In this document: positions 1-64,000 of the stretch, in pieces
How the letters are laid out: each line of letters starts with the position of its first letter
How positions within the stretch are numbered: the stretch's first letter is position 1
Assembly (NCBI GenBank): GCA_022538095.1
Contig: JAKYXN010000005.1
Span: 1 to 64,000 of the forward strand
DNA length: 64,000 bases
Origin: Puniceicoccaceae bacterium K14
Lineage (GTDB): Bacteria > Verrucomicrobiota > Verrucomicrobiia > Opitutales > Opitutaceae
Reading direction: 5' to 3'
Notes under the pieces: generated by a model
What the model saw: the letters and a program-made list of their open reading frames with translations, nothing else
What the model was told of the DNA's origin: nothing
Databases searched by the model: none
Position numbers and translations under genes: made by a program

Positions 1-15
1 AGAGGAAATCGCGAC

Positions 16-33
16 CAACCCCCTAGGGGGTTG
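16..33. repeat. 18-bp perfect palindrome
   Basis: CAACCCCCT followed directly by its reverse complement AGGGGGTTG gives a perfect 18-bp palindrome with no loop. It lies at the window edge in non-coding DNA, about 75 bases before the first possible ORF. There is no T-run next to it, so it does not read as a rho-independent terminator. It could be a protein-binding site or part of a larger element cut off by the window. Confidence 0.4.
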
Positions 34-107
34 CAATGAACTAGCATTTAATGCTACCAACTAGATAAACAACACAACAAAAGAGAATCTAGTGTAGGCT
101 AAACCCA

Positions 108-326
108 GTGCACATCAATGATGATAGAATTAAGGAAAATGAAGAGATCAACATCACCGTCCTAAACGGTAAGTATCAACTGGCAGGCATACAGTATCAC
201 GAGGTCGGCTATGAAGGTTTTTGGATTATCGATACAAGAAAAAAAAACTTCGGAATGGATACCGAAAGAGCTCTACAAGCTTTGAACCGAGAGAATGAAA
301 TCCGGAAAGCACTCAAATCAAAATAG
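108..326 (+). CDS. Small hypothetical protein (72 aa)
   Basis: This is a short open frame from a GTG codon at 108, the first possible start after an in-frame stop at 90-92. No ribosome binding site is visible. The product is hydrophilic, charged and rich in Glu, Lys and Asn, with no signal peptide or membrane segment. I do not recognise a family. It ends nine bases before the start of the secreted hydrolase gene on the same strand, so the two may be cotranscribed. The absence of an ATG start makes the call uncertain, although the composition (GFWIID, charged C-terminal helix) looks protein-like. Confidence 0.4.
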   Translation: MHINDDRIKENEEINITVLNGKYQLAGIQYHEVGYEGFWIIDTRKKNFGMDTERALQALNRENEIRKALKSK

Positions 327-335
327 ACAATCACA

Positions 336-1214
336 ATGAAACTACTAATTCAGGTTCTTCTAAACTTATTCCTCGTTAACACGGTACTATCGCAAGTTCA
401 TGAGACCGTCTATTTATGGCCTGAAAAAATTCCTGGTCAGAGTGACGCTAAAGCTCCACCCGTATTTGCTGAGAGTCAAAGCGGGAAAGACGATTCTGTA
501 ACGAGGATCGAAAAGGTAACCAATCCCGCGCTGATTGTTTACAACCCCAATTCGGAACGTAAAAATGGGGCTACTGTTATCATTTGCCCAGGAGGTGGAT
601 ATCGAAGACTGGCGATTGATTTGGAAGGGTACGAGATTGCGGAATGGTTGAGCGAACTTGGATACACAGCGTTTGTTCTGCAGTATCGCGTACCCCAAAA
701 CCAAGTGGGGACGCTACAGGATATCCAACGAGCGATTCGGCTAGTAAGAGGAACCAGCGAAGAACGCGGCCTTGACCCTACCAAGATCGGAGTTCTCGGG
801 TTTTCAGCCGGAGGCAGCTTGAGCGCAAGAGCCAGCACACGATACCTCGAAACTCTATACGAGCCAATCGATGAATTGGACAATCTGTCAGCCCGCCCCG
901 ATTTTGTTACACTTATTTACCCAGCCTATTTGGATAAGGGAGCGAACCACAGCCTGACCCCCGAATTGAAAGTAAACAGAGAAACTCCCCCCATGTTCAT
1001 ATTCGTCGCCGCGGACGACATGCATGCCAACAGCAGTCTTGTAATGAGCTCTTCTCTCAGAGAAAGCAATGTACCATTTGAACTCCACATTTTGCCTCAC
1101 GGAGGGCATGGTTACGGTATGCGACCCGGGAATAGGTCTGCAGAAACCTGGCCAAACCTATGGAAAACATGGATGGAAACGACGATCTCAAAACAATTCG
1201 AAACCAATAAATAG
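336..1214 (+). CDS. Secreted alpha/beta hydrolase (acetyl-esterase/BD-FAE type)
   Basis: The 292-residue product begins with a signal peptide (hydrophobic residues about 3-19, ending LSQ) and so is probably periplasmic or exported. The mature part has the layout of the Aes/BD-FAE esterase branch of alpha/beta hydrolases: an oxyanion-hole region with ICPGGGY near residue 85, the nucleophile elbow GFSAGG near residue 160, an acid within FVAADD, and a catalytic His in HGGHGYG near the C-terminus. Relatives remove acetyl or other acyl groups from plant or algal polysaccharides, but the substrate cannot be told from sequence. No carbohydrate-active genes are adjacent. Start ATG at 336 gives a complete signal peptide. 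Confidence 0.85.
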   Translation: MKLLIQVLLNLFLVNTVLSQVHETVYLWPEKIPGQSDAKAPPVFAESQSGKDDSVTRIEKVTNPALIVYNPNSERKNGATVIICPGGGYRRLAIDLEGYEIAEWLSELGYTAFVLQYRVPQNQVGTLQDIQRAIRLVRGTSEERGLDPTKIGVLGFSAGGSLSARASTRYLETLYEPIDELDNLSARPDFVTLIYPAYLDKGANHSLTPELKVNRETPPMFIFVAADDMHANSSLVMSSSLRESNVPFELHILPHGGHGYGMRPGNRSAETWPNLWKTWMETTISKQFETNK

Positions 1215-1374
1215 ATACAAATTATGCAGGACGATTTCTTCCGCGTATTTCGCAACCACCTCGAACGCGAAGAACAAATGAATGAGCCACTCCTAAAAAA
1301 GAAATGGAGAGCCACGCATATATCACCAATATCTAACTCAACGCACCCACGCGTGTATGGGCAAAACAAAATAG

Positions 1375-1905
1375 ATGGCTCTGATCCAACTCACAACCCG
1401 AATTGCGGCTCCAGTCGAAAGAGTCTTTGACTTGGCTCGAAGTATCGATGCCCACATGGCGTCTACTTCGCAATCGGGCGAAAGAGCGGTCGAAGGTAGG
1501 ACAAGTGGTTTGATCAATGCAGGCGAAACGGTCACTTGGGAGGCAACTCACTTTGGCGTGAAGCAAAGACTAAAAGTTAAGATAACTAAGCTTGAGCGAC
1601 CATTCTTGTTCGAAGACGAAATGATTTCAGGGGCATTCTCATCAATGACACATCAGCATCGATTTGAAGAATCGAATGGAGAGACTAAAATGAGCGACCG
1701 ATTTGAATATCAAGCTCCTCTTGGTTTCCTCGGAAGAATAGCCGAATCTCTGTTTTTGACGAAATACATGAAATCATTTCTGAAGAAAAGAAACGAAGAG
1801 CTTAAAGAAATGGCGGAGTCGGATCGTTGGCGAAACTACATCAACGAAGATGCCCATCAAGGAGCAGCTCACAACGTGCGAAAACGAAACCCGCAAAGCC
1901 TTTAA
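1375..1905 (+). CDS. SRPBCC-family protein
   Basis: The 176-residue product has the START/SRPBCC-fold pattern: an opening strand with IAAPVERVFDLA, a central region with WEATHFGVKQ, and strands through RFEYQAPLG before a long C-terminal helix that packs over the ligand cavity. It most resembles the cyclase/dehydrase-like branch rather than AHSA1. Such proteins bind hydrophobic ligands, and their specific role is usually unknown. There is no signal peptide, so it is cytoplasmic. It is followed by a lipase-like gene whose start lies 22 bases past this stop. An extra C-terminal tail (about residues 150-176) is low-complexity and may be unstructured. Confidence 0.75.
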   Translation: MALIQLTTRIAAPVERVFDLARSIDAHMASTSQSGERAVEGRTSGLINAGETVTWEATHFGVKQRLKVKITKLERPFLFEDEMISGAFSSMTHQHRFEESNGETKMSDRFEYQAPLGFLGRIAESLFLTKYMKSFLKKRNEELKEMAESDRWRNYINEDAHQGAAHNVRKRNPQSL

Positions 1906-1927
1906 CTTTTCTCTTAGAAACAACTTC

Positions 1928-2896
1928 ATGAAATACCTCCCAGTCATTCTTATATTTTTTCTACTCGCACCAATCGCTCTGCCAGAGGAATCAACACAAA
2001 AAGACTTCGGAAGAGAACTCTCGCACTCCGCTTTATTTGCGCCAAATACGAATTACCCATATTTTGAGCACACCCTTTCGCTTGATACAGACGCTGAGGC
2101 ATATCTTTCAAATGCTGCCTTTTTGGCGCAGTGCAGTATGCTAATTTATGTGACAGACAAAGAGTTTGTCGAAAACGCACTCAGAAAGGCTGGATACAGC
2201 AATATTGAGTATTTTGACGAGAAAGGGGCTTTCGCTTTTCTGGCTGAAGACTCCAAAAATCGAATTCTCATTTTTAGAGGCACTGAACAAACGGATAAAA
2301 ATGACATCCGGGCCAACCTGAAAGTCAGCCTGGTAAAACTTGATCAGCGCGGCCGTGTTCACCGTGGGTTCAAAATTGCTCTGGGTCACATTGAAGAACA
2401 AATCAACAAGTCCTTGGCCAATCGGGAAAACTCCGAACCCAAAACACTTTGGGTTGCGGGGCACAGTCAAGGAGGCGCTTTGGCAACCTTGTGGGCAATA
2501 AAAAACCAAAATAATGCGGAAGGAATTTACTCAATAGGAGCCCCACGAATATCTGATAAAAAGCTCACAGAATCGTTAAATGAAACACTGCCTCTTTTTC
2601 GCTTTGTTAACGACAACGACTATGTACCCAAAATTCCGGTTTCTTTATTCTATCGTCACATCGGAAAAACTTACTTCATCTCTTCGAGTGGTAATCTAGA
2701 AATAGACCCGTCCCATTTATCAAAATTTGGCATGAGCGTATCTGGGTTGAATAAGTACCACGCTGAGGTCTTTCAAGATCGCTGGATGAAAGGCCATTTT
2801 TCAGCCATTCCAATCGACTATTACGCAGATCATTCGCCTCTTTTGTATGTGGAAGCCTTATTGCAATTATGTCTTAGTGAAAAGACTACAAACTAA
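1928..2896 (+). CDS. Exported class 3 lipase-family hydrolase
   Basis: An open frame runs from 1850, but the ATG at 1928 is the better start because it opens directly with a clean signal peptide (MKYLPVILIF...IALPEE). The 322-residue product carries class 3 lipase landmarks: FRGTE near residue 117 (oxyanion region), VHRGF near 144, the nucleophile motif GHSQGG with Ser180, an Asp in the DNDYVPKIP segment and a late His. Family members cleave ester bonds of acylglycerols and related lipids outside the cytoplasm. Its 3' end overlaps the convergent membrane-protein gene by 11 bases. Confidence 0.82.
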   Translation: MKYLPVILIFFLLAPIALPEESTQKDFGRELSHSALFAPNTNYPYFEHTLSLDTDAEAYLSNAAFLAQCSMLIYVTDKEFVENALRKAGYSNIEYFDEKGAFAFLAEDSKNRILIFRGTEQTDKNDIRANLKVSLVKLDQRGRVHRGFKIALGHIEEQINKSLANRENSEPKTLWVAGHSQGGALATLWAIKNQNNAEGIYSIGAPRISDKKLTESLNETLPLFRFVNDNDYVPKIPVSLFYRHIGKTYFISSSGNLEIDPSHLSKFGMSVSGLNKYHAEVFQDRWMKGHFSAIPIDYYADHSPLLYVEALLQLCLSEKTTN

Positions 2897-3194
2897 AATT
2901 ACACTTCCTACAGAAAGAGAAACGCCACACAACAGCCACCACCAGCAAGGAAATGAAAATGATCGGGTAGAGAACACCATCTAGTATACGAGCTCCCTCA
3001 TGATTGAGGAGGTGCAACATTGTGCTAAACTCTACCCCCTCTATGCCACAAATATCCTCGACTCCAAGTCCGAGCAAAATAGAGACATAAGCCAATAGAC
3101 AAACAAAGCATTTAGGGAGCAGAAGAAAACACAGGATGCCACTAGTCCACTTCAAAATCCTTTTAATGGTTCGATACACTGGGACAGTGAGCAT
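2886..3194 (-). CDS. Small membrane protein with PKC-x2-C motif
   Basis: The product has about 102 residues and two or three hydrophobic segments. The first is preceded by the motif LLPKCFVCLLAY, resembling small uncharacterised membrane proteins with a PKCxxC-LAAY signature; this comparison is from memory. A distant similarity to MerC-type metal proteins is possible but unproven. The start is ATG at 3194 or the GTG at 3197, whose G is shared with the TAG stop of the DUF899 gene. Either way translation is probably coupled to that gene. The terminal FCRKC adds a second Cys pair, which suggests metal binding or redox function. Confidence 0.6.
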   Translation of the reverse strand: MLTVPVYRTIKRILKWTSGILCFLLLPKCFVCLLAYVSILLGLGVEDICGIEGVEFSTMLHLLNHEGARILDGVLYPIIFISLLVVAVVWRFSFCRKCNFSL

Positions 3195-3196
3195 CA

Positions 3197-3913
3197 CTAC
3201 CCTTCGTATTTATCGTGATGACGCATCCATTCCATAGTGAACGATAAGTCTTTCTCATCGCGTCCTTTCGGAACAATATCTAGATAATTGTAGACGCTAA
3301 ACATCATATCCAATCCTCGAGCGAAGCTGGAATAAGTGTGATACACTTTACCATCTTCTCCCCTAGCAAAAACACTAATTCCGTGGGCGTCTTCTACAGG
3401 ATAAGGATTTTGGCCGTAATTGTATTCAGTGGTACCCTTCTCAACGACTTCTGGGTCGAAGTGTACGTTAAAATCCTTGTTGAATTCAGATTCACACGAA
3501 GACACCCATTTAAAGTTCCACCCCATGCGTTCCTTGAAAGGCTTCAATTCGGATAAGGGCGCTCTGGATACGGAAACGAGAGTTGTATCTCGGCCACCCA
3601 AATGCTTTATCGCCGACTCGAACCCATCCGCTATACAGGAGCAGCTCTTACACCCTTCACCCCAACCAGGGCCAAACATAAAATGGTAAACGATTAGCTG
3701 GCTTTTACCTTCAAAAAGCTCAACCAATGTCTGAGACCCATTATCTGTTTCGAAGGTGTAAGATTCACTTACTTCAACCCAAGGCAATTCCCTTCTTTCT
3801 TGACTCAATTCGTCTCTTAACCGGGTAAACTTTTTTTCGTTCTCCAAGTGCTTCTTACGAGCAATTAGCCATTCTTCTCTCGTTGCAATTTTTTGATCTG
3901 TAGTTGAGTTCAT
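3197..3913 (-). CDS. DUF899 thioredoxin-like protein
   Basis: The 238-residue product matches DUF899, a thioredoxin-fold family. Visible hallmarks are the N-terminal TREEWLIARKKHLENEK helix, the PWVEV and YTFET strands, and YHFMFGPGWGEGCKSCSC near residue 80, where the Cys cluster corresponds to the family's GCxxCS site. A second Cys follows in WVSSCESEF. There is no signal peptide, so it is cytoplasmic. The biochemical function of DUF899 is not established; a redox role is inferred from the fold. It is the middle gene of a minus-strand group (ABM monooxygenase, DUF899, small membrane protein) divergent from YCII and an ECF42 sigma factor, a recurrent neighbourhood for these families. Confidence 0.85.
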   Translation of the reverse strand: MNSTTDQKIATREEWLIARKKHLENEKKFTRLRDELSQERRELPWVEVSESYTFETDNGSQTLVELFEGKSQLIVYHFMFGPGWGEGCKSCSCIADGFESAIKHLGGRDTTLVSVSRAPLSELKPFKERMGWNFKWVSSCESEFNKDFNVHFDPEVVEKGTTEYNYGQNPYPVEDAHGISVFARGEDGKVYHTYSSFARGLDMMFSVYNYLDIVPKGRDEKDLSFTMEWMRHHDKYEG

Positions 3914-3937
3914 GGAATATTTTTATGTAATTAATCT

Positions 3938-4309
3938 TTAGTTACGTATTATCGTGTAAATTGAAGGATAGTGCGGCATTTCATCCGGGAAACCGTCTCC
4001 TATTGCCTTCAGCTCTTCGCTTTGAAGAGCTGACATAAAGGCTTCTGCCGATTTCCAGCGAGCGACATTGATCAAAACAAACTTTGCGCTTGGATCCATC
4101 GATTGGTGAAGCGCCGTTCCCAGATAGCCGGGTTGCTTCCTAAAGTACTCAGCATACTTATCCCATATACCGAGAGCCTCTTCCAAGCGACCCTCTGGGA
4201 TTTCGATCGGGTTTATGACAGTTACCTCGGTCGCCTCTTTTTCAATCTGCTCAGCCGAAGCAAACCCCGAAAGGACAAAAATCATTAAAAGTGTTCTGAC
4301 TAATTTCAT
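3938..4309 (-). CDS. Exported antibiotic biosynthesis monooxygenase (ABM) domain protein
   Basis: The 123-residue product has a signal peptide (MKLVRTLLMIFVLSGFASA) followed by one ABM ferredoxin-like domain. Strand 1 reads EVTVINPIEIPEG, then a helix with LGIWDKYAEYFRKQPGYLGTALH, and FVLINVARWKSAEAF. ABM proteins include quinone and polyketide oxygenases that need no cofactor, as well as heme-degrading enzymes. Export to the periplasm is unusual for the fold and may suggest a scavenging or quinone-detoxifying role. It lies 24 bases before the DUF899 gene and is the first gene transcribed leftwards from the dyad-containing intergenic region. Confidence 0.75.
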   Translation of the reverse strand: MKLVRTLLMIFVLSGFASAEQIEKEATEVTVINPIEIPEGRLEEALGIWDKYAEYFRKQPGYLGTALHQSMDPSAKFVLINVARWKSAEAFMSALQSEELKAIGDGFPDEMPHYPSIYTIIRN

Positions 4310-4370
4310 ATTTGTAATTGGTTACAACATGTGATCTTCCCCAATTATCAATCTTCAGGAATTCATTTAA

Positions 4371-4427
4371 TTAACCTTTTTGTTAAATGTAGAAATGGGA
4401 GTCAACTTTATTTAACCTTTTGGTTAA
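4371..4427. promoter_or_regulatory. Two-copy TTAACC dyad operator between divergent genes
   Basis: TTAACC-TTTTT-GTTAA lies at 4371-4386 and TTAACC-TTTT-GGTTAA at 4412-4427. Their centres are 41 bases apart, close to four helical turns, which would put two bound dimers on the same DNA face. They lie between the ABM/DUF899 genes (minus) and YCII/ECF42 genes (plus). The symmetry suits a winged-helix repressor such as an ArsR-family protein, but no ArsR gene is present in the window. Function is inferred. Confidence 0.5.
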
Positions 4428-4530
4428 TATTTAATTTTCTAGGTAATTTGAAGTTTATGTCGAAATTCAAATTTCTATTCGTCTACCTCTTAGAACCTAA
4501 TATAAATCAAACCAGTAACCCAAAGCACCG

Positions 4531-4893
4531 ATGCAATACCTACTTCTCATATACTCTGAAGAATCGAAATCCATCCAAGCCAGCGATCCACGGTATCCTG
4601 GTTTAGTCGAAGAGCACCGCGCCCTGATCAAAGAGACAACCGACAAAGGAATCCTTTTGGGAGCCGAACCATTGGAGCCGACAAGCACAGCTACGACTGT
4701 TCGCGTTCGGGAGGAAAAAATTCAAACAACCGACGGTCCTTTCGCTGAGACAAAGGAGCAATTAGCGGGCTACTACTTGATAGAGTGCCAGAACCTAGAT
4801 GAAGCCATCGAATACGCTGCGAGAATTCCCAACGCCCGATCAGGTTCGATAGAAATTCGTCCACTAATGAAAATCCCCGAACCGAGTAATTAA
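4531..4893 (+). CDS. YCII-related (DGPF) domain protein
   Basis: The 120-residue product is a typical single-domain YCII/DGPF protein: MQYLLLIYSEE at the start, a central LLGAEPLEP and the signature TDGPFAETKEQLAGYYLIE near residues 68-86, ending with IEIRPLM. The fold is a dimeric ferredoxin-like barrel. These small proteins very often sit beside ECF41/42 sigma factors, as here, where the sigma gene starts nine bases downstream. Its enzymatic activity is unknown. The long upstream region with two TTAACC dyads probably controls this gene and the sigma factor together. Confidence 0.9.
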   Translation: MQYLLLIYSEESKSIQASDPRYPGLVEEHRALIKETTDKGILLGAEPLEPTSTATTVRVREEKIQTTDGPFAETKEQLAGYYLIECQNLDEAIEYAARIPNARSGSIEIRPLMKIPEPSN

Positions 4894-4902
4894 GCCATCT
4901 CA

Positions 4903-6153
4903 GTGCTCCGAAACAAAACAAGTGAGACTATAGAAAAAACGGTACGAGAGGAATGGAGCCAAACCCTCTCCGCACTTGTTTATCGAATACACGACTTCCA
5001 GCTTGCTGAAGATGCTCTACAGGATGCGATACTCAGCGCATGGAACAGTTGGCCATATTCTGGCATCCCCAAGAACCCACGTGCCTGGCTCCTCCAAGTC
5101 GCTAAACGAAAAGCCATCGATCAAATTCGAAGAAAAGAGAGTTTCGCTAAGAAACAATCTAGCATAGCCCTTCTTTCAGAGCTGGAACAAGAACAAGGAG
5201 AGCACCGAACCGATATGGAGATTCCAGACGAACGGCTACGAATGATATTCACTTGCTGCCATCCAGCAATCGATAAACGTAGTTCAGTAGCCCTTACACT
5301 TCGCACTGTTGCCGGATTGGAAACTCGAGAAATCGCGAAAGCCTTTCTCACCGAAGAAAGCGCAATGGGCCAACGCCTCACCCGGGTTAAGCGAAAAATT
5401 CGCGATGCCGGCATTCCCTACCGCGTTCCCCCTCCACACCTCTGGCAAGAACGGCTCGAAGCTGTCTTATCCGTACTCTACTTTATTTTCAATGAAGGCT
5501 ACCTGGCAAGCTCGGGGGATGGGCTCCTTAGAAGCAATCTTTGCCTAGAAGCTATCCGTCTTGCGCGGGTCCTCAGTAAACTCTCCCCCGACGAACCAGA
5601 AGTAGACGGCTTGCTCGCACTAATGTTGCTTCACGACTCTCGCCGCCCCGCTCGCACTAATAAAGCGGGCGCCATGATCTCGCTAGAAGATCAAGATCGT
5701 AGTCTATGGATACGCGAAAATATAGAGGAAGGCGATACAATCCTTAGAAGAATTCTTCCAAAGCGAAGAATTGGCCCGTACCAAATTCAAGCGGCCGTGA
5801 GCGCCGTACACGCCCATGCTCCTGACTGGAAGTCTACAGACTGGCCCCAAATCGCCCAACTCTACCGCACACTTTATCAATACAGTCCATCGTCTGTTGT
5901 GAGACTCAATGAAGCTGTCGCTATCTCAATGATACAGGGTCCCCAAGCGGGGCTAAAATTGCTTCAAGAGCTAGAGGAACAAGGTACACTTGAAAAATAC
6001 CAGCCATTCTACGCCGCCAAAGCTGATTTGCTACGTCAACTCAATCGTTACGATGAGGCCGAACGTGCCTACGAAATCGCAATTTCCAAGAGTGCGAATC
6101 CAGCAGAAAAGGATATACTAAGAAAAAGACTCCAGCATCTTAAAAAAAATTAG
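4903..6153 (+). CDS. ECF42-type RNA polymerase sigma factor with C-terminal TPR-like extension
   Basis: The 416-residue product has sigma-70 region 2 at about residues 15-85 (LVYRIHDFQLAEDALQDA, then IPKNPRAWLLQVAKRKAIDQ), region 4 at about 115-170 (RSSVALTLRTVAGLETREIAKAF), and a long C-terminal part of about 230 residues with helical, TPR-like repeats. This length and order are characteristic of the ECF42 group, usually encoded next to DGPF/YCII proteins. It starts at GTG 4903, nine bases after the YCII stop, so translation coupling is likely. In ECF42 the C-terminal extension is thought to replace an anti-sigma factor; none is encoded nearby. Confidence 0.9.
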   Translation: MLRNKTSETIEKTVREEWSQTLSALVYRIHDFQLAEDALQDAILSAWNSWPYSGIPKNPRAWLLQVAKRKAIDQIRRKESFAKKQSSIALLSELEQEQGEHRTDMEIPDERLRMIFTCCHPAIDKRSSVALTLRTVAGLETREIAKAFLTEESAMGQRLTRVKRKIRDAGIPYRVPPPHLWQERLEAVLSVLYFIFNEGYLASSGDGLLRSNLCLEAIRLARVLSKLSPDEPEVDGLLALMLLHDSRRPARTNKAGAMISLEDQDRSLWIRENIEEGDTILRRILPKRRIGPYQIQAAVSAVHAHAPDWKSTDWPQIAQLYRTLYQYSPSSVVRLNEAVAISMIQGPQAGLKLLQELEEQGTLEKYQPFYAAKADLLRQLNRYDEAERAYEIAISKSANPAEKDILRKRLQHLKKN

Positions 6154-6247
6154 TCCAGCATGTCGAAATGACGGATTGGCAATCGTCCTCTATATAAGCG
6201 ACCACACCATCGTCGCAGGATAATAGAAGAAGAAAACGATCATCACC

Positions 6248-6652
6248 ATGTCAGAAAAATGCGAACACAACCACGGAGACTTCAGCTGGAACGAGCTCTC
6301 TGTTACCGATCCCCAACAAGCAATCCACTTTTACCAAAAAGTATTTGGGTGGACGATCGAAGAAATGGACATGCCAAATGGCAAGTACTACATTCTATTC
6401 AATGGAGCAGAAAAAATCGGTGGCATCACCGCAAAAGATCCTAAAGAAGCGAATTCGCCTACAGCCTGGATGCCTTATATTACAGTCAACGATGTTGATA
6501 AAGCTGCAGCACAGATCGTAAAGCTTGGAGGGTCTATTATTCTACCACCACAAGATATTCCCGTAGAAAATGGGCCTCGCCTAACAATCCTTAAAGACCC
6601 AATGGGTGCTACGCTCGGAGCAATCACATACGCTAACGACACCGCATCATAA
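6248..6652 (+). CDS. VOC-family (glyoxalase/bleomycin-resistance fold) protein
   Basis: The 134-residue product has the paired beta-alpha-beta-beta-beta modules of the vicinal oxygen chelate family: FSWNELSVTDPQQAIHFYQKVFGW at the start, and a second module beginning AWMPYITVNDVDKAAAQIVKLGG, closing with LKDPMGATLGAI. It is closest to the CFP-30B-like VOC branch. Members bind small molecules or metal and perform lyase, isomerase or sequestration roles; substrate here is unknown. An N-terminal CEHNHGD segment could bind metal. It follows the ECF42 sigma gene by 94 bases and may belong to its regulon. Confidence 0.85.
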   Translation: MSEKCEHNHGDFSWNELSVTDPQQAIHFYQKVFGWTIEEMDMPNGKYYILFNGAEKIGGITAKDPKEANSPTAWMPYITVNDVDKAAAQIVKLGGSIILPPQDIPVENGPRLTILKDPMGATLGAITYANDTAS

Positions 6653-6676
6653 GTAAACTACGCACAGTGCTTACCT

Positions 6677-7369
6677 ATGGCTAAAACAATTTCCGCCTTT
6701 AAAGGCTTTCCAACATCAGGCATCGAGCTACTAGCCGAGCTTCCTGCTAGAGACAAAAAATGGTTCGAAGACTGGCGAGACCTCTATGAAGAAAGCCTCC
6801 TCCAACCAGCCCGCGAATTAGTAGTCTCTCTGGGAGAAAAACTTCAAACATCAGTTTCGTCGTCAATTACAGCGGAGCCAAGTATCAACGGATCTATTTC
6901 TCCTATTTTTAGGGATCTTAGATTCAGTGCCGACAAATCGGTATTCAAAGACAATCTGATGCTCAATTTTTGGGAAGCTCCATCCAAGAAAGCAGGCCCC
7001 ACACTTCGGCTACGAATCACACCGAAAATGATCGGTTTTGCGACTGGATCAGTTTTTGACACGCAGCCTCGATTAGACAAATGGAGATCAGCTCTAGACA
7101 ACGACATATCAGGGAATTCATTACAGTCATCGATCAATCAATTGGCAAACAATCAGCTCATCGACATTAGTGAGCCCGAACTCAAAAAGCCTCCTCGTCC
7201 TTACACCAACGAACACCCTCGGGCAGACCTTCTCCGACGAAAGAGCTTTCAGGTTCGATGGCAGGAGAAGACACCCGATTCGATCCATACGGCTAACTTT
7301 GTCGATTGGTGCGACGAACGATTCGCAAAGTTGAAAGACCTCCACACCTGGCTTAAAAACAATCTCTAA
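6677..7369 (+). CDS. DUF2461 (TIGR02453) family protein
   Basis: The 230-residue product fits the DUF2461 family: an opening FKGFPTSGIELLAELPARDKKWFEDWRDLYEE that resembles the family's usual F-x-F-L-x2-L-x2-N-N-x-R-x-WF pattern, then PARELVVSLGEKL, a central strand set around FRDLRFSADKSVFKDNLML, and a C-terminal helix ending WLKNNL. It has no signal peptide. The family's function is unknown. The gene begins 24 bases after the VOC stop, so an operon from YCII through this gene is plausible. Confidence 0.78.
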   Translation: MAKTISAFKGFPTSGIELLAELPARDKKWFEDWRDLYEESLLQPARELVVSLGEKLQTSVSSSITAEPSINGSISPIFRDLRFSADKSVFKDNLMLNFWEAPSKKAGPTLRLRITPKMIGFATGSVFDTQPRLDKWRSALDNDISGNSLQSSINQLANNQLIDISEPELKKPPRPYTNEHPRADLLRRKSFQVRWQEKTPDSIHTANFVDWCDERFAKLKDLHTWLKNNL

Positions 7370-7392
7370 TCTCTATAACCCAATCCACTCCT

Positions 7393-7731
7393 ATGTCATC
7401 CGAAAAAGGCGAAAAGAAATTTTGGACAATTGCAGAATCTCTCTATTCTGATCCTTCAGTAAAAGAAGGCACCATGATGGGCTTCAAATGCTTGCGCGTT
7501 AACAAGGCATTTTTTGCGACCCTCGACCACCGATCGGCCGACTTAGTCGTCAAACTTTCCAAAGAGCGCGTAGGCACGCTAATCGAAGAAAAGATCGGGC
7601 TCCCCTTCTCCCCCGCAGGACGCGTATTCAAAGAATGGGTCGCTATCCCTTATGAGCATAATCGCAGATGGACCAAGCTTATGTTAGAAGCTAAAGAATT
7701 CGTGGCTCTGCTTCCGACAAAAAGAAAATAA
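7393..7731 (+). CDS. TfoX N-terminal/MmcQ-YjbR-like protein
   Basis: The 112-residue product resembles the single-domain TfoX_N/YjbR-like group: SVKEGTMMGFKCLRVNKAFFATLD near residues 18-42, followed by LVVKLSKERVGTLIEEKIGLPF and GRVFKEWVAIP. These are small DNA-binding-like or unknown-function proteins that often travel with DUF899, YCII and DUF1801 genes. It is the last gene of the plus-strand run from 4531, 23 bases after DUF2461. No terminator hairpin is obvious in the next 100 bases. Confidence 0.65.
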   Translation: MSSEKGEKKFWTIAESLYSDPSVKEGTMMGFKCLRVNKAFFATLDHRSADLVVKLSKERVGTLIEEKIGLPFSPAGRVFKEWVAIPYEHNRRWTKLMLEAKEFVALLPTKRK

Positions 7732-7849
7732 AATGCGCCTCTCTCAATTTGGTGGTCTAGTCCAAAAAACTTAGGTGTTTTTCTATTGAATGAACAGTCG
7801 CTTGCAGTCCATTCTAGGTTGAAACGTGCCATTAGGCCGTCGTGACCAA

Positions 7850-8848
7850 ATGAAAGACTTCAAACCCAAAGCAATCTACATCATGCATGACTATGCATTT
7901 GAAGCTGTTTACAGCGACAAAGAAAGGCAAGCCATCGCAGAACTGTTAGACATTCCCGAAACTCACAGCACTGCAGACAGTGTATTAGATAATCTAGATT
8001 GCTTAAGAGACGTTGAGATAATCGTTTCAAGTTGGGGTGGCCCCAAACTGGATCAAAGATTTTTAAACGCTGCTCCAAAATTAAAAGCGATTTTCTACGG
8101 AGCCGGCAGTATTCGCTACATGGCCACACCCGAGTTTTGGGAGTCTGGTGTTCGAATCACCTCTGCGGCGTCGGCTAACGCGATCCCTGTATCAGAATTT
8201 GCTCTTTCGCAAATACTGTTCTCTCTAAAGTCAGGTTGGCAGCACGTTCACGCACGCAATCAAGGAATCATGGACATCTATCCCCTTGCTGGAACGTTCA
8301 GAAGCACCGTCGGTTTAATCTCCATGGGAGTGATTGCAAAGCTCGTCAGAAAACTGCTGAAGAATTTCGACATCAATGTACTGGCCTACGATCCCTTTAT
8401 GAGTAACGAAGACGCTCAGAAGTTCGACGTCGAACTCGTCTCTCTTGACGAGTTGTTTCGCCGCTCCAATGTCGTTTCCTTGCACACCCCCGATTTGCCT
8501 GAAACCAAACGAATGATTCGCAAAAAGCATTTCGAGGTGATGCCCGAGTACTCCACTTTCATAAACACCGCCCGCAGCGCCACAGTGGACCATACAGATC
8601 TTTGCGACGTCTTGGAAACTCGCCCGGATATTTGCGCAATGATCGACGTCACCGAGAAAGCAACGGATGAAGAACATCAGCGAATGATCAAACTTCCGAA
8701 CGTTTCCTTAACACCTCACATTGCAGGCTCGCTCGGCAAGGAAAGAGAACGACTCGGTCAATACGTTATAGAAGAGATCCGACGATTTTTAAACGCCCAA
8801 CCACTTGAGCACGAAGTTACCGAAGAGAAGTTTCAACGTCTCGCCTGA
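7850..8848 (+). CDS. D-isomer-specific 2-hydroxyacid dehydrogenase family protein
   Basis: The frame opens at GTG 7826 but ATG 7850 gives a start (MKDFKPKAIYIMHDYAF) matching the family, with 332 residues. It has the flanking catalytic domain, a Rossmann insert beginning TVGLISMGVIAKL (residues 153-165), the catalytic Arg242 in INTARSATVDH and His290 in LTPHIAGS. The middle Gly of the usual GxGxxG is Ser here, and the DPEP segment that usually holds the catalytic Glu reads DVTEKATDEE. Such enzymes reduce or oxidise 2-keto/2-hydroxy acids with NAD(P). The gene is isolated, so the substrate is unknown. Confidence 0.85.
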   Translation: MKDFKPKAIYIMHDYAFEAVYSDKERQAIAELLDIPETHSTADSVLDNLDCLRDVEIIVSSWGGPKLDQRFLNAAPKLKAIFYGAGSIRYMATPEFWESGVRITSAASANAIPVSEFALSQILFSLKSGWQHVHARNQGIMDIYPLAGTFRSTVGLISMGVIAKLVRKLLKNFDINVLAYDPFMSNEDAQKFDVELVSLDELFRRSNVVSLHTPDLPETKRMIRKKHFEVMPEYSTFINTARSATVDHTDLCDVLETRPDICAMIDVTEKATDEEHQRMIKLPNVSLTPHIAGSLGKERERLGQYVIEEIRRFLNAQPLEHEVTEEKFQRLA

Positions 8849-8860
8849 AGCGAAAACCTA

Positions 8861-10189
8861 TCATGCTAAAGCTTTGAAAACGAAAAGCGATACGTCGTCT
8901 TGCAGCGCTTGCACTGACATCTTCTTCGCTTCTTCAAACGCTTTGCTCACAATCACACTGGCTGCGTCTTTATGATTCTTTGAAACGACTTCCTCGAGCA
9001 AGGAAAACCCAACCTCAGCACCTGTCTCGTCTTGAATTTCCACTAAGCCATCGGTACACATTGCAAGCACGTCTCCAGATTTAAGAACAAAAGAATCTGT
9101 CGCGTATTCGAAATCATCCAACATCCCAATCGCACAGGTGTCGTATTCGTTTGATACGGGTGCAGTACGGAATTCGTGGGTCGAAGCGCTGTATAGCTTG
9201 GGTAGCAAATGTCCCGCATTTGAGAAACGACAAGTCTCCGTTTCACTATTGTATTCCAAATACAGAGCAGTCGCAAAAACAAGTTCTTCATGCGAACCCA
9301 TAGATTCGCAAAATCGCGTATTCAATGAACTGATAAATTGGCCGGGGTCCCCCAACCCTTCGTTCATGTCCCCGAGTAATCCTTTTATGAGAGAGGTAAT
9401 AAATGCCGCTTGAACGCCATGCCCCATCACATCACAAATAAATACACCAAAGCAATTTTGCGTGATCTGCTTTATCTGCAAAAAATCTCCTCCGAGCCGC
9501 TCCGACTGCCGCACCTTAAAAGCGACGTCTACTCCCTCAAAGGTTTTAAGCATCCCCTCTTGAGGGAAAAAAGATTGTTGGACATTGCGGGCCAGGTTCA
9601 GGTCTTGCTCAAGAGAGTGGTTCTTCTCTTCCAACTCCTTATTGGCCGCCTTTAATTTTTCCTCGGCAACTTTGCGATCATTGATATCGAGCACCATGCC
9701 CACGATACCGATGACCTCTCCTTCCGCATTGAACACTGGAGACTTGGACACCATCACCCAAATATTCTCAAGCCCAACCCCACGATGGTAGTTCTCGTGG
9801 TCAATAATCTCGATTCCTTCTTCTAGAACTTCACGATCCTCATCTTCCGCAATCGCTCCGCGCTTTCCTTCGAAAACCTCGCTCGGCTTGCGATTAACGA
9901 TCTGCGAGATATCATCCAAGCCGGTCATTTTCAAGAACCTCGCATTCACGTAGTTATAGCGACCGTCCTTATCTTTCGCAAACAAACTAGCTGGCAAGAG
10001 ATCAGCAATCGATTCCAAATAGCGTATCCGAACGCTCGCTTCCTTAGAAGTATCGATACGATTGGACTGTAGAGCACCCTCGCGAAAGGCTTCCTCTAAA
10101 GACTGCCTAAGGTCCTCATAATTAAGCTCGACTGATTCCCCACCAGATAGGGAACAACAACTGCCTTGCTTGTAGATTTTCAAATCCAT
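8861..10189 (-). CDS. PAS domain-containing PP2C-type (SpoIIE) serine phosphatase
   Basis: The 442-residue product has an N-terminal helical part, a PAS domain at about residues 50-175 (LLPASLFAKDKDGRYNYVNARFL through GIVGMVLDINDRK), a coiled-coil linker (AEEKLKAANKELEEKNHSLEQ), and a SpoIIE/RsbU-type phosphatase domain with GGDFLQI, VFICDVMGHGVQAAF and MCTDGLVEIQ, whose acidic residues bind the two metals. Enzymes of this type dephosphorylate anti-anti-sigma (STAS) proteins in partner-switching pathways. No STAS or HPK kinase gene lies nearby, so the partner is elsewhere. No membrane segment is present, so the sensed signal is cytoplasmic. Confidence 0.9.
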   Translation of the reverse strand: MDLKIYKQGSCCSLSGGESVELNYEDLRQSLEEAFREGALQSNRIDTSKEASVRIRYLESIADLLPASLFAKDKDGRYNYVNARFLKMTGLDDISQIVNRKPSEVFEGKRGAIAEDEDREVLEEGIEIIDHENYHRGVGLENIWVMVSKSPVFNAEGEVIGIVGMVLDINDRKVAEEKLKAANKELEEKNHSLEQDLNLARNVQQSFFPQEGMLKTFEGVDVAFKVRQSERLGGDFLQIKQITQNCFGVFICDVMGHGVQAAFITSLIKGLLGDMNEGLGDPGQFISSLNTRFCESMGSHEELVFATALYLEYNSETETCRFSNAGHLLPKLYSASTHEFRTAPVSNEYDTCAIGMLDDFEYATDSFVLKSGDVLAMCTDGLVEIQDETGAEVGFSLLEEVVSKNHKDAASVIVSKAFEEAKKMSVQALQDDVSLFVFKALA

Positions 10190-10293
10190 TTTTATCTTAT
10201 AGCAGCTATTTCCATTTTGAAAAGTTCGAATGCTTTCACTCGTAAAACCAATCTATTTAACATGGTAAATTAGAGCGAAAGGTCAACCTGACT

Positions 10294-11154
10294 TCAGCTT
10301 TGTTCGTCATGAACCAAAAGATCAACCAATGCCTCCGGATCCCAATTTTCATCCGTAAATATTTTGAGTACGCGACGCTCCTCGTCGAGAACGACGGTTC
10401 TAAGGTTATGCAGATAGGTCCCGTTGGTTTCACCAAACTTAAGCCCCACATCAACCGCCAGCTTAGAGAGCGTTTCTGAATCCTCGCAGGTCATCATTAG
10501 CCAGTTATCCGACTCTTGACCAAAAGAATCCCCATAAGCGTCCAATACCTCTGGAGTGTCGTACTCTGGGTCAAAGGATACCGTCAATAACGTCCATTTA
10601 TCTGAAATTGAATCACTCTTTTCCAAAGCGCCTGCCACTGCGGAAAAATTTCGCATCATCCGAGGACAATACTCAGGCACAGGGCAACGGCTAAAAATGA
10701 ATGTCATAGCGATCCGGTTACCCGCCAGGTCCGTCAATCGGACCGTTTCACCGTCAATCCCTAAAAATGCGTAATCATCCATAAGGTCGCCCACAGACAA
10801 CAATTCTGTTCCATTTCCAAAGCTCGCCTTAGACACCAAATCCTCCAACAGCTCAGCCGTACCCGTCTTTTTGATATTGTCTATCCACGAAAATGTTTTC
10901 TGCACCTTGTATTCGAAACTCAGAACATCTCCAGCAGCAATCGTCTCATCCCAAGCACCTGGTTTCACCTTAAACGGCATAACCATCCTAGGCATATAAT
11001 CAGGAATCTCTTCATGGTCGATTACCAGCTTTCTCTGTTCTTCCAAAACTTCGACGACAACTCCGCTAACTTGAAACTCCTTTGTGTTAGGATCTGAACA
11101 GGATGTCAGTATAATTAGTAACCAAAATAAACTTACAACCCTTTTCACAATCAT
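10294..11154 (-). CDS. Lipoprotein with CusF-like copper domain fused to SCO1/SenC domain
   Basis: The 286-residue product has a lipoprotein signal (LLIILTSC, lipidated Cys19). Residues about 25-105 resemble a CusF/copper-binding domain, with the Met-rich PDYMPRMVMPF. Residues about 115-285 form a thioredoxin-fold SCO domain with AMTFIFSRCPVPEYCPRM (Cys157 and Cys163) and the conserved His249 in GTYLHNLRTVVLD. The cysteine spacing is CX5C rather than the classical CX3C. SCO proteins deliver copper to the CuA centre of cytochrome oxidase or act as thiol reductases. No oxidase genes are present here. Confidence 0.87.
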   Translation of the reverse strand: MIVKRVVSLFWLLIILTSCSDPNTKEFQVSGVVVEVLEEQRKLVIDHEEIPDYMPRMVMPFKVKPGAWDETIAAGDVLSFEYKVQKTFSWIDNIKKTGTAELLEDLVSKASFGNGTELLSVGDLMDDYAFLGIDGETVRLTDLAGNRIAMTFIFSRCPVPEYCPRMMRNFSAVAGALEKSDSISDKWTLLTVSFDPEYDTPEVLDAYGDSFGQESDNWLMMTCEDSETLSKLAVDVGLKFGETNGTYLHNLRTVVLDEERRVLKIFTDENWDPEALVDLLVHDEQS

Positions 11155-11206
11155 GAAACGGCGATTCTTTCTAGTTACTCAGTAGGAGCAAACTTTTTCG
11201 TACAGC

Positions 11207-12694
11207 TTAGTTCCCCAAAGCCAATTCACTGGGGTCCGAGGTAACAATATCGATATCCTCTACCCATGCACTTCCAGAGCCCTTTATTGCCAAACCGTAG
11301 CAAATTTCGGTCGCATCATCGGGAACGTTGAACAACACCTCGCAAACTCCTCGCTCGCCTGCTTTCACGCTGTTTTCGTTGTCGTTACTCACGTAACTCA
11401 AAGTTTTACCATCGATGTCACTAACACAGGCCCAGATCTCAGTTGCGGTCACAAAACCATCCATCCGAACTCTAGCCACAAGCTTGGCATTTTGTCCTTT
11501 GAACTTTGATACATCGGCAACTTGAACCCAATTACGGGGAGCTGCTCCATATTCAACGGATACTTTATCCCAAGAACGTTCAGGAGAATCGTAAGGCACT
11601 TTGTTCGAATTAGCGCTAAACGGTGTCGCTAGGCGCGTGAGACGAAACAGACGAGTCGTCTCTTGCTCGGCACTTTCTTGACTCGTGATTCCGTAAGCAA
11701 ATCCAAGACCAAAGACACAGAGACCAACCGCAGCTAATACGGGGTTCAAACGCTTAGGTTTTGCAATCAGCTCAATTCGCTCCTTCAGAGCCCCTACTTT
11801 ACGATTACCAATCAAACACAGAGCCCCTACATTAGCATCCCTGCGACTATGAGAACGCTTCAAAACTTCTAGCAAAGTGTACCCATATTGCTGAGCCGTC
11901 CCTGCACACACGCTATCCATCACTTGCGAGTCGCAAGCTTGCTCCATCGATATTTTGAAATTTCGCAACACCAACCAAACGAACGGGTTAAACCAGTGCA
12001 GGTAGCAAATCAACAGCAACGCATGGTGCACAAACAAATCGCCGCGACGGAAGTGAGTAAGCTCATGCACGAAAACACAGCGAAGCTCTTCTTCGCTCAG
12101 CTCATCCGCACACGATTGAGGTAAGATTATTCTAGGGTTGAATATGCCAGCGATTCCTGGCGTGCTTACATCTTTGGAAATCAATAAAGGAACATTCGAA
12201 TGAATGCCATAACGACGGCGCACATCCTTAAATAATTCGTAGAGAGGTCCTGAATTCAAGCGCTCAGCTCTTTTTATGAATCGGCTTAAGCGAACAATGT
12301 TCGAAGCCAAAAAGAACGAACATACAAGCGTTCCCAAGAGCCAAACTGCGATAAAAAGATTCTCCCATGAAAACCCAACACGCGATGCCAGTACCATATC
12401 GTCTTGGTCGCGAAACTGTGGAAGGATCGTTTCCCCCCATCCGATGGTCACTACACTCTTACGAATCGCATCTGTCCAAGCGGACGAATGCAATGCATCA
12501 TGAAAATCGAACAAATTGCCAGAAACCGGCAAAGATAGCGGCAAAACGAGGCGCAAAATCAATATAGCCCACGCCCAGCAAATGAGCTTGGCCGAAAGCC
12601 AGCGTTTCAAAATTGGTGTTAGGGCGAATAGAACGAGAGCCAACAATGCAAAACGGAAGCTAGCTTCCCAATACGCCCAAAACAAATCCGCCAC
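11207..12694 (-). CDS. BlaR1/MecR1-like M56 membrane metallopeptidase
   Basis: The 495-residue product has several N-terminal membrane helices (about residues 10-55 and 112-135), then a cytoplasmic M56 zinc peptidase domain with HELTH at 210-214, a further helix near 325 (LAAVGLCVFGLGFAYG), and a C-terminal extracytoplasmic part of about 150 residues. In BlaR1, sensing an antibiotic activates the peptidase, which leads to loss of the BlaI repressor. The C-terminal part here shows no penicillin-binding SxxK motif and looks like a beta-rich ligand domain, so the signal is probably not a beta-lactam. It follows the BlaI-like gene by one base. Confidence 0.88.
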   Translation of the reverse strand: MADLFWAYWEASFRFALLALVLFALTPILKRWLSAKLICWAWAILILRLVLPLSLPVSGNLFDFHDALHSSAWTDAIRKSVVTIGWGETILPQFRDQDDMVLASRVGFSWENLFIAVWLLGTLVCSFFLASNIVRLSRFIKRAERLNSGPLYELFKDVRRRYGIHSNVPLLISKDVSTPGIAGIFNPRIILPQSCADELSEEELRCVFVHELTHFRRGDLFVHHALLLICYLHWFNPFVWLVLRNFKISMEQACDSQVMDSVCAGTAQQYGYTLLEVLKRSHSRRDANVGALCLIGNRKVGALKERIELIAKPKRLNPVLAAVGLCVFGLGFAYGITSQESAEQETTRLFRLTRLATPFSANSNKVPYDSPERSWDKVSVEYGAAPRNWVQVADVSKFKGQNAKLVARVRMDGFVTATEIWACVSDIDGKTLSYVSNDNENSVKAGERGVCEVLFNVPDDATEICYGLAIKGSGSAWVEDIDIVTSDPSELALGN

Positions 12695-12695
12695 G

Positions 12696-13067
12696 TTACG
12701 TTCCTCTCTTGTCCAACAAATGCTTCAATTCAGCGAGGTCCTCTTCTGAGACATCCTCATTCTCTATGAAGTGAAGCATCATTGGGGCCACTTTGCCACG
12801 AAAAACTTTTTCTAAGAAATGCTTCCCTTCTTCGCGGCAGCACTGCCTTTCACTCAAAATAGTGGTGTAAACATTAGCACGCCCTTCACGGGTCGATTCG
12901 ATAATCGCTTTCGATTCCAAGCGAGCAAGAAAAGTGTTCACAGTTTTCTGCTTCCACTGTTCGTGTGATAGTTGTTCCAAGACTTCGACGGCAGTCATCG
13001 GTTCATGATCCCATAAAACCTTCATGACTTCCCATTCGGAGTCGGAAATTTTGGGGCCTTTTTCCAT
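12696..13067 (-). CDS. BlaI/MecI/CopY-family repressor
   Basis: The 123-residue product has the BlaI winged helix: ISDSEWEVMKVLWDHEPMTAVEVLEQL, then KQKTVNTFLARLESKAII and a wing with REGRANVYTTILSE, followed by a C-terminal dimerisation helix bundle ending ELKHLLDKRGT. BlaI-type repressors bind TACA/TGTA dyads as dimers and are cleaved when the partner sensor is activated. The partner BlaR1-like gene starts one base downstream, so the two form an operon. A likely operator lies 45-58 bases upstream of its start. Confidence 0.92.
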   Translation of the reverse strand: MEKGPKISDSEWEVMKVLWDHEPMTAVEVLEQLSHEQWKQKTVNTFLARLESKAIIESTREGRANVYTTILSERQCCREEGKHFLEKVFRGKVAPMMLHFIENEDVSEEDLAELKHLLDKRGT

Positions 13068-13111
13068 TTTCCGTAGTGCTGGGTATATTAAACGTTACGC
13101 CCAATCAGTAG

Positions 13112-13125
13112 ATTACAAACGTAGT
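13112..13125. promoter_or_regulatory. Candidate BlaI-type operator upstream of the repressor gene
   Basis: ATTAC-AAAC-GTAGT is a dyad with one mismatch per arm and TAC/GTA cores, the symmetry expected for BlaI/MecI-type repressors, whose sites centre on TACA and TGTA. It sits 45-58 bases upstream of the repressor ATG, where autoregulation would be expected. This is inference from family knowledge; only one copy is seen. Confidence 0.4.
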
Positions 13126-13210
13126 TTGGAGTCAAGGGAAGTTTAAACCAACAAGTGCTTAAACTGGATAACAACCTCAAACTAGCATGCCGGAAGAAAA
13201 GAGTACCTTC

Positions 13211-14629
13211 TCAAGATCCTTTCAATTCATTGACCAATTGCGATAAAGTTGCCTTCGCATCTCCATAAATCATTCGGGTATTTTCCATCACAAAGAGCTT
13301 GTTGACCAAACCAGAGAAGCCTCGCCCCTGTCCTCTTTTGAGCACAAACACGCTCTTTGCGACATGTGCCTCAATAATCGGCATCCCATAAATTGGGCTC
13401 GATTCATCACTCAGTGCCGCAGGGTTCACAACATCGTTTGCGCCAATCACAATCGCTACATCAACCGTAGACATTGCCGGATTAACCGCCTCCATTTCTT
13501 GCAATTGCTCGTAAGGCACATCCGCTTCAGCCAAGAGCACATTCATGTGTCCGGGCATTCGTCCTGCAACCGGGTGAATCGCAAAGTTAACTTCCGCCCC
13601 GTTCGACTCCAATAATTCGGCCAACTCTTTTACCACATGCTGCGCTTGAGCGACTGCCATTCCATACCCCGGAACAAACACAACAGAACGAGCTGCTTCG
13701 AGCACATAGAATGCATCATCCACTCCAATCGCTTTCGGCTCCGCGTCGTCTCCGCCTCCTTCAGACTGCCCCGTCGAACCGAATCCGCTAAAGAGGACAT
13801 TAGACAAACTCCGATTCATGGCCTTGCACATGATAACCGTCAAAATCAAGCCGCTCGCCCCCACCAAACAACCGGCCACAATCAAGACATTGTTCCCAAT
13901 TACGAATCCAGCCGCAGACGCTGCCAAACCTGAAAAACTATTCAAAAGCGAAATTACCACTGGCATATCGCCTCCACCAATCGGCATCACGGCCATAAAT
14001 CCAAATATGAGCGACAACGCAATGCCGGCTAAAAACAGAACATTCGACGTATCCTCATTTTCAGACAGACCAAAGAAAACTCCCAGAGAAACAATCGCCA
14101 CGACAACCAAGAGATTAATCGCTCTTTGCCCAGAAAAGATCCATGCAGCTCCAGGCACTTTTCCAGAAAGCTTCCCATAAGCATAGAGACTTCCTGTGAA
14201 CGTCACCGCTCCGATCAGCATAGCTACATAAATTACACCACCACTAAAAACCCAAGAAACTCCCATAGATTCCGAGTAGGACGACCAGCCCAATCCACGA
14301 GCTTTCTCAAACTCAGCCCACGCAACTAGCAAACTAGACAATCCACCAAAGCCATTAAACAAAGCTACGAGTTCAGGCATCGACGTCATCTCTACCTTTT
14401 TGGCAGCGAGGCCGCCCACAAAGCCTCCTACGCACAAACCTACAATAATCCAAGTATAGGAAAGCATTCCTCGATCTAAGAGCGTAACGACAACTGCAAT
14501 CAGCATACCGATTCCAGAAATACGGTTACCCCTCCGAGCCGTATCCGCCGTTCCAAGCATTTTTATTCCGTACACAAAAAACACTGCCGAAATTACGTAT
14601 GCAAAATTTATCAACCCAATCGTATCCAT
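13211..14629 (-). CDS. pntB: NAD(P) transhydrogenase subunit beta
   Basis: The 472-residue product is PntB: an N-terminal membrane domain with about eight or nine helices (residues about 1-270, including VALFNGFGGLSSLLVAWAEFE), then the NADP-binding domain III with VVFVPGYGMAVAQAQHVVKELAELL, FAIHPVAGRMPGHMNVLLAEADVPYEQL and VIGANDVVNPAA. The enzyme couples proton movement across the inner membrane to hydride transfer from NADH to NADP, supplying NADPH. It is the last gene of pntAa-pntAb-pntB, four bases after pntAb. No clear terminator hairpin follows its stop. Confidence 0.96.
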   Translation of the reverse strand: MDTIGLINFAYVISAVFFVYGIKMLGTADTARRGNRISGIGMLIAVVVTLLDRGMLSYTWIIVGLCVGGFVGGLAAKKVEMTSMPELVALFNGFGGLSSLLVAWAEFEKARGLGWSSYSESMGVSWVFSGGVIYVAMLIGAVTFTGSLYAYGKLSGKVPGAAWIFSGQRAINLLVVVAIVSLGVFFGLSENEDTSNVLFLAGIALSLIFGFMAVMPIGGGDMPVVISLLNSFSGLAASAAGFVIGNNVLIVAGCLVGASGLILTVIMCKAMNRSLSNVLFSGFGSTGQSEGGGDDAEPKAIGVDDAFYVLEAARSVVFVPGYGMAVAQAQHVVKELAELLESNGAEVNFAIHPVAGRMPGHMNVLLAEADVPYEQLQEMEAVNPAMSTVDVAIVIGANDVVNPAALSDESSPIYGMPIIEAHVAKSVFVLKRGQGRGFSGLVNKLFVMENTRMIYGDAKATLSQLVNELKGS

Positions 14630-14633
14630 TTCT

Positions 14634-14918
14634 CTACTTCTCCTTTTTCTTGAACATTTGGAGCATGCGATCTGTCACAACGTAACCACCCACTACATTA
14701 ATCGTAGCAAGAACGAGGGCAGTGAATCCTAAAACCATCGCCAACGAACCCTCAGCTTCGGCACCAGTAGCTAGCAAAGCCCCGACAATTGTGATCCCCG
14801 AAATCGCGTTAGAACCGGACATCAACGGAGTATGCAATTGGGAGGGAACTTTTGAAATAAGCTCCAACCCAAGAAACGCCGACAAGACAAAAATAAAAAA
14901 CAAAAGTACTAAATCCAT
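14634..14918 (-). CDS. pntAB: NAD(P) transhydrogenase subunit alpha, membrane part
   Basis: The 94-residue product carries the three transmembrane helices that form the C-terminal end of PntA in E. coli (LLFFIFVLSAFLGLELISKVP, then HTPLMSGSNAISGITIVGALL and the segment before NVVGGYVVTDRMLQMFKKK). The conserved HTPLMSGSNAISG motif identifies it. Here it is a separate gene, the three-subunit arrangement known from several bacteria such as Rhodospirillum. It lies between pntAa (12 bases upstream) and pntB (four bases downstream), so the subunits are made in order from one message. Confidence 0.95.
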   Translation of the reverse strand: MDLVLLFFIFVLSAFLGLELISKVPSQLHTPLMSGSNAISGITIVGALLATGAEAEGSLAMVLGFTALVLATINVVGGYVVTDRMLQMFKKKEK

Positions 14919-14930
14919 TTTTATTACTAG

Positions 14931-16058
14931 TTAAATTTTAAAGGTTTTGTGCACGATTGCTCCACCATGAGTAATAACACAGCCTCCTAGAATTTCATCT
15001 TCCAGATCCAAGCCAATACTTCCGGATTCCTTATTCCAAAAATGATCGATGAAATTGTAAACATTGCACGAATACATCAGGCTCGCATGCACAGCAACCT
15101 GACCCTCTAGTGACCCCAACCCAACAATTTTCACACCGTTCTTCCGCACAACAATTTCGTCGAGTCTCGCTCCTTCGACATTTCCTCCGGTTTCTACAGC
15201 AAGGTCAACGGCCACGCTACCCAGCCTCATCCCATCGAGCATTTCATTAGTAACGATTCTAGGAGCCGGGCGTCCGAATAACTTAGCGGTCGTGATAACG
15301 ATATCCGATTGTCCGCAGACCTTCGCCATTCCCTTCCTCTGAAGTTCAATTTGCTCAAGAGTAAGCTCCTTGGCATACCCTTGATCCGTTTGCCCCATTT
15401 CTCCGAGGTCAATTTTGACGAACTTAGCTCCGAGAGACTTTACTTGTTCCTCAACAATAGGTCGCGTATCGAAAGCCTCAACACGCGCACCCATACGCTT
15501 CGCAGTCGCAATCGCTTGCAACCCCGCTACGCCTACTCCGATGATAAATACACGAGCCGGGGATATCGTACCCGCTGGAGTCATCATCATCGGCAATCCT
15601 TGATTCAATTTTTCCGATGCTTTTATAACAGCAAAGTAACCTGCCAAATTGGCTTGCGAGCTTATCGCATCCATCTTTTGAGCCAAAGTCGTACGAGGTA
15701 TCATTTCCATGCTCACAGCAGTCACTCCCGCTTTGGCAAAAACATCGATCAAAGGCTTCTCATTAAAAGGATCCAAGAAGCTCACATGGATACTTCCTGG
15801 CTTCATCGCTGAGACCTCATCCGCTGGAGGCTTGCCTATTCGCACAACGATATCCGCTTCAGGCAACTCCTTAGCAGAGTCTTCGACTATCTTCGCACCC
15901 GCCGCCTCGTAAGCCTCATCTGTATAGAAACTCTTGATGCCAGCGTTACGTTCGATCGATACGCTCACTCCCAAGGCGACCAATTTATTCACACTCTCTG
16001 GGACCAGCGCAACTCGGGTCTCCTTCTCTGAGGATTCTAAGGGAACAAATAGTAACAT
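14931..16058 (-). CDS. pntAA: NAD(P) transhydrogenase subunit alpha, NAD-binding part
   Basis: The 375-residue product matches the soluble NAD(H)-binding domain I of transhydrogenase and alanine dehydrogenase: it opens FVPLESSEKETRVALVPESV, continues with ISSQANLAGYFAV, and has a Rossmann loop VFIIGVGVAGLQAIATAKRMGARVEAFDTRP near residue 170. The ATG at 16058 fits the known N-terminus. The start codon lies within a 7-bp inverted repeat that could pair in the mRNA. It is the first gene of the pnt operon; a 325-base non-coding stretch upstream should hold the promoter. Confidence 0.95.
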   Translation of the reverse strand: MLLFVPLESSEKETRVALVPESVNKLVALGVSVSIERNAGIKSFYTDEAYEAAGAKIVEDSAKELPEADIVVRIGKPPADEVSAMKPGSIHVSFLDPFNEKPLIDVFAKAGVTAVSMEMIPRTTLAQKMDAISSQANLAGYFAVIKASEKLNQGLPMMMTPAGTISPARVFIIGVGVAGLQAIATAKRMGARVEAFDTRPIVEEQVKSLGAKFVKIDLGEMGQTDQGYAKELTLEQIELQRKGMAKVCGQSDIVITTAKLFGRPAPRIVTNEMLDGMRLGSVAVDLAVETGGNVEGARLDEIVVRKNGVKIVGLGSLEGQVAVHASLMYSCNVYNFIDHFWNKESGSIGLDLEDEILGGCVITHGGAIVHKTFKI

Positions 16059-16084
16059 ACCGAAAAGAATACAAAAAGGTATGT
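16055..16084 (-). promoter_or_regulatory. Inverted repeat covering the pntAA start codon
   Basis: The arms ACATACC and GGTATGT (7 bp, perfect) are separated by 16 bases. In the minus-strand transcript the second arm contains the AUG of pntAA, so a stem could hide the start codon. The spacer has no Shine-Dalgarno sequence. A role in translational control is inference only. Confidence 0.35.
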
Positions 16085-16383
16085 TTTTGAAAAGTCTCTT
16101 CAGAAATTACTACAATATTTGCTTCTTTAAGCGGTGAAACAAATTTTCCTCATAACGTTCTTAACGACTCCGCATTAAGAATGCACGAAAAAGCAATTTT
16201 GACCGCTCACTAATTAGGGTAGCTTTTTAGAGCCATAAAGCACTCTTGATTGACAGGCATTTTTAAGGGCAAAAACCGCCAAAAATCCCATCTGTTCAAT
16301 TATCCCGTATCAGATCGACTAATCGCTTATCCATCTCATTGGGAACCACCCCTGCCCGCTCTGGCAGAAGTGGTAATATCAAA
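16059..16383. other. Non-coding region between pntAA and the M16 peptidase gene
   Basis: This 325-base stretch separates two minus-strand genes, so it should hold the end signal of the M16 gene (right side) and the promoter of the pnt operon (left side). It is AT-rich in the left half. I see no ORF, tRNA or named RNA here. The only structures noted are the start-codon inverted repeat of pntAA and an imperfect hairpin at 16345-16374. Confidence 0.6.
16345..16374 (-). terminator. Imperfect hairpin after the M16 peptidase gene
   Basis: Outer arms ACCAC/GTGGT and inner arms CTGCC/GGCAG form a two-part stem with a 2x2 internal loop, ten bases past the M16 stop codon. No T-run follows on the minus strand, so if it ends transcription it is not a standard rho-independent terminator. 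It could instead protect the mRNA 3' end. Confidence 0.3.
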
Positions 16384-19281
16384 CTAGTCTACAAACAGCT
16401 CGTCGACAGTAACCTCAGTAAAGGCTCCCATTTTCTTTAAGCGTTCTACATCGATCGATTCCGATGGCCCAAGGAGTGAAATCAACTTAGGTTGATCTTT
16501 GATGCGGGCCGTGTAGAACTCAAAGAGCGTTTCAAGATCGTGATCCAATACACGCTTATAACGATTCTCACGTGGATCTCCCTCTAGCCCTAATCGCTCC
16601 CAGGCCTTAACTGTAGGTAACACATCACGAAATGGGATTTTGGACACACGATACTTGCTATCAATCGATGCGAGTGCCTCTTCATATCTCTTGGGAGAAT
16701 GCGGCATAGCATTCCAGAGTTCGAGGTACGCTTCTAATGCATCAACCGCTTTATCAGCTTGCGTACCAATATTACCCATAACCAAGTTTTGGCCACCTAG
16801 GTAGACTGGAGCCAGGTAATACGCCCAAACCGAATACGCCAATGCACGAGCCTCTCGCAACTCCTGGAAAACGATTCCAGACATGCCGCCATAAAAATAC
16901 TCGTTAAACACCTCTACCTCGTCCAACAACGCTTCATCATATTCACCATCCGGGAACTCGATACGCAACTGAGCCTGAGCTGTCGGGTAATTAACGTACA
17001 TTATCGCATCTTTTTCCGGTTCCTTGTATTGAGCGATACTCCGAGCAATTGGAGCCTCCAATACCACCTCATTACCGACCAAATTCAGAAGAGTCTCTTT
17101 TACTCTATCTACAGATAATGTTCCGACGTATAAATAATCGTGACTAAATCCATTTAATTTTTCCAACAAAGCATTCATCTCAGCAACAGTTGTCGCCTCA
17201 TACTCATCGCTGGATGTACCTTTCAAAAACGGTGAGTTCTCACCATGGCGGTGGTAGTTTCTCAACGCTGTGAAGATCGTATTAAAGTCTTTCTTACGAT
17301 CTTCCCTCTTCTTCAATTCGATCGATATCAATTCCTCAAGAACAGGCTCCTCGAAATTTGCCTCGGAGAGTTTTTTAGCAAACAATCCAATTGTTTCGTC
17401 AAATTTCTCTTCAAGGCCTGAAACGCTTAGGCTGATAAGGTGATCCGAAGGCTCAAAAGAAAATTCAGCTCCATTTTGATACCAAGCCTTCTTGAGTTCT
17501 TCCGCATTCAGATCCGCTGCTCCTGATTTATTCAGCAAGGCTGCGAGCAAATCCAGCTTCTTCAGTTCCTCCTTACCGAATTCATAAACTCGAGTAAGCC
17601 TAAACAGATCATTCATTGGGTTCTTAAGATAGAACAATCGAACCCCGTCCCTCACTTCTATGATTTGATAATCCTCTCCTTCTTCCAAAAAATCTGGAGA
17701 AATCGGTTCGGCCTCTTTCGCTAAAACCGACTCAGCAAACTCTGAGCTTCTCGAGCGATCAATATCAATCTTATCAAATTCAGGCTTAGGCACTTTCGGT
17801 GCGGAATACTCGCCATCTCGACGGTAAACGGCTGCATATGGCTTAGAGAAATACTTATTGGCTACACGAACAACATCTTCTTTATTCAATTTTCCGATAC
17901 GATCGATTTCGCCAATCGCTTGCTCCCAATCGATCTTAGCTCCAAACGACGTTGTTATCATACGCAGTCGACCAGTATTCGTTTCCAGTGTTTGCTTTTC
18001 GTTTTTCTTAAAGTCAGTTACGATCGCTGGAATAATCCAATCATCAAACTCACCTTTTTTGAGCAACTCGATCTGTTCCAAAAGCAATGCCTCAACCTCT
18101 TCGAGCGACTGTCCCTCCTTTGGCACACCCCAGAAATATTGTGCCCCAGCATCATTTCTAAAATAAGGATAGCATCCAGCCTTGGCTACAAGTTGCTTTT
18201 GGTTCAAATTCAAATTGATCAATCCAGCACTCGCATTGTCCATGATCATATCAGCCAATTTCAAAGCTTCTACATCCTCTCCCTTGAGAGCCTGTGTTTG
18301 AAACGCAACCACAACCGTCTCTTCCCCTAAATACGAGAACTCTAAAGACTTATTTTCCTCTAGAGGAACAGGCAATGGGCGATTGAATTCCGGTGCTTTA
18401 CCTGACGGCAAATACGAAAAATATTTTTCAACAATCTTGATAGTCTCTTCCTTGTCGATTGAACCAGAAATCGCGACTGCCATGTTATTTGCCACGTAGT
18501 GAGCATCGAAAAACTCATGAATGCGCTTAAGCGAAGGACGCTTCAAATGTTCGACCGACCCCAGAGCAGTTTGCGATCCGTAGGGATGTTCCCCATACAC
18601 AAGTGAAGCGATTTTCTCATGAACCAAGTTATCCTTGTTATCCATGGAGCGATTTTTCTCTTCGTAGACAATTTCCAACTCCGGTTGGAACAAGCGAAAC
18701 ACAGGGTTGTTGTAGCGATTCGACTCGATCTCAGCCCATTGCTCCATCCTGTTGGAAGGCATCTCGACCAAATAGACTGTGCGATCCGAGTGAGTATATG
18801 CATTTATACCCGTTCCCCCGAGGCTGGAGTACAATTTATCAATTTCGTTTGGAATCGCGTATTCAGAAGCCAATTGCGATTCCTCATTAATCTTTGCATA
18901 GATCTCAGCGCGCTTCTCATCGTTGTCCTCATGAAAATGCTCCTCGTAGAGATCTTCGATCTTTTCAATGTGCACCTTTTCCTTTTCCCAGTCCGTAGAT
19001 CCCAAACGGTGATTTCCCTTGAAAAGCAAATGCTCCAAGTAATGAGCTAGACCCGTCGCTGTCTCAGGGTCATTCTTAGAACCTGCTCTCACCGTCACCT
19101 CTGCTCGAAACGTAGGAGACTCATGATTCTCCGTAAGATAAACCGTTAGTCCGTTTTCTAATTCGTAAACACTCACCTGCATCGGATCAGCAGCAAGTGG
19201 TTCTTGGACTAATTTGTAACCGCCAGAAGCAGCTGTTGATACTGTCATAATTGTTGCGAGTATTGGGATAATTTTTTTCAT
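16384..19281 (-). CDS. Exported M16 (pitrilysin/insulinase) family zinc peptidase
   Basis: The start at 19281 opens directly with a signal peptide (MKKIIPILATIMTV); an in-frame ATG at 19296 adds five residues. The 965-residue product has the two-repeat M16 layout. The first half holds the inverted zinc site HYLEH at residues 80-84 and a distal Glu in IVYEEKNRSMDN. The second half (from about residue 490) lacks a zinc site, as usual. Length near 960 fits the pitrilysin/insulinase subgroup, whose members degrade small proteins and peptides inside a closed chamber, here in the periplasm. It is near the peptide-uptake operon but separated by a palindromic promoter region. Confidence 0.92.
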   Translation of the reverse strand: MKKIIPILATIMTVSTAASGGYKLVQEPLAADPMQVSVYELENGLTVYLTENHESPTFRAEVTVRAGSKNDPETATGLAHYLEHLLFKGNHRLGSTDWEKEKVHIEKIEDLYEEHFHEDNDEKRAEIYAKINEESQLASEYAIPNEIDKLYSSLGGTGINAYTHSDRTVYLVEMPSNRMEQWAEIESNRYNNPVFRLFQPELEIVYEEKNRSMDNKDNLVHEKIASLVYGEHPYGSQTALGSVEHLKRPSLKRIHEFFDAHYVANNMAVAISGSIDKEETIKIVEKYFSYLPSGKAPEFNRPLPVPLEENKSLEFSYLGEETVVVAFQTQALKGEDVEALKLADMIMDNASAGLINLNLNQKQLVAKAGCYPYFRNDAGAQYFWGVPKEGQSLEEVEALLLEQIELLKKGEFDDWIIPAIVTDFKKNEKQTLETNTGRLRMITTSFGAKIDWEQAIGEIDRIGKLNKEDVVRVANKYFSKPYAAVYRRDGEYSAPKVPKPEFDKIDIDRSRSSEFAESVLAKEAEPISPDFLEEGEDYQIIEVRDGVRLFYLKNPMNDLFRLTRVYEFGKEELKKLDLLAALLNKSGAADLNAEELKKAWYQNGAEFSFEPSDHLISLSVSGLEEKFDETIGLFAKKLSEANFEEPVLEELISIELKKREDRKKDFNTIFTALRNYHRHGENSPFLKGTSSDEYEATTVAEMNALLEKLNGFSHDYLYVGTLSVDRVKETLLNLVGNEVVLEAPIARSIAQYKEPEKDAIMYVNYPTAQAQLRIEFPDGEYDEALLDEVEVFNEYFYGGMSGIVFQELREARALAYSVWAYYLAPVYLGGQNLVMGNIGTQADKAVDALEAYLELWNAMPHSPKRYEEALASIDSKYRVSKIPFRDVLPTVKAWERLGLEGDPRENRYKRVLDHDLETLFEFYTARIKDQPKLISLLGPSESIDVERLKKMGAFTEVTVDELFVD

Positions 19282-19330
19282 TTGAGTTGGAAGCATAATA
19301 TTACTTGGGCAAGTCTAATAGGCTTATGAG

Positions 19331-19351
19331 AATTTGCATTGAATGCAAATT
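19331..19351. promoter_or_regulatory. 21-bp perfect palindrome upstream of the M16 gene
   Basis: AATTTGCATT, one central G, then the exact reverse complement AATGCAAATT. It sits 50-70 bases upstream of the M16 start at 19281 and about 85 bases after the oppF stop. No T-run follows, so an operator for a dimeric regulator is more likely than a terminator. TTGCAT occurs again just to its right (19350-19355), possibly a third half-site. The regulator is unknown. Confidence 0.5.
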
Positions 19352-19434
19352 GCATCCAAGCCGACCAAAGACATCGAAAATTACGGATTGTTCGCACTGT
19401 GATTTCAAACCAAAGGCAGCTAACTAACACTACT

Positions 19435-20436
19435 TCAGATTGAATTCGTGTTTAGTGCCTGCAAACGAACACAAGCCGCTTGTGACTTTCCATTGAAAGG
19501 TTCGAGCTCTGGTCTCGCTTTCTTACACTCCTCCTCTACATGCGGACAACGCGGATGAAAGGCACAGCCAACTGGTGGATTGATTGGCGAAGGCGGATCC
19601 CCTGAAAGTAAGATTCTCTTACGTTCCTTCTCCTTCTTCGGATCTGGAACAGGAATCGCACTCACCAATGCTTTCGTGTATGGGTGTAGCGGATTGTGAA
19701 ACACTTCTTCCGCTGGCCCAATCTCCACGATATTTCCGAGATACATCACAGCGATGCGATCGGAAATATGCTTCACCACGGAAAGATCGTGCGATATGAA
19801 AATCAAAGTCAAATCCATCTCTCGAGACAACTTGGCTAGAAGATTAATAATCTGCGATTGTATCGAAACATCCAAGGCTGATACGGGCTCATCTGCCACA
19901 ATCAATTTAGGCTCAACCGCCAACGCCCTCGCAATCGCAATTCGCTGCCTCTGTCCTCCAGAAAATTCATGCGGATATTTACGCATAAATCGTGGAGACA
20001 ACCCAACTTTCGTCATAAGTGATCCCACAGCGGCTGATACTTCTGAACTTGGAATTTCCTTATGCGACTGCAAAGCCTCCGAAAGGGTATCGTAGATCGT
20101 CATACGTGGATTCAGCGAAGCATAAGGATCCTGAAATATCATCTGAAAATCAGCTCGAGAACTTCGGAGCGATTTTCCAGTGATTGCAGTCAACTCCTTC
20201 CCATCCAATGTAACCGAACCAGACTTTTGCTTCACCAACTGCAAAATACTTCTACCTAATGTAGACTTCCCGCAGCCTGACTCTCCAACTAGGCCCAAGA
20301 TTTCACCCCTCGCCAAAGTCAAACTTACTCCATCAACTGCTTTTACCGAACCAACTTGGCGGCGAAACAAAAGCCCTTTTTCAATACTAAAATGGGTCTT
20401 GAGGTCTTTTACCTGCAAAAAGCTATTATCATCCAT
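19435..20436 (-). CDS. oppF: Oligopeptide ABC transporter ATP-binding protein
   Basis: The 333-residue product is an OppF/DppF-type ATPase. The Walker A motif is GESGCGKSTLG, the Q-loop is in MIFQDPYASLNPRMTI, the signature is SGGQRQRIAIARAL and Walker B is LIVADEPVSALD, followed by the switch His in ISHDLSVVKHI. The C-terminal oligopeptide_HPY segment has four conserved cysteines (GCAFHPRCPHVEEECKK and AACVR), which bind a 4Fe-4S cluster in some homologues. It is the last gene of the peptide operon and overlaps oppD by eight bases. Confidence 0.93.
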   Translation of the reverse strand: MDDNSFLQVKDLKTHFSIEKGLLFRRQVGSVKAVDGVSLTLARGEILGLVGESGCGKSTLGRSILQLVKQKSGSVTLDGKELTAITGKSLRSSRADFQMIFQDPYASLNPRMTIYDTLSEALQSHKEIPSSEVSAAVGSLMTKVGLSPRFMRKYPHEFSGGQRQRIAIARALAVEPKLIVADEPVSALDVSIQSQIINLLAKLSREMDLTLIFISHDLSVVKHISDRIAVMYLGNIVEIGPAEEVFHNPLHPYTKALVSAIPVPDPKKEKERKRILLSGDPPSPINPPVGCAFHPRCPHVEEECKKARPELEPFNGKSQAACVRLQALNTNSI

Positions 20437-21427
20437 TTGCGTTGGGCGTTAAAATTATTTCCTTGTTTTGAGTACGCTTACAAGATGTTGCATGCTCAGA
20501 TGCGCTTGCCTTCAATTCATACAAACCACTTTTACACGCTTCGTCGGCAAACTCGCAACGAGGAGCAAACGCACACCCTTCAACAATTTGAGTCGGATCT
20601 GGCGGCATGCCTGGAATCGTGTACAATTCTTCCCCTTTTTGTTGCAGCGATGGAATAGATTTCTGCAATGCTCGATTGTAGGGATGTCTTGGATTATAAA
20701 ATACGGATTCTGTTTCACCCGTTTCGACAACCTTACCCGAATACATCACCATAATTCGATCTGCCGCTCCAGCAACCACACCTAAATCATGACTGATCAA
20801 TACCACCGCCATACCACGCTCTTTTTGCAAATTCGCGATTAACTCCAAAATTTGCGCTTGAACCGTCACATCCAAAGCCGTGGTAGGCTCGTCCGCAATC
20901 AACAACTCCGGTTTTGTAATCAATGCCATCGCAATCATAACGCGCTGCCTCATGCCCCCTGAAAATTCGTGCGGATAACTACGTATCCTCTTTTCCGCTT
21001 CAGGCACGCCAACCTCTTCCAAAGATTCGATCGCTCGTTTGATCGCATCCGCTTTAGAAATATCTTGATGTATCATCAACGGCTCAATCAACTGATCCTC
21101 CACCCGCATAAACGGGTTCAAGGATGTCATTGGATCTTGAAAAATCATCGCAACGCGACGACCACGAATTGAACGTAGCTCCTCGTCAGAACACGAAAGC
21201 AAGTCCGTACCACCAAATATGGCTTCGCCTCCTTCAATCCTACCTGGAGGCTGAGGAATCAAACCCATCATCGAATAGCACGTAACTGACTTACCTGAAC
21301 CAGATTCGCCAACAATCCCCAAAGTTTCTCCCTTGTCTACATGAAATGAAACGCCATCAACTGCACGAGTTATGCCGCCGCGGGTATGAAAGTAAGTACG
21401 GAGATTTCGAACATCTAGTAACGGCAT
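20429..21427 (-). CDS. oppD: Oligopeptide ABC transporter ATP-binding protein
   Basis: The 332-residue product is the second ATPase, OppD/DppD type: Walker [28 protein letters not shown], signature [14 protein letters not shown], Walker [20 protein letters not shown] and [10 protein letters not shown]. The C-terminal Cys-rich oligopeptide_HPY segment reads [16 protein letters not shown]. OppD and OppF form the heterodimeric motor on the cytoplasmic face of OppBC. Its end overlaps the start of oppF and it begins six bases after oppC ends. Confidence 0.93.
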
Positions 21428-21433
21428 ATCAAA

Positions 21434-22336
21434 TCAATCTTTAGAGCGACGAACGTCTAAGGCATCCCTCAAGCCATCGCCCAGGAAGTTTAGACAAAAT
21501 AAAGTTATGGCCAAAGCCCCTCCGGGGAAAAGAAGCATCCATGGGTATTCTTCCATCGCATCCGCTCCTTCCTTTATCAAAGCCCCCCAAGAAGTCGCAG
21601 GAGCCTGAACACCCAATCCTAAGAAACTTAATACAGCCTCTAAAAGCATAACCGATGGAACCGTCAATGTTGCGTACACAATAACAGGACCAATGACATT
21701 CGGAATAATGTGGCGGAAAATAATACGCATACGCGACAAGCCCAATGCCTGTGCCGCTTCAATAAATTCCTCGTTCTTTATAGATAAAACCTGCCCCCGG
21801 ACAATTCGTGCCATAGTCAGCCATTCGACCGCTCCAATAGCAACGAATATCAGAACAAGGTTTCGTCCAAAAAAGACCATCAAAAGGATAACGAATATAA
21901 TGAAAGGGATCGTGTAGAGAATGTCTACAATACGCATCATCACCGAATCCACTTTCCCTCCAATATAACCAGACACTGTTCCATAGATCACACCGATCAC
22001 CAACGAAACAAAAGTCGCAACCAGTCCAACTAATAAGGAAATGCGCCCTCCAAAAAGAATACGAGCCAACATATCTCGGCCCAACATATCCGTGCCCAAC
22101 CAATGATCGGAACTCGGAGCCGTAGGCCCCAAACTAAGATTCTGTTCTTCATGAGACTGGCCTATCCATATTCCCAATACGCAAACAATAGCAATCGCTA
22201 ACAGTAGAAAACCTCCCCCAACAGCAAGATGATTCTTACTCAATCGGCGCCAAGAGTCGCTCCAAAGGGAAGACCCTTTTTCCACGTGGGCCAGGTCAAT
22301 GACTTCATTCTTTTGGTTGTTAGCAGCTTCAGACAT
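21434..22336 (-). CDS. oppC: Oligopeptide ABC transporter permease
   Basis: The open frame extends to 22411, inside oppB, but ATG 22336 (MSEAANNQKNEV) is the natural start, giving 300 residues and an 11-base gap after oppB. A cytoplasmic tail precedes the first helix (HLAVGGGFLLLAIAIVCVLGI), followed by a periplasmic loop with DHWLGTDMLGRDMLARILFGGR, which is characteristic of DppC/OppC, and the binding-protein-dependent permease motif EAAQALGLSRMRIIFRHIIPN. Six membrane helices are expected. With OppB it forms the peptide channel. Confidence 0.92.
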   Translation of the reverse strand: MSEAANNQKNEVIDLAHVEKGSSLWSDSWRRLSKNHLAVGGGFLLLAIAIVCVLGIWIGQSHEEQNLSLGPTAPSSDHWLGTDMLGRDMLARILFGGRISLLVGLVATFVSLVIGVIYGTVSGYIGGKVDSVMMRIVDILYTIPFIIFVILLMVFFGRNLVLIFVAIGAVEWLTMARIVRGQVLSIKNEEFIEAAQALGLSRMRIIFRHIIPNVIGPVIVYATLTVPSVMLLEAVLSFLGLGVQAPATSWGALIKEGADAMEEYPWMLLFPGGALAITLFCLNFLGDGLRDALDVRRSKD

Positions 22337-22346
22337 AGGCAATGGC

Positions 22347-23264
22347 TTAATCAAAGCGCAATCGAGGGCTAAGCCAGACCAACAAAATATCAGCCAGCAA
22401 GTTAAGAACAATAATAAGGACTGCGTAAGTCATCACAGTTCCCTGAATCAGAAAATAGTCTCTATTAAACGCAGCCATAATAAAATAACGCCCGAGACCA
22501 GGTATTTGAAAGATCGATTCAACAATAAACGACCCCGCCAACAAGTTTGCCATTGCGGGCCCAAAGAAAGAAACAACGGGCCTCATACCTCCCTTGAAGG
22601 CATGCTTAAAAATAATTCTCTTTTCATCTGCGCCCTTCGCTCTCGCTGTTCGAATATAATCTTGTCCTAAAACTTCAAGCATTCCTCCACGCGTTAGGCG
22701 AGCCACATACGCCGCGTAGTAAATACCCATAGTCAAGGCTGGTAGTACACGATCACTCGCAAAAAACCAACCACTGGAATTATACCATTGTAAGTAAATC
22801 GAAAATACTAGTATTAGCAAAGGCCCCATCACAAAGCGCGGTATGCAAATACCAAACATTGCAATCGACATGGGAAGGTAATCTCGTGATGTGTTTGGGC
22901 GCGTAGAAGCGATTAAACCGGCCCCAACACCTAATGTTAAAGCAACCAGCATCGCCCAAATCCCCAACTCTAAAGAAACCGGAAAGGCATCGCCAATCAA
23001 TTCGTGGACACTACGGTTCGGATACTTGAAAGAAGGACCAAGGTCGCCTTGCAAAGCATTCCCTAACCAGACAAAATATTGCTCAATAGCAGATTTATCT
23101 AGACCATAGTGAGCCTCAATCGCAGCTTTCACCTCGTCCTGCATTTTCACCTCTTGGTCAAACGGTCCCCCAGGTGCAGTTCTTACCATCGCGAAAGTCA
23201 CTACTGATATAATCAGTAATACCGGGATCGCTTGCAGTAGACGTATGAGGATGAATCGAATCAT
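22347..23264 (-). CDS. oppB: Oligopeptide ABC transporter permease
   Basis: The 305-residue product has the DppB/OppB N-terminus (MIRFILIRLLQAIPVLLIIS), the conserved periplasmic stretch TAPGGPFD and the cytoplasmic coupling motif TARAKGADEKRIIFKHAFK, with six expected membrane helices. It pairs with OppC. The gene begins 25 bases after oppA and is followed closely by oppC. ATG 23264 fits the family start exactly. Confidence 0.93.
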   Translation of the reverse strand: MIRFILIRLLQAIPVLLIISVVTFAMVRTAPGGPFDQEVKMQDEVKAAIEAHYGLDKSAIEQYFVWLGNALQGDLGPSFKYPNRSVHELIGDAFPVSLELGIWAMLVALTLGVGAGLIASTRPNTSRDYLPMSIAMFGICIPRFVMGPLLILVFSIYLQWYNSSGWFFASDRVLPALTMGIYYAAYVARLTRGGMLEVLGQDYIRTARAKGADEKRIIFKHAFKGGMRPVVSFFGPAMANLLAGSFIVESIFQIPGLGRYFIMAAFNRDYFLIQGTVMTYAVLIIVLNLLADILLVWLSPRLRFD

Positions 23265-23289
23265 TTTTAAAGAGTCAGAAAACGACTAA

Positions 23290-24927
23290 TTATTCTTCAA
23301 AGTAAACATATTTGTATGGGTGATGGTCGAGCAAATTTGGATACCATCCTTTGATACGCGAATCGAGCAAGTAAGAACTCATGTAATAGTATATCGGTAT
23401 AAATGGTGATTCATCAGCCAAAATTTTTTCTGCTTGATGAAAATACTCCATTCGCTCCTCCAGACTCTTTGCCTTGGCCGCCTTGGCTAAAAGATCATCA
23501 TATTCTTGGCTGCCCCAGCCAGAGTTATTGTTTCCACTGTAACTCGTATAAAGCCCCAAGAACGTGGTCGGGTCCACATAATCGCCAATCCACCCATAGC
23601 GAGCGATATCATAATCCATGTTCATTTTTGAAGTAAGATAGACCTTCCATTCTTGGTTTTCCAATCCAACATCAATTCCCAGGTTCTTCCTCCACATCTG
23701 CTGAATTGCTTCGGCAATACTTTTATGGCTTTCTAAAGTATTATAGAGAATGTTGAACTCTGGAAACCCTTCACCTCCGGGAAAACCTGCTTCCGCCAGT
23801 AAGCGTTGGGCCTTAACTATATCTTTCTCAAAAAGCTGACGAGGCGTATATCCCGCACAATCAGGCGGCACAATAGAGTAAGCTGCTTGTTCACCTGCTC
23901 GCGACACATTCTTAACGATAGATTCGCGGTCGATACTCAGAGACAACGCTTGGCGAACACGCTTATCATTAAACGGCGGACGCGTTGTATTTATGCTATA
24001 ATGATAGCTCCCCAAATATGGAGCCAAAAGGAGATTGGGGTCGTTGCGCTCAATGTAGAAAGGGATCTTAGGCAAAGGCAATTTGTCAGTTTTGTGAACT
24101 TGGCCCGCTCGAAACGCTCGCTCTTCCGTATCCAAACTCTCTAGGGGATAAAAACGAATTCCTTGCAACTTCACTCGATCCGCATCCCAGTAAAGAGGGT
24201 TTTTCCGAACGCTAAAAACATTGTTAACCTTCCACTCATCGATCACAAAAGGGCCATTTCCGACAAATGTATCCTCTCGAGCCCACTTATTACTACGGCT
24301 ATCCAAATCGCCATTTTCAAGTACTGTCGCGACATGAACGGGATACCAAGAATGGTGATTGAGCAAAGATAGAAAGAAGGGGGTGGGTTCGTTTATTGTG
24401 AGTTGTAGCGTTTTATCATCCAACGCTTTGGCCCCCACCTCATTAAACTCTACTTCGCCTTTGAAAAAGGCTTCGCCGTTTACCAAGTAATACAACATAT
24501 ACGTGTATTCGTTGCCTAACTTCGGCGATAAAGCTCGCTTAAAGGACAAAACAAAATCCTGAGCTGTGATAGGGTCGCCATTTGACCAAAGAGCATCTCT
24601 TAGATGAAACGTATACACAGTCCCATCTTCTGAAGTATCCCAGCTATGGGCAATTCCAGGAACCGGGTCTAGGTTGACAGGGTCCTCGGAAACTAACCCT
24701 TCAGTCAATGCCATCTGAATAGCATGCTCCGTAACGCCAGTGGTCAGATGCGTATCGATACCACTCGGTTCGCTACCATTGGCAATATGCAAGATTTGCC
24801 GTTTGGCTCCATCATCAGCTAAACGCGGTCGATCGCCAAAGCCCGACAACACATAAAGCAGAAGGATACTGACGGCAAAAAAAAGCGAGCCTCCAAGCAG
24901 GACTTTAAGCGTTTCCTTAAGATTCAT
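23290..24927 (-). CDS. oppA: Peptide ABC transporter substrate-binding protein, membrane-anchored
   Basis: The 545-residue product is an SBP_bac_5 family binding protein: NGSEPSGIDTHLTTG, the ALTEGLV segment, YTFHLRDALWSNGDPITAQDFVLSFKRAL and a C-terminal half with YDIARYGWIGDYVDPTTFL. These match OppA of E. coli. Unlike most bacterial OppA relatives there is neither a lipobox Cys nor a clear signal cleavage site; a single hydrophobic helix (residues 14-29) probably anchors it in the inner membrane, facing the periplasm. The gene follows the M3 peptidase by 15 bases and precedes oppB by 25. Confidence 0.9.
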   Translation of the reverse strand: MNLKETLKVLLGGSLFFAVSILLLYVLSGFGDRPRLADDGAKRQILHIANGSEPSGIDTHLTTGVTEHAIQMALTEGLVSEDPVNLDPVPGIAHSWDTSEDGTVYTFHLRDALWSNGDPITAQDFVLSFKRALSPKLGNEYTYMLYYLVNGEAFFKGEVEFNEVGAKALDDKTLQLTINEPTPFFLSLLNHHSWYPVHVATVLENGDLDSRSNKWAREDTFVGNGPFVIDEWKVNNVFSVRKNPLYWDADRVKLQGIRFYPLESLDTEERAFRAGQVHKTDKLPLPKIPFYIERNDPNLLLAPYLGSYHYSINTTRPPFNDKRVRQALSLSIDRESIVKNVSRAGEQAAYSIVPPDCAGYTPRQLFEKDIVKAQRLLAEAGFPGGEGFPEFNILYNTLESHKSIAEAIQQMWRKNLGIDVGLENQEWKVYLTSKMNMDYDIARYGWIGDYVDPTTFLGLYTSYSGNNNSGWGSQEYDDLLAKAAKAKSLEERMEYFHQAEKILADESPFIPIYYYMSSYLLDSRIKGWYPNLLDHHPYKYVYFEE

Positions 24928-24942
24928 TAGATTGCTCGCAGA

Positions 24943-27081
24943 TTATTCGATTCCAATTTCTTTAAGGAACGGCTCTAGCGAACGCTTTCGGCCCAGGAAT
25001 CGCTCAATAGATTCGTCTATCGGCCTAGAGCCACCCGGAGCAAAAATTTCATCGCGCAAACGACGTCCAACTTCTTTATTCATTAGACCGCCTGGAGCTT
25101 CCTCGAACACGGTTATCATATCAGAGGCAATTGCATCAGCCCAAGCGTATCCATAATAACCGGCATCATATCCCATCAAATGGCCAAAATATGCCACAAA
25201 TGTCGTACCATCCGGAACTGGCAATAAAGTGTCGCTAATTATTTCATTAGATAATTCGACGACATCTAAATTGTTCTCCGAATTCACTTTGCTGTGCAAT
25301 GTCAAGTCCAGCAAACCAAAGGACAACTGGCGGCGATAAAAACTGCCAATGGTCGCCAAACGAGCCTCTTTCATTCTTTCTAGAATATCTCCTGGTATTG
25401 TCTTGCTAGAGTCTCTGTAATCAAAGGCAAAACGATCTAAGACGTCCTTGTCCGAAATCCATCTTTCCAATACCTGAGAAGGAGCTTCTACAAAATCACG
25501 CGGAACACTGGTTCCCGAAAAACGACTGTACTTCGCATCGGTCAAAATAGAATGAAGAGCATGCCCAAATTCGTGAAACAACGTCTCGACTTCATTATGA
25601 GAGAGCAATGAAGGCGTCTCGCCTTGTGGAGTTGGGAAATTACAGATCAAAGCAACCGTTGGACGCTGGTACTTGCCGTTTTCTAAAAGCTTCCCATCAA
25701 TCAATCCAAACTGAGCAAAGTGGTTGTACTTTCCTTCACGGGGGAACATATCAAGATAAACCAAACCGAGCGGCTCTTCCGTATCGGAATCAGAAATAAG
25801 ATGAAGCGTTAAATCATCTATCCACTTGTAAGGCGGCTCTACCTCTTGAATCGTCAAACCAAAGCAATGTTCGTATATATCGAACATCCCTTGCAATGTT
25901 TGCTCATATGGGAAATATACCCGTAGCTCCTCTGTATCCACAGTGTATTTTTCCTTTTTCAAGAGATTGCTGTAGTAGCGCCAATCCCACAACTCAAACG
26001 CAACATCCAGATCACCCGTATCCGCCGCTTTAAGCTTCTGAAATTCAGCAATCTCAGCTTCCAATTTCGGCTGCAATCCTTCTGCAAGATCTTTAACGAA
26101 AGACAAAGCTATATCCCCTGTCTTTGCCATTTTAGGCTCAGTCTTGTAATCAGCCCATGTCGCATAGCCGAGTTTCTTCGCAATCGTATCCCTCAATTCA
26201 ACGATCTCTTGTAGCAAGCTTGCGTTCGTTTCCGCAGCGAGCGTATACCTTGCCATCTTCATCGCCTTACGTGTTTCTTCAATCTTACAATTTTGCATGA
26301 CAGCGACGAAATGGTATGTCACGTTTGCCATAACACTGTATTCATCATCTCCTGTCTTAACACTTTCTTGGCTAAGAAAAGATTCGGGAACGCCCTCTAA
26401 TTCCGCTGCGTTGAAAACAAGTGTTTTCTTTGCCGCAGAAATATTGCTCTGAAAATCGGTCGTCAAACTACTTAACTTCACACGTAACTCTTCGACTTCT
26501 TCTCTTTCCTTCTTCGATAGGTGCAGCCCTGCTCGACGATAGTCTCTTAACGTCTCCTCAAACAGCTTTGCATCCTCGCCCTCAAGTTTTGGATTTGTAT
26601 CCGCAAATGCCTTAACAGCTTGATAGACATCTTCCCGATAATCCAAACCAACAGCCCACTCATCAAAAACCTTTATCATTTCCTTGCCGACCGCGCGCAT
26701 TTCAGAGCTTTGATTTGTCTCCTTACTTAGGTAGATGCGACTCGCGACTCGCATCGACTCGGCTCCGATATGATCCAAAGCGACTATAGTATTATAAAAG
26801 GTCACCTCCTCAGGATTTAAATCACCAATAGCATCCAAAGATTTATTGGCCTGCACAATCGCTTCCTCCATAGATTTCTTGACCGCTTCGGGGGTTGTTT
26901 CAAATGGCGGTAACGACAATACAGACCCAAAGGATTCTGCCTTGTTCTTGAAAGAAGAAAGTCCCAACGGTGCAGACACATCCTGCTCGGCTTTAGATGT
27001 TGAAACACAAAAAAGCCCGGCGAGCAAAATGCTCAAAGCCAGGCTTAAGAAGTTTCGGATAGGTCGATTGTTACTATACAT
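24943..27081 (-). CDS. Exported M3-family oligopeptidase
   Basis: The 712-residue product has a signal peptide (LSLALSILLAGLFCVSTSKA) and the M3 peptidase fold. The zinc motif HEFGH lies near residue 500 in VETLFHEFGHALHSIL, followed by the family segments YSRFSGTSVPRDFVEAPSQVLERW and MGYDAGYYGYAWADAIASDM. M3 enzymes (oligopeptidase A, dipeptidyl carboxypeptidase) cut short peptides. With a signal peptide it would work in the periplasm and generate fragments for the OppABCDF importer encoded directly downstream. It is the first gene of that operon. Confidence 0.93.
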   Translation of the reverse strand: MYSNNRPIRNFLSLALSILLAGLFCVSTSKAEQDVSAPLGLSSFKNKAESFGSVLSLPPFETTPEAVKKSMEEAIVQANKSLDAIGDLNPEEVTFYNTIVALDHIGAESMRVASRIYLSKETNQSSEMRAVGKEMIKVFDEWAVGLDYREDVYQAVKAFADTNPKLEGEDAKLFEETLRDYRRAGLHLSKKEREEVEELRVKLSSLTTDFQSNISAAKKTLVFNAAELEGVPESFLSQESVKTGDDEYSVMANVTYHFVAVMQNCKIEETRKAMKMARYTLAAETNASLLQEIVELRDTIAKKLGYATWADYKTEPKMAKTGDIALSFVKDLAEGLQPKLEAEIAEFQKLKAADTGDLDVAFELWDWRYYSNLLKKEKYTVDTEELRVYFPYEQTLQGMFDIYEHCFGLTIQEVEPPYKWIDDLTLHLISDSDTEEPLGLVYLDMFPREGKYNHFAQFGLIDGKLLENGKYQRPTVALICNFPTPQGETPSLLSHNEVETLFHEFGHALHSILTDAKYSRFSGTSVPRDFVEAPSQVLERWISDKDVLDRFAFDYRDSSKTIPGDILERMKEARLATIGSFYRRQLSFGLLDLTLHSKVNSENNLDVVELSNEIISDTLLPVPDGTTFVAYFGHLMGYDAGYYGYAWADAIASDMITVFEEAPGGLMNKEVGRRLRDEIFAPGGSRPIDESIERFLGRKRSLEPFLKEIGIE

Positions 27082-27489
27082 TATAAATTCTATGGATTGG
27101 TTCTATCGGTAAATAGGAAACGAAGTTCAGCAGAATTATTATTCAAAAAATTTCATCTAATCAAGAACTGCTGATTAGTCTCTTCTCAAGAATAAATGTT
27201 CAAGCTTAACTGTGGCTATTCACTAAAGGAAACGCTGCTCGAGACTTTTCCAAAGCTCACTAGTTTTTAAAACCACCAGTGCCCCAGAAATAGCAAAAGC
27301 CCGGCCTCCCTAACAGACCGGGCTTTCCCCAAACAACATAATAACAAAATATATGAAAGTGCATTTCTGCAATCACACTACCAGTAATGAACATCGTACT
27401 CTAAGGGCCTGCAAACAAAACCTAGGTATTTTCATCCAAAACTGTGTCATTTACCATTAATTGATAAGAGCTTCGCTAAATATTAACGA
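27082..27489. other. Non-coding region upstream of the peptide operon
   Basis: The 408-base stretch holds no convincing gene. It should contain the promoter of the M3-opp operon in its left part (27082-27290, AT-rich) and the terminator of the mscS gene at 27295-27326. No tRNA or known RNA is recognisable. Confidence 0.6.
27295..27326 (-). terminator. Rho-independent terminator downstream of mscS-like gene
   Basis: Stem arms AAAGCCCGG (27296-27304) and CCGGGCTTT (27318-27326) enclose a 13-base loop. Read on the minus strand the second arm ends in CTTTT. It lies about 165 bases past the stop of the MscS-family gene and before the M3 gene, so it probably separates the two units. The short U-run makes it a moderate-strength call. 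Confidence 0.6.
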
Positions 27490-28755
27490 TCAAGACTTTG
27501 AACTCAATCCGCTAGCGATATTTTCAGCGATTTGCCCGTCAAAATGAACCGTATTTGTGGGAAACGCGATAGATGATCCGCGTGCCTCCACGAGCTTCAT
27601 GATTTTGATATTTACCCTCTGTCTCACGTCCATGTGCTCCAACCATTTGGTCGTCTTAGTAAAATAGTAAACAAGGATCTGCAAAGCGCTCTCTCCAAAA
27701 TCCGTAAAGTTGACCAAAATAAAATCTTGGTTCACACCCTCGTCATCCCGCAACATTTGACGCAAGTCCTCTACCAAGCCTTCCATATTCTCCGGTGACG
27801 TACTGTAAGTTACTCCAATGTACTGCTTAACCCGTCGCTTGGGCATCCGCGACCAGTTCTCGATGATCTCATTGGCCATTACTTTATTCGGAATCGTCAT
27901 AACAGTTTTCGACCAAGTGCGCACCTTAGTAGAACGTAGCCCAATTTCCTCTACATCCCCATCGACCTTGTTCCCAATCTGAATCCAATCTCCCACTTTA
28001 AAAGGTCGATCCGCCACGATCGAAACTGATCCAAAGAAATTTCCGAGCGATTCCTGGGCAGCCAACGCTACCGCCAAACCACCGATTCCCAGACCAGCGA
28101 GCAAAGAACTGATCGAGTAACCCAAATTCTGAGCCACCATTAGTACCGCAATCACGATCAAAAATGCGCGTGTCACCTTCTTTATGAGAGGTATGAAATG
28201 GTACACGCCCATGTCGCGGTTGCGCGTCACATCCAACATCGCCTCTGCGAGCACATCAACAACCCGCAAGACGCCCCAAAAAACAACCACCATGCTCGAT
28301 GCCTGAAACATGCGAAGAACGAATACATCCACACCTTCGCTGAAACTCAGAACACTCAACGACAAAAACAGCCCGAATAAAAACACCAACCACCCGAGCG
28401 GAACCCCAATGGCAGGCACCATGTGATCGTCAAATTCCCAAGCAGTCTTTTTCGCAATACGATGCAACCAATTAGAAAACAGCAGACTGACGATTTTTCG
28501 AGCGATGTAAGCGCCCAGCAAAATTGCGAAACTCAAGACCAAGCGGCTAGAGGAATTATCCCCCATATCGATATCAATAAAGTCAGCAACCCGCCCAATT
28601 GTATCCTCTTTTATCTTAGAAAAATCCGATCCGACCTCCTCAAACTCAGCGCTGTTAGGCGCAGCCTCCTTAGCCTCATCGATCTCCTGAGCATAAATTG
28701 GCAAGATCGCCAAGTACATCAACGCCACGGCAAAAAATCGGGATAATAAACGCAT
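27490..28755 (-). CDS. MscS-family mechanosensitive channel
   Basis: The 421-residue product has a signal peptide (MRLLSRFFAVALMYLAILPIYA), a short periplasmic region, and helices at about residues 70-90, 120-145 and 195-210. The pore-lining third helix has the Gly/Ala pattern LLAGLGIGGLAVALAAQESLGNFFGSV, followed by the beta domain with DRPFKVGDWIQIG and GDVEEIGLRSTKVRTWSKTVMTIPN. This is the MscS signature. It opens under membrane tension to release solutes on osmotic downshock. It appears to be a single-gene unit. Confidence 0.92.
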   Translation of the reverse strand: MRLLSRFFAVALMYLAILPIYAQEIDEAKEAAPNSAEFEEVGSDFSKIKEDTIGRVADFIDIDMGDNSSSRLVLSFAILLGAYIARKIVSLLFSNWLHRIAKKTAWEFDDHMVPAIGVPLGWLVFLFGLFLSLSVLSFSEGVDVFVLRMFQASSMVVVFWGVLRVVDVLAEAMLDVTRNRDMGVYHFIPLIKKVTRAFLIVIAVLMVAQNLGYSISSLLAGLGIGGLAVALAAQESLGNFFGSVSIVADRPFKVGDWIQIGNKVDGDVEEIGLRSTKVRTWSKTVMTIPNKVMANEIIENWSRMPKRRVKQYIGVTYSTSPENMEGLVEDLRQMLRDDEGVNQDFILVNFTDFGESALQILVYYFTKTTKWLEHMDVRQRVNIKIMKLVEARGSSIAFPTNTVHFDGQIAENIASGLSSKS

Positions 28756-28910
28756 GATCTGATAAAACTGCTCCCGTTCCCCTTGGCAACTCTTCTGCCT
28801 CTTGAGTCAAGATTTCCCGTTAGGGTCCCCAGAATCAATTCCACAAAAAATTTCGCTGCCCCATACTTTCTTGTAAGAATTCTACTCCACCCATTGTCTA
28901 TTTAGGCTGA

Positions 28911-29417
28911 ATGAAGAGCCAAGCAGAGCAAAACAAAGTCTTCAAGGAGTGGATAAATTCCTACAAAGGACTCCTTTTTAAGATAACGAAAAGTTACGCT
29001 CGTACGCTTCACGATCAAGATGACCTTTTCCAAGAAATTTCTCTCAAGCTTTGGAAATCTATCCCAAAATTCAAGGGAAATTCCTCAGCATCCACTTGGA
29101 TTTACCGAGTGAGCCTCAATGCCGCCAACACATGGGCACTGAAAGAATCTAAGCGAACAACTCGCAGCGAGACTCTTAATGAAGCCACTCATATCCTCGC
29201 TCAAGGGTCAGAAAAACCGAACCCACGCGTTGAATGGCTTTACGAGCAAATCAACAAACTCGACCCAATCGATCGTAGCCTAACGCTCATGATGTTTGAC
29301 GGTTTCTCTTATGCCGACATCGCTGCAATACTCGGCATAAGCGAAAGTAATGTAGGCGTCAAACTGTACCGTATCAAAAAACAAATCACAAAACTATCGG
29401 AGAACCTAAGCCAATGA
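28911..29417 (+). CDS. ECF sigma factor (RpoE-like)
   Basis: The 168-residue product has region 2 (LLFKITKSYARTLHDQDDLFQEISLKLWKS, then FKGNSSASTWIYRVSLNAANTW) and region 4 (LTLMMFDGFSYADIAAILGISESNVGVKLYRIKKQI). Length and spacing are ordinary for an ECF sigma factor. Its stop overlaps the start of a four-helix membrane protein by the ATGA arrangement at 29414-29417, the usual layout for a sigma and its regulator. The group resembles sigma factors of Bacteroidota and Verrucomicrobiota that pair with small membrane proteins. Confidence 0.92.
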   Translation: MKSQAEQNKVFKEWINSYKGLLFKITKSYARTLHDQDDLFQEISLKLWKSIPKFKGNSSASTWIYRVSLNAANTWALKESKRTTRSETLNEATHILAQGSEKPNPRVEWLYEQINKLDPIDRSLTLMMFDGFSYADIAAILGISESNVGVKLYRIKKQITKLSENLSQ

Positions 29418-30034
29418 AATTCGAAGATCTACAATGCATTTGGGATTCTCAAAACGAAGAAACCGTATTCGCTTTTGATCAAGCGACTCTCAATCGTGAA
29501 GTCCAATCCAAGCACGCAAAACTCAGACGCAAGCTACTAATTCGAGACAGTATCGAAATCACAGCAGGGTTTTTATGCGTCGCAGTTTTTACTACAGCAG
29601 GAATCTACCGCGCAACTCAATCTCTCTTAAGCGGGATCCCTCTCTTTCTAGCAGCCACTTTGATCCTCTTTGTTTGCCTTTGCTTCTTCAGGGGACGCAA
29701 AGAACAAAAACTGATAGAAACACAGTTCGATGACTCCTTAATCGGTGAAATCGACAAAGTCATCGCACAACTAAACTACCAAGCAAAGTTCCTCAAATCG
29801 GTTCTTTGGTGGTATCTTCTTCCCTGTGGCGCTGCAGCGATGCTAGCAAACTTCAGCCTCTATAACAAAAATGGGTCAATTAAAGATCACCTTGAGTACT
29901 TCGTACTCTTGGTCGTTCTCTACAGCTTCATCTACTGGCTAAACCAAAGAGCTGTAACCAAAAAAATCCTACCCAAAAAACAAAGCTTGGAATCGCTTCG
30001 ATCAAAGCTTACCGATCCAAACAACTACCAATAA
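29414..30034 (+). CDS. Four-helix membrane protein, probable partner of the ECF sigma factor
   Basis: The 206-residue product has a cytoplasmic N-terminal part of about 45 residues (MKFEDLQCIWDSQNEE...), then four predicted membrane helices at about residues 48-68, 72-93, 125-147 and 158-175, and a basic C-terminal tail. The start overlaps the sigma gene stop (ATGA), which implies coupled translation. No zinc anti-sigma HxxxC motif is visible, so if it is an anti-sigma factor it is not of the ZAS type. I know no named family; the role is inferred from position. Confidence 0.7.
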   Translation: MKFEDLQCIWDSQNEETVFAFDQATLNREVQSKHAKLRRKLLIRDSIEITAGFLCVAVFTTAGIYRATQSLLSGIPLFLAATLILFVCLCFFRGRKEQKLIETQFDDSLIGEIDKVIAQLNYQAKFLKSVLWWYLLPCGAAAMLANFSLYNKNGSIKDHLEYFVLLVVLYSFIYWLNQRAVTKKILPKKQSLESLRSKLTDPNNYQ

Positions 30035-30098
30035 TCAACCGTTCGTGTGAATTAGCATTCATTCTCGGTTCTAAAATTGCCCTCGCCATTACCCCAAA

Positions 30099-30126
30099 GG
30101 GCCAGTCCCCTTTCGAAGACTGGCCC
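30099..30126. terminator. Bidirectional terminator between convergent genes
   Basis: The arms GGGCCAGTC and GACTGGCCC pair perfectly over 9 bp around a ten-base loop. Flanking sequence is ACCCTGTTTT on the plus side and CTTTGGGG on the minus side. It lies between the sigma/membrane pair (plus) and the Hsp20 genes (minus), where a shared terminator is expected. Confidence 0.7.
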
Positions 30127-30165
30127 ACCCTGTTTTCCCTCAACTATACCTATGAAAATTGATAC

Positions 30166-30558
30166 CTACGATACCTTGATCGAACGCGGCTGTTTTTCCG
30201 CCTTCTTCGCAAGCGCTAACTCCAGCACTCCGTTTTCCACGGACGCCTCGATTTGCTCTTGGTCTACTTCCTCGCCCAAGGAAAGCGTCAGAGAATAACC
30301 CGAAACAGTGCCACCGCTCAAACGCTTCCAATCCTTCGACGCAGTTGAAACGCGTTCCCCGGAAATTTTTAAATTTCCATCTTCCACGACTACATTCACG
30401 CCCGAACGCGGAACACCTGGCAGTTCCACGACCACCTTGTAGGATTCCTTCTCTTCAGAAATCTTGTAAGCAGGGCGAGTCGCTACGTTTTTGCGAGCAG
30501 ACGACTCTGTGCTGCAAACAGTTGAATTTTCGTTTTTTTGTAGATTTGTAGATGCCAT
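30166..30558 (-). CDS. Hsp20/alpha-crystallin small heat-shock protein
   Basis: The 130-residue product has an alpha-crystallin domain at about residues 30-125: YKVVVELPGVPRSGVNVVVEDGNLKISGERV and the end signature VENGVLELALAKK. The N-terminal arm is short and Asn/Ser-rich. These ATP-independent holdases form oligomers and keep unfolding proteins soluble in the cytoplasm. It follows a second Hsp20 gene by 41 bases, and both are probably on one message. The C-terminal IxI/V-type tail appears as SIKVS. Confidence 0.9.
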   Translation of the reverse strand: MASTNLQKNENSTVCSTESSARKNVATRPAYKISEEKESYKVVVELPGVPRSGVNVVVEDGNLKISGERVSTASKDWKRLSGGTVSGYSLTLSLGEEVDQEQIEASVENGVLELALAKKAEKQPRSIKVS

Positions 30559-30599
30559 TGTATGTGTTTCCTTTCTGTAAATTAATATTTTTCTGATCG

Positions 30600-31031
30600 T
30601 TAGTTTGCATCGCGAACTTCCACGCGACGGGCTTTTGCTTTCGCCTGCTTCGGGAATGTGAGTCTCAACACCCCGTCTTCGAGCGCCGCAGAAATGTCCT
30701 CCTCAGCCACATCCTCCGGCACTTTGACACTTAGTCGGATGCTGCTATCGGCGCTTTTTCGTTTCGCCTCCAAAGACAGGACTCCTTTTTCAATTTCTAA
30801 GGAGACGTCAGATGCCTTAACTCCTGGAAGATCAAATTGGGCGACAAACGCTTCTTCGCTATCGTACCAGCTTAGATTTTTCGGATACTGCCGAGCAGCG
30901 TCCTCAAAAACTTTAGAGCTTCCCCATGTCGGCAATTGACCAAATAAAACGTTTAGCTCCTTCTCGATATCCCTCAAAGGGGAACCGGAAAAAATATTTT
31001 GGCGATAGTTAACTGGATTAATGTATTTCAT
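30600..31031 (-). CDS. Hsp20/alpha-crystallin small heat-shock protein
   Basis: The 143-residue product has a longer N-terminal arm (PLRDIEKELNVLFGQLPTW) and an alpha-crystallin domain with FVAQFDLPGVKASDVSLEIEKGVLSLEAKRK and the closing signature LEDGVLRLTFPKQ. It differs clearly from its downstream neighbour in the arm and loop, so the pair may form mixed oligomers or handle different clients. It is the first gene of the pair. The upstream 280 bases show no CIRCE element; a large inverted repeat at 31145-31217 lies further up. Confidence 0.9.
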   Translation of the reverse strand: MKYINPVNYRQNIFSGSPLRDIEKELNVLFGQLPTWGSSKVFEDAARQYPKNLSWYDSEEAFVAQFDLPGVKASDVSLEIEKGVLSLEAKRKSADSSIRLSVKVPEDVAEEDISAALEDGVLRLTFPKQAKAKARRVEVRDAN

Positions 31032-31144
31032 AATTCTTTGTTTTTTATTTTCTGTGTTAATCGTTTAGGTTTACGACATTATTGCACATTTAATACCAAT
31101 GCCTTAAATTATTTATACTATTGTTATTCATATACTTAACAAAA

Positions 31145-31217
31145 AGCCACCAAACAATAAGAGCCATAATGTCCCATAATAAGATATAATATTTAGGGAC
31201 AAATTGAATGGTGGCTC
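31145..31217. repeat. Imperfect 72-base inverted repeat with alternative arms
   Basis: AGCCACC (31145-31151) pairs with GGTGGCT (31210-31216), CAAT (31155-31158) with ATTG (31203-31206), and TGTCCC (31170-31175) with GGGACA (31196-31201). GAGCCA (31161-31166) can instead pair with TGGCTC (31212-31217), so two folds compete. The AT-rich loop contains TATAAT (31185-31190). It lies between the divergent Hsp20 and C-S lyase genes. It may be a regulatory structure or a small mobile-element relic; no ORF is inside. Confidence 0.5.
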
Positions 31218-31326
31218 ATTCCAATAAATCAAAACATCAACCCATCGCTTTCAGCCGATGACGTAGAAATTTCGCGTAAGAGATTGGACAAACGAGCAGG
31301 ATTCTCTCTCTCTTTTGGCAAGCATC

Positions 31327-32484
31327 ATGAGTATAGAAACAAAGAGCATTTTCGACGAGGTCCCCCAACGCTACCAAACCGATAGCCAAAAGTGGCAAAA
31401 ATATGAAGGTCAGGATATCCTACCGATGTGGGTCGCCGATATGGACTTCAAAGCGCCAGCTCCGGTTTTAGACGCCCTCCATGAGCGCATTGACCACGGC
31501 ATTTTTGGCTATGCCCGACCAGAAAAAAGCACGGTTGATGCAGTCCTCGAAATGCTCGAGCGCAACTACAATTGGAAAGTACAAAAGGAATGGCTCGTCT
31601 GGCTGCCAGGCTTGGTCGTTGGTCTCAACGTCGCTTCGAATGCTTTCCTCGCTCCCGGTGAAAGTGTTTTAACAAACACACCGATTTATCCACCTTTCAT
31701 GCTTGGGCCCAAATTTCAAAGCCGAGCCGTCTCCAAGGCTCCAATGGTCCTAGATGGAGGCCGCTGGGTAATTGATTGGGATGCTATGGAAAAGGCCATC
31801 ACTCCGGATACCAAACTTTTCCTTTTGTGTAATCCACACAACCCCTGTGCTCGCGTCTTCGACCGCTCAGAACTCGAGAGCATCCTCGAATTCTGCGAAA
31901 AGCACGATCTTCTATGCTGCTCCGATGAAATCCATTGCGAGCTCTTACTCGATGGACGCAAGCATACCCCTATCGCAACTCTCTCAGAAGACGCCTCCAA
32001 GCGTGTTTTCACATTTATAGCTCCTAGCAAAACTTACAACCTTGCCGGCCTCGGATGCTCGATCGCAATTATCCCAGACGCATCGCTAAGGAATCGCTTC
32101 AACGCTGCGACACGTGGAATCGTTGCTGAAGTGAATAATCTTGGCTACACAGCATGCGAAGCTGCTTACCGTCATGGAGACCAATGGCGAAACGAGCTTC
32201 TTGATTACCTCGCAGGGAATCGCGATCTAATTCACAACTTCATCAAAAACGAAACGCCGCAAGCGAGCGTTTACCAACACGAAGCCACTTACCTCTCTTG
32301 GATTAATGTAGAGAAGCTCGGTCTCGCCGATCCCGTCGCCCATTTCGAATCGCACGGACTCGGGCTATCCGATGGTTCATTCTTCGGAGACAAGAATCAC
32401 GTGCGGATGAACTTCGGCTGCCCTCGATCAACTCTGCAAGAAGGCTTAAATCGATTCAAGAAAGCGATCGAATCTATTTCTTAA
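31327..32484 (+). CDS. PatB/MalY-type PLP-dependent C-S lyase (aminotransferase class I/II)
   Basis: ATG 31327 is preferred to the in-frame TTG at 31315. The 385-residue product is a fold-type I PLP enzyme of the MalY/PatB branch: it opens DEVPQRYQTDSQKWQKY, followed by LPMWVADMDFKAPAPVLDAL, GIFGYARP, LLCNPHNPCARVFDRSEL, and CSDEIHCELLL; the PLP-binding Lys is in FIAPSKTYNLAGLGCS. PatB-type enzymes cleave cystathionine or cysteine to thiol or sulfide, pyruvate and ammonia. It may work with the transsulfuration enzyme encoded at 39-40.6 kb, but they are not linked. Confidence 0.9.
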   Translation: MSIETKSIFDEVPQRYQTDSQKWQKYEGQDILPMWVADMDFKAPAPVLDALHERIDHGIFGYARPEKSTVDAVLEMLERNYNWKVQKEWLVWLPGLVVGLNVASNAFLAPGESVLTNTPIYPPFMLGPKFQSRAVSKAPMVLDGGRWVIDWDAMEKAITPDTKLFLLCNPHNPCARVFDRSELESILEFCEKHDLLCCSDEIHCELLLDGRKHTPIATLSEDASKRVFTFIAPSKTYNLAGLGCSIAIIPDASLRNRFNAATRGIVAEVNNLGYTACEAAYRHGDQWRNELLDYLAGNRDLIHNFIKNETPQASVYQHEATYLSWINVEKLGLADPVAHFESHGLGLSDGSFFGDKNHVRMNFGCPRSTLQEGLNRFKKAIESIS

Positions 32485-32495
32485 AAGTATCCATA

Positions 32496-33215
32496 ATGTG
32501 CGGACGATTCACACTTAAAAAGAAACCTGTAGAAATCGAGGAAGCCGAGTGCAGGCCAGCCCTGCATAGCGTAAGCAAATGGAAAGCCCGCTTCAACATC
32601 GCTCCGGCGCAAAAGGCCTTAGTCGTTCGACAAAGCCATTCGAGTAATCTATCAACGGAAATCAGTTATCTCAGATGGGGGCTGATTCCCAGTTGGTCAA
32701 AATCAGCCGACTCTGCACCGCTTATCAATGCCCAAGCCGATACATTGGCAGAGAATCCCAACTTTAAGTCGGCTTATCAGAAACGGCGCTGCTTGATACC
32801 CGCCGACGGTTTCTACGAATGGAAACGTAATCAACGCAACAACCAACCATATTACTTTCAGCTCGAAGACGAAGCACCGTTTTACATGGCAGGCCTTTGG
32901 GAAAGCTGGCTCGACTCGAATGGAAACGAGCTAGAAAGTTTCACTATTATCACTACGCAAGCGAACTCACTCTTGAGCAAGTACCACGAGCAAATGCCTG
33001 TCATTTTAGGAGCAGACAAAAAGCAAGAATGGCTCGGAGGTGTAAATTCACCCTTAGCTCAAAACCTGGTAGACAACTTGCTTACGCCTTATCCAGCACG
33101 GAAGATGAAAACGCATCCCGTAAGTCAGAAAGTAAACAATACTCTGTTAGACGACGCTTCTTGCATCGACAAAGCGTCACCAGAGCCGACGACTCAACTC
33201 GATCTGGGATTCTGA
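32496..33215 (+). CDS. SRAP-domain abasic-site processing protein (HMCES/YedK family)
   Basis: The 239-residue product begins MCGRFTLKKK, where Cys2 is the active residue after removal of Met1 and forms a covalent thiazolidine link to abasic sites in single-stranded DNA. Other SRAP landmarks are FNIAPAQKALVVR, LRWGLIPSWSK, NAQADTLAENP, CLIPADGFYEWK and ANSLLSKYHEQMPVIL, containing the catalytic Glu and His. It protects abasic sites from breakage during replication. It begins 12 bases after the C-S lyase stop, and its last 22 bases overlap the convergent glycosyltransferase-like gene. Confidence 0.93.
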   Translation: MCGRFTLKKKPVEIEEAECRPALHSVSKWKARFNIAPAQKALVVRQSHSSNLSTEISYLRWGLIPSWSKSADSAPLINAQADTLAENPNFKSAYQKRRCLIPADGFYEWKRNQRNNQPYYFQLEDEAPFYMAGLWESWLDSNGNELESFTIITTQANSLLSKYHEQMPVILGADKKQEWLGGVNSPLAQNLVDNLLTPYPARKMKTHPVSQKVNNTLLDDASCIDKASPEPTTQLDLGF

Positions 33216-34162
33216 CTTTCTTCAACGGCCACCTTGAGCAGTCTGCTAATGGATGTATCCAGATGCTCACGCTTCACGTAAGCAGCGCTTTCGTCAAAGT
33301 CCCAAAAGCCGTTTTTCCCGTTTTTGAAGTAATGGGTAATCTTCTCTGCTGCGTCATCAGAATTCTGATATATTATCGCATTCTGCCCATCCTTCAAATC
33401 AGACACAATCTCCTCTTCTGATTTGTCGATCACTGGTATGGCCCCAGCAACAAGAGACTCGTAATGGCGAAAACAATGCCATCCAATGCCGCTAGGCGAC
33501 AGCACGAGACGTGATCGGTTGAGATAATCGTAATAAGTTTTTAAGTCCACTCTCTCCTTCAAAACCACGATATTAAGGTCCTGAGTATTCAGTGTCTGTA
33601 TTAATTTTTCGATGGCACGTTTACGGCCTTGGTGAAATTTTCCGGCAAAAAATAGATCTATATCTTTGCTTTGATTGCCCTTCACTATTTCATCAAACTG
33701 GGATTCCAAAATCCAATAGGGTAACGGTTGCACGATACCCTCTTTATCCTGCTCTCTAAGGTTTGCCTTGAAATACAATTTCGCCTTGAACTGAGCAATT
33801 AGCGAATGCTGGATATCCGAGACATCATCCCTATCAACTACGATCACATACGGTTTGGCCAAAACAATGCCCAATAACGGATTAAATAAGCCTGACGCAA
33901 ATAGCTTTCGGATCCACTTTTGACGGGTACTGCCATCGAAATTAAAATCAACACGAAAGGCCGGAAGGATAACTACATTGTATTTTCCAAATAGTAGCCC
34001 AAGGAAAGAAAAGAACAGCTGTCTGATTCCTAAAATTTTCGACTCTTCCGCTCCAGGAGTTATGGACTTCCGAGTAGCGATATAATCCAAGTCGAACCAA
34101 GTATCCAAGCCAGGAAAAAACTCCTGGTTAATTAGTAATACTTTGATTTTTGAAGCCTTCAT
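33194..34162 (-). CDS. Glycosyltransferase-like (exostosin/GT-B type) protein
   Basis: ATG 34162 is preferred over the upstream TTG at 34174. The 322-residue product starts KIKVLLINQEFFPGLDTW and has a C-terminal half typical of the donor-binding domain of GT-B or exostosin-like transferases: LNRSRLVLSPSGIGWHCFRHYESLVAGAIPVIDKS near residues 215-250. No membrane anchor is evident apart from a hydrophobic stretch (LFFSFLGLLFGKYNVVILPA). Substrate is unknown and no polysaccharide locus surrounds it. Its 3' end overlaps the SRAP gene by 22 bases, which is unusual for convergent genes. Confidence 0.65.
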   Translation of the reverse strand: MKASKIKVLLINQEFFPGLDTWFDLDYIATRKSITPGAEESKILGIRQLFFSFLGLLFGKYNVVILPAFRVDFNFDGSTRQKWIRKLFASGLFNPLLGIVLAKPYVIVVDRDDVSDIQHSLIAQFKAKLYFKANLREQDKEGIVQPLPYWILESQFDEIVKGNQSKDIDLFFAGKFHQGRKRAIEKLIQTLNTQDLNIVVLKERVDLKTYYDYLNRSRLVLSPSGIGWHCFRHYESLVAGAIPVIDKSEEEIVSDLKDGQNAIIYQNSDDAAEKITHYFKNGKNGFWDFDESAAYVKREHLDTSISRLLKVAVEESQNPRSS

Positions 34163-34293
34163 AATACTCGCCAATCCACAGCGAAAGGTTATTAGTTGAG
34201 TTAATATCGACCAAATAAAAAGGAAATTTTCACAACCCTATTCTGGTCAAATTACAAAAATGTAATAGCTAATTCGCCGATTCATCAGGAAAA

Positions 34294-35256
34294 CTAGAAT
34301 TGATCCAAAAACTGCAACGCCCTTCTAATGAACCAATAAGTTGACCCTATATTACCGGGAAAAGCACAATGCCCGCCAGTTTCCGGAATTTCCAAAAATA
34401 GCTTCTCGCTGGCTGTTGCGATTTTCTTAGGAAGACACGAATTTGGGAGAAAGGGATCATTGGATGCATTTACCAACAAAACTGGGCGAGCGATTTTCTC
34501 CATATAGTACAGACTGCTGGATTGTTCCCAATAATCCATAGCACTGTCAAATCCGTGCAACGGTGCCGTGTATTCGTTATCAAACTCGGCAAATGTTTTC
34601 ATCTTCCGACAACCCCTGGAATCGATCCGAGGATAGCCCAAGCTCTCTTTCTGCTCAATTTTGTCACACAGCAAATCCATGAAACGCTTCATATAAATCT
34701 TATTATCCCAAGATTCCAATTTTTTAGCAGACGCTGCCAAATCGCAAGGTACTGAAAACGCAACCGCTCCGGAAACATTCGAAGGCACACTGGTAGCCTC
34801 TTTTCCAAGATATTTCAATACAATATTTCCTCCCAAGCTAAACCCGACAAGCGATACACTCTGGTATTTAGCACCCAATGTAGTAAGGAGGTAATGCAGA
34901 TCGTCCGTATCGCCGCTATGGTAAAATCGAGACAGACGATTAGGTTCTCCACTACACCCTCGAAAGTTCATAACCACGACATCATACCCCGACTCACAAG
35001 CCTTTCTAGCGAGCGGAACGATATAGGGAGCACGGCTATTACCCTCAAGGCCGTGAAGTACTACCATCAATCGGTTCAAATCTCCTGAACTACGCATCCA
35101 ATCGACATCAATAAAATCTCCATCCTCCAGCTCCAAACGTTCTCGCGCGTATCCAATTTTCCAATGTAGCCGCGTCAGGCTCGGAACAATCGTCTGTATA
35201 TGTGCTCCAGGAAGAAACCATGGAGCTTGATAAGCGCTTTGTTGGATTAATGGCAT
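34294..35256 (-). CDS. YheT-family alpha/beta hydrolase
   Basis: The 320-residue product matches the YheT/EMB8 branch: PGAHIQTIVPSLTR near the start, VVLHGLEGNSRAPYIVPLARKACESGYDVVVMNFRGCSGEPNRL, the nucleophile elbow VGFSLGGNIVLKYLG near residue 140, an Asp in NASNDPFLP and a His in GGHCAFPG. There is no signal peptide. Relatives act as esterases or lipases on unknown cytoplasmic substrates. The gene stands alone on the minus strand with a 161-base divergent region shared with mgtE. Confidence 0.9.
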   Translation of the reverse strand: MPLIQQSAYQAPWFLPGAHIQTIVPSLTRLHWKIGYARERLELEDGDFIDVDWMRSSGDLNRLMVVLHGLEGNSRAPYIVPLARKACESGYDVVVMNFRGCSGEPNRLSRFYHSGDTDDLHYLLTTLGAKYQSVSLVGFSLGGNIVLKYLGKEATSVPSNVSGAVAFSVPCDLAASAKKLESWDNKIYMKRFMDLLCDKIEQKESLGYPRIDSRGCRKMKTFAEFDNEYTAPLHGFDSAMDYWEQSSSLYYMEKIARPVLLVNASNDPFLPNSCLPKKIATASEKLFLEIPETGGHCAFPGNIGSTYWFIRRALQFLDQF

Positions 35257-35417
35257 TTCAAGGAAAACAAAGTAATCTAAAAGAGATTAAGCAACATAGA
35301 TGTAATTGCGCAACGATCTCATGACACGATAGCTTAAGAACCTAAAGGCGTTAAATTTCGTTCACACAGGAAGACTCGACTTGCGGGAAAGCAAAGCTTC
35401 TGTATTAACCAAGCATA

Positions 35418-36755
35418 ATGGAAGACATGGAAATCCAATCCAGTTCCAACCAAGAATCGCTGTTTAAGAAAATAGCGAAATTCAAGGATATGCACCCCAG
35501 CGATATTGCGGAACAGTTGGAGGACTTGGAAATAGATGAGATTCGAGATGTTCTCCGCGAACTCAGCGAGGAATCGAATGCTGAGATCATCACTGAACTT
35601 CCTCATGAGACACAGACCGAACTTTTGGAAAAAATGCGAGTCGAACGGGTCGCAGAGATCATTCCAGAAATGTACTCCGACGATGCTGCCGACGCCTTAA
35701 GCGATATTTCGCCAGAGCGCCTGAGCGACATTATGGAAGTGCTTCCCGATACAGAGGAAGACGAAATCACCGAGCTTCTCGAACACGATAAAGAATCCGC
35801 CGGTGGTATCATGCGGAAAGAGGTCTTGGCGGTCCAAGAAGATTTTACCCTCGCTCAAGCTCGTGAGGCCATCCGTACCGACGAGGACCAAGACGACGAC
35901 AGCGCCATATACGTTTACGTTGTGGATTCCGAAAACCGACTACGTGGAGTACTCAGACTCCGGGATCTTCTCTTTCGCGACCTTCGACTTAAAGTGAAGG
36001 AAGTCATGATGACCGATGTGAGAACTGTGAACATCGCCGCAGACCAGGAACAAATCGCAAATCTCTTCCAGAAATATAACTTCATCGCAATTCCCGTCGT
36101 CGACGACTTTGGAGCCCTGGTCGGAATTGTGACTTCAGACGATGTCATCGACGTCATCCAAGAAGAAGCTACCGAGGACATGCAGCGAATGGTTGGTTTG
36201 AGCGGCGAAGAGGGGATTAATACCCCTTGGAAGCGATCCGTAAACAACCGCCTACCGTGGCTTTGCGTTAACCTCGGGACTGCATTCCTCGCAGCCTGGA
36301 TCGTGTCCCTATTTGAAAGCTCGATTGAAAAGTACGCCGTACTCGCAATTTTCTTACCCATTGTCGCAGGACAAGGTGGCAACGCCGGTTCTCAAACACT
36401 TACGATTATGGTCCGCTCGCTCGCGCTCGGCGAAATCGAAGGCGACGAATGGCGGAAGGTTCTAGTAAAAGAAATTCTGATCGGTTTAGTATCCGGATTA
36501 ACAATCGGGCTCATCGTCGGCGTACTTTCTTGGCTCTGGAAAGGAGATGTTATCCTAGGTGGGGTCGTATTCTTAGCCATGCTACTCAACATGTTAGCTG
36601 CCGCTCTTTCAGGCGTTTTGGTTCCAATCGCGCTCAAGGCAATTCGAGTCGACCCCGCTCTCGCCTCTACAATTATGGTGACCACAGTGACTGATGTACT
36701 CGGCTTTTTTATATTCCTCAGCCTCGCCACCATGGCATTCAAAATCTGGGCTTAA
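35418..36755 (+). CDS. mgtE: MgtE-family magnesium transporter
   Basis: The 445-residue product has the full MgtE layout: an N-terminal helical superhelix (DMHPSDIAEQLEDLEIDEIRDVL, residues about 22-125), two CBS domains (about 130-250; MRKEVLAVQEDFTLAQA and MTDVRTVNIAADQ), a connecting helix and five membrane helices. The channel signature GQGGNAGSQTLTIMVRSLALGEI near residues 315-340 is intact. MgtE is a Mg2+-gated channel; its cytoplasmic domains close the pore when internal magnesium is high. No M-box or other riboswitch is evident in the upstream 160 bases. Confidence 0.95.
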   Translation: MEDMEIQSSSNQESLFKKIAKFKDMHPSDIAEQLEDLEIDEIRDVLRELSEESNAEIITELPHETQTELLEKMRVERVAEIIPEMYSDDAADALSDISPERLSDIMEVLPDTEEDEITELLEHDKESAGGIMRKEVLAVQEDFTLAQAREAIRTDEDQDDDSAIYVYVVDSENRLRGVLRLRDLLFRDLRLKVKEVMMTDVRTVNIAADQEQIANLFQKYNFIAIPVVDDFGALVGIVTSDDVIDVIQEEATEDMQRMVGLSGEEGINTPWKRSVNNRLPWLCVNLGTAFLAAWIVSLFESSIEKYAVLAIFLPIVAGQGGNAGSQTLTIMVRSLALGEIEGDEWRKVLVKEILIGLVSGLTIGLIVGVLSWLWKGDVILGGVVFLAMLLNMLAAALSGVLVPIALKAIRVDPALASTIMVTTVTDVLGFFIFLSLATMAFKIWA

Positions 36756-36954
36756 TTTCATAAAGTAAATTAAGTTTCAAAGCCCTAAACCATAGACCAG
36801 TTATTAGGGATCGCACCGATTAGAGTTATCAACAATTTTTACTCCGTGTTTTATGTACAGAGACTAAAAAACTCTGCACGCAAAATGCTCCTACAAAACG
36901 ATTTAAGCTGAACAAAATTCTAAATAGGTACATCGCCCTGGTCGATAAGAGATT

Positions 36955-37476
36955 ATGCCCGCGTCAATTCCCATAGAAAAGGTACAAGAGTTTCTCTCCT
37001 CATCTCTCATTAAAGTAATAGAGACGATGATGCGCACAAATTGCACGCTCAAAGGCTGTAAAGGCTACGAGGGCAAAAAAGTTTATAGTCCATCCTTTGG
37101 ACCCAACCCCGAGACCGCTCCCCGAGTGTTTGCTTCGTCGGTCGGATTCGCAGGAGATATGAGCGGCGTCTGCTACCTATTCATGGCAGAGACATTTGCT
37201 TTCGAAGCAGCTAAGAAAATCACTGGACTTGATGATGAAGATTTGGACGCCGACGTTGTCAGAGACGTCTGTGGCGAACTAACAAATATGTTTGCCGGCA
37301 CATTTAAGAACAGCTTAGCCGACCTAGGAATTCCTTCGACCCTTACGATCCCAACGGTTGTGCAAGGTAAGCGAATGGCTATCAGCACCCCGGGATCCGC
37401 TGATCAGTTTCGTTTCAAGTTTGAAGCGGAAGGTTACCCGATTTTTGCAGACCTCTTAGTTTCTGACAGAAACTAG
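36955..37476 (+). CDS. CheX-like chemotaxis phosphatase-family protein
   Basis: The 173-residue product fits the CheC/CheX/FliY family. It has FLSSSLIKVIETMM at the start, a strand set FASSVGFAGDMSGVCYLFM, and a helix with DVVRDVCGELTNMFAGTFKNSLADLG, containing the E-x2-N catalytic pair that positions water for CheY-P dephosphorylation. No chemotaxis genes lie nearby, so it may serve a different receiver-domain protein. Its stop codon overlaps that of the convergent SufR-like gene in the palindrome CTAG. Confidence 0.85.
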   Translation: MPASIPIEKVQEFLSSSLIKVIETMMRTNCTLKGCKGYEGKKVYSPSFGPNPETAPRVFASSVGFAGDMSGVCYLFMAETFAFEAAKKITGLDDEDLDADVVRDVCGELTNMFAGTFKNSLADLGIPSTLTIPTVVQGKRMAISTPGSADQFRFKFEAEGYPIFADLLVSDRN

Positions 37477-38135
37477 GACTCCTTAGATTTAATTTCGTAG
37501 GCACAACGGCGTGCCCCCGAAACAATGTGCTCAGTACGTTCTACGGTCACTTTATCGCCCAAGCAGGTGCGAAAAATTTCCAACTCATTGGAGCAGAGTC
37601 GCTCGCAGGCAGTCGCTGCATCGCAAATCGGACAGTGATTTTCCGACAGCAGAAAAGAACCTGAACCAAGATCTTCATACTCTGCCATGTACCCCTCAGC
37701 TGTACGGAGTTCAACCAAACGCTTTACACGTCCGCATACGTCAACGATTCCATTGAGCTCTTTTTGGTACGCTTCGAGTTGCTGTGCCTTGCGAAGATCA
37801 AGTGCTCGATCAACCGCATCCTGTCCGCAAGATTCCCTAACCGAATCTAAGAACCCAACCGCTAAATCACGGTGACGATCTGGAAAGTGACGCGAAGCCA
37901 CATTTGTTAGTTTCCAAACCTTTGTCGGACGCCCCACACCCATAGCACGATCGCTACTAGAGACATCGTCGCTCTCCTGCATCTCATGGAGATGTTGCCT
38001 CACCGCCATTGTTGAAATGCTAAGCGATTTCGCCATTTCAGAACTCGTGAGCTCGCCTTGGAGCTTCAGCATTTGCAAGATAGCCCTACGAGTCTCCAAA
38101 TGAGCCCCCTTATAACTACCTTCCTTCGTTCCCAT
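37473..38135 (-). CDS. SufR-like Fe-S winged-helix regulator
   Basis: ATG 38135 (MGTKEGSYKG) is chosen because the extension to 38174 is hydrophobic and unlike the family. The 220-residue product begins with a winged helix (RRAILQMLKLQGELTSSEMAKSLSISTMAVRQHLHEM) with the GVGRPTKVWKLT wing. The C-terminal part holds cysteines CPICDAATACERLC, FRTCLG and SGARRCAYEI, in the region where SufR-type repressors bind a [4Fe-4S] cluster. SufR controls Fe-S assembly genes, but no suf or isc genes are present here. The target may be elsewhere or be exonuclease III upstream. Confidence 0.8.
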   Translation of the reverse strand: MGTKEGSYKGAHLETRRAILQMLKLQGELTSSEMAKSLSISTMAVRQHLHEMQESDDVSSSDRAMGVGRPTKVWKLTNVASRHFPDRHRDLAVGFLDSVRESCGQDAVDRALDLRKAQQLEAYQKELNGIVDVCGRVKRLVELRTAEGYMAEYEDLGSGSFLLSENHCPICDAATACERLCSNELEIFRTCLGDKVTVERTEHIVSGARRCAYEIKSKES

Positions 38136-38195
38136 ACTTAATAACAAAAGAATTTTCTTTGCTATTAGATGCAAAGAGAAAACGACGTTTCCGCT

Positions 38196-38954
38196 CTAAA
38201 AATCCATTTCCATTTGGACTGGACAATGATCTGAGCCCAGGATCTCCGAACGAATAGTAGAAGATTTCAAACTTGGTCTGAGCGACTCGGAAATACAAAA
38301 ATAGTCAATGCGCCACCCAACATTTCTCGCACGAGCGCCAGCCCGATAGCTCCACCAGGAATAATGGCCTTTTCCTTGAGTAAATTCACGGAAAGTATCC
38401 ACGAAGCCAGCAGCGACAATCTGATCGAAGCCAGCTCTCTCCTCATCGGAAAAGCCTGCGTTTTTACGGTTCGTTTTAGGATTCGCCAGATCCTCTTCCG
38501 TGTGAGCAACATTTAAATCTCCACAAAAGATCACCGGTTTCTTAGACTCAAGTTGCTTCATTCGCGTTAAGAAATCGACATCCCAGCCTTGGCGATAGCT
38601 AAGTCTCTTAAGCTCATTTTGCGAATTCGGCGTATAAACCGTCACCAAATAAAAATCGGCTATCTCCAGAGTAACCACACGCCCCTCACGGTCATGTTCC
38701 TCAATACCCAGATCATACTCGATCGATAACGGCTCGTGCTTCGTAATGATCGCAGTTCCAGAATATCCCTTCTTTTCCGCTTCATTGGCAAACACTTGGT
38801 AGCCATCATCCCATCCCATTTCCTTAACGATGTCACACGTCGCCTTCGTCTCTTGTAGGCAAATAAAATCAGGGGATTCTTCGCTGAAAAAATCGAGAGC
38901 ACCCTTCTTAGCTGCTGCTCGAATCCCATTCACATTCCACGAAATGAACTTCAT
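38196..38954 (-). CDS. xth: Exodeoxyribonuclease III
   Basis: The 252-residue product is a complete Xth/ExoA-type endonuclease/exonuclease/phosphatase protein: [24 protein letters not shown] with the metal-binding Glu, [26 protein letters not shown] and the final GSDHCPV with catalytic Asp-His. It cuts DNA at abasic sites and removes 3' blocks during base excision repair. With the SRAP protein encoded 5 kb away, two abasic-site activities are in this region. The gene is followed 60 bases later by the SufR-like regulator on the same strand. Confidence 0.95.
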
Positions 38955-39044
38955 ACACTCGCTTAGACACTACCTTATCTCCAACAGCAAATCATTTCGA
39001 GCAAGCAGCTGGTATGACTCAACTCAGCACTCGACAGATCAACA

Positions 39045-40580
39045 ATGCATCCTAAAGTGCCGCCCTTAATACTTATGCCAGCAGGACAACATATTCCATT
39101 GGGGCAACGCATCCCTAATTCAATACACGCCGTCTCCGTCTCATTGCCAACGATGGCCGATGTTATCGGTTATGAAGAAAAACGTCCTGAAGTCTTGGAT
39201 AAAATTCAGTCAGGCTATCCTCGTTTCGTCACACACCCTTTCCTTCTCAAGATCGAAACCTATTGGAAGTCCTTATTCGACAGCCCCAATTCACGTATCT
39301 GGTTAACGTCATCCGAAAAGATTGCCCGCTCATTGCAAACGCACTTGGGAGACGAACGCTCTAAATACTTGAGCCACGGAGGCATCAGCGGCGTACGTTT
39401 GCCCGAAGATGAAACGCCCAACCAAAAAGCAAAACTATACTTACAACACATTGGGGGGCTTCTCTCCTCTCGACAAGCTGAAGACTATTTGGCTTCAAAC
39501 GGAATCGAGCAATTTTCAGAAAAGGAAGAACGCTACCAAGGAGATTCTGAAGTCCTAATAAAATCGATACTCGCACCGGATCTTGGCAATCCTTCGCCTG
39601 ACAGTATTCTGTTAGCCAACAGCGGAATGAACGCGTTTTTCGCAGCCTACCAAGCAATCAACAAAATCCAATCTGCATACGGCAAGAAATCGTGGATAAA
39701 GCTCGGATGGCTATACACCGACACTATGAGGATTCTCGACAAGCTTAGGCCGGAGGGAGCCGATAACGTAAATCACTACGATATTTTCGATTTGGATGCC
39801 CTCGAAGCAACTCTAGCCCAACGTCCAAACGATTTTGCAGGAATCATAACAGAAACGCCCACCAACCCTCTAGTCCAAACAATCGACCTAAAACGCGTTC
39901 GGGAAATTGCCGATAGGTACGGTGCATTTCTAATCATCGACCCAACGATGAACTCGATTGCCAACATAGACGTTTCTCCATACGCTGATGTAATTGTCAC
40001 TAGCTTGACTAAATATGTTGGATACGAAGGCGACACAATAGCAGGATCCATATGCGTTGCCGAAAGGTGCCCTGAGAAAGAAACGCTCATCAGCGAAACG
40101 CAAAATCACCTAGAACCAGTTTACCAAGGAGACCTTGATCGTCTTGCGCATCTTGCACAAGATTACCATCAATGTATTTCAACGATTAATTCTAGCACTG
40201 AAGCAGTTGCTCAATTCCTATCGTCACACGGAAAAGTCGATCACGTTTACTGGGCTCTTCAAGATAATTCAAAAAACAATTACAGGAAACTTGCCCGAAA
40301 TTCGACTGCAGTAGGAAGCATGATCTCCTTCGACCTAAAAGGAAATCTAGCAGGATTTTATGACAATCTTGCCCTCGCGAAAGGTCCAAGTTTCGGAATG
40401 AAATCAACCATCGCCTGCCCCTATATCTATTTGGCACACTATGACTCATTACAGGAAGATTCTGGCCTCGCCTACTTAAGCCGTGCTGGCGTATCGCCTG
40501 AACTTATACGATTGAGCATTGGAACGGAGCCAACCACTGAGATTATCGAAGCGCTCGAAAACGCCTTAGGCAAAGCCTAG
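39045..40580 (+). CDS. STR2-like cystathionine gamma-synthase-type PLP enzyme
   Basis: The 511-residue product is a Cys/Met-metabolism PLP enzyme of fold type I, with the PLP Lys in VTSLTKYVGYEGD near residue 325 and a preceding ETPTNPLVQTIDLKRVREIADRYGAFLIIDPTMNS. Its N-terminal 130 residues with IPNSIHAVSVSLPTMADVIGYEE and GYPRFVTHPFL resemble the fungal STR2-type cystathionine gamma-synthases rather than the 380-residue bacterial MetB. It would join cysteine to an activated homoserine. Start could also be ATG 39075 (MPAGQH), since sequence before it is weak. Confidence 0.82.
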   Translation: MHPKVPPLILMPAGQHIPLGQRIPNSIHAVSVSLPTMADVIGYEEKRPEVLDKIQSGYPRFVTHPFLLKIETYWKSLFDSPNSRIWLTSSEKIARSLQTHLGDERSKYLSHGGISGVRLPEDETPNQKAKLYLQHIGGLLSSRQAEDYLASNGIEQFSEKEERYQGDSEVLIKSILAPDLGNPSPDSILLANSGMNAFFAAYQAINKIQSAYGKKSWIKLGWLYTDTMRILDKLRPEGADNVNHYDIFDLDALEATLAQRPNDFAGIITETPTNPLVQTIDLKRVREIADRYGAFLIIDPTMNSIANIDVSPYADVIVTSLTKYVGYEGDTIAGSICVAERCPEKETLISETQNHLEPVYQGDLDRLAHLAQDYHQCISTINSSTEAVAQFLSSHGKVDHVYWALQDNSKNNYRKLARNSTAVGSMISFDLKGNLAGFYDNLALAKGPSFGMKSTIACPYIYLAHYDSLQEDSGLAYLSRAGVSPELIRLSIGTEPTTEIIEALENALGKA

Positions 40581-40593
40581 TCAAAAATTTACT

Positions 40594-41043
40594 ATGAAAG
40601 CAAACGGAAGACCAGATACCGGAGTAATACACCTTGATCTCCCCTCACCATACATTCCTCATGCATGTGGCTTGCTGCACTTACCGCGCTTCATCGCCAA
40701 AGCGAAAAAAAGCGTCAAAGGGGAATTAGGAAAATCTTACCAGCGCAACTACAAAAAAGGCTTTGATCGCTTCCTTTGCCTGCACTTAGGAATCGATCCT
40801 GACCAAGTCGAAAACATCGTTCGAGAAGCCGAAGACGATGCTGAGATCGATCAGCGCCTTTTGGCGATTTTTCCCGAAGATCTCAAGATCGCGAAATGGA
40901 ACCGTGAACTAGTTCAAAAAGGCATGAGCGAAATGGGAATCCAAGCTCTCGATGACGCAAAACGAAAGATGGGTATCGAAGAGCGCAACGACCTAATTTC
41001 ATTTGCTGACATGATCGAATTCGACGAAGAACGAATCCTCTGA
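40594..41043 (+). CDS. DUF5069 family protein
   Basis: The 149-residue product resembles the DUF5069 family: DLPSPYIPHACGLLHLPRFIAKAKKSVKGELGKSYQRNY near the start corresponds to the family's LGGYVHLPRxIDKAR motif, followed by FLCLHLGIDPDQVENIVREAEDD. It is cytoplasmic, helical and of unknown function. It starts 14 bases after the transsulfuration gene and may be cotranscribed. A weak hairpin at 41185 may end the unit. Confidence 0.75.
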   Translation: MKANGRPDTGVIHLDLPSPYIPHACGLLHLPRFIAKAKKSVKGELGKSYQRNYKKGFDRFLCLHLGIDPDQVENIVREAEDDAEIDQRLLAIFPEDLKIAKWNRELVQKGMSEMGIQALDDAKRKMGIEERNDLISFADMIEFDEERIL

Positions 41044-41184
41044 TTGTCATTACTTCATCTTCACAGGAACGAGCCTAAACCGGCTTAACAAGTATTCAAT
41101 TACCACTACGCGCTCGAAAGAAGCTTCGACGCACGTTGAGTGTGCACTCATTAACCGCTTGACCACACGAGAAAGGTTAGTACT

Positions 41185-41202
41185 TTAAGGCCGTCCCCTT
41201 AA
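41185..41202 (+). terminator. Weak hairpin downstream of DUF5069 gene
   Basis: TTAAGG (41185-41190) pairs with CCTTAA (41197-41202) around CCGTCC, followed by TCTTTTAG. The stem is short and A/T-rich, so it is a poor terminator, and it lies about 140 bases after the DUF5069 stop. It may equally be a symmetric site upstream of the thioesterase gene. Confidence 0.3.
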
Positions 41203-41250
41203 TCTTTTAGAGATCCACCCCCTGCCAAACTAAAATCTCCTCTCGCCCAT

Positions 41251-41718
41251 ATGGAACTACCCTTACAACGAGTAGAAGAATTTCTACACAACCGAATCCC
41301 TCTATCTAAGGCCCTCAACTGCCAAATCCTTGAATGCCGTAATAGTTCGATTTCGATCAGAGTTCCAAAATTTACAAATACAGTAGAGGGTGAACAACTT
41401 TTTCCCGGCAGCGCTATGGCTGTCTCGTCACTGACTGCTTGGACGTTGCTACAAGTTGCTTTGAGGAAACTCGACTATCTTCCTGACATCAAGCTCATCA
41501 AAGCAAATTGGCAAGCCAGTGAGGATCCGGATTTGGAATCAAGTGGTCTCGCCGCTCATTGCAACCTTCCCTACGATAAGGAATGGCAGCAGTTCCTGCG
41601 AATGCTCTCCAGAAAAGCGGAAGCTACTATCAGCCTCGTTACCAAAACAAACGGATCGAGCAACGGGATAGGAACATTTACTTGCGAATTCGAAGTGCGC
41701 GACTTGGATCATCGTTAA
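41251..41718 (+). CDS. YiiD_C-type hotdog thioesterase-like protein
   Basis: The 155-residue product resembles the YiiD C-terminal (putative thioesterase) domain: EFLHNRIPLSKALNCQILECRNSSISIRVPKFTN, then FPGSAMAVSSLTAWTLLQVAL, the helix region that corresponds to the family's FGGS-LxALAxLAGWG segment, and closing strands EATISLVTKTNG and FTCEFEVRD. Hotdog thioesterases split acyl-CoA or acyl-ACP. Substrate is unknown. It is followed 29 bases later by the GreA/B-like gene. Confidence 0.75.
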   Translation: MELPLQRVEEFLHNRIPLSKALNCQILECRNSSISIRVPKFTNTVEGEQLFPGSAMAVSSLTAWTLLQVALRKLDYLPDIKLIKANWQASEDPDLESSGLAAHCNLPYDKEWQQFLRMLSRKAEATISLVTKTNGSSNGIGTFTCEFEVRDLDHR

Positions 41719-41747
41719 TTAGTAACGATAACCAAGTAACGCTCTAA

Positions 41748-42212
41748 ATGGACAAATCTCAGTTGATCGCTCTCATCGTAGAGCAAATCTCAAACGACCT
41801 AGAAAGTGCCCGCACAGCTGCCTTGGAATCAGCTGAAAGTGCTACGGACGAAGAAGCGCGTGCCGAAAACAAATACGATACACGCGGATTGGAGAGTTCC
41901 TACCTTGCTAGCGCTCAGGCACACTACGCCAAGGAACTTCAGGATAATTTGGAAGCCTACCATAATCTCAAACTCAGAGGGTTTACGTCCTCAGACCCAA
42001 TCGCTCTTGGAGCCATCGTCACAACGCTTTCGAGCAAAGGCATGGAAAAATATTTCGTTGGCCCCGCCCAAGGGGGCATGGAGCTATCGACGGATTTCGG
42101 AGGAGTACTCGTGATCACTCCAAAGTCACCTTTAGGAAGCCAGTTGATCGGTCAAAAAGTAGGCCATAAAACTAGCGGCAAGGACTCCAAAACAATCATC
42201 CGGGTAGAATAA
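41748..42212 (+). CDS. GreA/GreB-like short transcription factor
   Basis: The 154-residue product has an N-terminal coiled coil (LIALIVEQISNDLESARTAALESAESATDEEARAENKYDTRG) and a C-terminal FKBP-like domain, with VITPKSPLGSQLIGQKVGHK near its end, as in GreA/GreB. The ENKYDTRGLESSYLA motif at the coil-domain junction marks a Gre-like group separate from the canonical elongation factors. Gre factors enter the secondary channel of RNA polymerase and trigger transcript cleavage; here the tip of the coil is acidic (ATDEEARAE), consistent with that, but this group is poorly studied. Confidence 0.8.
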   Translation: MDKSQLIALIVEQISNDLESARTAALESAESATDEEARAENKYDTRGLESSYLASAQAHYAKELQDNLEAYHNLKLRGFTSSDPIALGAIVTTLSSKGMEKYFVGPAQGGMELSTDFGGVLVITPKSPLGSQLIGQKVGHKTSGKDSKTIIRVE

Positions 42213-42222
42213 ATGCTTTCTC

Positions 42223-43032
42223 TTATTCGGGAATCACAATGGAAGAGCCGACCTTCAACTGCGTTGCGCTCATCCCACTATTGGCTTCCATAATATCCTT
42301 GTAACGATTCACCGTGCCATAGAATTTTCGGCTGATTGATGAGAATGTGTCACCACGCTGAACCGTGTAATAGGTACGAGCCCCTGATTGCGTTGCAGGC
42401 TCTGGGTCCACTCGATTTGGACGTATCGGCTCCTGCCTCACATCCGCCTGGACTTCGCGCTGCACCGATTGAATCGCCTGAGGAGAGTTTATCGCCACAG
42501 TAAATCCCGAATCTCTCAACATCCGCCTCGACTCTACGAGTTCATTTTTAATCTCTTCGTTCTCTGCCCGTAATTGTTCAATAGTATCCATCAGTTTCAT
42601 ACGCTCTAACGGATCTTGGTAAACCTTTGCCTCGAAAGAAGTCATAACCTCCTTCATCGCTGTCTTCTTCAAGTCATCCACCAGACTTAACTTTTGCTTC
42701 ACCTCAGAATCGTTGCTCTTACCGGCTTGCAGCGTACTGTATCGATTAAAATGATAGATCGCCGAAAATGGATCCTTGATATGGTAAAGATATAAACGCC
42801 CAGACTCCAAATGAGACTCAGGGGCATTGCCATTTCTATGTTGAATCAACTTCAACAAGCTTTCTAAAGCCTCATTGTTTTTACCACGGCTTATCAGTTG
42901 CTTCGCACGGCGGTAAGATGTTTCATCTTCCTCGTCGACAACTTCAAGAAGGGGTGATTCGGTGCACCCTACTAGAAACATTAATCCTAGCGTTATCAAA
43001 AATAGTCTGGATGCTTTGGGTATGAATTTCAT
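42223..43032 (-). CDS. LysM-domain lipoprotein
   Basis: The 269-residue product has a lipoprotein signal (LFLITLGLMFLVGC, Cys23), a TPR-like helical region (residues about 40-110; AKQLISRGKNNEALESLLKL), a coiled-coil stretch near residues 145-170, a Pro/Gln-rich linker, and a C-terminal LysM domain (YTVQRGDTFSSISRKFYG...LKVGSSIVIPE). LysM binds peptidoglycan, so the protein probably links the outer membrane to the wall. It is convergent to the GreA/B-like gene, with only ten bases between the stops. Confidence 0.85.
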   Translation of the reverse strand: MKFIPKASRLFLITLGLMFLVGCTESPLLEVVDEEDETSYRRAKQLISRGKNNEALESLLKLIQHRNGNAPESHLESGRLYLYHIKDPFSAIYHFNRYSTLQAGKSNDSEVKQKLSLVDDLKKTAMKEVMTSFEAKVYQDPLERMKLMDTIEQLRAENEEIKNELVESRRMLRDSGFTVAINSPQAIQSVQREVQADVRQEPIRPNRVDPEPATQSGARTYYTVQRGDTFSSISRKFYGTVNRYKDIMEANSGMSATQLKVGSSIVIPE

Positions 43033-43129
43033 TTATTACGGAGATCTAAAAAACTAGAGAGCAAGCAACACGGAACTTTCCAAGTCCGAAATAGCCTAAA
43101 CGCATTTAATTTTTAACTATTCTCGCACA

Positions 43130-44110
43130 ATGCAAACTAGCCGAATCATAAGCCAAGGAAAACGCTGTATAGACATCGAAAAAAAAGCCTTGGCAAAAAC
43201 GAGCGATTCTATCGACGAACGCTTCGCCAAAGTAGTCGAAACCTTGCACGAATCTCTAGAACAAGGCAGCAAACTCATTTTTTCTGGAATCGGCAAAAAC
43301 GCCCATGTTTGCGAAAAATTGGCAGGCACCTTTAACAGCATCGGAGCGCCTTCCTGTTTTATCGATCCCGTTAGAGCGCTACACGGCGACTTAGGCCTCT
43401 GCTGCGAAGGAGATATTCTGCTCGGATTTAGCAATAGCGGCGAAACCGAGGAACTCCTCAGATTCATATCTATGGTCAAACGCTTCGATCTTACTACAAT
43501 CGCTGTTACCTCGAAAAAATCTTCCAACCTAGCAAAAACCTGCGACCTCCTCCTTCCCTACGAGGTCGAGATGGAAGCCTGCCCACTCAAAATGGCTCCG
43601 ACCGCGAGCACGACCGCCAGCATGGCAATCGGAGATGCAGTGGCTATGGTGCTACTAGAGTACAAGGCCTTCCAAAAAGAAGACTTTGCCAAATACCACC
43701 CAGGAGGCCTTCTTGGCCAAGCACTTACGCCAGGGGTAGAAAAAATCATGCGCAAAGGCGATCAATTCGCCACCGCAACAGACACTACTATTTGCAAAGC
43801 CTGTATCGAAATCATGTCTCATCCGAATTCTGGATCGATCGCTTTGGTCGACGAAAGTGGCAAATTAAGCGGAGTTCTCACCGACGGCGACATCAGGCGA
43901 TTGCTCATTCAAGAAACTAACTTCCTGAATGAACCCGTGAGCAAATTTATGACCAAGTCGCCAATTGTAATTTCCAGTAAGTCCTTGGCAGTCGAAGCCC
44001 TCAAGGTGTTCGAAAAGCACCGCATCGACGATCTAATCGTAGTTAATGACGAGGACGAGCCGATTGGTATAATCGATGGACAAGACTTAACCAAGCTCAG
44101 GGTCATCTAA
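43130..44110 (+). CDS. kdsD: KpsF/GutQ-family arabinose-5-phosphate isomerase
   Basis: The 326-residue product has an SIS domain (about residues 30-175: LIFSGIGKNAHVCEKLAGTFNSIGAP, LLGFSNSGETEELLRF, and PLKMAPTASTTASMAIGDAVAMVLLE) followed by two CBS domains (about 205-265 and 275-325: VLTDGDIRRLLIQ and IGIIDGQDLTKL). This is the KdsD/KpsF layout. The enzyme turns ribulose-5-phosphate into arabinose-5-phosphate, the first step to KDO for lipopolysaccharide, consistent with a Gram-negative envelope. Other KDO genes are not in the window. Confidence 0.93.
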   Translation: MQTSRIISQGKRCIDIEKKALAKTSDSIDERFAKVVETLHESLEQGSKLIFSGIGKNAHVCEKLAGTFNSIGAPSCFIDPVRALHGDLGLCCEGDILLGFSNSGETEELLRFISMVKRFDLTTIAVTSKKSSNLAKTCDLLLPYEVEMEACPLKMAPTASTTASMAIGDAVAMVLLEYKAFQKEDFAKYHPGGLLGQALTPGVEKIMRKGDQFATATDTTICKACIEIMSHPNSGSIALVDESGKLSGVLTDGDIRRLLIQETNFLNEPVSKFMTKSPIVISSKSLAVEALKVFEKHRIDDLIVVNDEDEPIGIIDGQDLTKLRVI

Positions 44111-44117
44111 CACAAGC

Positions 44118-44729
44118 TCAATACAATCCCACTAAATGGCCTTGAGCCGCCTTCACCAAAATCACACCCAAATTCTTGGTTAAGTGGGCCACTATGCATG
44201 GGATCAAAGAGCATGTCGGGTTAAGGATGTTAAATCGCAGCCAGTAAAACCAGAGAGAGCCAACAAAAATCGCCGACGTCGAGAAAAGCGCTTTCGTGCC
44301 AAAATCGAACAAAATTGCTCCTTCCTCCCATTTGACGACATACCCATGGAGCAACGCAAAAAGCACAGAAACAGCGACACAGCTAGTCACCAATAGCCCG
44401 CTCCCCCCCTTGTCGTAATACAAAAATCCGCGAAAAACGAATTCCTCGCCAAAGGCAGCAAACAAGGTGTAGCAGGCAAATAGTATCGTCATCTGCGATT
44501 GGGCATCCGCAATGCCTAAGCTGATCTCTCCAAACACCTCTCCCAACAAAAGAGCAACCGTCCCTACAATCGCCACGGCAACGGCCTTGCGGCTAGCCTT
44601 ACTTGCCCCTGGAAGGAGAGCTTGTTCGGAACTCGAACCAGATTTGCCAAAGTCAGACCACCACGTGAACGCGATATACCCAACGATCCCCATCAGTACC
44701 AAAATCAGAATTGGATTTTCTTCGTTCAT
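44118..44729 (-). CDS. CPBP-family intramembrane metalloprotease
   Basis: The 203-residue product has five or six membrane helices and the CPBP/Abi motifs: EEFVFRGFLYYD near residue 93, with the double Glu and Arg; FALLHGYVVKW with the metal His near residue 125; and VAHLTKNLGVIL near the C-terminus. CPBP proteins cleave membrane substrates such as prenylated proteins or anti-sigma factors, and some confer bacteriocin self-immunity. It lies beside the polyprenyl synthase gene but on the opposite strand. Confidence 0.88.
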   Translation of the reverse strand: MNEENPILILVLMGIVGYIAFTWWSDFGKSGSSSEQALLPGASKASRKAVAVAIVGTVALLLGEVFGEISLGIADAQSQMTILFACYTLFAAFGEEFVFRGFLYYDKGGSGLLVTSCVAVSVLFALLHGYVVKWEEGAILFDFGTKALFSTSAIFVGSLWFYWLRFNILNPTCSLIPCIVAHLTKNLGVILVKAAQGHLVGLY

Positions 44730-44840
44730 CTATTTTAGAAAAGTAGCCTAGCCTTCAATCCGCTTTCGTGATTGCCTTTGGATTGTGAATGCCAATCCAA
44801 TTGGCTTGGGCAAACAATATTCACCATTCAAATTCGTTTA

Positions 44841-45881
44841 ATGCAAAACGCGTCCACAACACCGATCGAACAACAGGCAAAACTTCTGCCAGAATTGTTT
44901 CGTATGCTTCAACCGCATATGAAGGCGCTCGACGATTACCTCGAATCTCAAATCGAAAGCTACGAACCAGAAATTCGTGATTTTATCGACTACTGTATCG
45001 ATACCAGTGGAAAACGAATTCGCCCTTCGCTCATTTTCTTCAGCGGGTGGCAAGGTGAAGAAAAAGTCGTAGACGAGCTTGTCAGAGTCGCTGCCGTCAT
45101 CGAAACAGTCCACCTAGCAACCTTAGTCCATGACGATATCATGGACGAAGCTGATATCCGCAGAAACCGCGATACGGTGGCCAAAAAATACGGTAACCAC
45201 ACTGCTGTGCTTTTAGGCGATGCCCTTTTCTCGCACGCAGTTTACCTCGCTACCCAATTTCCAACAACTGAAGTTTGTCGTAGAGTCGCCGAATCCACAC
45301 GCAAAGTTTGCACAGGTGAAATTCTACAGACCATGCAGCGCGGCGATCCAAACATCGATCTCGAGACCTACTATCGAGTCATCGACCTGAAAACAGCAGA
45401 GCTATTCAATGTCGCCTGCTACCTCGGAGCCAAACTCGCAGGCAATGAGCAAAAATACGTCGAAGCATCGGGACTCTTCGGAAAACATCTCGGAATCGCT
45501 TACCAAATATACGATGACATGACTGACCTCTACGGAGCTCAGGAAAAGATCGGCAAAACACTCGGAACCGACATCGAAACAGGTAAAGCCACTCTCCCAA
45601 TCATCCTGATGAGAGATCGCCTAAATGGAGAAGAAGCGACCGCTCTTAAAGAAACGCTTGCGGGCAAACGGGACGCGGACATTTCCCATTGGCTAAAGAA
45701 AATGAAAGAAATGGGGATTTTCGACGAAACGGTAGAGACCATTTTTGCCGAAATCGAAAAAGCACGTTCCCACCTCGCTCCCTACCAAGATTCAAAGGCT
45801 GCCAAATTATTGCTGACTCTAAGCCAACTGCTCTGGAACCAAGTAGTTGCTTTAAAGTCAGATCAGACTTCTATTTCCTAA
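44841..45881 (+). CDS. Polyprenyl diphosphate synthase
   Basis: The frame opens at 44772, but ATG 44841 (MQNASTTPIEQQAKLLPEL) fits the family. The 346-residue product has both Asp-rich motifs: VHDDIMDEADIRRNRDT (first) and QIYDDMTDLYG (second), with KKYGNHTAVLLGDALFSHA and GEILQTMQRG between. The spacing and length fit octaprenyl/solanesyl-type synthases that make the side chain of quinones. It condenses isopentenyl diphosphate with an allylic primer. It begins an operon-like run: the sigma gene starts 27 bases later. Confidence 0.92.
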   Translation: MQNASTTPIEQQAKLLPELFRMLQPHMKALDDYLESQIESYEPEIRDFIDYCIDTSGKRIRPSLIFFSGWQGEEKVVDELVRVAAVIETVHLATLVHDDIMDEADIRRNRDTVAKKYGNHTAVLLGDALFSHAVYLATQFPTTEVCRRVAESTRKVCTGEILQTMQRGDPNIDLETYYRVIDLKTAELFNVACYLGAKLAGNEQKYVEASGLFGKHLGIAYQIYDDMTDLYGAQEKIGKTLGTDIETGKATLPIILMRDRLNGEEATALKETLAGKRDADISHWLKKMKEMGIFDETVETIFAEIEKARSHLAPYQDSKAAKLLLTLSQLLWNQVVALKSDQTSIS

Positions 45882-45907
45882 TCTTTGCGCTATAGTCGCC
45901 TTTCAAA

Positions 45908-46537
45908 ATGAGCATCGTTAAAACAATAGGCAAATCAATCGCTTCGTCGCCTGAAAGGCAGATGGAAGCAGATGAAGATGCTGCTATTGTTGCACGGGTA
46001 CAAGCAGGAGACGTAGAGGCCTACGATGCCCTCGTACTCAAATATCGCGAGCGCGTCTACTCAGTTGTCTACAATCTCACTGCCAACCGCGAGGATGCGT
46101 CTGACCTCACTCAAGACGCCTTTATCAAGGCCTTTCAATCGATCCAGAGATTCAAAGGAAAATCATCCTTCTTTACCTGGCTCTACCGTATCGCAGTCAA
46201 CACCACATTAACTCACCTGCGGAAATACAAAATGAAACGCTTCTTCAGCTTCGAAAAAATGAACGAAGAAGACCATTCTGCAGGATTTATCGACAGTTTA
46301 ATTTCCGAATCTGACTCCGATAAGTCGGCTTTGATGAACGAGCTTCAGGAAAAATTGAACGACGCTTTCCAAAAGCTCTCTATCAAGCATAGAACCGTCA
46401 TCACTTTATTTGAGATAGACGGTCTCAATCACAAAGAAATATCAGAGATTGTCGGCACATCCATTGGAACCGTTCGCTCTCGGTTGCACTATGCAAAGCA
46501 GTTTCTTCAAGCTGAACTCAAAGACTATATTCGCTAA
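45908..46537 (+). CDS. RpoE-like ECF sigma factor
   Basis: The 209-residue product has an N-terminal extension of about 25 residues, then region 2 (VQAGDVEAYDALVLKYRERVYSVVYNLTANREDASDLTQDAFIKAFQSI and KSSFFTWLYRIAVNTTLTHLRK) and region 4 (LSIKHRTVITLFEIDGLNHKEISEIVGTSIGTVRSRLHYAKQ). It is closest to classical RpoE. It precedes a single-pass membrane protein by 24 bases and an HtrA-like PDZ protein, the same gene order as sigma E, anti-sigma and periplasmic sensor in envelope-stress pathways. Whether it works that way is inference. Confidence 0.93.
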   Translation: MSIVKTIGKSIASSPERQMEADEDAAIVARVQAGDVEAYDALVLKYRERVYSVVYNLTANREDASDLTQDAFIKAFQSIQRFKGKSSFFTWLYRIAVNTTLTHLRKYKMKRFFSFEKMNEEDHSAGFIDSLISESDSDKSALMNELQEKLNDAFQKLSIKHRTVITLFEIDGLNHKEISEIVGTSIGTVRSRLHYAKQFLQAELKDYIR

Positions 46538-46561
46538 TCATTTTTCCCTCTCAATTCCCAT

Positions 46562-47146
46562 ATGCCCAATAAGAAGCAGATTTCAAAACAGGATAACGAA
46601 CGTTTATCCGAACTGATCCGCCTCAAGCGAAGCGAAAAGCCAGATGAGGCTTTTTGGGAAAAGTTTGATGAAGACTTACGCAGTAAGCAGCTATCCGCGC
46701 TTGTCGAAACTCACACTTGGTACGCTCGTACAGGAAAACTTTCTTTGCTATTAGCAAAAAAGTCCGCAGCGGTTCTCGCTACCGGCGGAGCCCTCGCTCT
46801 GACATTCCTAGCGATCAATCCATTGCAAGTAAGCGAAACACCTTCCACCCCGACTGCTCCGGTAACTGCGAGCCTAGAAACGGAAGACGTAATTGAAGCT
46901 CCTCTTTTCGTTGTCGACTCGCAAAACACAATCGAATTGTCACAGCCTGCAACCACACTTGATTCTCAAATTAAGGAGTTCAGCCTGCCCGCTACTTACG
47001 GAATAAACGTTCTTTCGCCTGACCGATCAGATAGTAGTTTTAAGCTCAATACCCAGCCCAAAACCTTTACCACCAGCAATCGCCAGAGCTCAAGCGAGCA
47101 GACTGGGTTTGGGGCTCAAATCATACGGTCCAAGACGCCAAACTAG
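46562..47146 (+). CDS. Single-pass membrane protein, candidate anti-sigma factor
   Basis: The 194-residue product has a charged cytoplasmic N-terminus of about 65 residues (LSELIRLKRSEKPDEAFWEKFDEDLRSKQLSAL), one membrane helix at about residues 72-90 (AAVLATGGALALTFLAINP), and a periplasmic Ser/Thr/Pro-rich tail. This is the topology of RseA-like anti-sigma factors. I see no zinc anti-sigma HxxxCxxC motif. The motif EKPDEAFWEKF resembles conserved proteins found next to RpoE in Opitutia (from memory). It lies between the sigma factor (24 bases) and the degenerate HtrA protein (5 bases). Confidence 0.75.
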   Translation: MPNKKQISKQDNERLSELIRLKRSEKPDEAFWEKFDEDLRSKQLSALVETHTWYARTGKLSLLLAKKSAAVLATGGALALTFLAINPLQVSETPSTPTAPVTASLETEDVIEAPLFVVDSQNTIELSQPATTLDSQIKEFSLPATYGINVLSPDRSDSSFKLNTQPKTFTTSNRQSSSEQTGFGAQIIRSKTPN

Positions 47147-47151
47147 AAAGC

Positions 47152-48150
47152 ATGACCTCTTGGGTTACCACCAATCGTAAACTATTTTGTTTGGCGGTTC
47201 TACTTTGCTGGAACGCAATAGTTTCAGCTAGCGTTCTACAAACCCTCGAATCAGAAATCCAGGCAGTTTACAACGCTCATGCCGATTCGATCGTTAGAGT
47301 TAAGGTCGCTACAAAAAACCCAGATATAGAAGGTGAAAACTCCACTTCTCTCATCGTCTTTTCCGGTTTCTTCGTCAGCGATGACGGAAAAGTCTTAACC
47401 AACGCCACTTCCAAAGACACCACTCGTGTTTGGATAGAAAAAGACGGACTCTCCTACTTGGCTGATGTCATTGGCAGTGACGAGAAAAGTAACCTTAGCC
47501 TACTCCAGATTCTCAACCTTCCAAAAGAGTTCGGCTTTATTGAAATCCAAGAAAACGTTGAACGCCCTCCAATCGGGTCCTTCACCGTTGCCCTAACCAG
47601 TCCATTGGAATTCGCGCCTTCACCGTCTTTTGGACTCGTAACTGGATACGAAAGTAGCTTCGACAAATTCATATTTCCATTTACTTACACTCGCTCAAAC
47701 ATCGCGATCGGTCCCGCAGAAGGAGGCTCCCCAATTTTTAACTCCAAAGGGGAATTCATCGGAATCAATACTGCATCAATGCCGGAGATTCGCTCCTCAT
47801 ACTCCATCCCGCCCTCTGCGCTCAAGAAGATTGTGGATGATTTCAATCAGTATGGAAAAGTCTATTACGCCACTCCCCCCTTCACAATGAAGGAAGCTGC
47901 CGGCCGCTACAATCAAGGCCGCATCGTGACAATCAACGAACTCGATGAAAACTCATCAGCCATAGAGGCAGGTCTCAAACCTGGCGATGCCATCGTCGAA
48001 ATCAATTCGGTAAAAATATCTGGAATCAATCAAGCGAGAAACACGATCTTTCAACAAGAGCCCGGGGCATTTTTGAAACTCAAAATTCAAAGAGATGATA
48101 CAATCTTAAAATTCGCCCTACCACTTGAATCAGATACAGACGAAAGTTAA
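47152..48150 (+). CDS. HtrA-like PDZ protein with a degenerate catalytic triad
   Basis: The 332-residue product has an N-terminal signal or anchor (LFCLAVLLCWNAIVSAS), a trypsin-like HtrA domain (residues about 35-225) and a PDZ domain (about 245-325; IVTINELDENSSAIEAGLKPGDAIVEINSVKIS). Gapless alignment with DegP: the catalytic His in LTNNH is Thr86 here (LTNAT), the Asp in SDIALLQI is Asn114 (SNLSLLQI), and the nucleophile Ser in GNSGG is Gly192 in AEGGS. All three are lost, so it should not be a serine protease. The fold is retained (FSGFFVSDDGKVL, GEFIGINTA). It is probably a sensor or scaffold in a sigma pathway. Its stop overlaps the yjbQ start. Confidence 0.87.
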   Translation: MTSWVTTNRKLFCLAVLLCWNAIVSASVLQTLESEIQAVYNAHADSIVRVKVATKNPDIEGENSTSLIVFSGFFVSDDGKVLTNATSKDTTRVWIEKDGLSYLADVIGSDEKSNLSLLQILNLPKEFGFIEIQENVERPPIGSFTVALTSPLEFAPSPSFGLVTGYESSFDKFIFPFTYTRSNIAIGPAEGGSPIFNSKGEFIGINTASMPEIRSSYSIPPSALKKIVDDFNQYGKVYYATPPFTMKEAAGRYNQGRIVTINELDENSSAIEAGLKPGDAIVEINSVKISGINQARNTIFQQEPGAFLKLKIQRDDTILKFALPLESDTDES

Positions 48151-48569
48151 TGAACGTCATTCACGAACAGATTAGCGTACGCACATCTGGACAAGGCACT
48201 TACGAAATTACAGATCAAGCAAGAAATTTTTTGCGAACCTCTGGCCTCGAAAACGGCACCCTCACCGTCTTTTGCCGTCACACTAGCTGCAGCTTGGTAT
48301 TGATGGAAAACGCGGATCCTTCAGCTCGAACTGACCTTGAGGCTTATCTAAACAAGCTAGTTCCAGAGAATCTACCGTATTTCACGCATACCTACGAAGG
48401 ATCCGACGACATGCCTAGCCACATAAAAATGGCTCTAACGCGTAGTTCCGAGACCATTCCATTTGCAAATCGCCAACTCCTCACTGGCACCTGGCAAGGA
48501 ATTTTCCTTTGGGAGCATCGAATAGCACCTCATTCGAGAAACCTTGTCCTAACCGTAATCGGGGAATAA
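48150..48569 (+). CDS. yjbQ: YjbQ/UPF0047 family protein
   Basis: The 139-residue product matches the YjbQ family: ISVRTSGQGTYEITDQARNFL, then TVFCRHTSCSLVLMENADPSARTDLEAYL, HTYEGSDDMPSHIKMALTRSS and a closing GIFLWEHRIAPHSRNLVLTVIGE. The Cys-His-Asp-type cluster lines a metal site. E. coli YjbQ has weak thiamine-phosphate synthase activity when overproduced, but the true role is unclear. The start codon overlaps the HtrA-like stop (TAATG), so the gene is translationally coupled to that protein. It is the last gene of the plus-strand operon. Confidence 0.9.
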   Translation: MNVIHEQISVRTSGQGTYEITDQARNFLRTSGLENGTLTVFCRHTSCSLVLMENADPSARTDLEAYLNKLVPENLPYFTHTYEGSDDMPSHIKMALTRSSETIPFANRQLLTGTWQGIFLWEHRIAPHSRNLVLTVIGE

Positions 48570-48595
48570 AAAAGAGTCTCAGCAAACGCTGAGAC
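48568..48595 (-). terminator. Rho-independent terminator of the pilM-Q module
   Basis: GTCTCAGC (48576-48583) and GCTGAGAC (48588-48595) form a perfect 8-bp stem around AAAC. On the minus strand it is followed by TCTTTTTT, a clear U-run. It lies 36 bases past the secretin stop and touches the yjbQ stop codon on the other strand, so it may serve both directions. Confidence 0.85.
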
Positions 48596-48630
48596 CCTTC
48601 GAGAAAATCAATAGTATGACTTACGAGAGA

Positions 48631-50175
48631 TTATCGGTTACGAATCTCTTCAGGATCCAAGCCAACACTCTCCATCGATTCCTTAGAGAACACATCCTCA
48701 AAGTCTGTGTTTTCACTCGGAAGGACACGAGCAGTGATAAAGATCAGAAGATTCAATGTATCGGCCTCTTCACTATTATGTCTAAAAAGACGACCAAGCA
48801 ACGGAATATTTCCTAGAACAGGAACCTTCGTTACAGCATCCCTAACCTCTTCCTGCATCAAACCACCAATACCCATCGTATAACCATCTTTCAAGGCTAT
48901 CTGAGTTTCAGTTTTCCTAATATTAATGATAGGTATTTGGGCTTCTGCTGCACCACCAAAGCCAACATTTACTCCTCTAGCACTAACCTCAGGTACTACA
49001 TTTAAAGTTATCAAACCATTATTATTAACCGAAGGCTTCACGCGCAGGATAACTCCGATGTCTTTATACTCAAAACCATCGACTTCAAACTGACCAGTCT
49101 CATCATTATAAGTGTAACTAGGTATTGGGTACTGTTCACCAATCGAAATAAAAGCCTCTTGATTGTTCAATGTCACAACAGTCGGGTTCGAGATCAATTT
49201 ACTGTCCGTCGCCGTTTTCAATGCACTGATCGCAACATTGAATTGATCGGCCGTGAAAACAGCTGAAGAACTCTCCTTTACAGTCCTACCCAATTTATCT
49301 ATCGCTTCCGACTCCACTGAACGTTGATTCAGCAAAACTTTTGATGCAGTTCCTTCACTATTTTCACCCGCACTTCCTCCCACGCCAACAGTGTAGTCAC
49401 CCAGGCTAGACCAATTCACACCAATCTCATCCAGATCATTGTTACTCACCTCTATGAAACGAGTTTCAATCATTATCTGCTGAGTTGCCTTATCAAGGCG
49501 ACTAATCACCTCTCTAATCGTATCCATTTTCGAGGATTGTTCAGTAACAATCAACCCATTCGTACGAGCATCAATCTGGATTCGTCCACCTTTTTCAGAA
49601 TCAATCATACTGCTAATAGTTCCAGAAATCTTCGATGCTTCAGCAAAGTTGAGCATGAAAATTTCTGTAACGGGTGGCTCAAAGTTCAAAGACTCCAAAC
49701 TGACAACTTTAATAATGTTGTTCTCTTCGACAAACGTGAACCCAACTGGCTCCAATACCACGCTAAATATCTGTCTCCAATTGACATCTCTAAGTTTGAT
49801 CGAAGCAGTTCCTTGTAATGCTTCTGGAACCACAAGATTAAGCATATAGAGATCTGCGACATTTCTCAAAATCGTGCGAATTTCTTCATTTGGGAAATCA
49901 ACTGAAATCGTGTCAGACTCAGACAAAGACATACTTGAATCCAGTAGAGATTTCTCTTCTGAAACAGCTTCCTCGGTCGGCTCTTCTTCAGCTTTATCAT
50001 CGGCAAACAATCTATCTAAATCCTGAGGATTAGGAAGATTGCTTGAAGCAGACGAAGGTTCGTCCGCTGTATTCGTATCATCTAGCAAGCTTGTATCTGC
50101 ATCTTGTCCAAGAACACTGCTTGTAACAATAAACAGAGCAAGACTAGACGCTTTTGCTATTTCATTTATTTTCAT
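48631..50175 (-). CDS. pilQ: Secretin (PilQ/GspD-like)
   Basis: The 514-residue product has a signal peptide (SLALFIVTSSVLG), an acidic Ser/Glu-rich linker (about 25-85), an STN/N0-like domain (ISVDFPNEEIRTILRNVADLYMLNLVVPEAL through FTFVEENNIIKVV), an N1 domain (FAEASKISGTISSMI), and the beta-barrel secretin domain ending VPVLGNIPLLGRLFRHNSEEADTLNLLIFITARVL. The normal ITP at the end reads ITA. It forms the outer-membrane gate for type IV pili or a related system. It is the last gene after pilM-N-O-P. It is shorter than PilQ of Pseudomonas, with no AMIN domains. Confidence 0.88.
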   Translation of the reverse strand: MKINEIAKASSLALFIVTSSVLGQDADTSLLDDTNTADEPSSASSNLPNPQDLDRLFADDKAEEEPTEEAVSEEKSLLDSSMSLSESDTISVDFPNEEIRTILRNVADLYMLNLVVPEALQGTASIKLRDVNWRQIFSVVLEPVGFTFVEENNIIKVVSLESLNFEPPVTEIFMLNFAEASKISGTISSMIDSEKGGRIQIDARTNGLIVTEQSSKMDTIREVISRLDKATQQIMIETRFIEVSNNDLDEIGVNWSSLGDYTVGVGGSAGENSEGTASKVLLNQRSVESEAIDKLGRTVKESSSAVFTADQFNVAISALKTATDSKLISNPTVVTLNNQEAFISIGEQYPIPSYTYNDETGQFEVDGFEYKDIGVILRVKPSVNNNGLITLNVVPEVSARGVNVGFGGAAEAQIPIINIRKTETQIALKDGYTMGIGGLMQEEVRDAVTKVPVLGNIPLLGRLFRHNSEEADTLNLLIFITARVLPSENTDFEDVFSKESMESVGLDPEEIRNR

Positions 50176-50185
50176 TTCCTCGTTC

Positions 50186-50662
50186 CTATTTTAGTTTAAC
50201 TTTTAAAGTGGATTCTTCGTACTTCATTGTGAAAGATGTTCGGTCGATTTCGCTAATCACTAAGTCGTATTCCTCTCCTTCATACACGACATTCAACAAA
50301 TCGCCATTTCTAACCTGCTTCCCTTGGAACATCGCAATGTATTCTTCGTTAACCAAGAACACACCGGTTGGAACAACATAGGGTGAAAGAACGGCGAGCA
50401 CTTCACCTGCTGGTAGACGCTCAGTTACAAACTCTTCGACTTCAGGCTCTGGAAAGCGATCCAACGAAAATGGGTTTCCGATTTTCTCAACCTCTTCAGA
50501 ATCAACAACCACCACACGTAGACTGGTTATAGATTCTGCCGTTCCAATATTTTGAATACGTTTATCTGGTGACAAAATAGCGCCTTTCACACTTAAAGTT
50601 ATCGTGAACGTTATCAGCAAAAAATTTAAAAATGAATTTCTCATACTATTCCTTATGACCAA
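50186..50662 (-). CDS. PilP-position protein of the pilus module
   Basis: The 158-residue product has a signal peptide (NSFLNFLLITFTITLSVKG) and a small beta-rich domain (VLAVLSPYVVPTGVFLVNEEYIAMFQGKQVRNGDLLNVVYEGEEYDLVISEIDRTSFTMKYEESTL), reminiscent of the HR/PDZ-like domain of PilP or GspC. No lipobox is visible, unlike typical PilP. The gene lies between pilO-like and secretin, exactly where pilP occurs; sequence similarity alone is weak. It overlaps the preceding gene by 17 bases. PilP links the inner membrane PilNO complex to PilQ. Confidence 0.6.
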   Translation of the reverse strand: MVIRNSMRNSFLNFLLITFTITLSVKGAILSPDKRIQNIGTAESITSLRVVVVDSEEVEKIGNPFSLDRFPEPEVEEFVTERLPAGEVLAVLSPYVVPTGVFLVNEEYIAMFQGKQVRNGDLLNVVYEGEEYDLVISEIDRTSFTMKYEESTLKVKLK

Positions 50663-51230
50663 GCACTGACAATGATATACTTAAGCTTAAGCCATCCCAA
50701 GTTAGCGAATCCCGAGCACCCATCAGCTGAGCCTCTCCTATTCTAAAATGTGCTTTTCCACCTTCAAGGTGACGAAGAAAATTTGCAATCTCTTCAAACG
50801 ATCCATAAGCCGACATCGTATACTCTATTTCTCGATACAGCTGCTTCCGCTTTTTCCTCGCTGCTTTCGATCTTCTATCTACTTCAACGAAATTCTTTTG
50901 CCTAAGCTCTCCTAGCTTAACTCCAGTCTTAGACTCCAACTGAAAGAAATAATTATAGTTTGAAGCTAGATCTTTGTAATTAAACAACTCCGACTCTAAT
51001 TCGCTCACTAGTTCCTCTAGATGCGTTAGATCTTCATCTAAGCCCCCGGAAAACTTAAGGTTCTTAATAATTCGCCCATGTTGAATCGAAAGATCGCGAA
51101 ACCGAGAATCAAGATCTTCCTTCTTCCCCATATCCATTACTAAATACACGAGGCAAGATAATATAATAGCCCCTGAAATAACAGAGGTCATATTCTTGCG
51201 GAAAAGTATTAATAGAGCCTTGTAGTCCAT
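50646..51230 (-). CDS. PilO-like inner membrane protein
   Basis: The 194-residue product has a short cytoplasmic start, one membrane helix (SVISGAIILSCLVYLVMDMG, residues about 17-36), a coiled coil (about 38-90; HLEELVSELESELFNYKDLASNYNYFF), and a C-terminal alpha/beta domain (YTMSAYGSFEEIANFLRHLEGGKAHFRIGEAQLMG...LSISLSV) like the ferredoxin-like fold of PilO. It begins at the last base of the pilN-like gene. Symbol left empty because family similarity is weak and the call rests on topology and order. Confidence 0.65.
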   Translation of the reverse strand: MDYKALLILFRKNMTSVISGAIILSCLVYLVMDMGKKEDLDSRFRDLSIQHGRIIKNLKFSGGLDEDLTHLEELVSELESELFNYKDLASNYNYFFQLESKTGVKLGELRQKNFVEVDRRSKAARKKRKQLYREIEYTMSAYGSFEEIANFLRHLEGGKAHFRIGEAQLMGARDSLTWDGLSLSISLSVLGHKE

Positions 51231-51853
51231 TATTTTTTCCTCCTTTTCTCATCGCTGACTTCTTTCGACAGCGTCACCGTGAAGGAGATACCGCCTCCCT
51301 CTTTCCTTTCCATATTGCTCAAATTGTATATGGGGAAATGACCTTGATCAGCGTTGCGTTCTTTTAACTCCATCATAAACGAATCGACAATAATCGAGGC
51401 CTCGTCAGCAGGAACATTCATCAAGCCTGCAAGGGTGATGCTTTCTTCCCCGAGCGAAATAGAGCTCAACGCTATTCCTTCTTTTAAAGAAGCGCCACAA
51501 GTCAGCATCAAGTCACTAAATACAAGTTGATTTCCTCTTGCAGTATCGATTTCCGTGACACTCTTCATCGCCTCCATGAATTTTTTGTTTTTGGCGACTA
51601 CCTCACTATGTTCGGCTTCGTATTCAGCCACTTCAATCTTCAACGAATCCAAGCTCTCCTGTGTCGTTACCTTCTGATACTCTCTGAACCCAACAAACAA
51701 TACCATCGCCAGAGCAAGTGTCGAACAAATGGCTGCGATGAAAAATCCAGTCCGAATTATCTTAATATCCGGCAAACTCTCTGTATCGCGAAAATCAGGA
51801 CGCCACATCATGACTTCCGGCACATTCTTTTTGGCCCCTTTTCCAACCTTCAT
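51230..51853 (-). CDS. PilN-like inner membrane protein
   Basis: The 207-residue product has an N-terminal cytoplasmic segment of about 35 residues, one membrane helix (FFIAAICSTLALAMVLFVGF, residues about 32-51), a coiled coil (YQKVTTQESLDSLKIEVAEYEAEH and on) and a C-terminal domain with ISLGEESITLAGLMNVPADEASIIVDSFM. This is the PilN layout. In PilN a short N-terminal motif binds PilM; here a clear INLLP motif is not obvious. It overlaps pilM by four bases and pilO by one. Confidence 0.68.
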   Translation of the reverse strand: MKVGKGAKKNVPEVMMWRPDFRDTESLPDIKIIRTGFFIAAICSTLALAMVLFVGFREYQKVTTQESLDSLKIEVAEYEAEHSEVVAKNKKFMEAMKSVTEIDTARGNQLVFSDLMLTCGASLKEGIALSSISLGEESITLAGLMNVPADEASIIVDSFMMELKERNADQGHFPIYNLSNMERKEGGGISFTVTLSKEVSDEKRRKK

Positions 51854-52884
51854 GATTTCTCCTCCTTATCACGGTCGAAATCACAAAGCATTGCCAAAAA
51901 ACCGAGCCATGACATATCCGCTTTACCCAGCAACCCCGCACCTGTTGCAGTGATATCCTTAGCTTCAAGCCAAGCCTTAATATCAAAGCTAAAGCCTTCG
52001 AGATTCAACATTTGGCAAACGCTGTTCTGGAGCCATTCCACAACACCTTGGTTGCGAAGGCACAAGACATGGGAAACCGTTTGCCCCGTTTGCACTTCAT
52101 AAAACCCAATCGACGATTGAAGCTCTCTCAATAACTTCCGCAATAGAGCTTGGGACATCTCCCCAAAATCGAAATCATTAGACGAGAGTAGCTTCTCTGC
52201 AGCTTCTTCACTCTTCAAACTCATCTGCTCCTTAATCGAGCGAACGATATCGTCAGAACCAAATTCAATTTTTCGCGACATTTCGACCCCATTGCAGCCT
52301 ACTATAATCGCGTTTGTATAACTTCCTTCAATTTCCAGAAAAAGCAGAGGGTACTTGTTTTCTTTCCACGTTAATACGTCTTTAACGACCCCTAATACGC
52401 CTAGAGTGCCAATTTCTAAGGCACCGGGGAACGCCCCCTCGGATAACAACCGATCTTGGATCGTTCGCAACTCACCCTTGTTTGCACCACTAATTAGGAT
52501 GTTCTTTTTATTAAAGCTGCTCAGTTCGCCGTCTTCACCCGTTTCAGCAGATAGGCAATATGCCTTCAGTTCATTCGGATCCAACTTCAGCTCGTCTTTA
52601 ATCGTGCTCAGCACGAAGTCTTCTTCTTTTCCCTTGCCTACGTCTAATGTAAGGCGGTGCAAAACCCGCGAATCCGGGTAAATTGAACAAGTCGCAGCCA
52701 AATAGCCATTGCCTTTAACTGCAGCAAATTCCCTGAGCTTATCGGCAAAATGAGGGGTTTCCACCAAAGGTATTTCAATTACCTCTTCAACGACGCATGG
52801 AGCTTTGACAGACGTCAATCTACCAACTCGGACTAAGGAAGGCTTTAATTCTAAGATATACTGTTTTTTGGAAGGAGAGATCAT
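51850..52884 (-). CDS. PilM-like actin-fold protein
   Basis: ATG 52884 (MISPSKKQYILEL) is chosen over ATG 52905 because a CAGGTAAT sequence sits eight bases upstream and the family starts similarly. The 344-residue product resembles PilM, with LFLEIEGSYTNAIIVGCNGVEMSRKIEFGSDDIVRSIKEQ near the centre, matching the SRxIxxG segment of PilM. PilM is a cytoplasmic actin-like protein that binds PilN. The hairpin at 52893-52928 covers this gene's ribosome binding site. No pilT, pilB or pilin gene is in the window. Confidence 0.68.
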   Translation of the reverse strand: MISPSKKQYILELKPSLVRVGRLTSVKAPCVVEEVIEIPLVETPHFADKLREFAAVKGNGYLAATCSIYPDSRVLHRLTLDVGKGKEEDFVLSTIKDELKLDPNELKAYCLSAETGEDGELSSFNKKNILISGANKGELRTIQDRLLSEGAFPGALEIGTLGVLGVVKDVLTWKENKYPLLFLEIEGSYTNAIIVGCNGVEMSRKIEFGSDDIVRSIKEQMSLKSEEAAEKLLSSNDFDFGEMSQALLRKLLRELQSSIGFYEVQTGQTVSHVLCLRNQGVVEWLQNSVCQMLNLEGFSFDIKAWLEAKDITATGAGLLGKADMSWLGFLAMLCDFDRDKEEKS

Positions 52885-52892
52885 TGCTATTA

Positions 52893-52928
52893 CCTGAGAT
52901 GGCAAAATAATCTGCCATCGCGTTCAGG
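52893..52928 (-). promoter_or_regulatory. RBS-sequestering hairpin before the pil module
   Basis: On the minus strand CCTGA (52928-52924) pairs with TCAGG (52897-52893), and GATGGCA pairs with TGCCATC (52913-52919 and 52898-52904), a 7+5 bp stem with one four-base bulge. The last bases CAGG overlap the only SD-like sequence of pilM (eight bases before ATG 52884). This would hide the ribosome binding site. A metabolite or protein switch is inference. Confidence 0.45.
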
Positions 52929-53167
52929 TCATAACTCCCTATCGGCTCTCCATATGCTATATTGAGTCAAAATATGACTGAGCATCATCATATTTTCGGC
53001 ATACCAAATCAGTTAAACCCTCACACACGTATAAGGTATACTTGCAAAACCATCAAACTCTCGGGCTTCTATAACTATTTCACCGAACATTTTATTCTTA
53101 GCCAACATTATAGGCCATGGAACAAAACCCTGTAAAGCCCTGCAAATCAAAGGCTTGAAGCAAAAAA

Positions 53168-53190
53168 AAGCCCGAGCAAAGCTCGAGCTT
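53168..53190 (-). terminator. Rho-independent terminator of the 31-residue gene
   Basis: The stem AAGCTCGAGC...GCTCGGGCTT (minus strand, one mismatch) has a three-base loop and is followed by a run of eight T on the minus strand. It lies about 70 bases past the stop of the small basic-protein gene. Confidence 0.85.
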
Positions 53191-53259
53191 GAATAAATAA
53201 ATAAATTATTGCGCCAACAATGCCTTTTGCAGAGACGCCCGTCTACACACGGAAAAACG

Positions 53260-53355
53260 CTACCAGAGCTTCTTCTTGTGGCGATTAGACTTCAAACGCT
53301 TGCGGCGTTTGTGCTTGGACATTTTTAGGCGGCGTTTTTTCTTAAGATTACCCAT
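53260..53355 (-). CDS. 31-residue basic protein (AURKAIP1/COX24-like, bS22 type)
   Basis: The coding frame from ATG 53355 gives [19 protein letters not shown] followed by [12 protein letters not shown] and a TAG stop. It matches the pattern M-G-[SN]-x-x-K-K-R-R-x-x-M-S-K-x-K-x-R-K of AURKAIP1/COX24-domain proteins, including the mycobacterial ribosomal protein bS22, a small-subunit rRNA-binding peptide. The composition, almost half Lys and Arg, fits a ribosome-associated role. It has its own terminator. It lies near rpsT and rnpB, other RNA-related genes, and is below the usual ORF length cut-off. Confidence 0.85.
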
Positions 53356-53394
53356 GTGACAGAGTCTTGATTTTTTGGAAAAGGGTGAGAAGTT

Positions 53395-53412
53395 GCCCTC
53401 ACATCAGAGGGC
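53395..53412 (-). promoter_or_regulatory. Hairpin upstream of the small basic-protein gene
   Basis: GCCCTC-ACATCA-GAGGGC is a perfect 6-bp stem with six-base loop, between the pseudouridine synthase stop (53453) and the small gene start (53355). No strong U-run follows. It may be a weak terminator of the upstream gene or a leader structure for the small ribosome-associated gene. Confidence 0.35.
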
Positions 53413-53452
53413 TGTAAAGAAGAATATGTTGTTTTTATAGATTAGTGAAGGC

Positions 53453-54265
53453 TTACGGACGATAGCCACGGTTTTCCTCCATCCGTTTTAAAAGAGAATT
53501 AAACCTACTCGGCAAAGGTGCGTGAATCGAACTCATTTCTCTTTCAGGAATATCAAACTCAACATTTACCAAGTGTATACAGACACCATCGTACATAGCC
53601 CGCTCCTTCTCGCTGTTAGGCCGGTAGCCTCTCTTAACTTTCGAGAGGTACAAAGGCTCAAAACCTCCATAAATAGTATCCCCAACAATACGAATTCCGC
53701 TCTCAGCCGCGTGCAATCTCACTTGATGCAATCGATTGTCTCGCGTCTCCGCTTCCCAAAGCTGAAATCCTCCGAAATTTCGCAGAAACTTAAAACGCGT
53801 TTCGCATTTCTTCCCAGTGCTATGCGAAACAAGTGCCCGCTTTTCATGGAAATGCTTCGCTACCGGTAGGCTACATTCCATTTCACGCTCTTCCGAGTCG
53901 CTTAACCCCAACAAATGATACTTGAAGATGAACTGACGAGAACCACATGCGTTCCGCAATTCTTCTTCAACCGTCGCAGACTTCGCATACATCAAAACGC
54001 CACTCTCGTGAGCCTCTAGACGAAACATACGATAAACACCAGCGATCCCCAAACGAGCCAACTGCGGCTTTCCATTCATGAGCTCACGCTTCAGGGCCAT
54101 CGATACATCTGGCATCCCCATTGTCCAATCATGCTGATAACAAGACATACCTGCCGGCTTGTTGATCGCAAAATAGTCCGGCTCGTCTACCAACAAAGGA
54201 AACTTCGTCGGCTTAGGTCCTAGGTAACCTTCAGGAAAGGATATGAATTTTGCTTTGTCTGCCAT
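53453..54265 (-). CDS. RluA-like pseudouridine synthase with Glu at the catalytic site
   Basis: The 270-residue product is an RNA pseudouridine synthase of the RluA group: DEPDYFAINKPAGMSC near residue 27, the catalytic loop region GVYRMFRLEAHESGVLMYAKS, and DNRLHQVRLHAAESGIRIVGDTIYGG at about 185. In the usual H-R-L-D-x-x-T-S-G motif the catalytic Asp is essential; here this position is Glu84 and the His is Phe81. It might have altered or no activity, or be a divergent but working group. It lacks an S4 domain. It is upstream of the small basic-protein gene on the same strand. Confidence 0.82.
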   Translation of the reverse strand: MADKAKFISFPEGYLGPKPTKFPLLVDEPDYFAINKPAGMSCYQHDWTMGMPDVSMALKRELMNGKPQLARLGIAGVYRMFRLEAHESGVLMYAKSATVEEELRNACGSRQFIFKYHLLGLSDSEEREMECSLPVAKHFHEKRALVSHSTGKKCETRFKFLRNFGGFQLWEAETRDNRLHQVRLHAAESGIRIVGDTIYGGFEPLYLSKVKRGYRPNSEKERAMYDGVCIHLVNVEFDIPEREMSSIHAPLPSRFNSLLKRMEENRGYRP

Positions 54266-54286
54266 AACTGAGCTTCGTCGAGATCG

Positions 54287-54326
54287 GAAAAGAAAGAACC
54301 CCCAACGTAAAAACGCATGGGGGTTC
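54287..54326 (-). terminator. Terminator of rpsT
   Basis: GAACCCCCA (54296-54304) and TGGGGGTTC (54318-54326) pair perfectly over 9 bp. On the minus strand the stem is followed by TTTCTTTTCC. It lies 25 bases past the rpsT stop codon, as expected. Confidence 0.8.
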
Positions 54327-54350
54327 GTCTATTAAAATAACGGAAAATTG

Positions 54351-54614
54351 TTATGCTGCAAGGTACTGAGATACCTTGGATTTTGCGCGAGCTGCTTTGT
54401 TGCGATGAACGAGGTTTGATTTCGTCGCTTTATCGACAGCTGAAATGTAGGCGCTAGCCGCAGCTTTCAACGCAGCCTTGTCGCTTTCGTCAGCAGATGC
54501 CAAAGCTTCAACTTTCTTTGCAAGCGTCTTCAAGCGGCTCTTCTGCGAACGATTGCGCAAAGTACGTGCGATCGTCTTGCGGTTGTTCTTTTTTGCTGAC
54601 TTAGTATTTGCCAT
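54351..54614 (-). CDS. rpsT: 30S ribosomal protein S20
   Basis: The 87-residue product is S20: MANTKSAKKNNRKTIARTLRNRSQKSRLKTLAKKVEAL, then AYISAVDKATKSNLVHRNKAARAKSKVSQYLAA. This basic all-helical protein binds 16S rRNA helices 6 and 44 early in assembly. Length fits the family. It is followed by its own terminator and lies 114 bases downstream of the RNase P RNA on the same strand. No Shine-Dalgarno sequence is visible before ATG. Confidence 0.97.
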   Translation of the reverse strand: MANTKSAKKNNRKTIARTLRNRSQKSRLKTLAKKVEALASADESDKAALKAAASAYISAVDKATKSNLVHRNKAARAKSKVSQYLAA

Positions 54615-54727
54615 AAGGACGGCGGATAATTACGCGATCCACCTGCTTGTCAAGGCATTTGGCTCGACAAATTCAGTATTTGTTGCGGCAAACAATTTCT
54701 CTTCAAAAAGTCCCTCCCACAAGAGCA

Positions 54728-55133
54728 TAGCTTCGGAGCCTATAAGCCGGATTTTGTATCTCGCCGAAACGAAACCGCATTCATTTATCTGCTCCATCCA
54801 AAAGAGAATGAAGCCTCTCACAACAAGAGCGCGACATACCCGAGACTATAGACGGGTCACCCAGTCCCCTATTTTGTCTTGCGCCGGAATGGGTTTACCT
54901 TGCCCGCTCAATTACTCTCACGGCGGTGGGCTCTTACCCCACCTTCTCACCCTTACCCCGCGTAGCCAATGAAGACCAAACAAGGCGGTATAAATTTCTG
55001 CAGCACTATCCGTCAACGCGTCTTAAAACGCGTCGCCCCCGTTTTCACGAGGAATCCTACCCTATGGCGTCCGGACTTTCCTCTCGGACATACTATAAAA
55101 GAACGACCGAGCGAATGCGCGGCTCCAAAGCTA
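54728..55133 (-). ncRNA. rnpB: RNase P RNA (bacterial type A)
   Basis: On the minus strand the conserved 5' core GAGGAAAGTCCGGACGCC and the 3' element AATCCGGCTTATAG are present, along with GGTGGGGTAAGAGCCCACCG (P10-P12 region). The ends are set by a P1 stem: TAGCTTTGGAGCC at the 5' end (55133-55121) pairs over 13 positions with GGCTCCGAAGCTA at the 3' end (54740-54728), one G-U pair. P2 (GCGCATTC with GAATGCG) and P3 (CTCGG with CCGAG) are also visible. Total is about 406 bases. It is the catalytic RNA that trims tRNA 5' ends. Its 5' end overlaps the zinc-ribbon gene stop by about three bases. Confidence 0.93.
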
Positions 55134-55838
55134 AGAGTCGGAATAAAGGATGCGATTACAATTATCGCAAGTGGTAATTTCAATGCCTGCTTTTGCGTCC
55201 GAATCCACTCCAGACGACACTCGCATATGGCACCCGTTGCACATTTGCTGGCGCACTGGCACGATTATCGGAAATTTCATACCCATCGCTGTCCTACGAT
55301 AAGTGGATAGCATTCGCTTATCCAAAACGCCTTGCGCCTTTTCAAAATTTGCCTCGGCATCGCCAATCTCGTTATTGAGATTCACTTCCTTCTCGTCCAA
55401 ACGAGTCAAAACAACCTTCTCAATTTGTATTCGCTCACTGACCTCAACCTCCTGCTCGTCTCTGACCTTACGAGCCTCGTCCAATTCATAGAGCAATTCG
55501 ATCTCTTTGCTTTCCAAATCAGAGATTTTTCCCTCGCCCAATTCAATTTCGTGAGTGAGAGCCTGGTACTCCTCATTTTTCTTAACCTGCAATTGCTGGT
55601 TCTTGTATTTAACGATTTGAGCTTCGATTCCAGCCATCTCTGACTCCAGTGCTTTACTCTTAACCTCCAAGGTCTTAACGCTCTCGTGCAACTGGACAAT
55701 CTCTTCCTCCAATTCCTTCACTTTCGCCAAACCAGAAGCTCTCTCCTTCGGTAAATTTTCAAGCTGGCTACGAATCTGCCTTAGCTTCATGTCGCGATCT
55801 TGCAGTATCAGCAAGTTACTCATCCAGTCAGAACCCAT
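55131..55838 (-). CDS. Coiled-coil protein with C4-type zinc ribbon
   Basis: The 235-residue product is mostly coiled coil (residues about 10-170; LRQIRSQLENLPKERASGLAKVKELEEEIVQLHESVKTLE) followed by a C4 zinc ribbon: MCNGCHMRV and CDNCNRILY hold the four Cys in two CxxC knuckles. Proteins of this type (zf-RING_7/DUF164, such as the chlamydial CT398) are found in many bacteria, and their function is mostly unknown. The gene is directly upstream of rnpB, and its stop overlaps the P1 stem. A second start (MSNLLILQDRD at 55823) is possible. Confidence 0.85.
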   Translation of the reverse strand: MGSDWMSNLLILQDRDMKLRQIRSQLENLPKERASGLAKVKELEEEIVQLHESVKTLEVKSKALESEMAGIEAQIVKYKNQQLQVKKNEEYQALTHEIELGEGKISDLESKEIELLYELDEARKVRDEQEVEVSERIQIEKVVLTRLDEKEVNLNNEIGDAEANFEKAQGVLDKRMLSTYRRTAMGMKFPIIVPVRQQMCNGCHMRVSSGVDSDAKAGIEITTCDNCNRILYSDS

Positions 55839-55936
55839 ATTGGATGTGATTGGAGCCGCGAAGTCTTATAAGGTCAACCTGTTAGCTCAAAAAGATCGTC
55901 ACAAATCGCATGCACAGCGACAGAACAAGGGAACTA

Positions 55937-56350
55937 CTATATATAGTACATTTCCTCATTTTCGGCAGTCGCTAGTTCCTTTAAGGAAATCGATTGAGCG
56001 CTCGCCTCAAAACTCTCCTGCAAGCGCGCCCAACAAGAAGCGACTCGAGCTCCAGACTTACCCGAAGCACCCGTCACAGACTGAAAAAGGTCCCCTTGGC
56101 TAAGCGCAATCACATCCTTCATCGAAATCTCCTCGGGAGAGCGGGCCAAAAGGTACCCCCCCTGCTTGCCACGCTTACTGGCGACAATACCACCATTACG
56201 CAATTCGCTCAAAATCTGCACCAGATAATTTGCCGGAATTTCCTCGATCTCCGCAATTTCCTCAATGCAGCAAACCTCTCCGCCACTATAGCGGCGAGCC
56301 AAACAAGCCAAAGCACGAAACGCGTAATCAAGTTTTACTGACAATTTCAT
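55937..56350 (-). CDS. Rrf2-family transcriptional regulator
   Basis: The 137-residue product begins MKLSVKLDYAFRALACLARRYSGGEVCCIEEIAEIEEIPANYLVQILSEL, the Rrf2 winged helix, with the wing GGIVASKRGKQGGYLLAR. IscR-type regulators bind a 2Fe-2S cluster through three Cys and one His in the middle of the protein; here that region has only one Cys (SCWARL), so cluster binding is unlikely in the IscR manner. It may sense a different signal. The gene lies between rnpB-linked genes and divergent gyrB, with a 226-base shared upstream region. Confidence 0.9.
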   Translation of the reverse strand: MKLSVKLDYAFRALACLARRYSGGEVCCIEEIAEIEEIPANYLVQILSELRNGGIVASKRGKQGGYLLARSPEEISMKDVIALSQGDLFQSVTGASGKSGARVASCWARLQESFEASAQSISLKELATAENEEMYYI

Positions 56351-56543
56351 AGTAATAGCACGGATTCAAACCTCCGCAGTCTTTGGATAAAAATGCCTAA
56401 TATAAAATTAATGCAACGGTTTTCTTAGCAAGAAGTCCCTCAAATCGCCTACAAAGCGTTTTTGACACTTGCACCATACCTAATAGACCCTTTTTAATGA
56501 TCGTTTACAAATAGTGAACAAGTCGTTTGGCAAACCCTAATAA

Positions 56544-59102
<2,559 letters not shown>

Positions 59103-59144
59103 TACAAACACGTCGCTATAATCGTAATTTAGAATTTCATACGT

Positions 59145-61607
59145 ATGGACAATCAATCCCAACGCATAAGCCCTTCTAGCATAACAGAAATTATGCAAAC
59201 TGCGTACATCGATTATTCGATGTCCGTAATCGTAAGCCGCGCACTCCCAGATGCCCGTGACGGCCTCAAACCAGTACAACGTCGTATCCTTTACGCAATG
59301 ATGCGTGAAGGATTACTCCACAATCGAGCATTCGACAAGTGTGCCGGTGTCGTCGGGGAAGTTTTGAAAAACTACCACCCACACGGAGATACATCCGTAT
59401 ACGATACGCTCGTACGCATGGCCCAAAGATGGGTAATGCGTTACCCTCTCATCGACCCACAAGGAAACTTCGGATCCGTTGACGGTGACTCCCCTGCTGC
59501 CTATCGTTACACTGAAAGTCGCTTGACTAGCATCGCCGAAGAGCTCCTTAAAAACATAGATGAAGACACAGTAGACTTCGTACCTAACTACAAGGAAAGC
59601 ACGACCGAGCCAAGCGTATTACCAGCTGGACTACCAAATCTTCTCATGAACGGCTCGACTGGAATCGCGGTCGGAATGGCAACCAACATTCCTCCGCACA
59701 ATCTCAATGAACTTATCGACGGCATCTGTGCTCAAATCGATAACCCAAATATCGAAATAGACGAGCTCGCGACACACATCAAAGGCCCCGATTTCCCAAC
59801 AGGCGGACGAATCGTTGGCCAAAAAGGAATCGATGAATACATGCGAACAGGCCGTGGAATCGTTCGTATGCGCGGTACCATTACGCAAGAAGAACTCGAG
59901 AATGATCGTGAAAGTGTCGTAATCACAACAATTCCCTACAACGTCAATCGAGCGACTTTGGTAACCAAAATTGCAGAGCTTGTTTCGTCTAAGGAAATCG
60001 AAGGCATCAGCGACCTGCGCGATGAGTCCGACGAGAATACTCGTATTGTTATTGAGCTTAAACGAGGCGAATTCCCTGAGGTTATCATATCGAAGCTCTA
60101 TAAAAAGACTGCTCTCGAGAGCTCATTTGGCGTTAATATGCTCGCTCTGGACAATCGCCGTCCAAAGCAAATGAACATCAAAGAAGTGATCAATTGCTAC
60201 GTCGATCACCGCCGCGAGGTCATTTATCGCCGTACAGCTTTCCGCCTTAGAAAAGCAGAAGACAGAGCCCACATCCTTGAAGGATACAAAATAGCTCTAG
60301 ACAACCTAGACGAGGTTATAAAAATCATTCGCTCTTCGAAGAATCGCGACGAAGCCAAAGAACGTCTTCAAGCTCAATTCCCGCTATCCGACCGCCAAGT
60401 AACCGCTATCTTAGACTTACGTCTCTACCAGCTTACAGGTATGGAACGTGACAAGATCGAAGCCGAGTACTTGGAGTTGATGAAACTCATCGAAGAGCTT
60501 CGCTCAATCTTAGAAAATGAGCAAAAGCTACTCGCCATTATCAAGGAAGAACTCCTCGCGCTACGGGAAAAATACGACTCTCCTCGACTCTGCGAATTGG
60601 TTCCTTACGAAGGCGAAATCTCCAAGGCAGATATGACTCCGCGTGAAGGCTGTTTCATCACTGTCTCGCACAAAGGCTTCATCAAACGCACAAGCGATAG
60701 TGAATACAGAACGCAAAAACGTGGAGGCAAAGGCGTTCAAGGTGGAAACACTTACGAAGACGATTTTATCGAGCACATCTTCACTGCAAACACGCACGAC
60801 TTCATCATTTTCTGCATGAACAACGGCCGTGTGTATGTAGAGAAAGTATACGATATCCCAGAAGGGTCGCGTACTTCCAAAGGTCGCTCGATCTCACGCG
60901 TTCTATCCCTCCAAGAAGGAGAAAAGATTGCTGCAATGATATGCGTCGCTGACATCTCGGAAGAAAACAATCTCGTTATGTGCACCAAGAATGGTGTCGT
61001 TAAGAAAACCAATCTCGCGGACTATAAAAACTACCGCAAGGGTGGTATCATCGGTATCAACATCGACGAAGGCGACGATTTGATAACCGTCAAACTCACC
61101 AACGGTGAAGACGACTTGGTAATCGTAACCCGCCAAGGCAAAGCCATTCGCTTCCACGAATCCGACCTTAGAAATCAAGGACGAGCGACTCGCGGTGTTC
61201 GAGGCGTAAAATTAGCCAAAGACGATTACGCAACTGCGATGGAAGTCGTGAACGAAGAAGGCACAATGCTTGTTTGCGGACTCAATGGACAAGGCAAACG
61301 CACAAAGTTTGAAGAGTATCCAGTACAGAAACGTGGTGGCAGTGGAGTAATCGCAGCTAAAACCGAAGGTGTTTCCGGCGTTCTCACCGTGTTTGAAAAC
61401 GACGAAATCATGATGCTAACCCAAAACGGACAAGCCGTTCGCACGAAGGTTAGAGATATCAGCGTCATCGGTCGAATCACCAAGGGAGTTCGCTGTATTA
61501 ACCTCTCTGGAAATGACCAACTCCTAGGCATTGCTCGCATAGTAGAGGTCGAATCCGACAGCGATGAAGAAGTAGCCGACGCAGAGGCTAGCGGCACTAC
61601 TGAGTAG
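59145..61607 (+). CDS. gyrA: DNA gyrase subunit A
   Basis: The 820-residue product has the breakage-reunion domain with catalytic Tyr122 (AAYRYTESRL) and the quinolone region YHPHGDTSVYDTL, where Thr83 and Asp87 follow E. coli numbering without gaps. The C-terminal beta-pinwheel carries the GyrA box as QKRGGKG near residue 525, which separates it from ParC. Several pinwheel repeats follow (RQGKAIRFHESDLRNQGRATRGVRGV and so on), ending in an acidic tail. It is cotranscribed with gyrB and followed by a strong terminator. Confidence 0.98.
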   Translation: MDNQSQRISPSSITEIMQTAYIDYSMSVIVSRALPDARDGLKPVQRRILYAMMREGLLHNRAFDKCAGVVGEVLKNYHPHGDTSVYDTLVRMAQRWVMRYPLIDPQGNFGSVDGDSPAAYRYTESRLTSIAEELLKNIDEDTVDFVPNYKESTTEPSVLPAGLPNLLMNGSTGIAVGMATNIPPHNLNELIDGICAQIDNPNIEIDELATHIKGPDFPTGGRIVGQKGIDEYMRTGRGIVRMRGTITQEELENDRESVVITTIPYNVNRATLVTKIAELVSSKEIEGISDLRDESDENTRIVIELKRGEFPEVIISKLYKKTALESSFGVNMLALDNRRPKQMNIKEVINCYVDHRREVIYRRTAFRLRKAEDRAHILEGYKIALDNLDEVIKIIRSSKNRDEAKERLQAQFPLSDRQVTAILDLRLYQLTGMERDKIEAEYLELMKLIEELRSILENEQKLLAIIKEELLALREKYDSPRLCELVPYEGEISKADMTPREGCFITVSHKGFIKRTSDSEYRTQKRGGKGVQGGNTYEDDFIEHIFTANTHDFIIFCMNNGRVYVEKVYDIPEGSRTSKGRSISRVLSLQEGEKIAAMICVADISEENNLVMCTKNGVVKKTNLADYKNYRKGGIIGINIDEGDDLITVKLTNGEDDLVIVTRQGKAIRFHESDLRNQGRATRGVRGVKLAKDDYATAMEVVNEEGTMLVCGLNGQGKRTKFEEYPVQKRGGSGVIAAKTEGVSGVLTVFENDEIMMLTQNGQAVRTKVRDISVIGRITKGVRCINLSGNDQLLGIARIVEVESDSDEEVADAEASGTTE

Positions 61608-61637
61608 CCGTAACTCTCAGAGAAATTTACAATTCCC

Positions 61638-61670
61638 AACGCTACTCGTACAATCGAGTAGCGTTTTTTT
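61638..61670 (+). terminator. Rho-independent terminator of gyrB-gyrA
   Basis: AACGCTACTCG and CGAGTAGCGTT pair over 11 bp around TACAAT and are followed directly by a T-run (61664-61670). It lies 31 bases past the gyrA stop. Confidence 0.95.
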
Positions 61671-61858
61671 ACGCCATATTGGGCATTTTTGAGCAAGTTC
61701 TCCTAACCCAATTGAGCATTACTACTCATTCGTCATGAGGAAAATCAATGAATGCGCTTAAATTAAGTCAAAAGTATTATCAAAATTGTAAATTATATTC
61801 GTGAAGTAGAATTTACTGTTTATTGGCAAAAAATCTGCTAAACGATTGCGTGTTACAT

Positions 61859-61880
61859 TTTTATGCACTTGTGCGTAAAA
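61859..61880. promoter_or_regulatory. 22-base near-palindrome upstream of the porin gene
   Basis: TTTTA-T-GCAC-TT-GTGC-G-TAAAA has arms that are exact reverse complements except for one T/G pair. It lies directly before TTGACA (61881-61886), 47-68 bases upstream of the porin start. The position overlapping a candidate -35 element suggests an operator. The binding protein is unknown. Confidence 0.4.
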
Positions 61881-61926
61881 TTGACAAAACAAACTAAACA
61901 AACAGTCACTACCTAAGTCTAAGACT

Positions 61927-62862
61927 ATGAATAAACTACTAAAACTATCTATCGCTGGCCTCGCTCTCACAGGCGCTGCCTCTTACGGTCAAATCGAAAT
62001 CAATGAAAACCTCTCTATTTCTGGTTTCCTTGATATGTCTACAGTTTACACTGATTTCGAAGAAGGTGATGAAACTGCCTTCAACCTTGATCAAGTTGAA
62101 CTAGACTTCCTATTCGACTTCGACACAATCACAGCTCAAGTTGATATCAATTACCTTGGGGATAATGATTCGGGCGACGTTGATCTTGAGCAAGCCTTCC
62201 TAACTTACAACTTCGGTGAAGGTTCATCAATCTCTGCGGGTAAGTTCCTTAGCTACCACGGCTGGGAAACAGCAGAACCGACAGGACTTTATCAGTACTC
62301 CTATGCTTACGATTTGTTTCCAACAATTCCTGGCTACCATAACGGAGTTAGCTATGACTACTCAGCAGACTGGGGTAGCTTCGGCATTGCTCTTTTAGAT
62401 TCAGCTTATTCTGCAGACGGCAGCCTTAGTGAAGGCGAATACGAGTGGGGTGGTGAACTCAAACTAGTCCTTACTCCTACTGAAGGCCTAACACTCTACT
62501 TTGGTTATGCAACTGACCAAGGAAACGATTCCGTCGCAGACGTTGATCTCTTCAATTTCTGGACTTCTTACGAATGGGATGCACACACGGTTGCATTCGA
62601 GTATAATATCCTAGACACTGATGGTCTGGAAGACGAAATCAAGCAATGGCTACTTATGTACAGTATTGCAGCGACTGATACAGGCACTTTTACAGCTCGT
62701 ATCAGCAACGAGGATGCTGGAGTTATAGATGCTGACAAATACACTGTCGCATGGATCGAAGCACTGACTGACAATCTTGCACTTGTTTTCGAATACAGCA
62801 TGTCAGACATCGGAGAAGCAGATGTAGATACGTTTGCAATTGAAGCCCTCCTTACATTCTAA
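61927..62862 (+). CDS. Outer-membrane porin (beta-barrel, BBP2/OmpL-like)
   Basis: The 311-residue product has a signal peptide (LLKLSIAGLALTGAASYG) and then alternating strands of a beta barrel (ISGFLDMSTVYTDFEE, ITAQVDINYLGDND, SISAGKFLSYHGWETAEPTGLYQYSYAYDLFPTIPGYHNGVSYDYS and on), ending with Phe (IEALLTF), the outer-membrane insertion signal. The acidic loops are rich in Asp, Glu and Gly. It fits putative porins of the beta-barrel porin-2 group, which are abundant in marine Verrucomicrobiota. It is flanked by strong terminators and is a monocistronic unit. Confidence 0.85.
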   Translation: MNKLLKLSIAGLALTGAASYGQIEINENLSISGFLDMSTVYTDFEEGDETAFNLDQVELDFLFDFDTITAQVDINYLGDNDSGDVDLEQAFLTYNFGEGSSISAGKFLSYHGWETAEPTGLYQYSYAYDLFPTIPGYHNGVSYDYSADWGSFGIALLDSAYSADGSLSEGEYEWGGELKLVLTPTEGLTLYFGYATDQGNDSVADVDLFNFWTSYEWDAHTVAFEYNILDTDGLEDEIKQWLLMYSIAATDTGTFTARISNEDAGVIDADKYTVAWIEALTDNLALVFEYSMSDIGEADVDTFAIEALLTF

Positions 62863-62893
62863 TCGAATTTAATTAAGTATTATAGTTAATACC

Positions 62894-62925
62894 AAACCCT
62901 TCGGTCTCCGGCCGAAGGGTTTTTT
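62894..62925 (+). terminator. Rho-independent terminator of the porin gene
   Basis: AAACCCTTCGG and CCGAAGGGTTT form an 11-bp perfect stem with loop TCTCCGG, followed by TTT. It begins 32 bases past the porin stop. Confidence 0.95.
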
Positions 62926-62931
62926 GTGCCT

Positions 62932-62963
62932 AAAATAAAAGGCATTCATTTAACTGAATGCCT
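62932..62963 (-). terminator. Rho-independent terminator of the urt genes
   Basis: AGGCATTCA (62940-62948) and TGAATGCCT (62955-62963) form a 9-bp stem with loop TTTAAC. On the minus strand it is followed by TTTATTTTA. It lies 27 bases past the urtE stop, opposite to the porin terminator. Confidence 0.9.
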
Positions 62964-62989
62964 CCCAACCAGTAAGAATTAAACTCCAC

Positions 62990-63709
62990 TTATACCGTCA
63001 AATAACGAGCAACCAAGTCGTCATCGAGCTTCGCAATATCCCCACTTTGGACGACGGCGCCACGCTCTAGGATGTAGAACGAATCGCAGGCATTACGAGC
63101 GAAATCTATGTACTGCTCGACTAAGATGACACTCATCTCACCCTTCTTCTTAATTGCATAGATAGCGTCTTCAATCTGATCAATAATGGAGGGCTGAATA
63201 CCTTCAGTCGGTTCATCCAAAATCAAAAGCTTGGGGCTCAACAATAACGCACGGCCAATCGCCAATTGCTGCTGTTGACCTCCGCTCAAAACTCCGCCCT
63301 TGCGTTTCAACATTTCCTTGAGGACGGGAAATAACTCATAGACTTCGGATAAACGCTTTTCAGCTTCATCGCCGATTGCTCCACTTACTCGGAGGCTCAC
63401 GTTCAAATTTTCCCAAACCGTTAACCCTGGAAATATATCGCGCCCTTGCGGCACATACCCAATTCCCAGCCTCGCACGCTTATCAGTCGGCATCGCATTG
63501 ATCACTTCACCTTCGAACGTTATAGTTCCCGAGCTCGCGGCGACTAGACCCATTGCTGTATTCAAAAGAGTAGTTTTCCCCACTCCGTTGCGTCCCAACA
63601 ATGCAACAGCTTTCTTTTCCGGAACCTCAAGCGTTACATCCTTAAGAATAGCCGACTCGTCATACCCAGCCGATACGCCTTCAAATTTGAATAACATTTT
63701 TTCAGCCAT
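62990..63709 (-). CDS. urtE: Urea ABC transporter ATP-binding protein
   Basis: ATG 63709 (MAEKMLFKFEGV) is chosen, giving a four-base gap after urtD; the frame extends to 63751 inside urtD. The 239-residue product is a LivF/UrtE-type ATPase: FEGVSAGYDESAILKDVTLEVPEKKAVALLGRNGVGKTTLLNTAMGLV holds Walker A, then IGYVPQGRDIFPGLTVWENL, signature LSGGQQQQLAIGRALL, Walker B LLILDEPTEGIQPS and switch His equivalent in ILVEQYIDFAR. UrtE and UrtD power uptake of urea through the UrtBC permease. Its assignment as Urt rather than Liv rests mainly on the neighbour. Confidence 0.88.
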   Translation of the reverse strand: MAEKMLFKFEGVSAGYDESAILKDVTLEVPEKKAVALLGRNGVGKTTLLNTAMGLVAASSGTITFEGEVINAMPTDKRARLGIGYVPQGRDIFPGLTVWENLNVSLRVSGAIGDEAEKRLSEVYELFPVLKEMLKRKGGVLSGGQQQQLAIGRALLLSPKLLILDEPTEGIQPSIIDQIEDAIYAIKKKGEMSVILVEQYIDFARNACDSFYILERGAVVQSGDIAKLDDDLVARYLTV

Positions 63710-63713
63710 TTCT

Positions 63714-64000
63714 TTAGTGGTTTCGGGTTTGTCTGCCAAGATAGACTTCAATCACCTCTGGATCGCTTCGCACAAAGTCAAAGCTTCCCTCCTTTAAAAC
63801 GTGCCCCTGATGCAGCACTGTAACACGCCGAGCTATCTGCCTTACGAATTCCATGTCATGCTCAATCACAATCAAGCTATGCTTGCCTTCTAAACTAAGA
63901 AGAAGTTCGCCCGTGCGATCTGTCTCCTCATCACTCATCCCAGCAGCAGGTTCATCAACCAACATAATTTTGGGGTCTTGAGCCAATAACATCCCAATTT
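63714..64000 (-). CDS. urtD: Urea ABC transporter ATP-binding protein (C-terminal part, window edge)
   Basis: Only the last 95 or so residues are within the window; the gene continues past 64000. The visible part MLLAQDPKIMLVDEPAAGMSDEETDRTGELLLSLEGKHSLIVIEHDMEFVRQIARRVTVLHQGHVLKEG contains Walker B and the switch His. The GMSDEETDRTGELLL motif and the ending EVYLGR are typical of UrtD rather than LivG. It is the urea importer's partner ATPase. The rest of the cluster (urtABC) should lie further to the right. Confidence 0.88.
   Translation of the reverse strand, partial: IGMLLAQDPKIMLVDEPAAGMSDEETDRTGELLLSLEGKHSLIVIEHDMEFVRQIARRVTVLHQGHVLKEGSFDFVRSDPEVIEVYLGRQTRNH

Follow-up and report, generated by a model that had tools for sequence, protein, structure and literature searches.

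Our analysis indicates that the divergent gene block examined here, in a 64,000-nucleotide stretch of DNA from Puniceicoccaceae bacterium K14 (the window), in all likelihood holds two separate switches placed back to back: an ArsR-family repressor encoded on another contig (C307) would repress the minus-strand ABM-DUF899-membrane-protein operon through a pair of intergenic dyads, and an ECF42 sigma factor would drive the plus arm independently of these dyads (Table 1). Each switch is of a kind already known. The assignment of an operator to this uncharacterised ArsR-AHSA1 family seems to be new. Our literature searches found no paper on ArsR together with AHSA1 or DUF899 and, among the papers listed, nothing relevant on TTAACC together with ArsR; the operator TTAACC-N4-GGTTAA did not turn up in them. 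An orphan palindrome would thereby become a named, testable regulator-operator pair whose regulator lies on another contig.

Table 1. Features of the divergent block, in window coordinates
Feature	Position	Strand	Basis or remark
Small membrane protein, LLPKC motif, overlaps DUF899 gene end	2886..3197	-	ORF
DUF899 (thioredoxin-like) protein	3197..3913	-	Pfam DUF899 8.4e-91
ABM-domain protein, apparent signal peptide, first gene of minus arm	3938..4309	-	Pfam ABM 1.4e-11
O1, putative ArsR-type operator dyad TTAACCTTTTTGTTAA	4371..4386	.	11/12, downstream dyad of minus arm
TTGACT, presumed -35 of ABM-DUF899 promoter	4400..4405	-	6 nt past O2 end, minus strand
O2, putative ArsR-type operator dyad TTAACCTTTTGGTTAA	4412..4427	.	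12/12, upstream dyad of minus arm
Predicted ECF42-type promoter TGTCGA-N16-CGTC for YCII-ECF42	4458..4483	+	conserved upstream of G011 YCII-ECF42
YCII-domain protein	4531..4893	+	Pfam YCII 9.4e-18
ECF42-type sigma factor, DUF6596/TPR C-terminal extension, GTG start	4903..6153	+	Pfam Sigma70_r2, DUF6596, TPR_16
Second predicted ECF42-type promoter TGTCGA-N17-CGTC for VOC-DUF2461-YjbR	6161..6187	+	conserved in G011
VOC/glyoxalase-like protein	6248..6652	+	Pfam Glyoxalase 2e-10
DUF2461 protein	6677..7369	+	Pfam DUF2461 2.5e-29
YjbR/MmcQ-like protein	7393..7731	+	Pfam YjbR 21.2 bits (sub-threshold; cut-off 30.1)

A preliminary description of this DNA had reported two dyads in the region shared by the arms, with centres 41 bp apart, and we found both in place at that spacing, following the pattern TTAACC-N4-(T/G)GTTAA. 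O2 matches TTAACC-N4-GGTTAA perfectly and O1 has a single mismatch. When the 221-bp intergenic region was shuffled 20,000 times with dinucleotides preserved, and a dyad was counted at 11 or more of 12 positions, no shuffle contained two dyads and 55 contained one. It is very probable that a repressor whose gene lies elsewhere in the genome docks at this pair. The order dyad-TTGAC-dyad can be read on the minus strand only, that is, toward ABM-DUF899; in this direction O1 follows TTGAC, as the second dyad does in the promoters of arsR and DUF899 genes. No convincing -10 box is visible in the minus-arm promoter, and a scan of the intergenic region for consensus sigma-70 promoters gave nothing above shuffles.

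The regulator had been guessed to lie at a distance, and a genome search for the motif and for nearby ArsR genes had been proposed; the few promoter-located copies do sit at the predicted regulator. A pattern search of the 5.72-Mb genome found three exact copies of TTAACC-N4-GGTTAA: O2, a second copy inside a gene, and a third at an arsR start codon on contig C307 (gene at 2296-2643, minus strand), where a second dyad (11/12) lies 49 bp upstream. In all, 12 sites differ from the motif at one position or none, and of these the pair in the window and the pair on C307 are the only ones located in promoters; the exact dyad on contig C289 and the remaining one-mismatch sites were rejected as operators, being inside or 3' of genes. 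The C307 gene overlaps a gene for an AHSA1/SRPBCC protein and encodes a small winged-helix protein of 115 aa that scores above its family cut-offs (HTH_20 38.8 bits against 27, HTH_5 31.9 against 22, NF033788 74.4 against 55). Dyads matching at least 10 of 12 positions precede the gene in 74 of 80 homologues from many phyla, as opposed to 1 of 79 control regions. Such an inverted repeat, kept at the regulator's own promoter, is the expected mark of autoregulation, and it supports reading the window dyads as operators of the C307 repressor. In these respects the protein resembles the ArsR/SmtB autorepressors; it differs from them in that its predicted target operon is unlinked from arsR and in that it has no cysteine. 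Because a search for the metal-binding Cys motif of the ArsR/CadC subtype found zero Cys in both the C307 protein and its counterpart in the related genome G011, we do not class either as a thiol metal sensor. The statement that the window itself has no ArsR-type repressor was essentially right: its sole HTH_5/HTH_20 match (37473-38174, minus strand) belongs to a Cys-rich regulator of 233 aa rather than to a small protein of ArsR/SmtB type, and this regulator was rejected as the one acting on the dyads in view of its dyad-free surroundings and other protein type.

Comparison with relatives shows the dyads kept at comparable promoters. Across 150 genomes of the same family we found 38 exact dyads, of which 23 are at arsR and 1 is at AHSA1, while 4 precede DUF899 genes or operons and come from three genera (the window's own genome G000, G011, G263 and G280); in these four genomes arsR and DUF899 are always on separate contigs. 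By hand count, the motif read backwards occurs at 19 sites in the same genomes, half the number of the motif itself, and some of the exact dyads are therefore due to chance. All four DUF899 promoters share the layout dyad-TTGAC-dyad, with the dyads 41-45 bp apart, as against 48-53 bp at arsR promoters. Among 13 promoters with paired dyads, nine have TTGAC 3-9 nt past the upstream dyad, and so do two further DUF899 promoters. The window DUF899 belongs to another subfamily than those of G011, G263 and G280 (about 40% identity), so the case for an operator leans on promoter layout rather than on strict orthology. Just one other ABM homologue occurs among the 150 genomes; it is in G032, with no dyads and no DUF899 in its surroundings.

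From the dyads, the promoter motifs, their layout and the pairing of regulator with operator, all of which come from sequence and its comparison between genomes, we infer binding and repression by the C307 protein, the direction of control and its autoregulation as follows. An ArsR dimer would bind each TTAACC-N4-GGTTAA dyad. The dyads, about four helical turns apart, flank the -35-like box TTGACT, and the lower one would cover the -10/start region from which the ABM-DUF899-membrane-protein operon is transcribed, so that binding would shut this operon off. The same protein would repress its own arsR-AHSA1 operon through the similar dyad pair, and a signal that releases it would induce AHSA1 and the ABM-DUF899 operon together. 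These proteins, whose functions are vague, would thus gain a common regulator and with it a handle on the inducing signal. On the plus arm, the ECF42 sigma factor would drive YCII-ECF42 and VOC-DUF2461-YjbR, each from its own TGTCGA-N16/17-CGTC promoter and without involvement of the dyads.

The plus arm has the hallmarks of an ECF42 module. The sigma factor (416 aa) shows a weak Sigma70_r4_2 match in addition to the domains in Table 1, with a long C-terminal extension, and the YCII gene ends 10 bp ahead of its start codon; a search among its neighbours found no anti-sigma gene. In these features, in the TGTCG-N16/17-CGTC promoters and in a VOC/glyoxalase-like target the module agrees with those of Sinorhizobium meliloti RpoE10, the Streptomyces venezuelae Sven_0747 group and Pseudomonas putida ECF-10. 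It differs from all three in its additional DUF2461 and YjbR genes and in standing back to back with an unrelated, predicted ArsR-controlled operon. Both promoters, which the preliminary description did not mention, are kept in G011, the nearest ECF42 relative, and all 29 other TGTCGA-N16/17-CGTC matches examined in the K14 genome lie inside ORFs of at least 80 aa. In S. meliloti, RpoE10 promoters read TGTCGG-N17-CGTC and the targets include glyoxalase-like genes, and the ECF42 operon shows no autoactivation (PMC6180224), which counts against self-transcription of ECF42 in the window.

Alternatively, the ArsR-type repressor might control both arms from the shared dyads and so gate ECF42 expression too, as the preliminary description had allowed. 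The part of that proposal which stood is an ArsR-type repressor, encoded elsewhere. The dyads do occupy the only intergenic region common to both arms, the nearer one ends 30 bp ahead of the ECF42 -35 box, and a weak housekeeping YCII promoter may exist upstream of the ECF promoter. However, a blocking repressor normally covers the polymerase footprint, and the nearest dyad lies outside it, preceding the ECF42 start expected here by about 60-80 bp. The layout matches arsR and DUF899 promoters on the minus strand only, and G011 has both ECF42 promoters at a locus with neither dyads nor DUF899, its dyads being at arsR and DUF899 elsewhere. Both-arm control is thus not supported, and we regard it as unlikely; the dyads appear to control one of the two operons only, the minus arm. 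None of 16 other ECF42 loci searched has dyads.

Some other dimeric regulator, an ArsR paralogue or a protein of MarR or TetR type, might bind the dyads, with the C307 arsR merely another of its targets. A palindrome of this size would be suitable for regulators of several families, and the genome encodes about ten HTH_5/HTH_20 proteins, but the recurrence of the dyad upstream of this very type of ArsR across phyla makes this very improbable, as does the sister clade, in which the operator is TTAAG-N6-CTTAA and the recognition helix carries Q instead of K. That the dyads are chance or structural palindromes without a regulator is hardly credible: although the intergenic region is 71% A+T and the control pattern is as frequent in this genome as the exact motif (3 and 3), the shuffles, the other promoter-located copies at a matching ArsR and the comparative placement across three genera all speak against it.

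The repressor on C307, to which we return, may exemplify a wider rule, on which we are evenly divided: TTAACC-N4-GGTTAA would be the operator of a phylum-crossing, Cys-free ArsR-AHSA1 family, with a single residue of the recognition helix largely deciding its specificity (S-K-H reading TTAACC, S-Q-H reading TTAAG), and the Opitutaceae regulon would reach unlinked DUF899 operons, one of them adjoining an ECF42 module in divergent orientation. In the arsR-AHSA1-DUF899 clusters of other Opitutales genomes (for example in G014, G223 and G070), the same families lie near each other by coordinates, whereas arsR and DUF899 are on separate contigs here; their ArsR proteins mostly read SAPAISQHL and the operator there is TTAAG-N6-CTTAA instead of TTAACC-N4-GGTTAA. 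The correlation of K or Q with the operator offers a cheap, testable specificity rule. For the ECF42 module with its own promoters, adjacency here need not imply co-regulation.

The gene content given earlier for both arms (ABM, DUF899, YCII, ECF42, VOC and DUF2461) agrees with our Pfam matches. The other two genes, described as encoding a membrane protein and a TfoX/MmcQ-like protein, exist as ORFs; the former found no family match in Pfam and the latter stays below the YjbR cut-off. The membrane-protein gene sits just beyond the start of the block as first delimited (3197-7731).

The gene content of the two arms agrees with the preliminary description, and the paired TTAACC-N4-GGTTAA dyads that it placed between them, 41 bp apart, are real: when the 221-bp intergenic region was shuffled 20,000 times with its dinucleotide content preserved, one such dyad arose in 55 shuffles and two dyads in none.

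Genes, dyads and candidate ECF42 promoters in the window
Feature	Position	Strand
Small membrane protein	2886-3197	minus
DUF899	3197-3913	minus
ABM	3938-4309	minus
Dyad, one mismatch	4371-4386	
Dyad, perfect	4412-4427	
TGTCGA-N16-CGTC, before YCII-ECF42	4458-4483	
YCII	4531-4893	plus
ECF sigma factor (ECF42) with DUF6596/TPR extension	4903-6153	plus
TGTCGA-N17-CGTC, before VOC	6161-6187	
VOC	6248-6652	plus
DUF2461	6677-7369	plus
YjbR-like protein	7393-7731	plus

The distant ArsR-type regulator that had been supposed is supported by a named candidate on another contig, C307. Exact dyads occur three times in the 5.72-Mb genome: in the window, within a gene on contig C289, and at C307:2636-2651, across the start codon of an ArsR-family gene that overlaps an AHSA1 gene and encodes a 115-aa protein without cysteine. 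A second dyad (11/12 positions) lies 49 bp upstream of the start-codon dyad. If one mismatch is allowed, the genome holds 12 sites; the pairs in the window and on C307 are the only ones placed at promoters, and the others lie in genes or 3' of them. The window itself encodes a 233-aa HTH regulator (37473-38174, minus strand) with a C-terminal cysteine cluster, CPICDAATAC...C...C, which resembles iron-sulphur regulators of the SufR kind and is not a small ArsR.

Across 150 same-family genomes, we counted by hand 38 exact dyads against 19 matches to a reversed control pattern. Assigned with tblastn and from the surrounding ORFs, the exact dyads comprise 23 at arsR, one at AHSA1, four ahead of DUF899 genes or operons and 10 at other places, most of these within genes. 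The DUF899-linked sites belong to the window and genomes G011, G263 and G280 (G263 and G011 being of one genus), in all of which arsR-AHSA1 is on another contig than the DUF899-linked dyad; in G011 (5.4 Mb) these two loci hold the only exact sites. Conversely, a scan at a threshold of at least 10/12, begun 250 bp ahead of arsR and carried 40 bp into the gene, found dyads at 74 of 80 homologues of the C307 gene, from genomes of many phyla, as against 1 of 79 downstream control regions. Opitutales arsR genes mostly carry pairs spaced 48-53 bp, the second dyad at the ATG, whereas in Lentzea and several other lineages two dyads stand 16 bp apart upstream of arsR (at L187-L223, from Lentzea and relatives, head-to-tail and exactly at this spacing). 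Such an operator assignment for the ArsR-AHSA1 family appears unreported in the literature searched, most subscription journals being outside its scope.

The dyads had also been proposed to control both arms, which the promoter layout does not support. TTGAC begins 3-9 nt past the upstream dyad in 9 of 13 paired-dyad promoters, the other four having TTGC or TTGT in its position. In G280 and G263, too, it follows the upstream dyad at the DUF899 promoter. Because the window shows this dyad-TTGAC-dyad layout on the minus strand only (TTAACCAAAAGGTTAA-ataaag-TTGACT...TTAACAAAAAGGTTAA), its dyads are most likely part of the ABM-DUF899 promoter; there, the -10 box is not clear, and the lower dyad would cover it. 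Upstream of arsR, TTGAC commonly stands about 28 nt ahead of the start-proximal dyad; read as a -35 box, it would place the -10 just before that dyad. Moreover, the ECF42 locus of G011, whose sigma factor is 68% identical to that of the window, retains both TGTCGA promoters in the same places and the YCII, VOC and YjbR genes, while ABM, DUF899 and the dyads are all absent from it. Shared control is not needed, though ArsR could conceivably act on the plus arm as well.

The TGTCGA-N16/17-CGTC pattern has 51 matches genome-wide on both strands, and all 29 others examined lie inside ORFs of at least 80 aa, some of them maybe spurious. RpoE10 of S. meliloti, itself an ECF42 factor, has mapped promoters of the form TGTCGG-N17-CGTC, close to those of the window, and targets with glyoxalase-like domains, comparable to the window VOC; autoactivation of its own operon was not seen (PMC6180224). 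Taken together, the RpoE10 promoters and the conservation in G011 make ECF42 control of both window promoters likely, and autoactivation plausible but not certain. The genome from which the window comes encodes a second ECF42-type sigma factor, 36% identical to that of the window, with its own YCII-like gene (L089:5716-6969, contig C187, minus strand). In G039 (L141, contig C4) and G007 (L046), DUF899 genes lie within a few kb of ECF42/YCII genes; thus the two gene sets meet repeatedly.

What the comparison shows is a set of conserved sequence elements that go together with a regulator gene. We infer that ArsR dimers would occupy both dyads, on one helix face since 41 bp is about four turns, and would block the minus-arm and arsR-AHSA1 promoters until a signal releases them. 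ECF42 would switch on the plus arm, presumably governed through its C-terminal extension together with YCII (reviewed in PMC8999054). Each of the two switches belongs to a known type.

Among 30 order-level ArsR homologues, operator types are told apart by the recognition-helix residue that precedes the conserved HL/HM. With K or R (n = 19), TTAACC-N4-GGTTAA at 11/12 or better accompanies 12 and TTAAG-N6-CTTAA none; with Q (n = 11), the counts are none and 10. As the proteins share descent, this association (Fisher p = 6e-4) is a correlation and not proof of a code. In the comparison of regions upstream of arsR at L100, L106-L109, L111-L114 and L118 with those at L090-L104, S-Q-H proteins go with TTAAG-N6-CTTAA and S-K-H proteins with TTAACC-N4-GGTTAA, and the operator types do not overlap.
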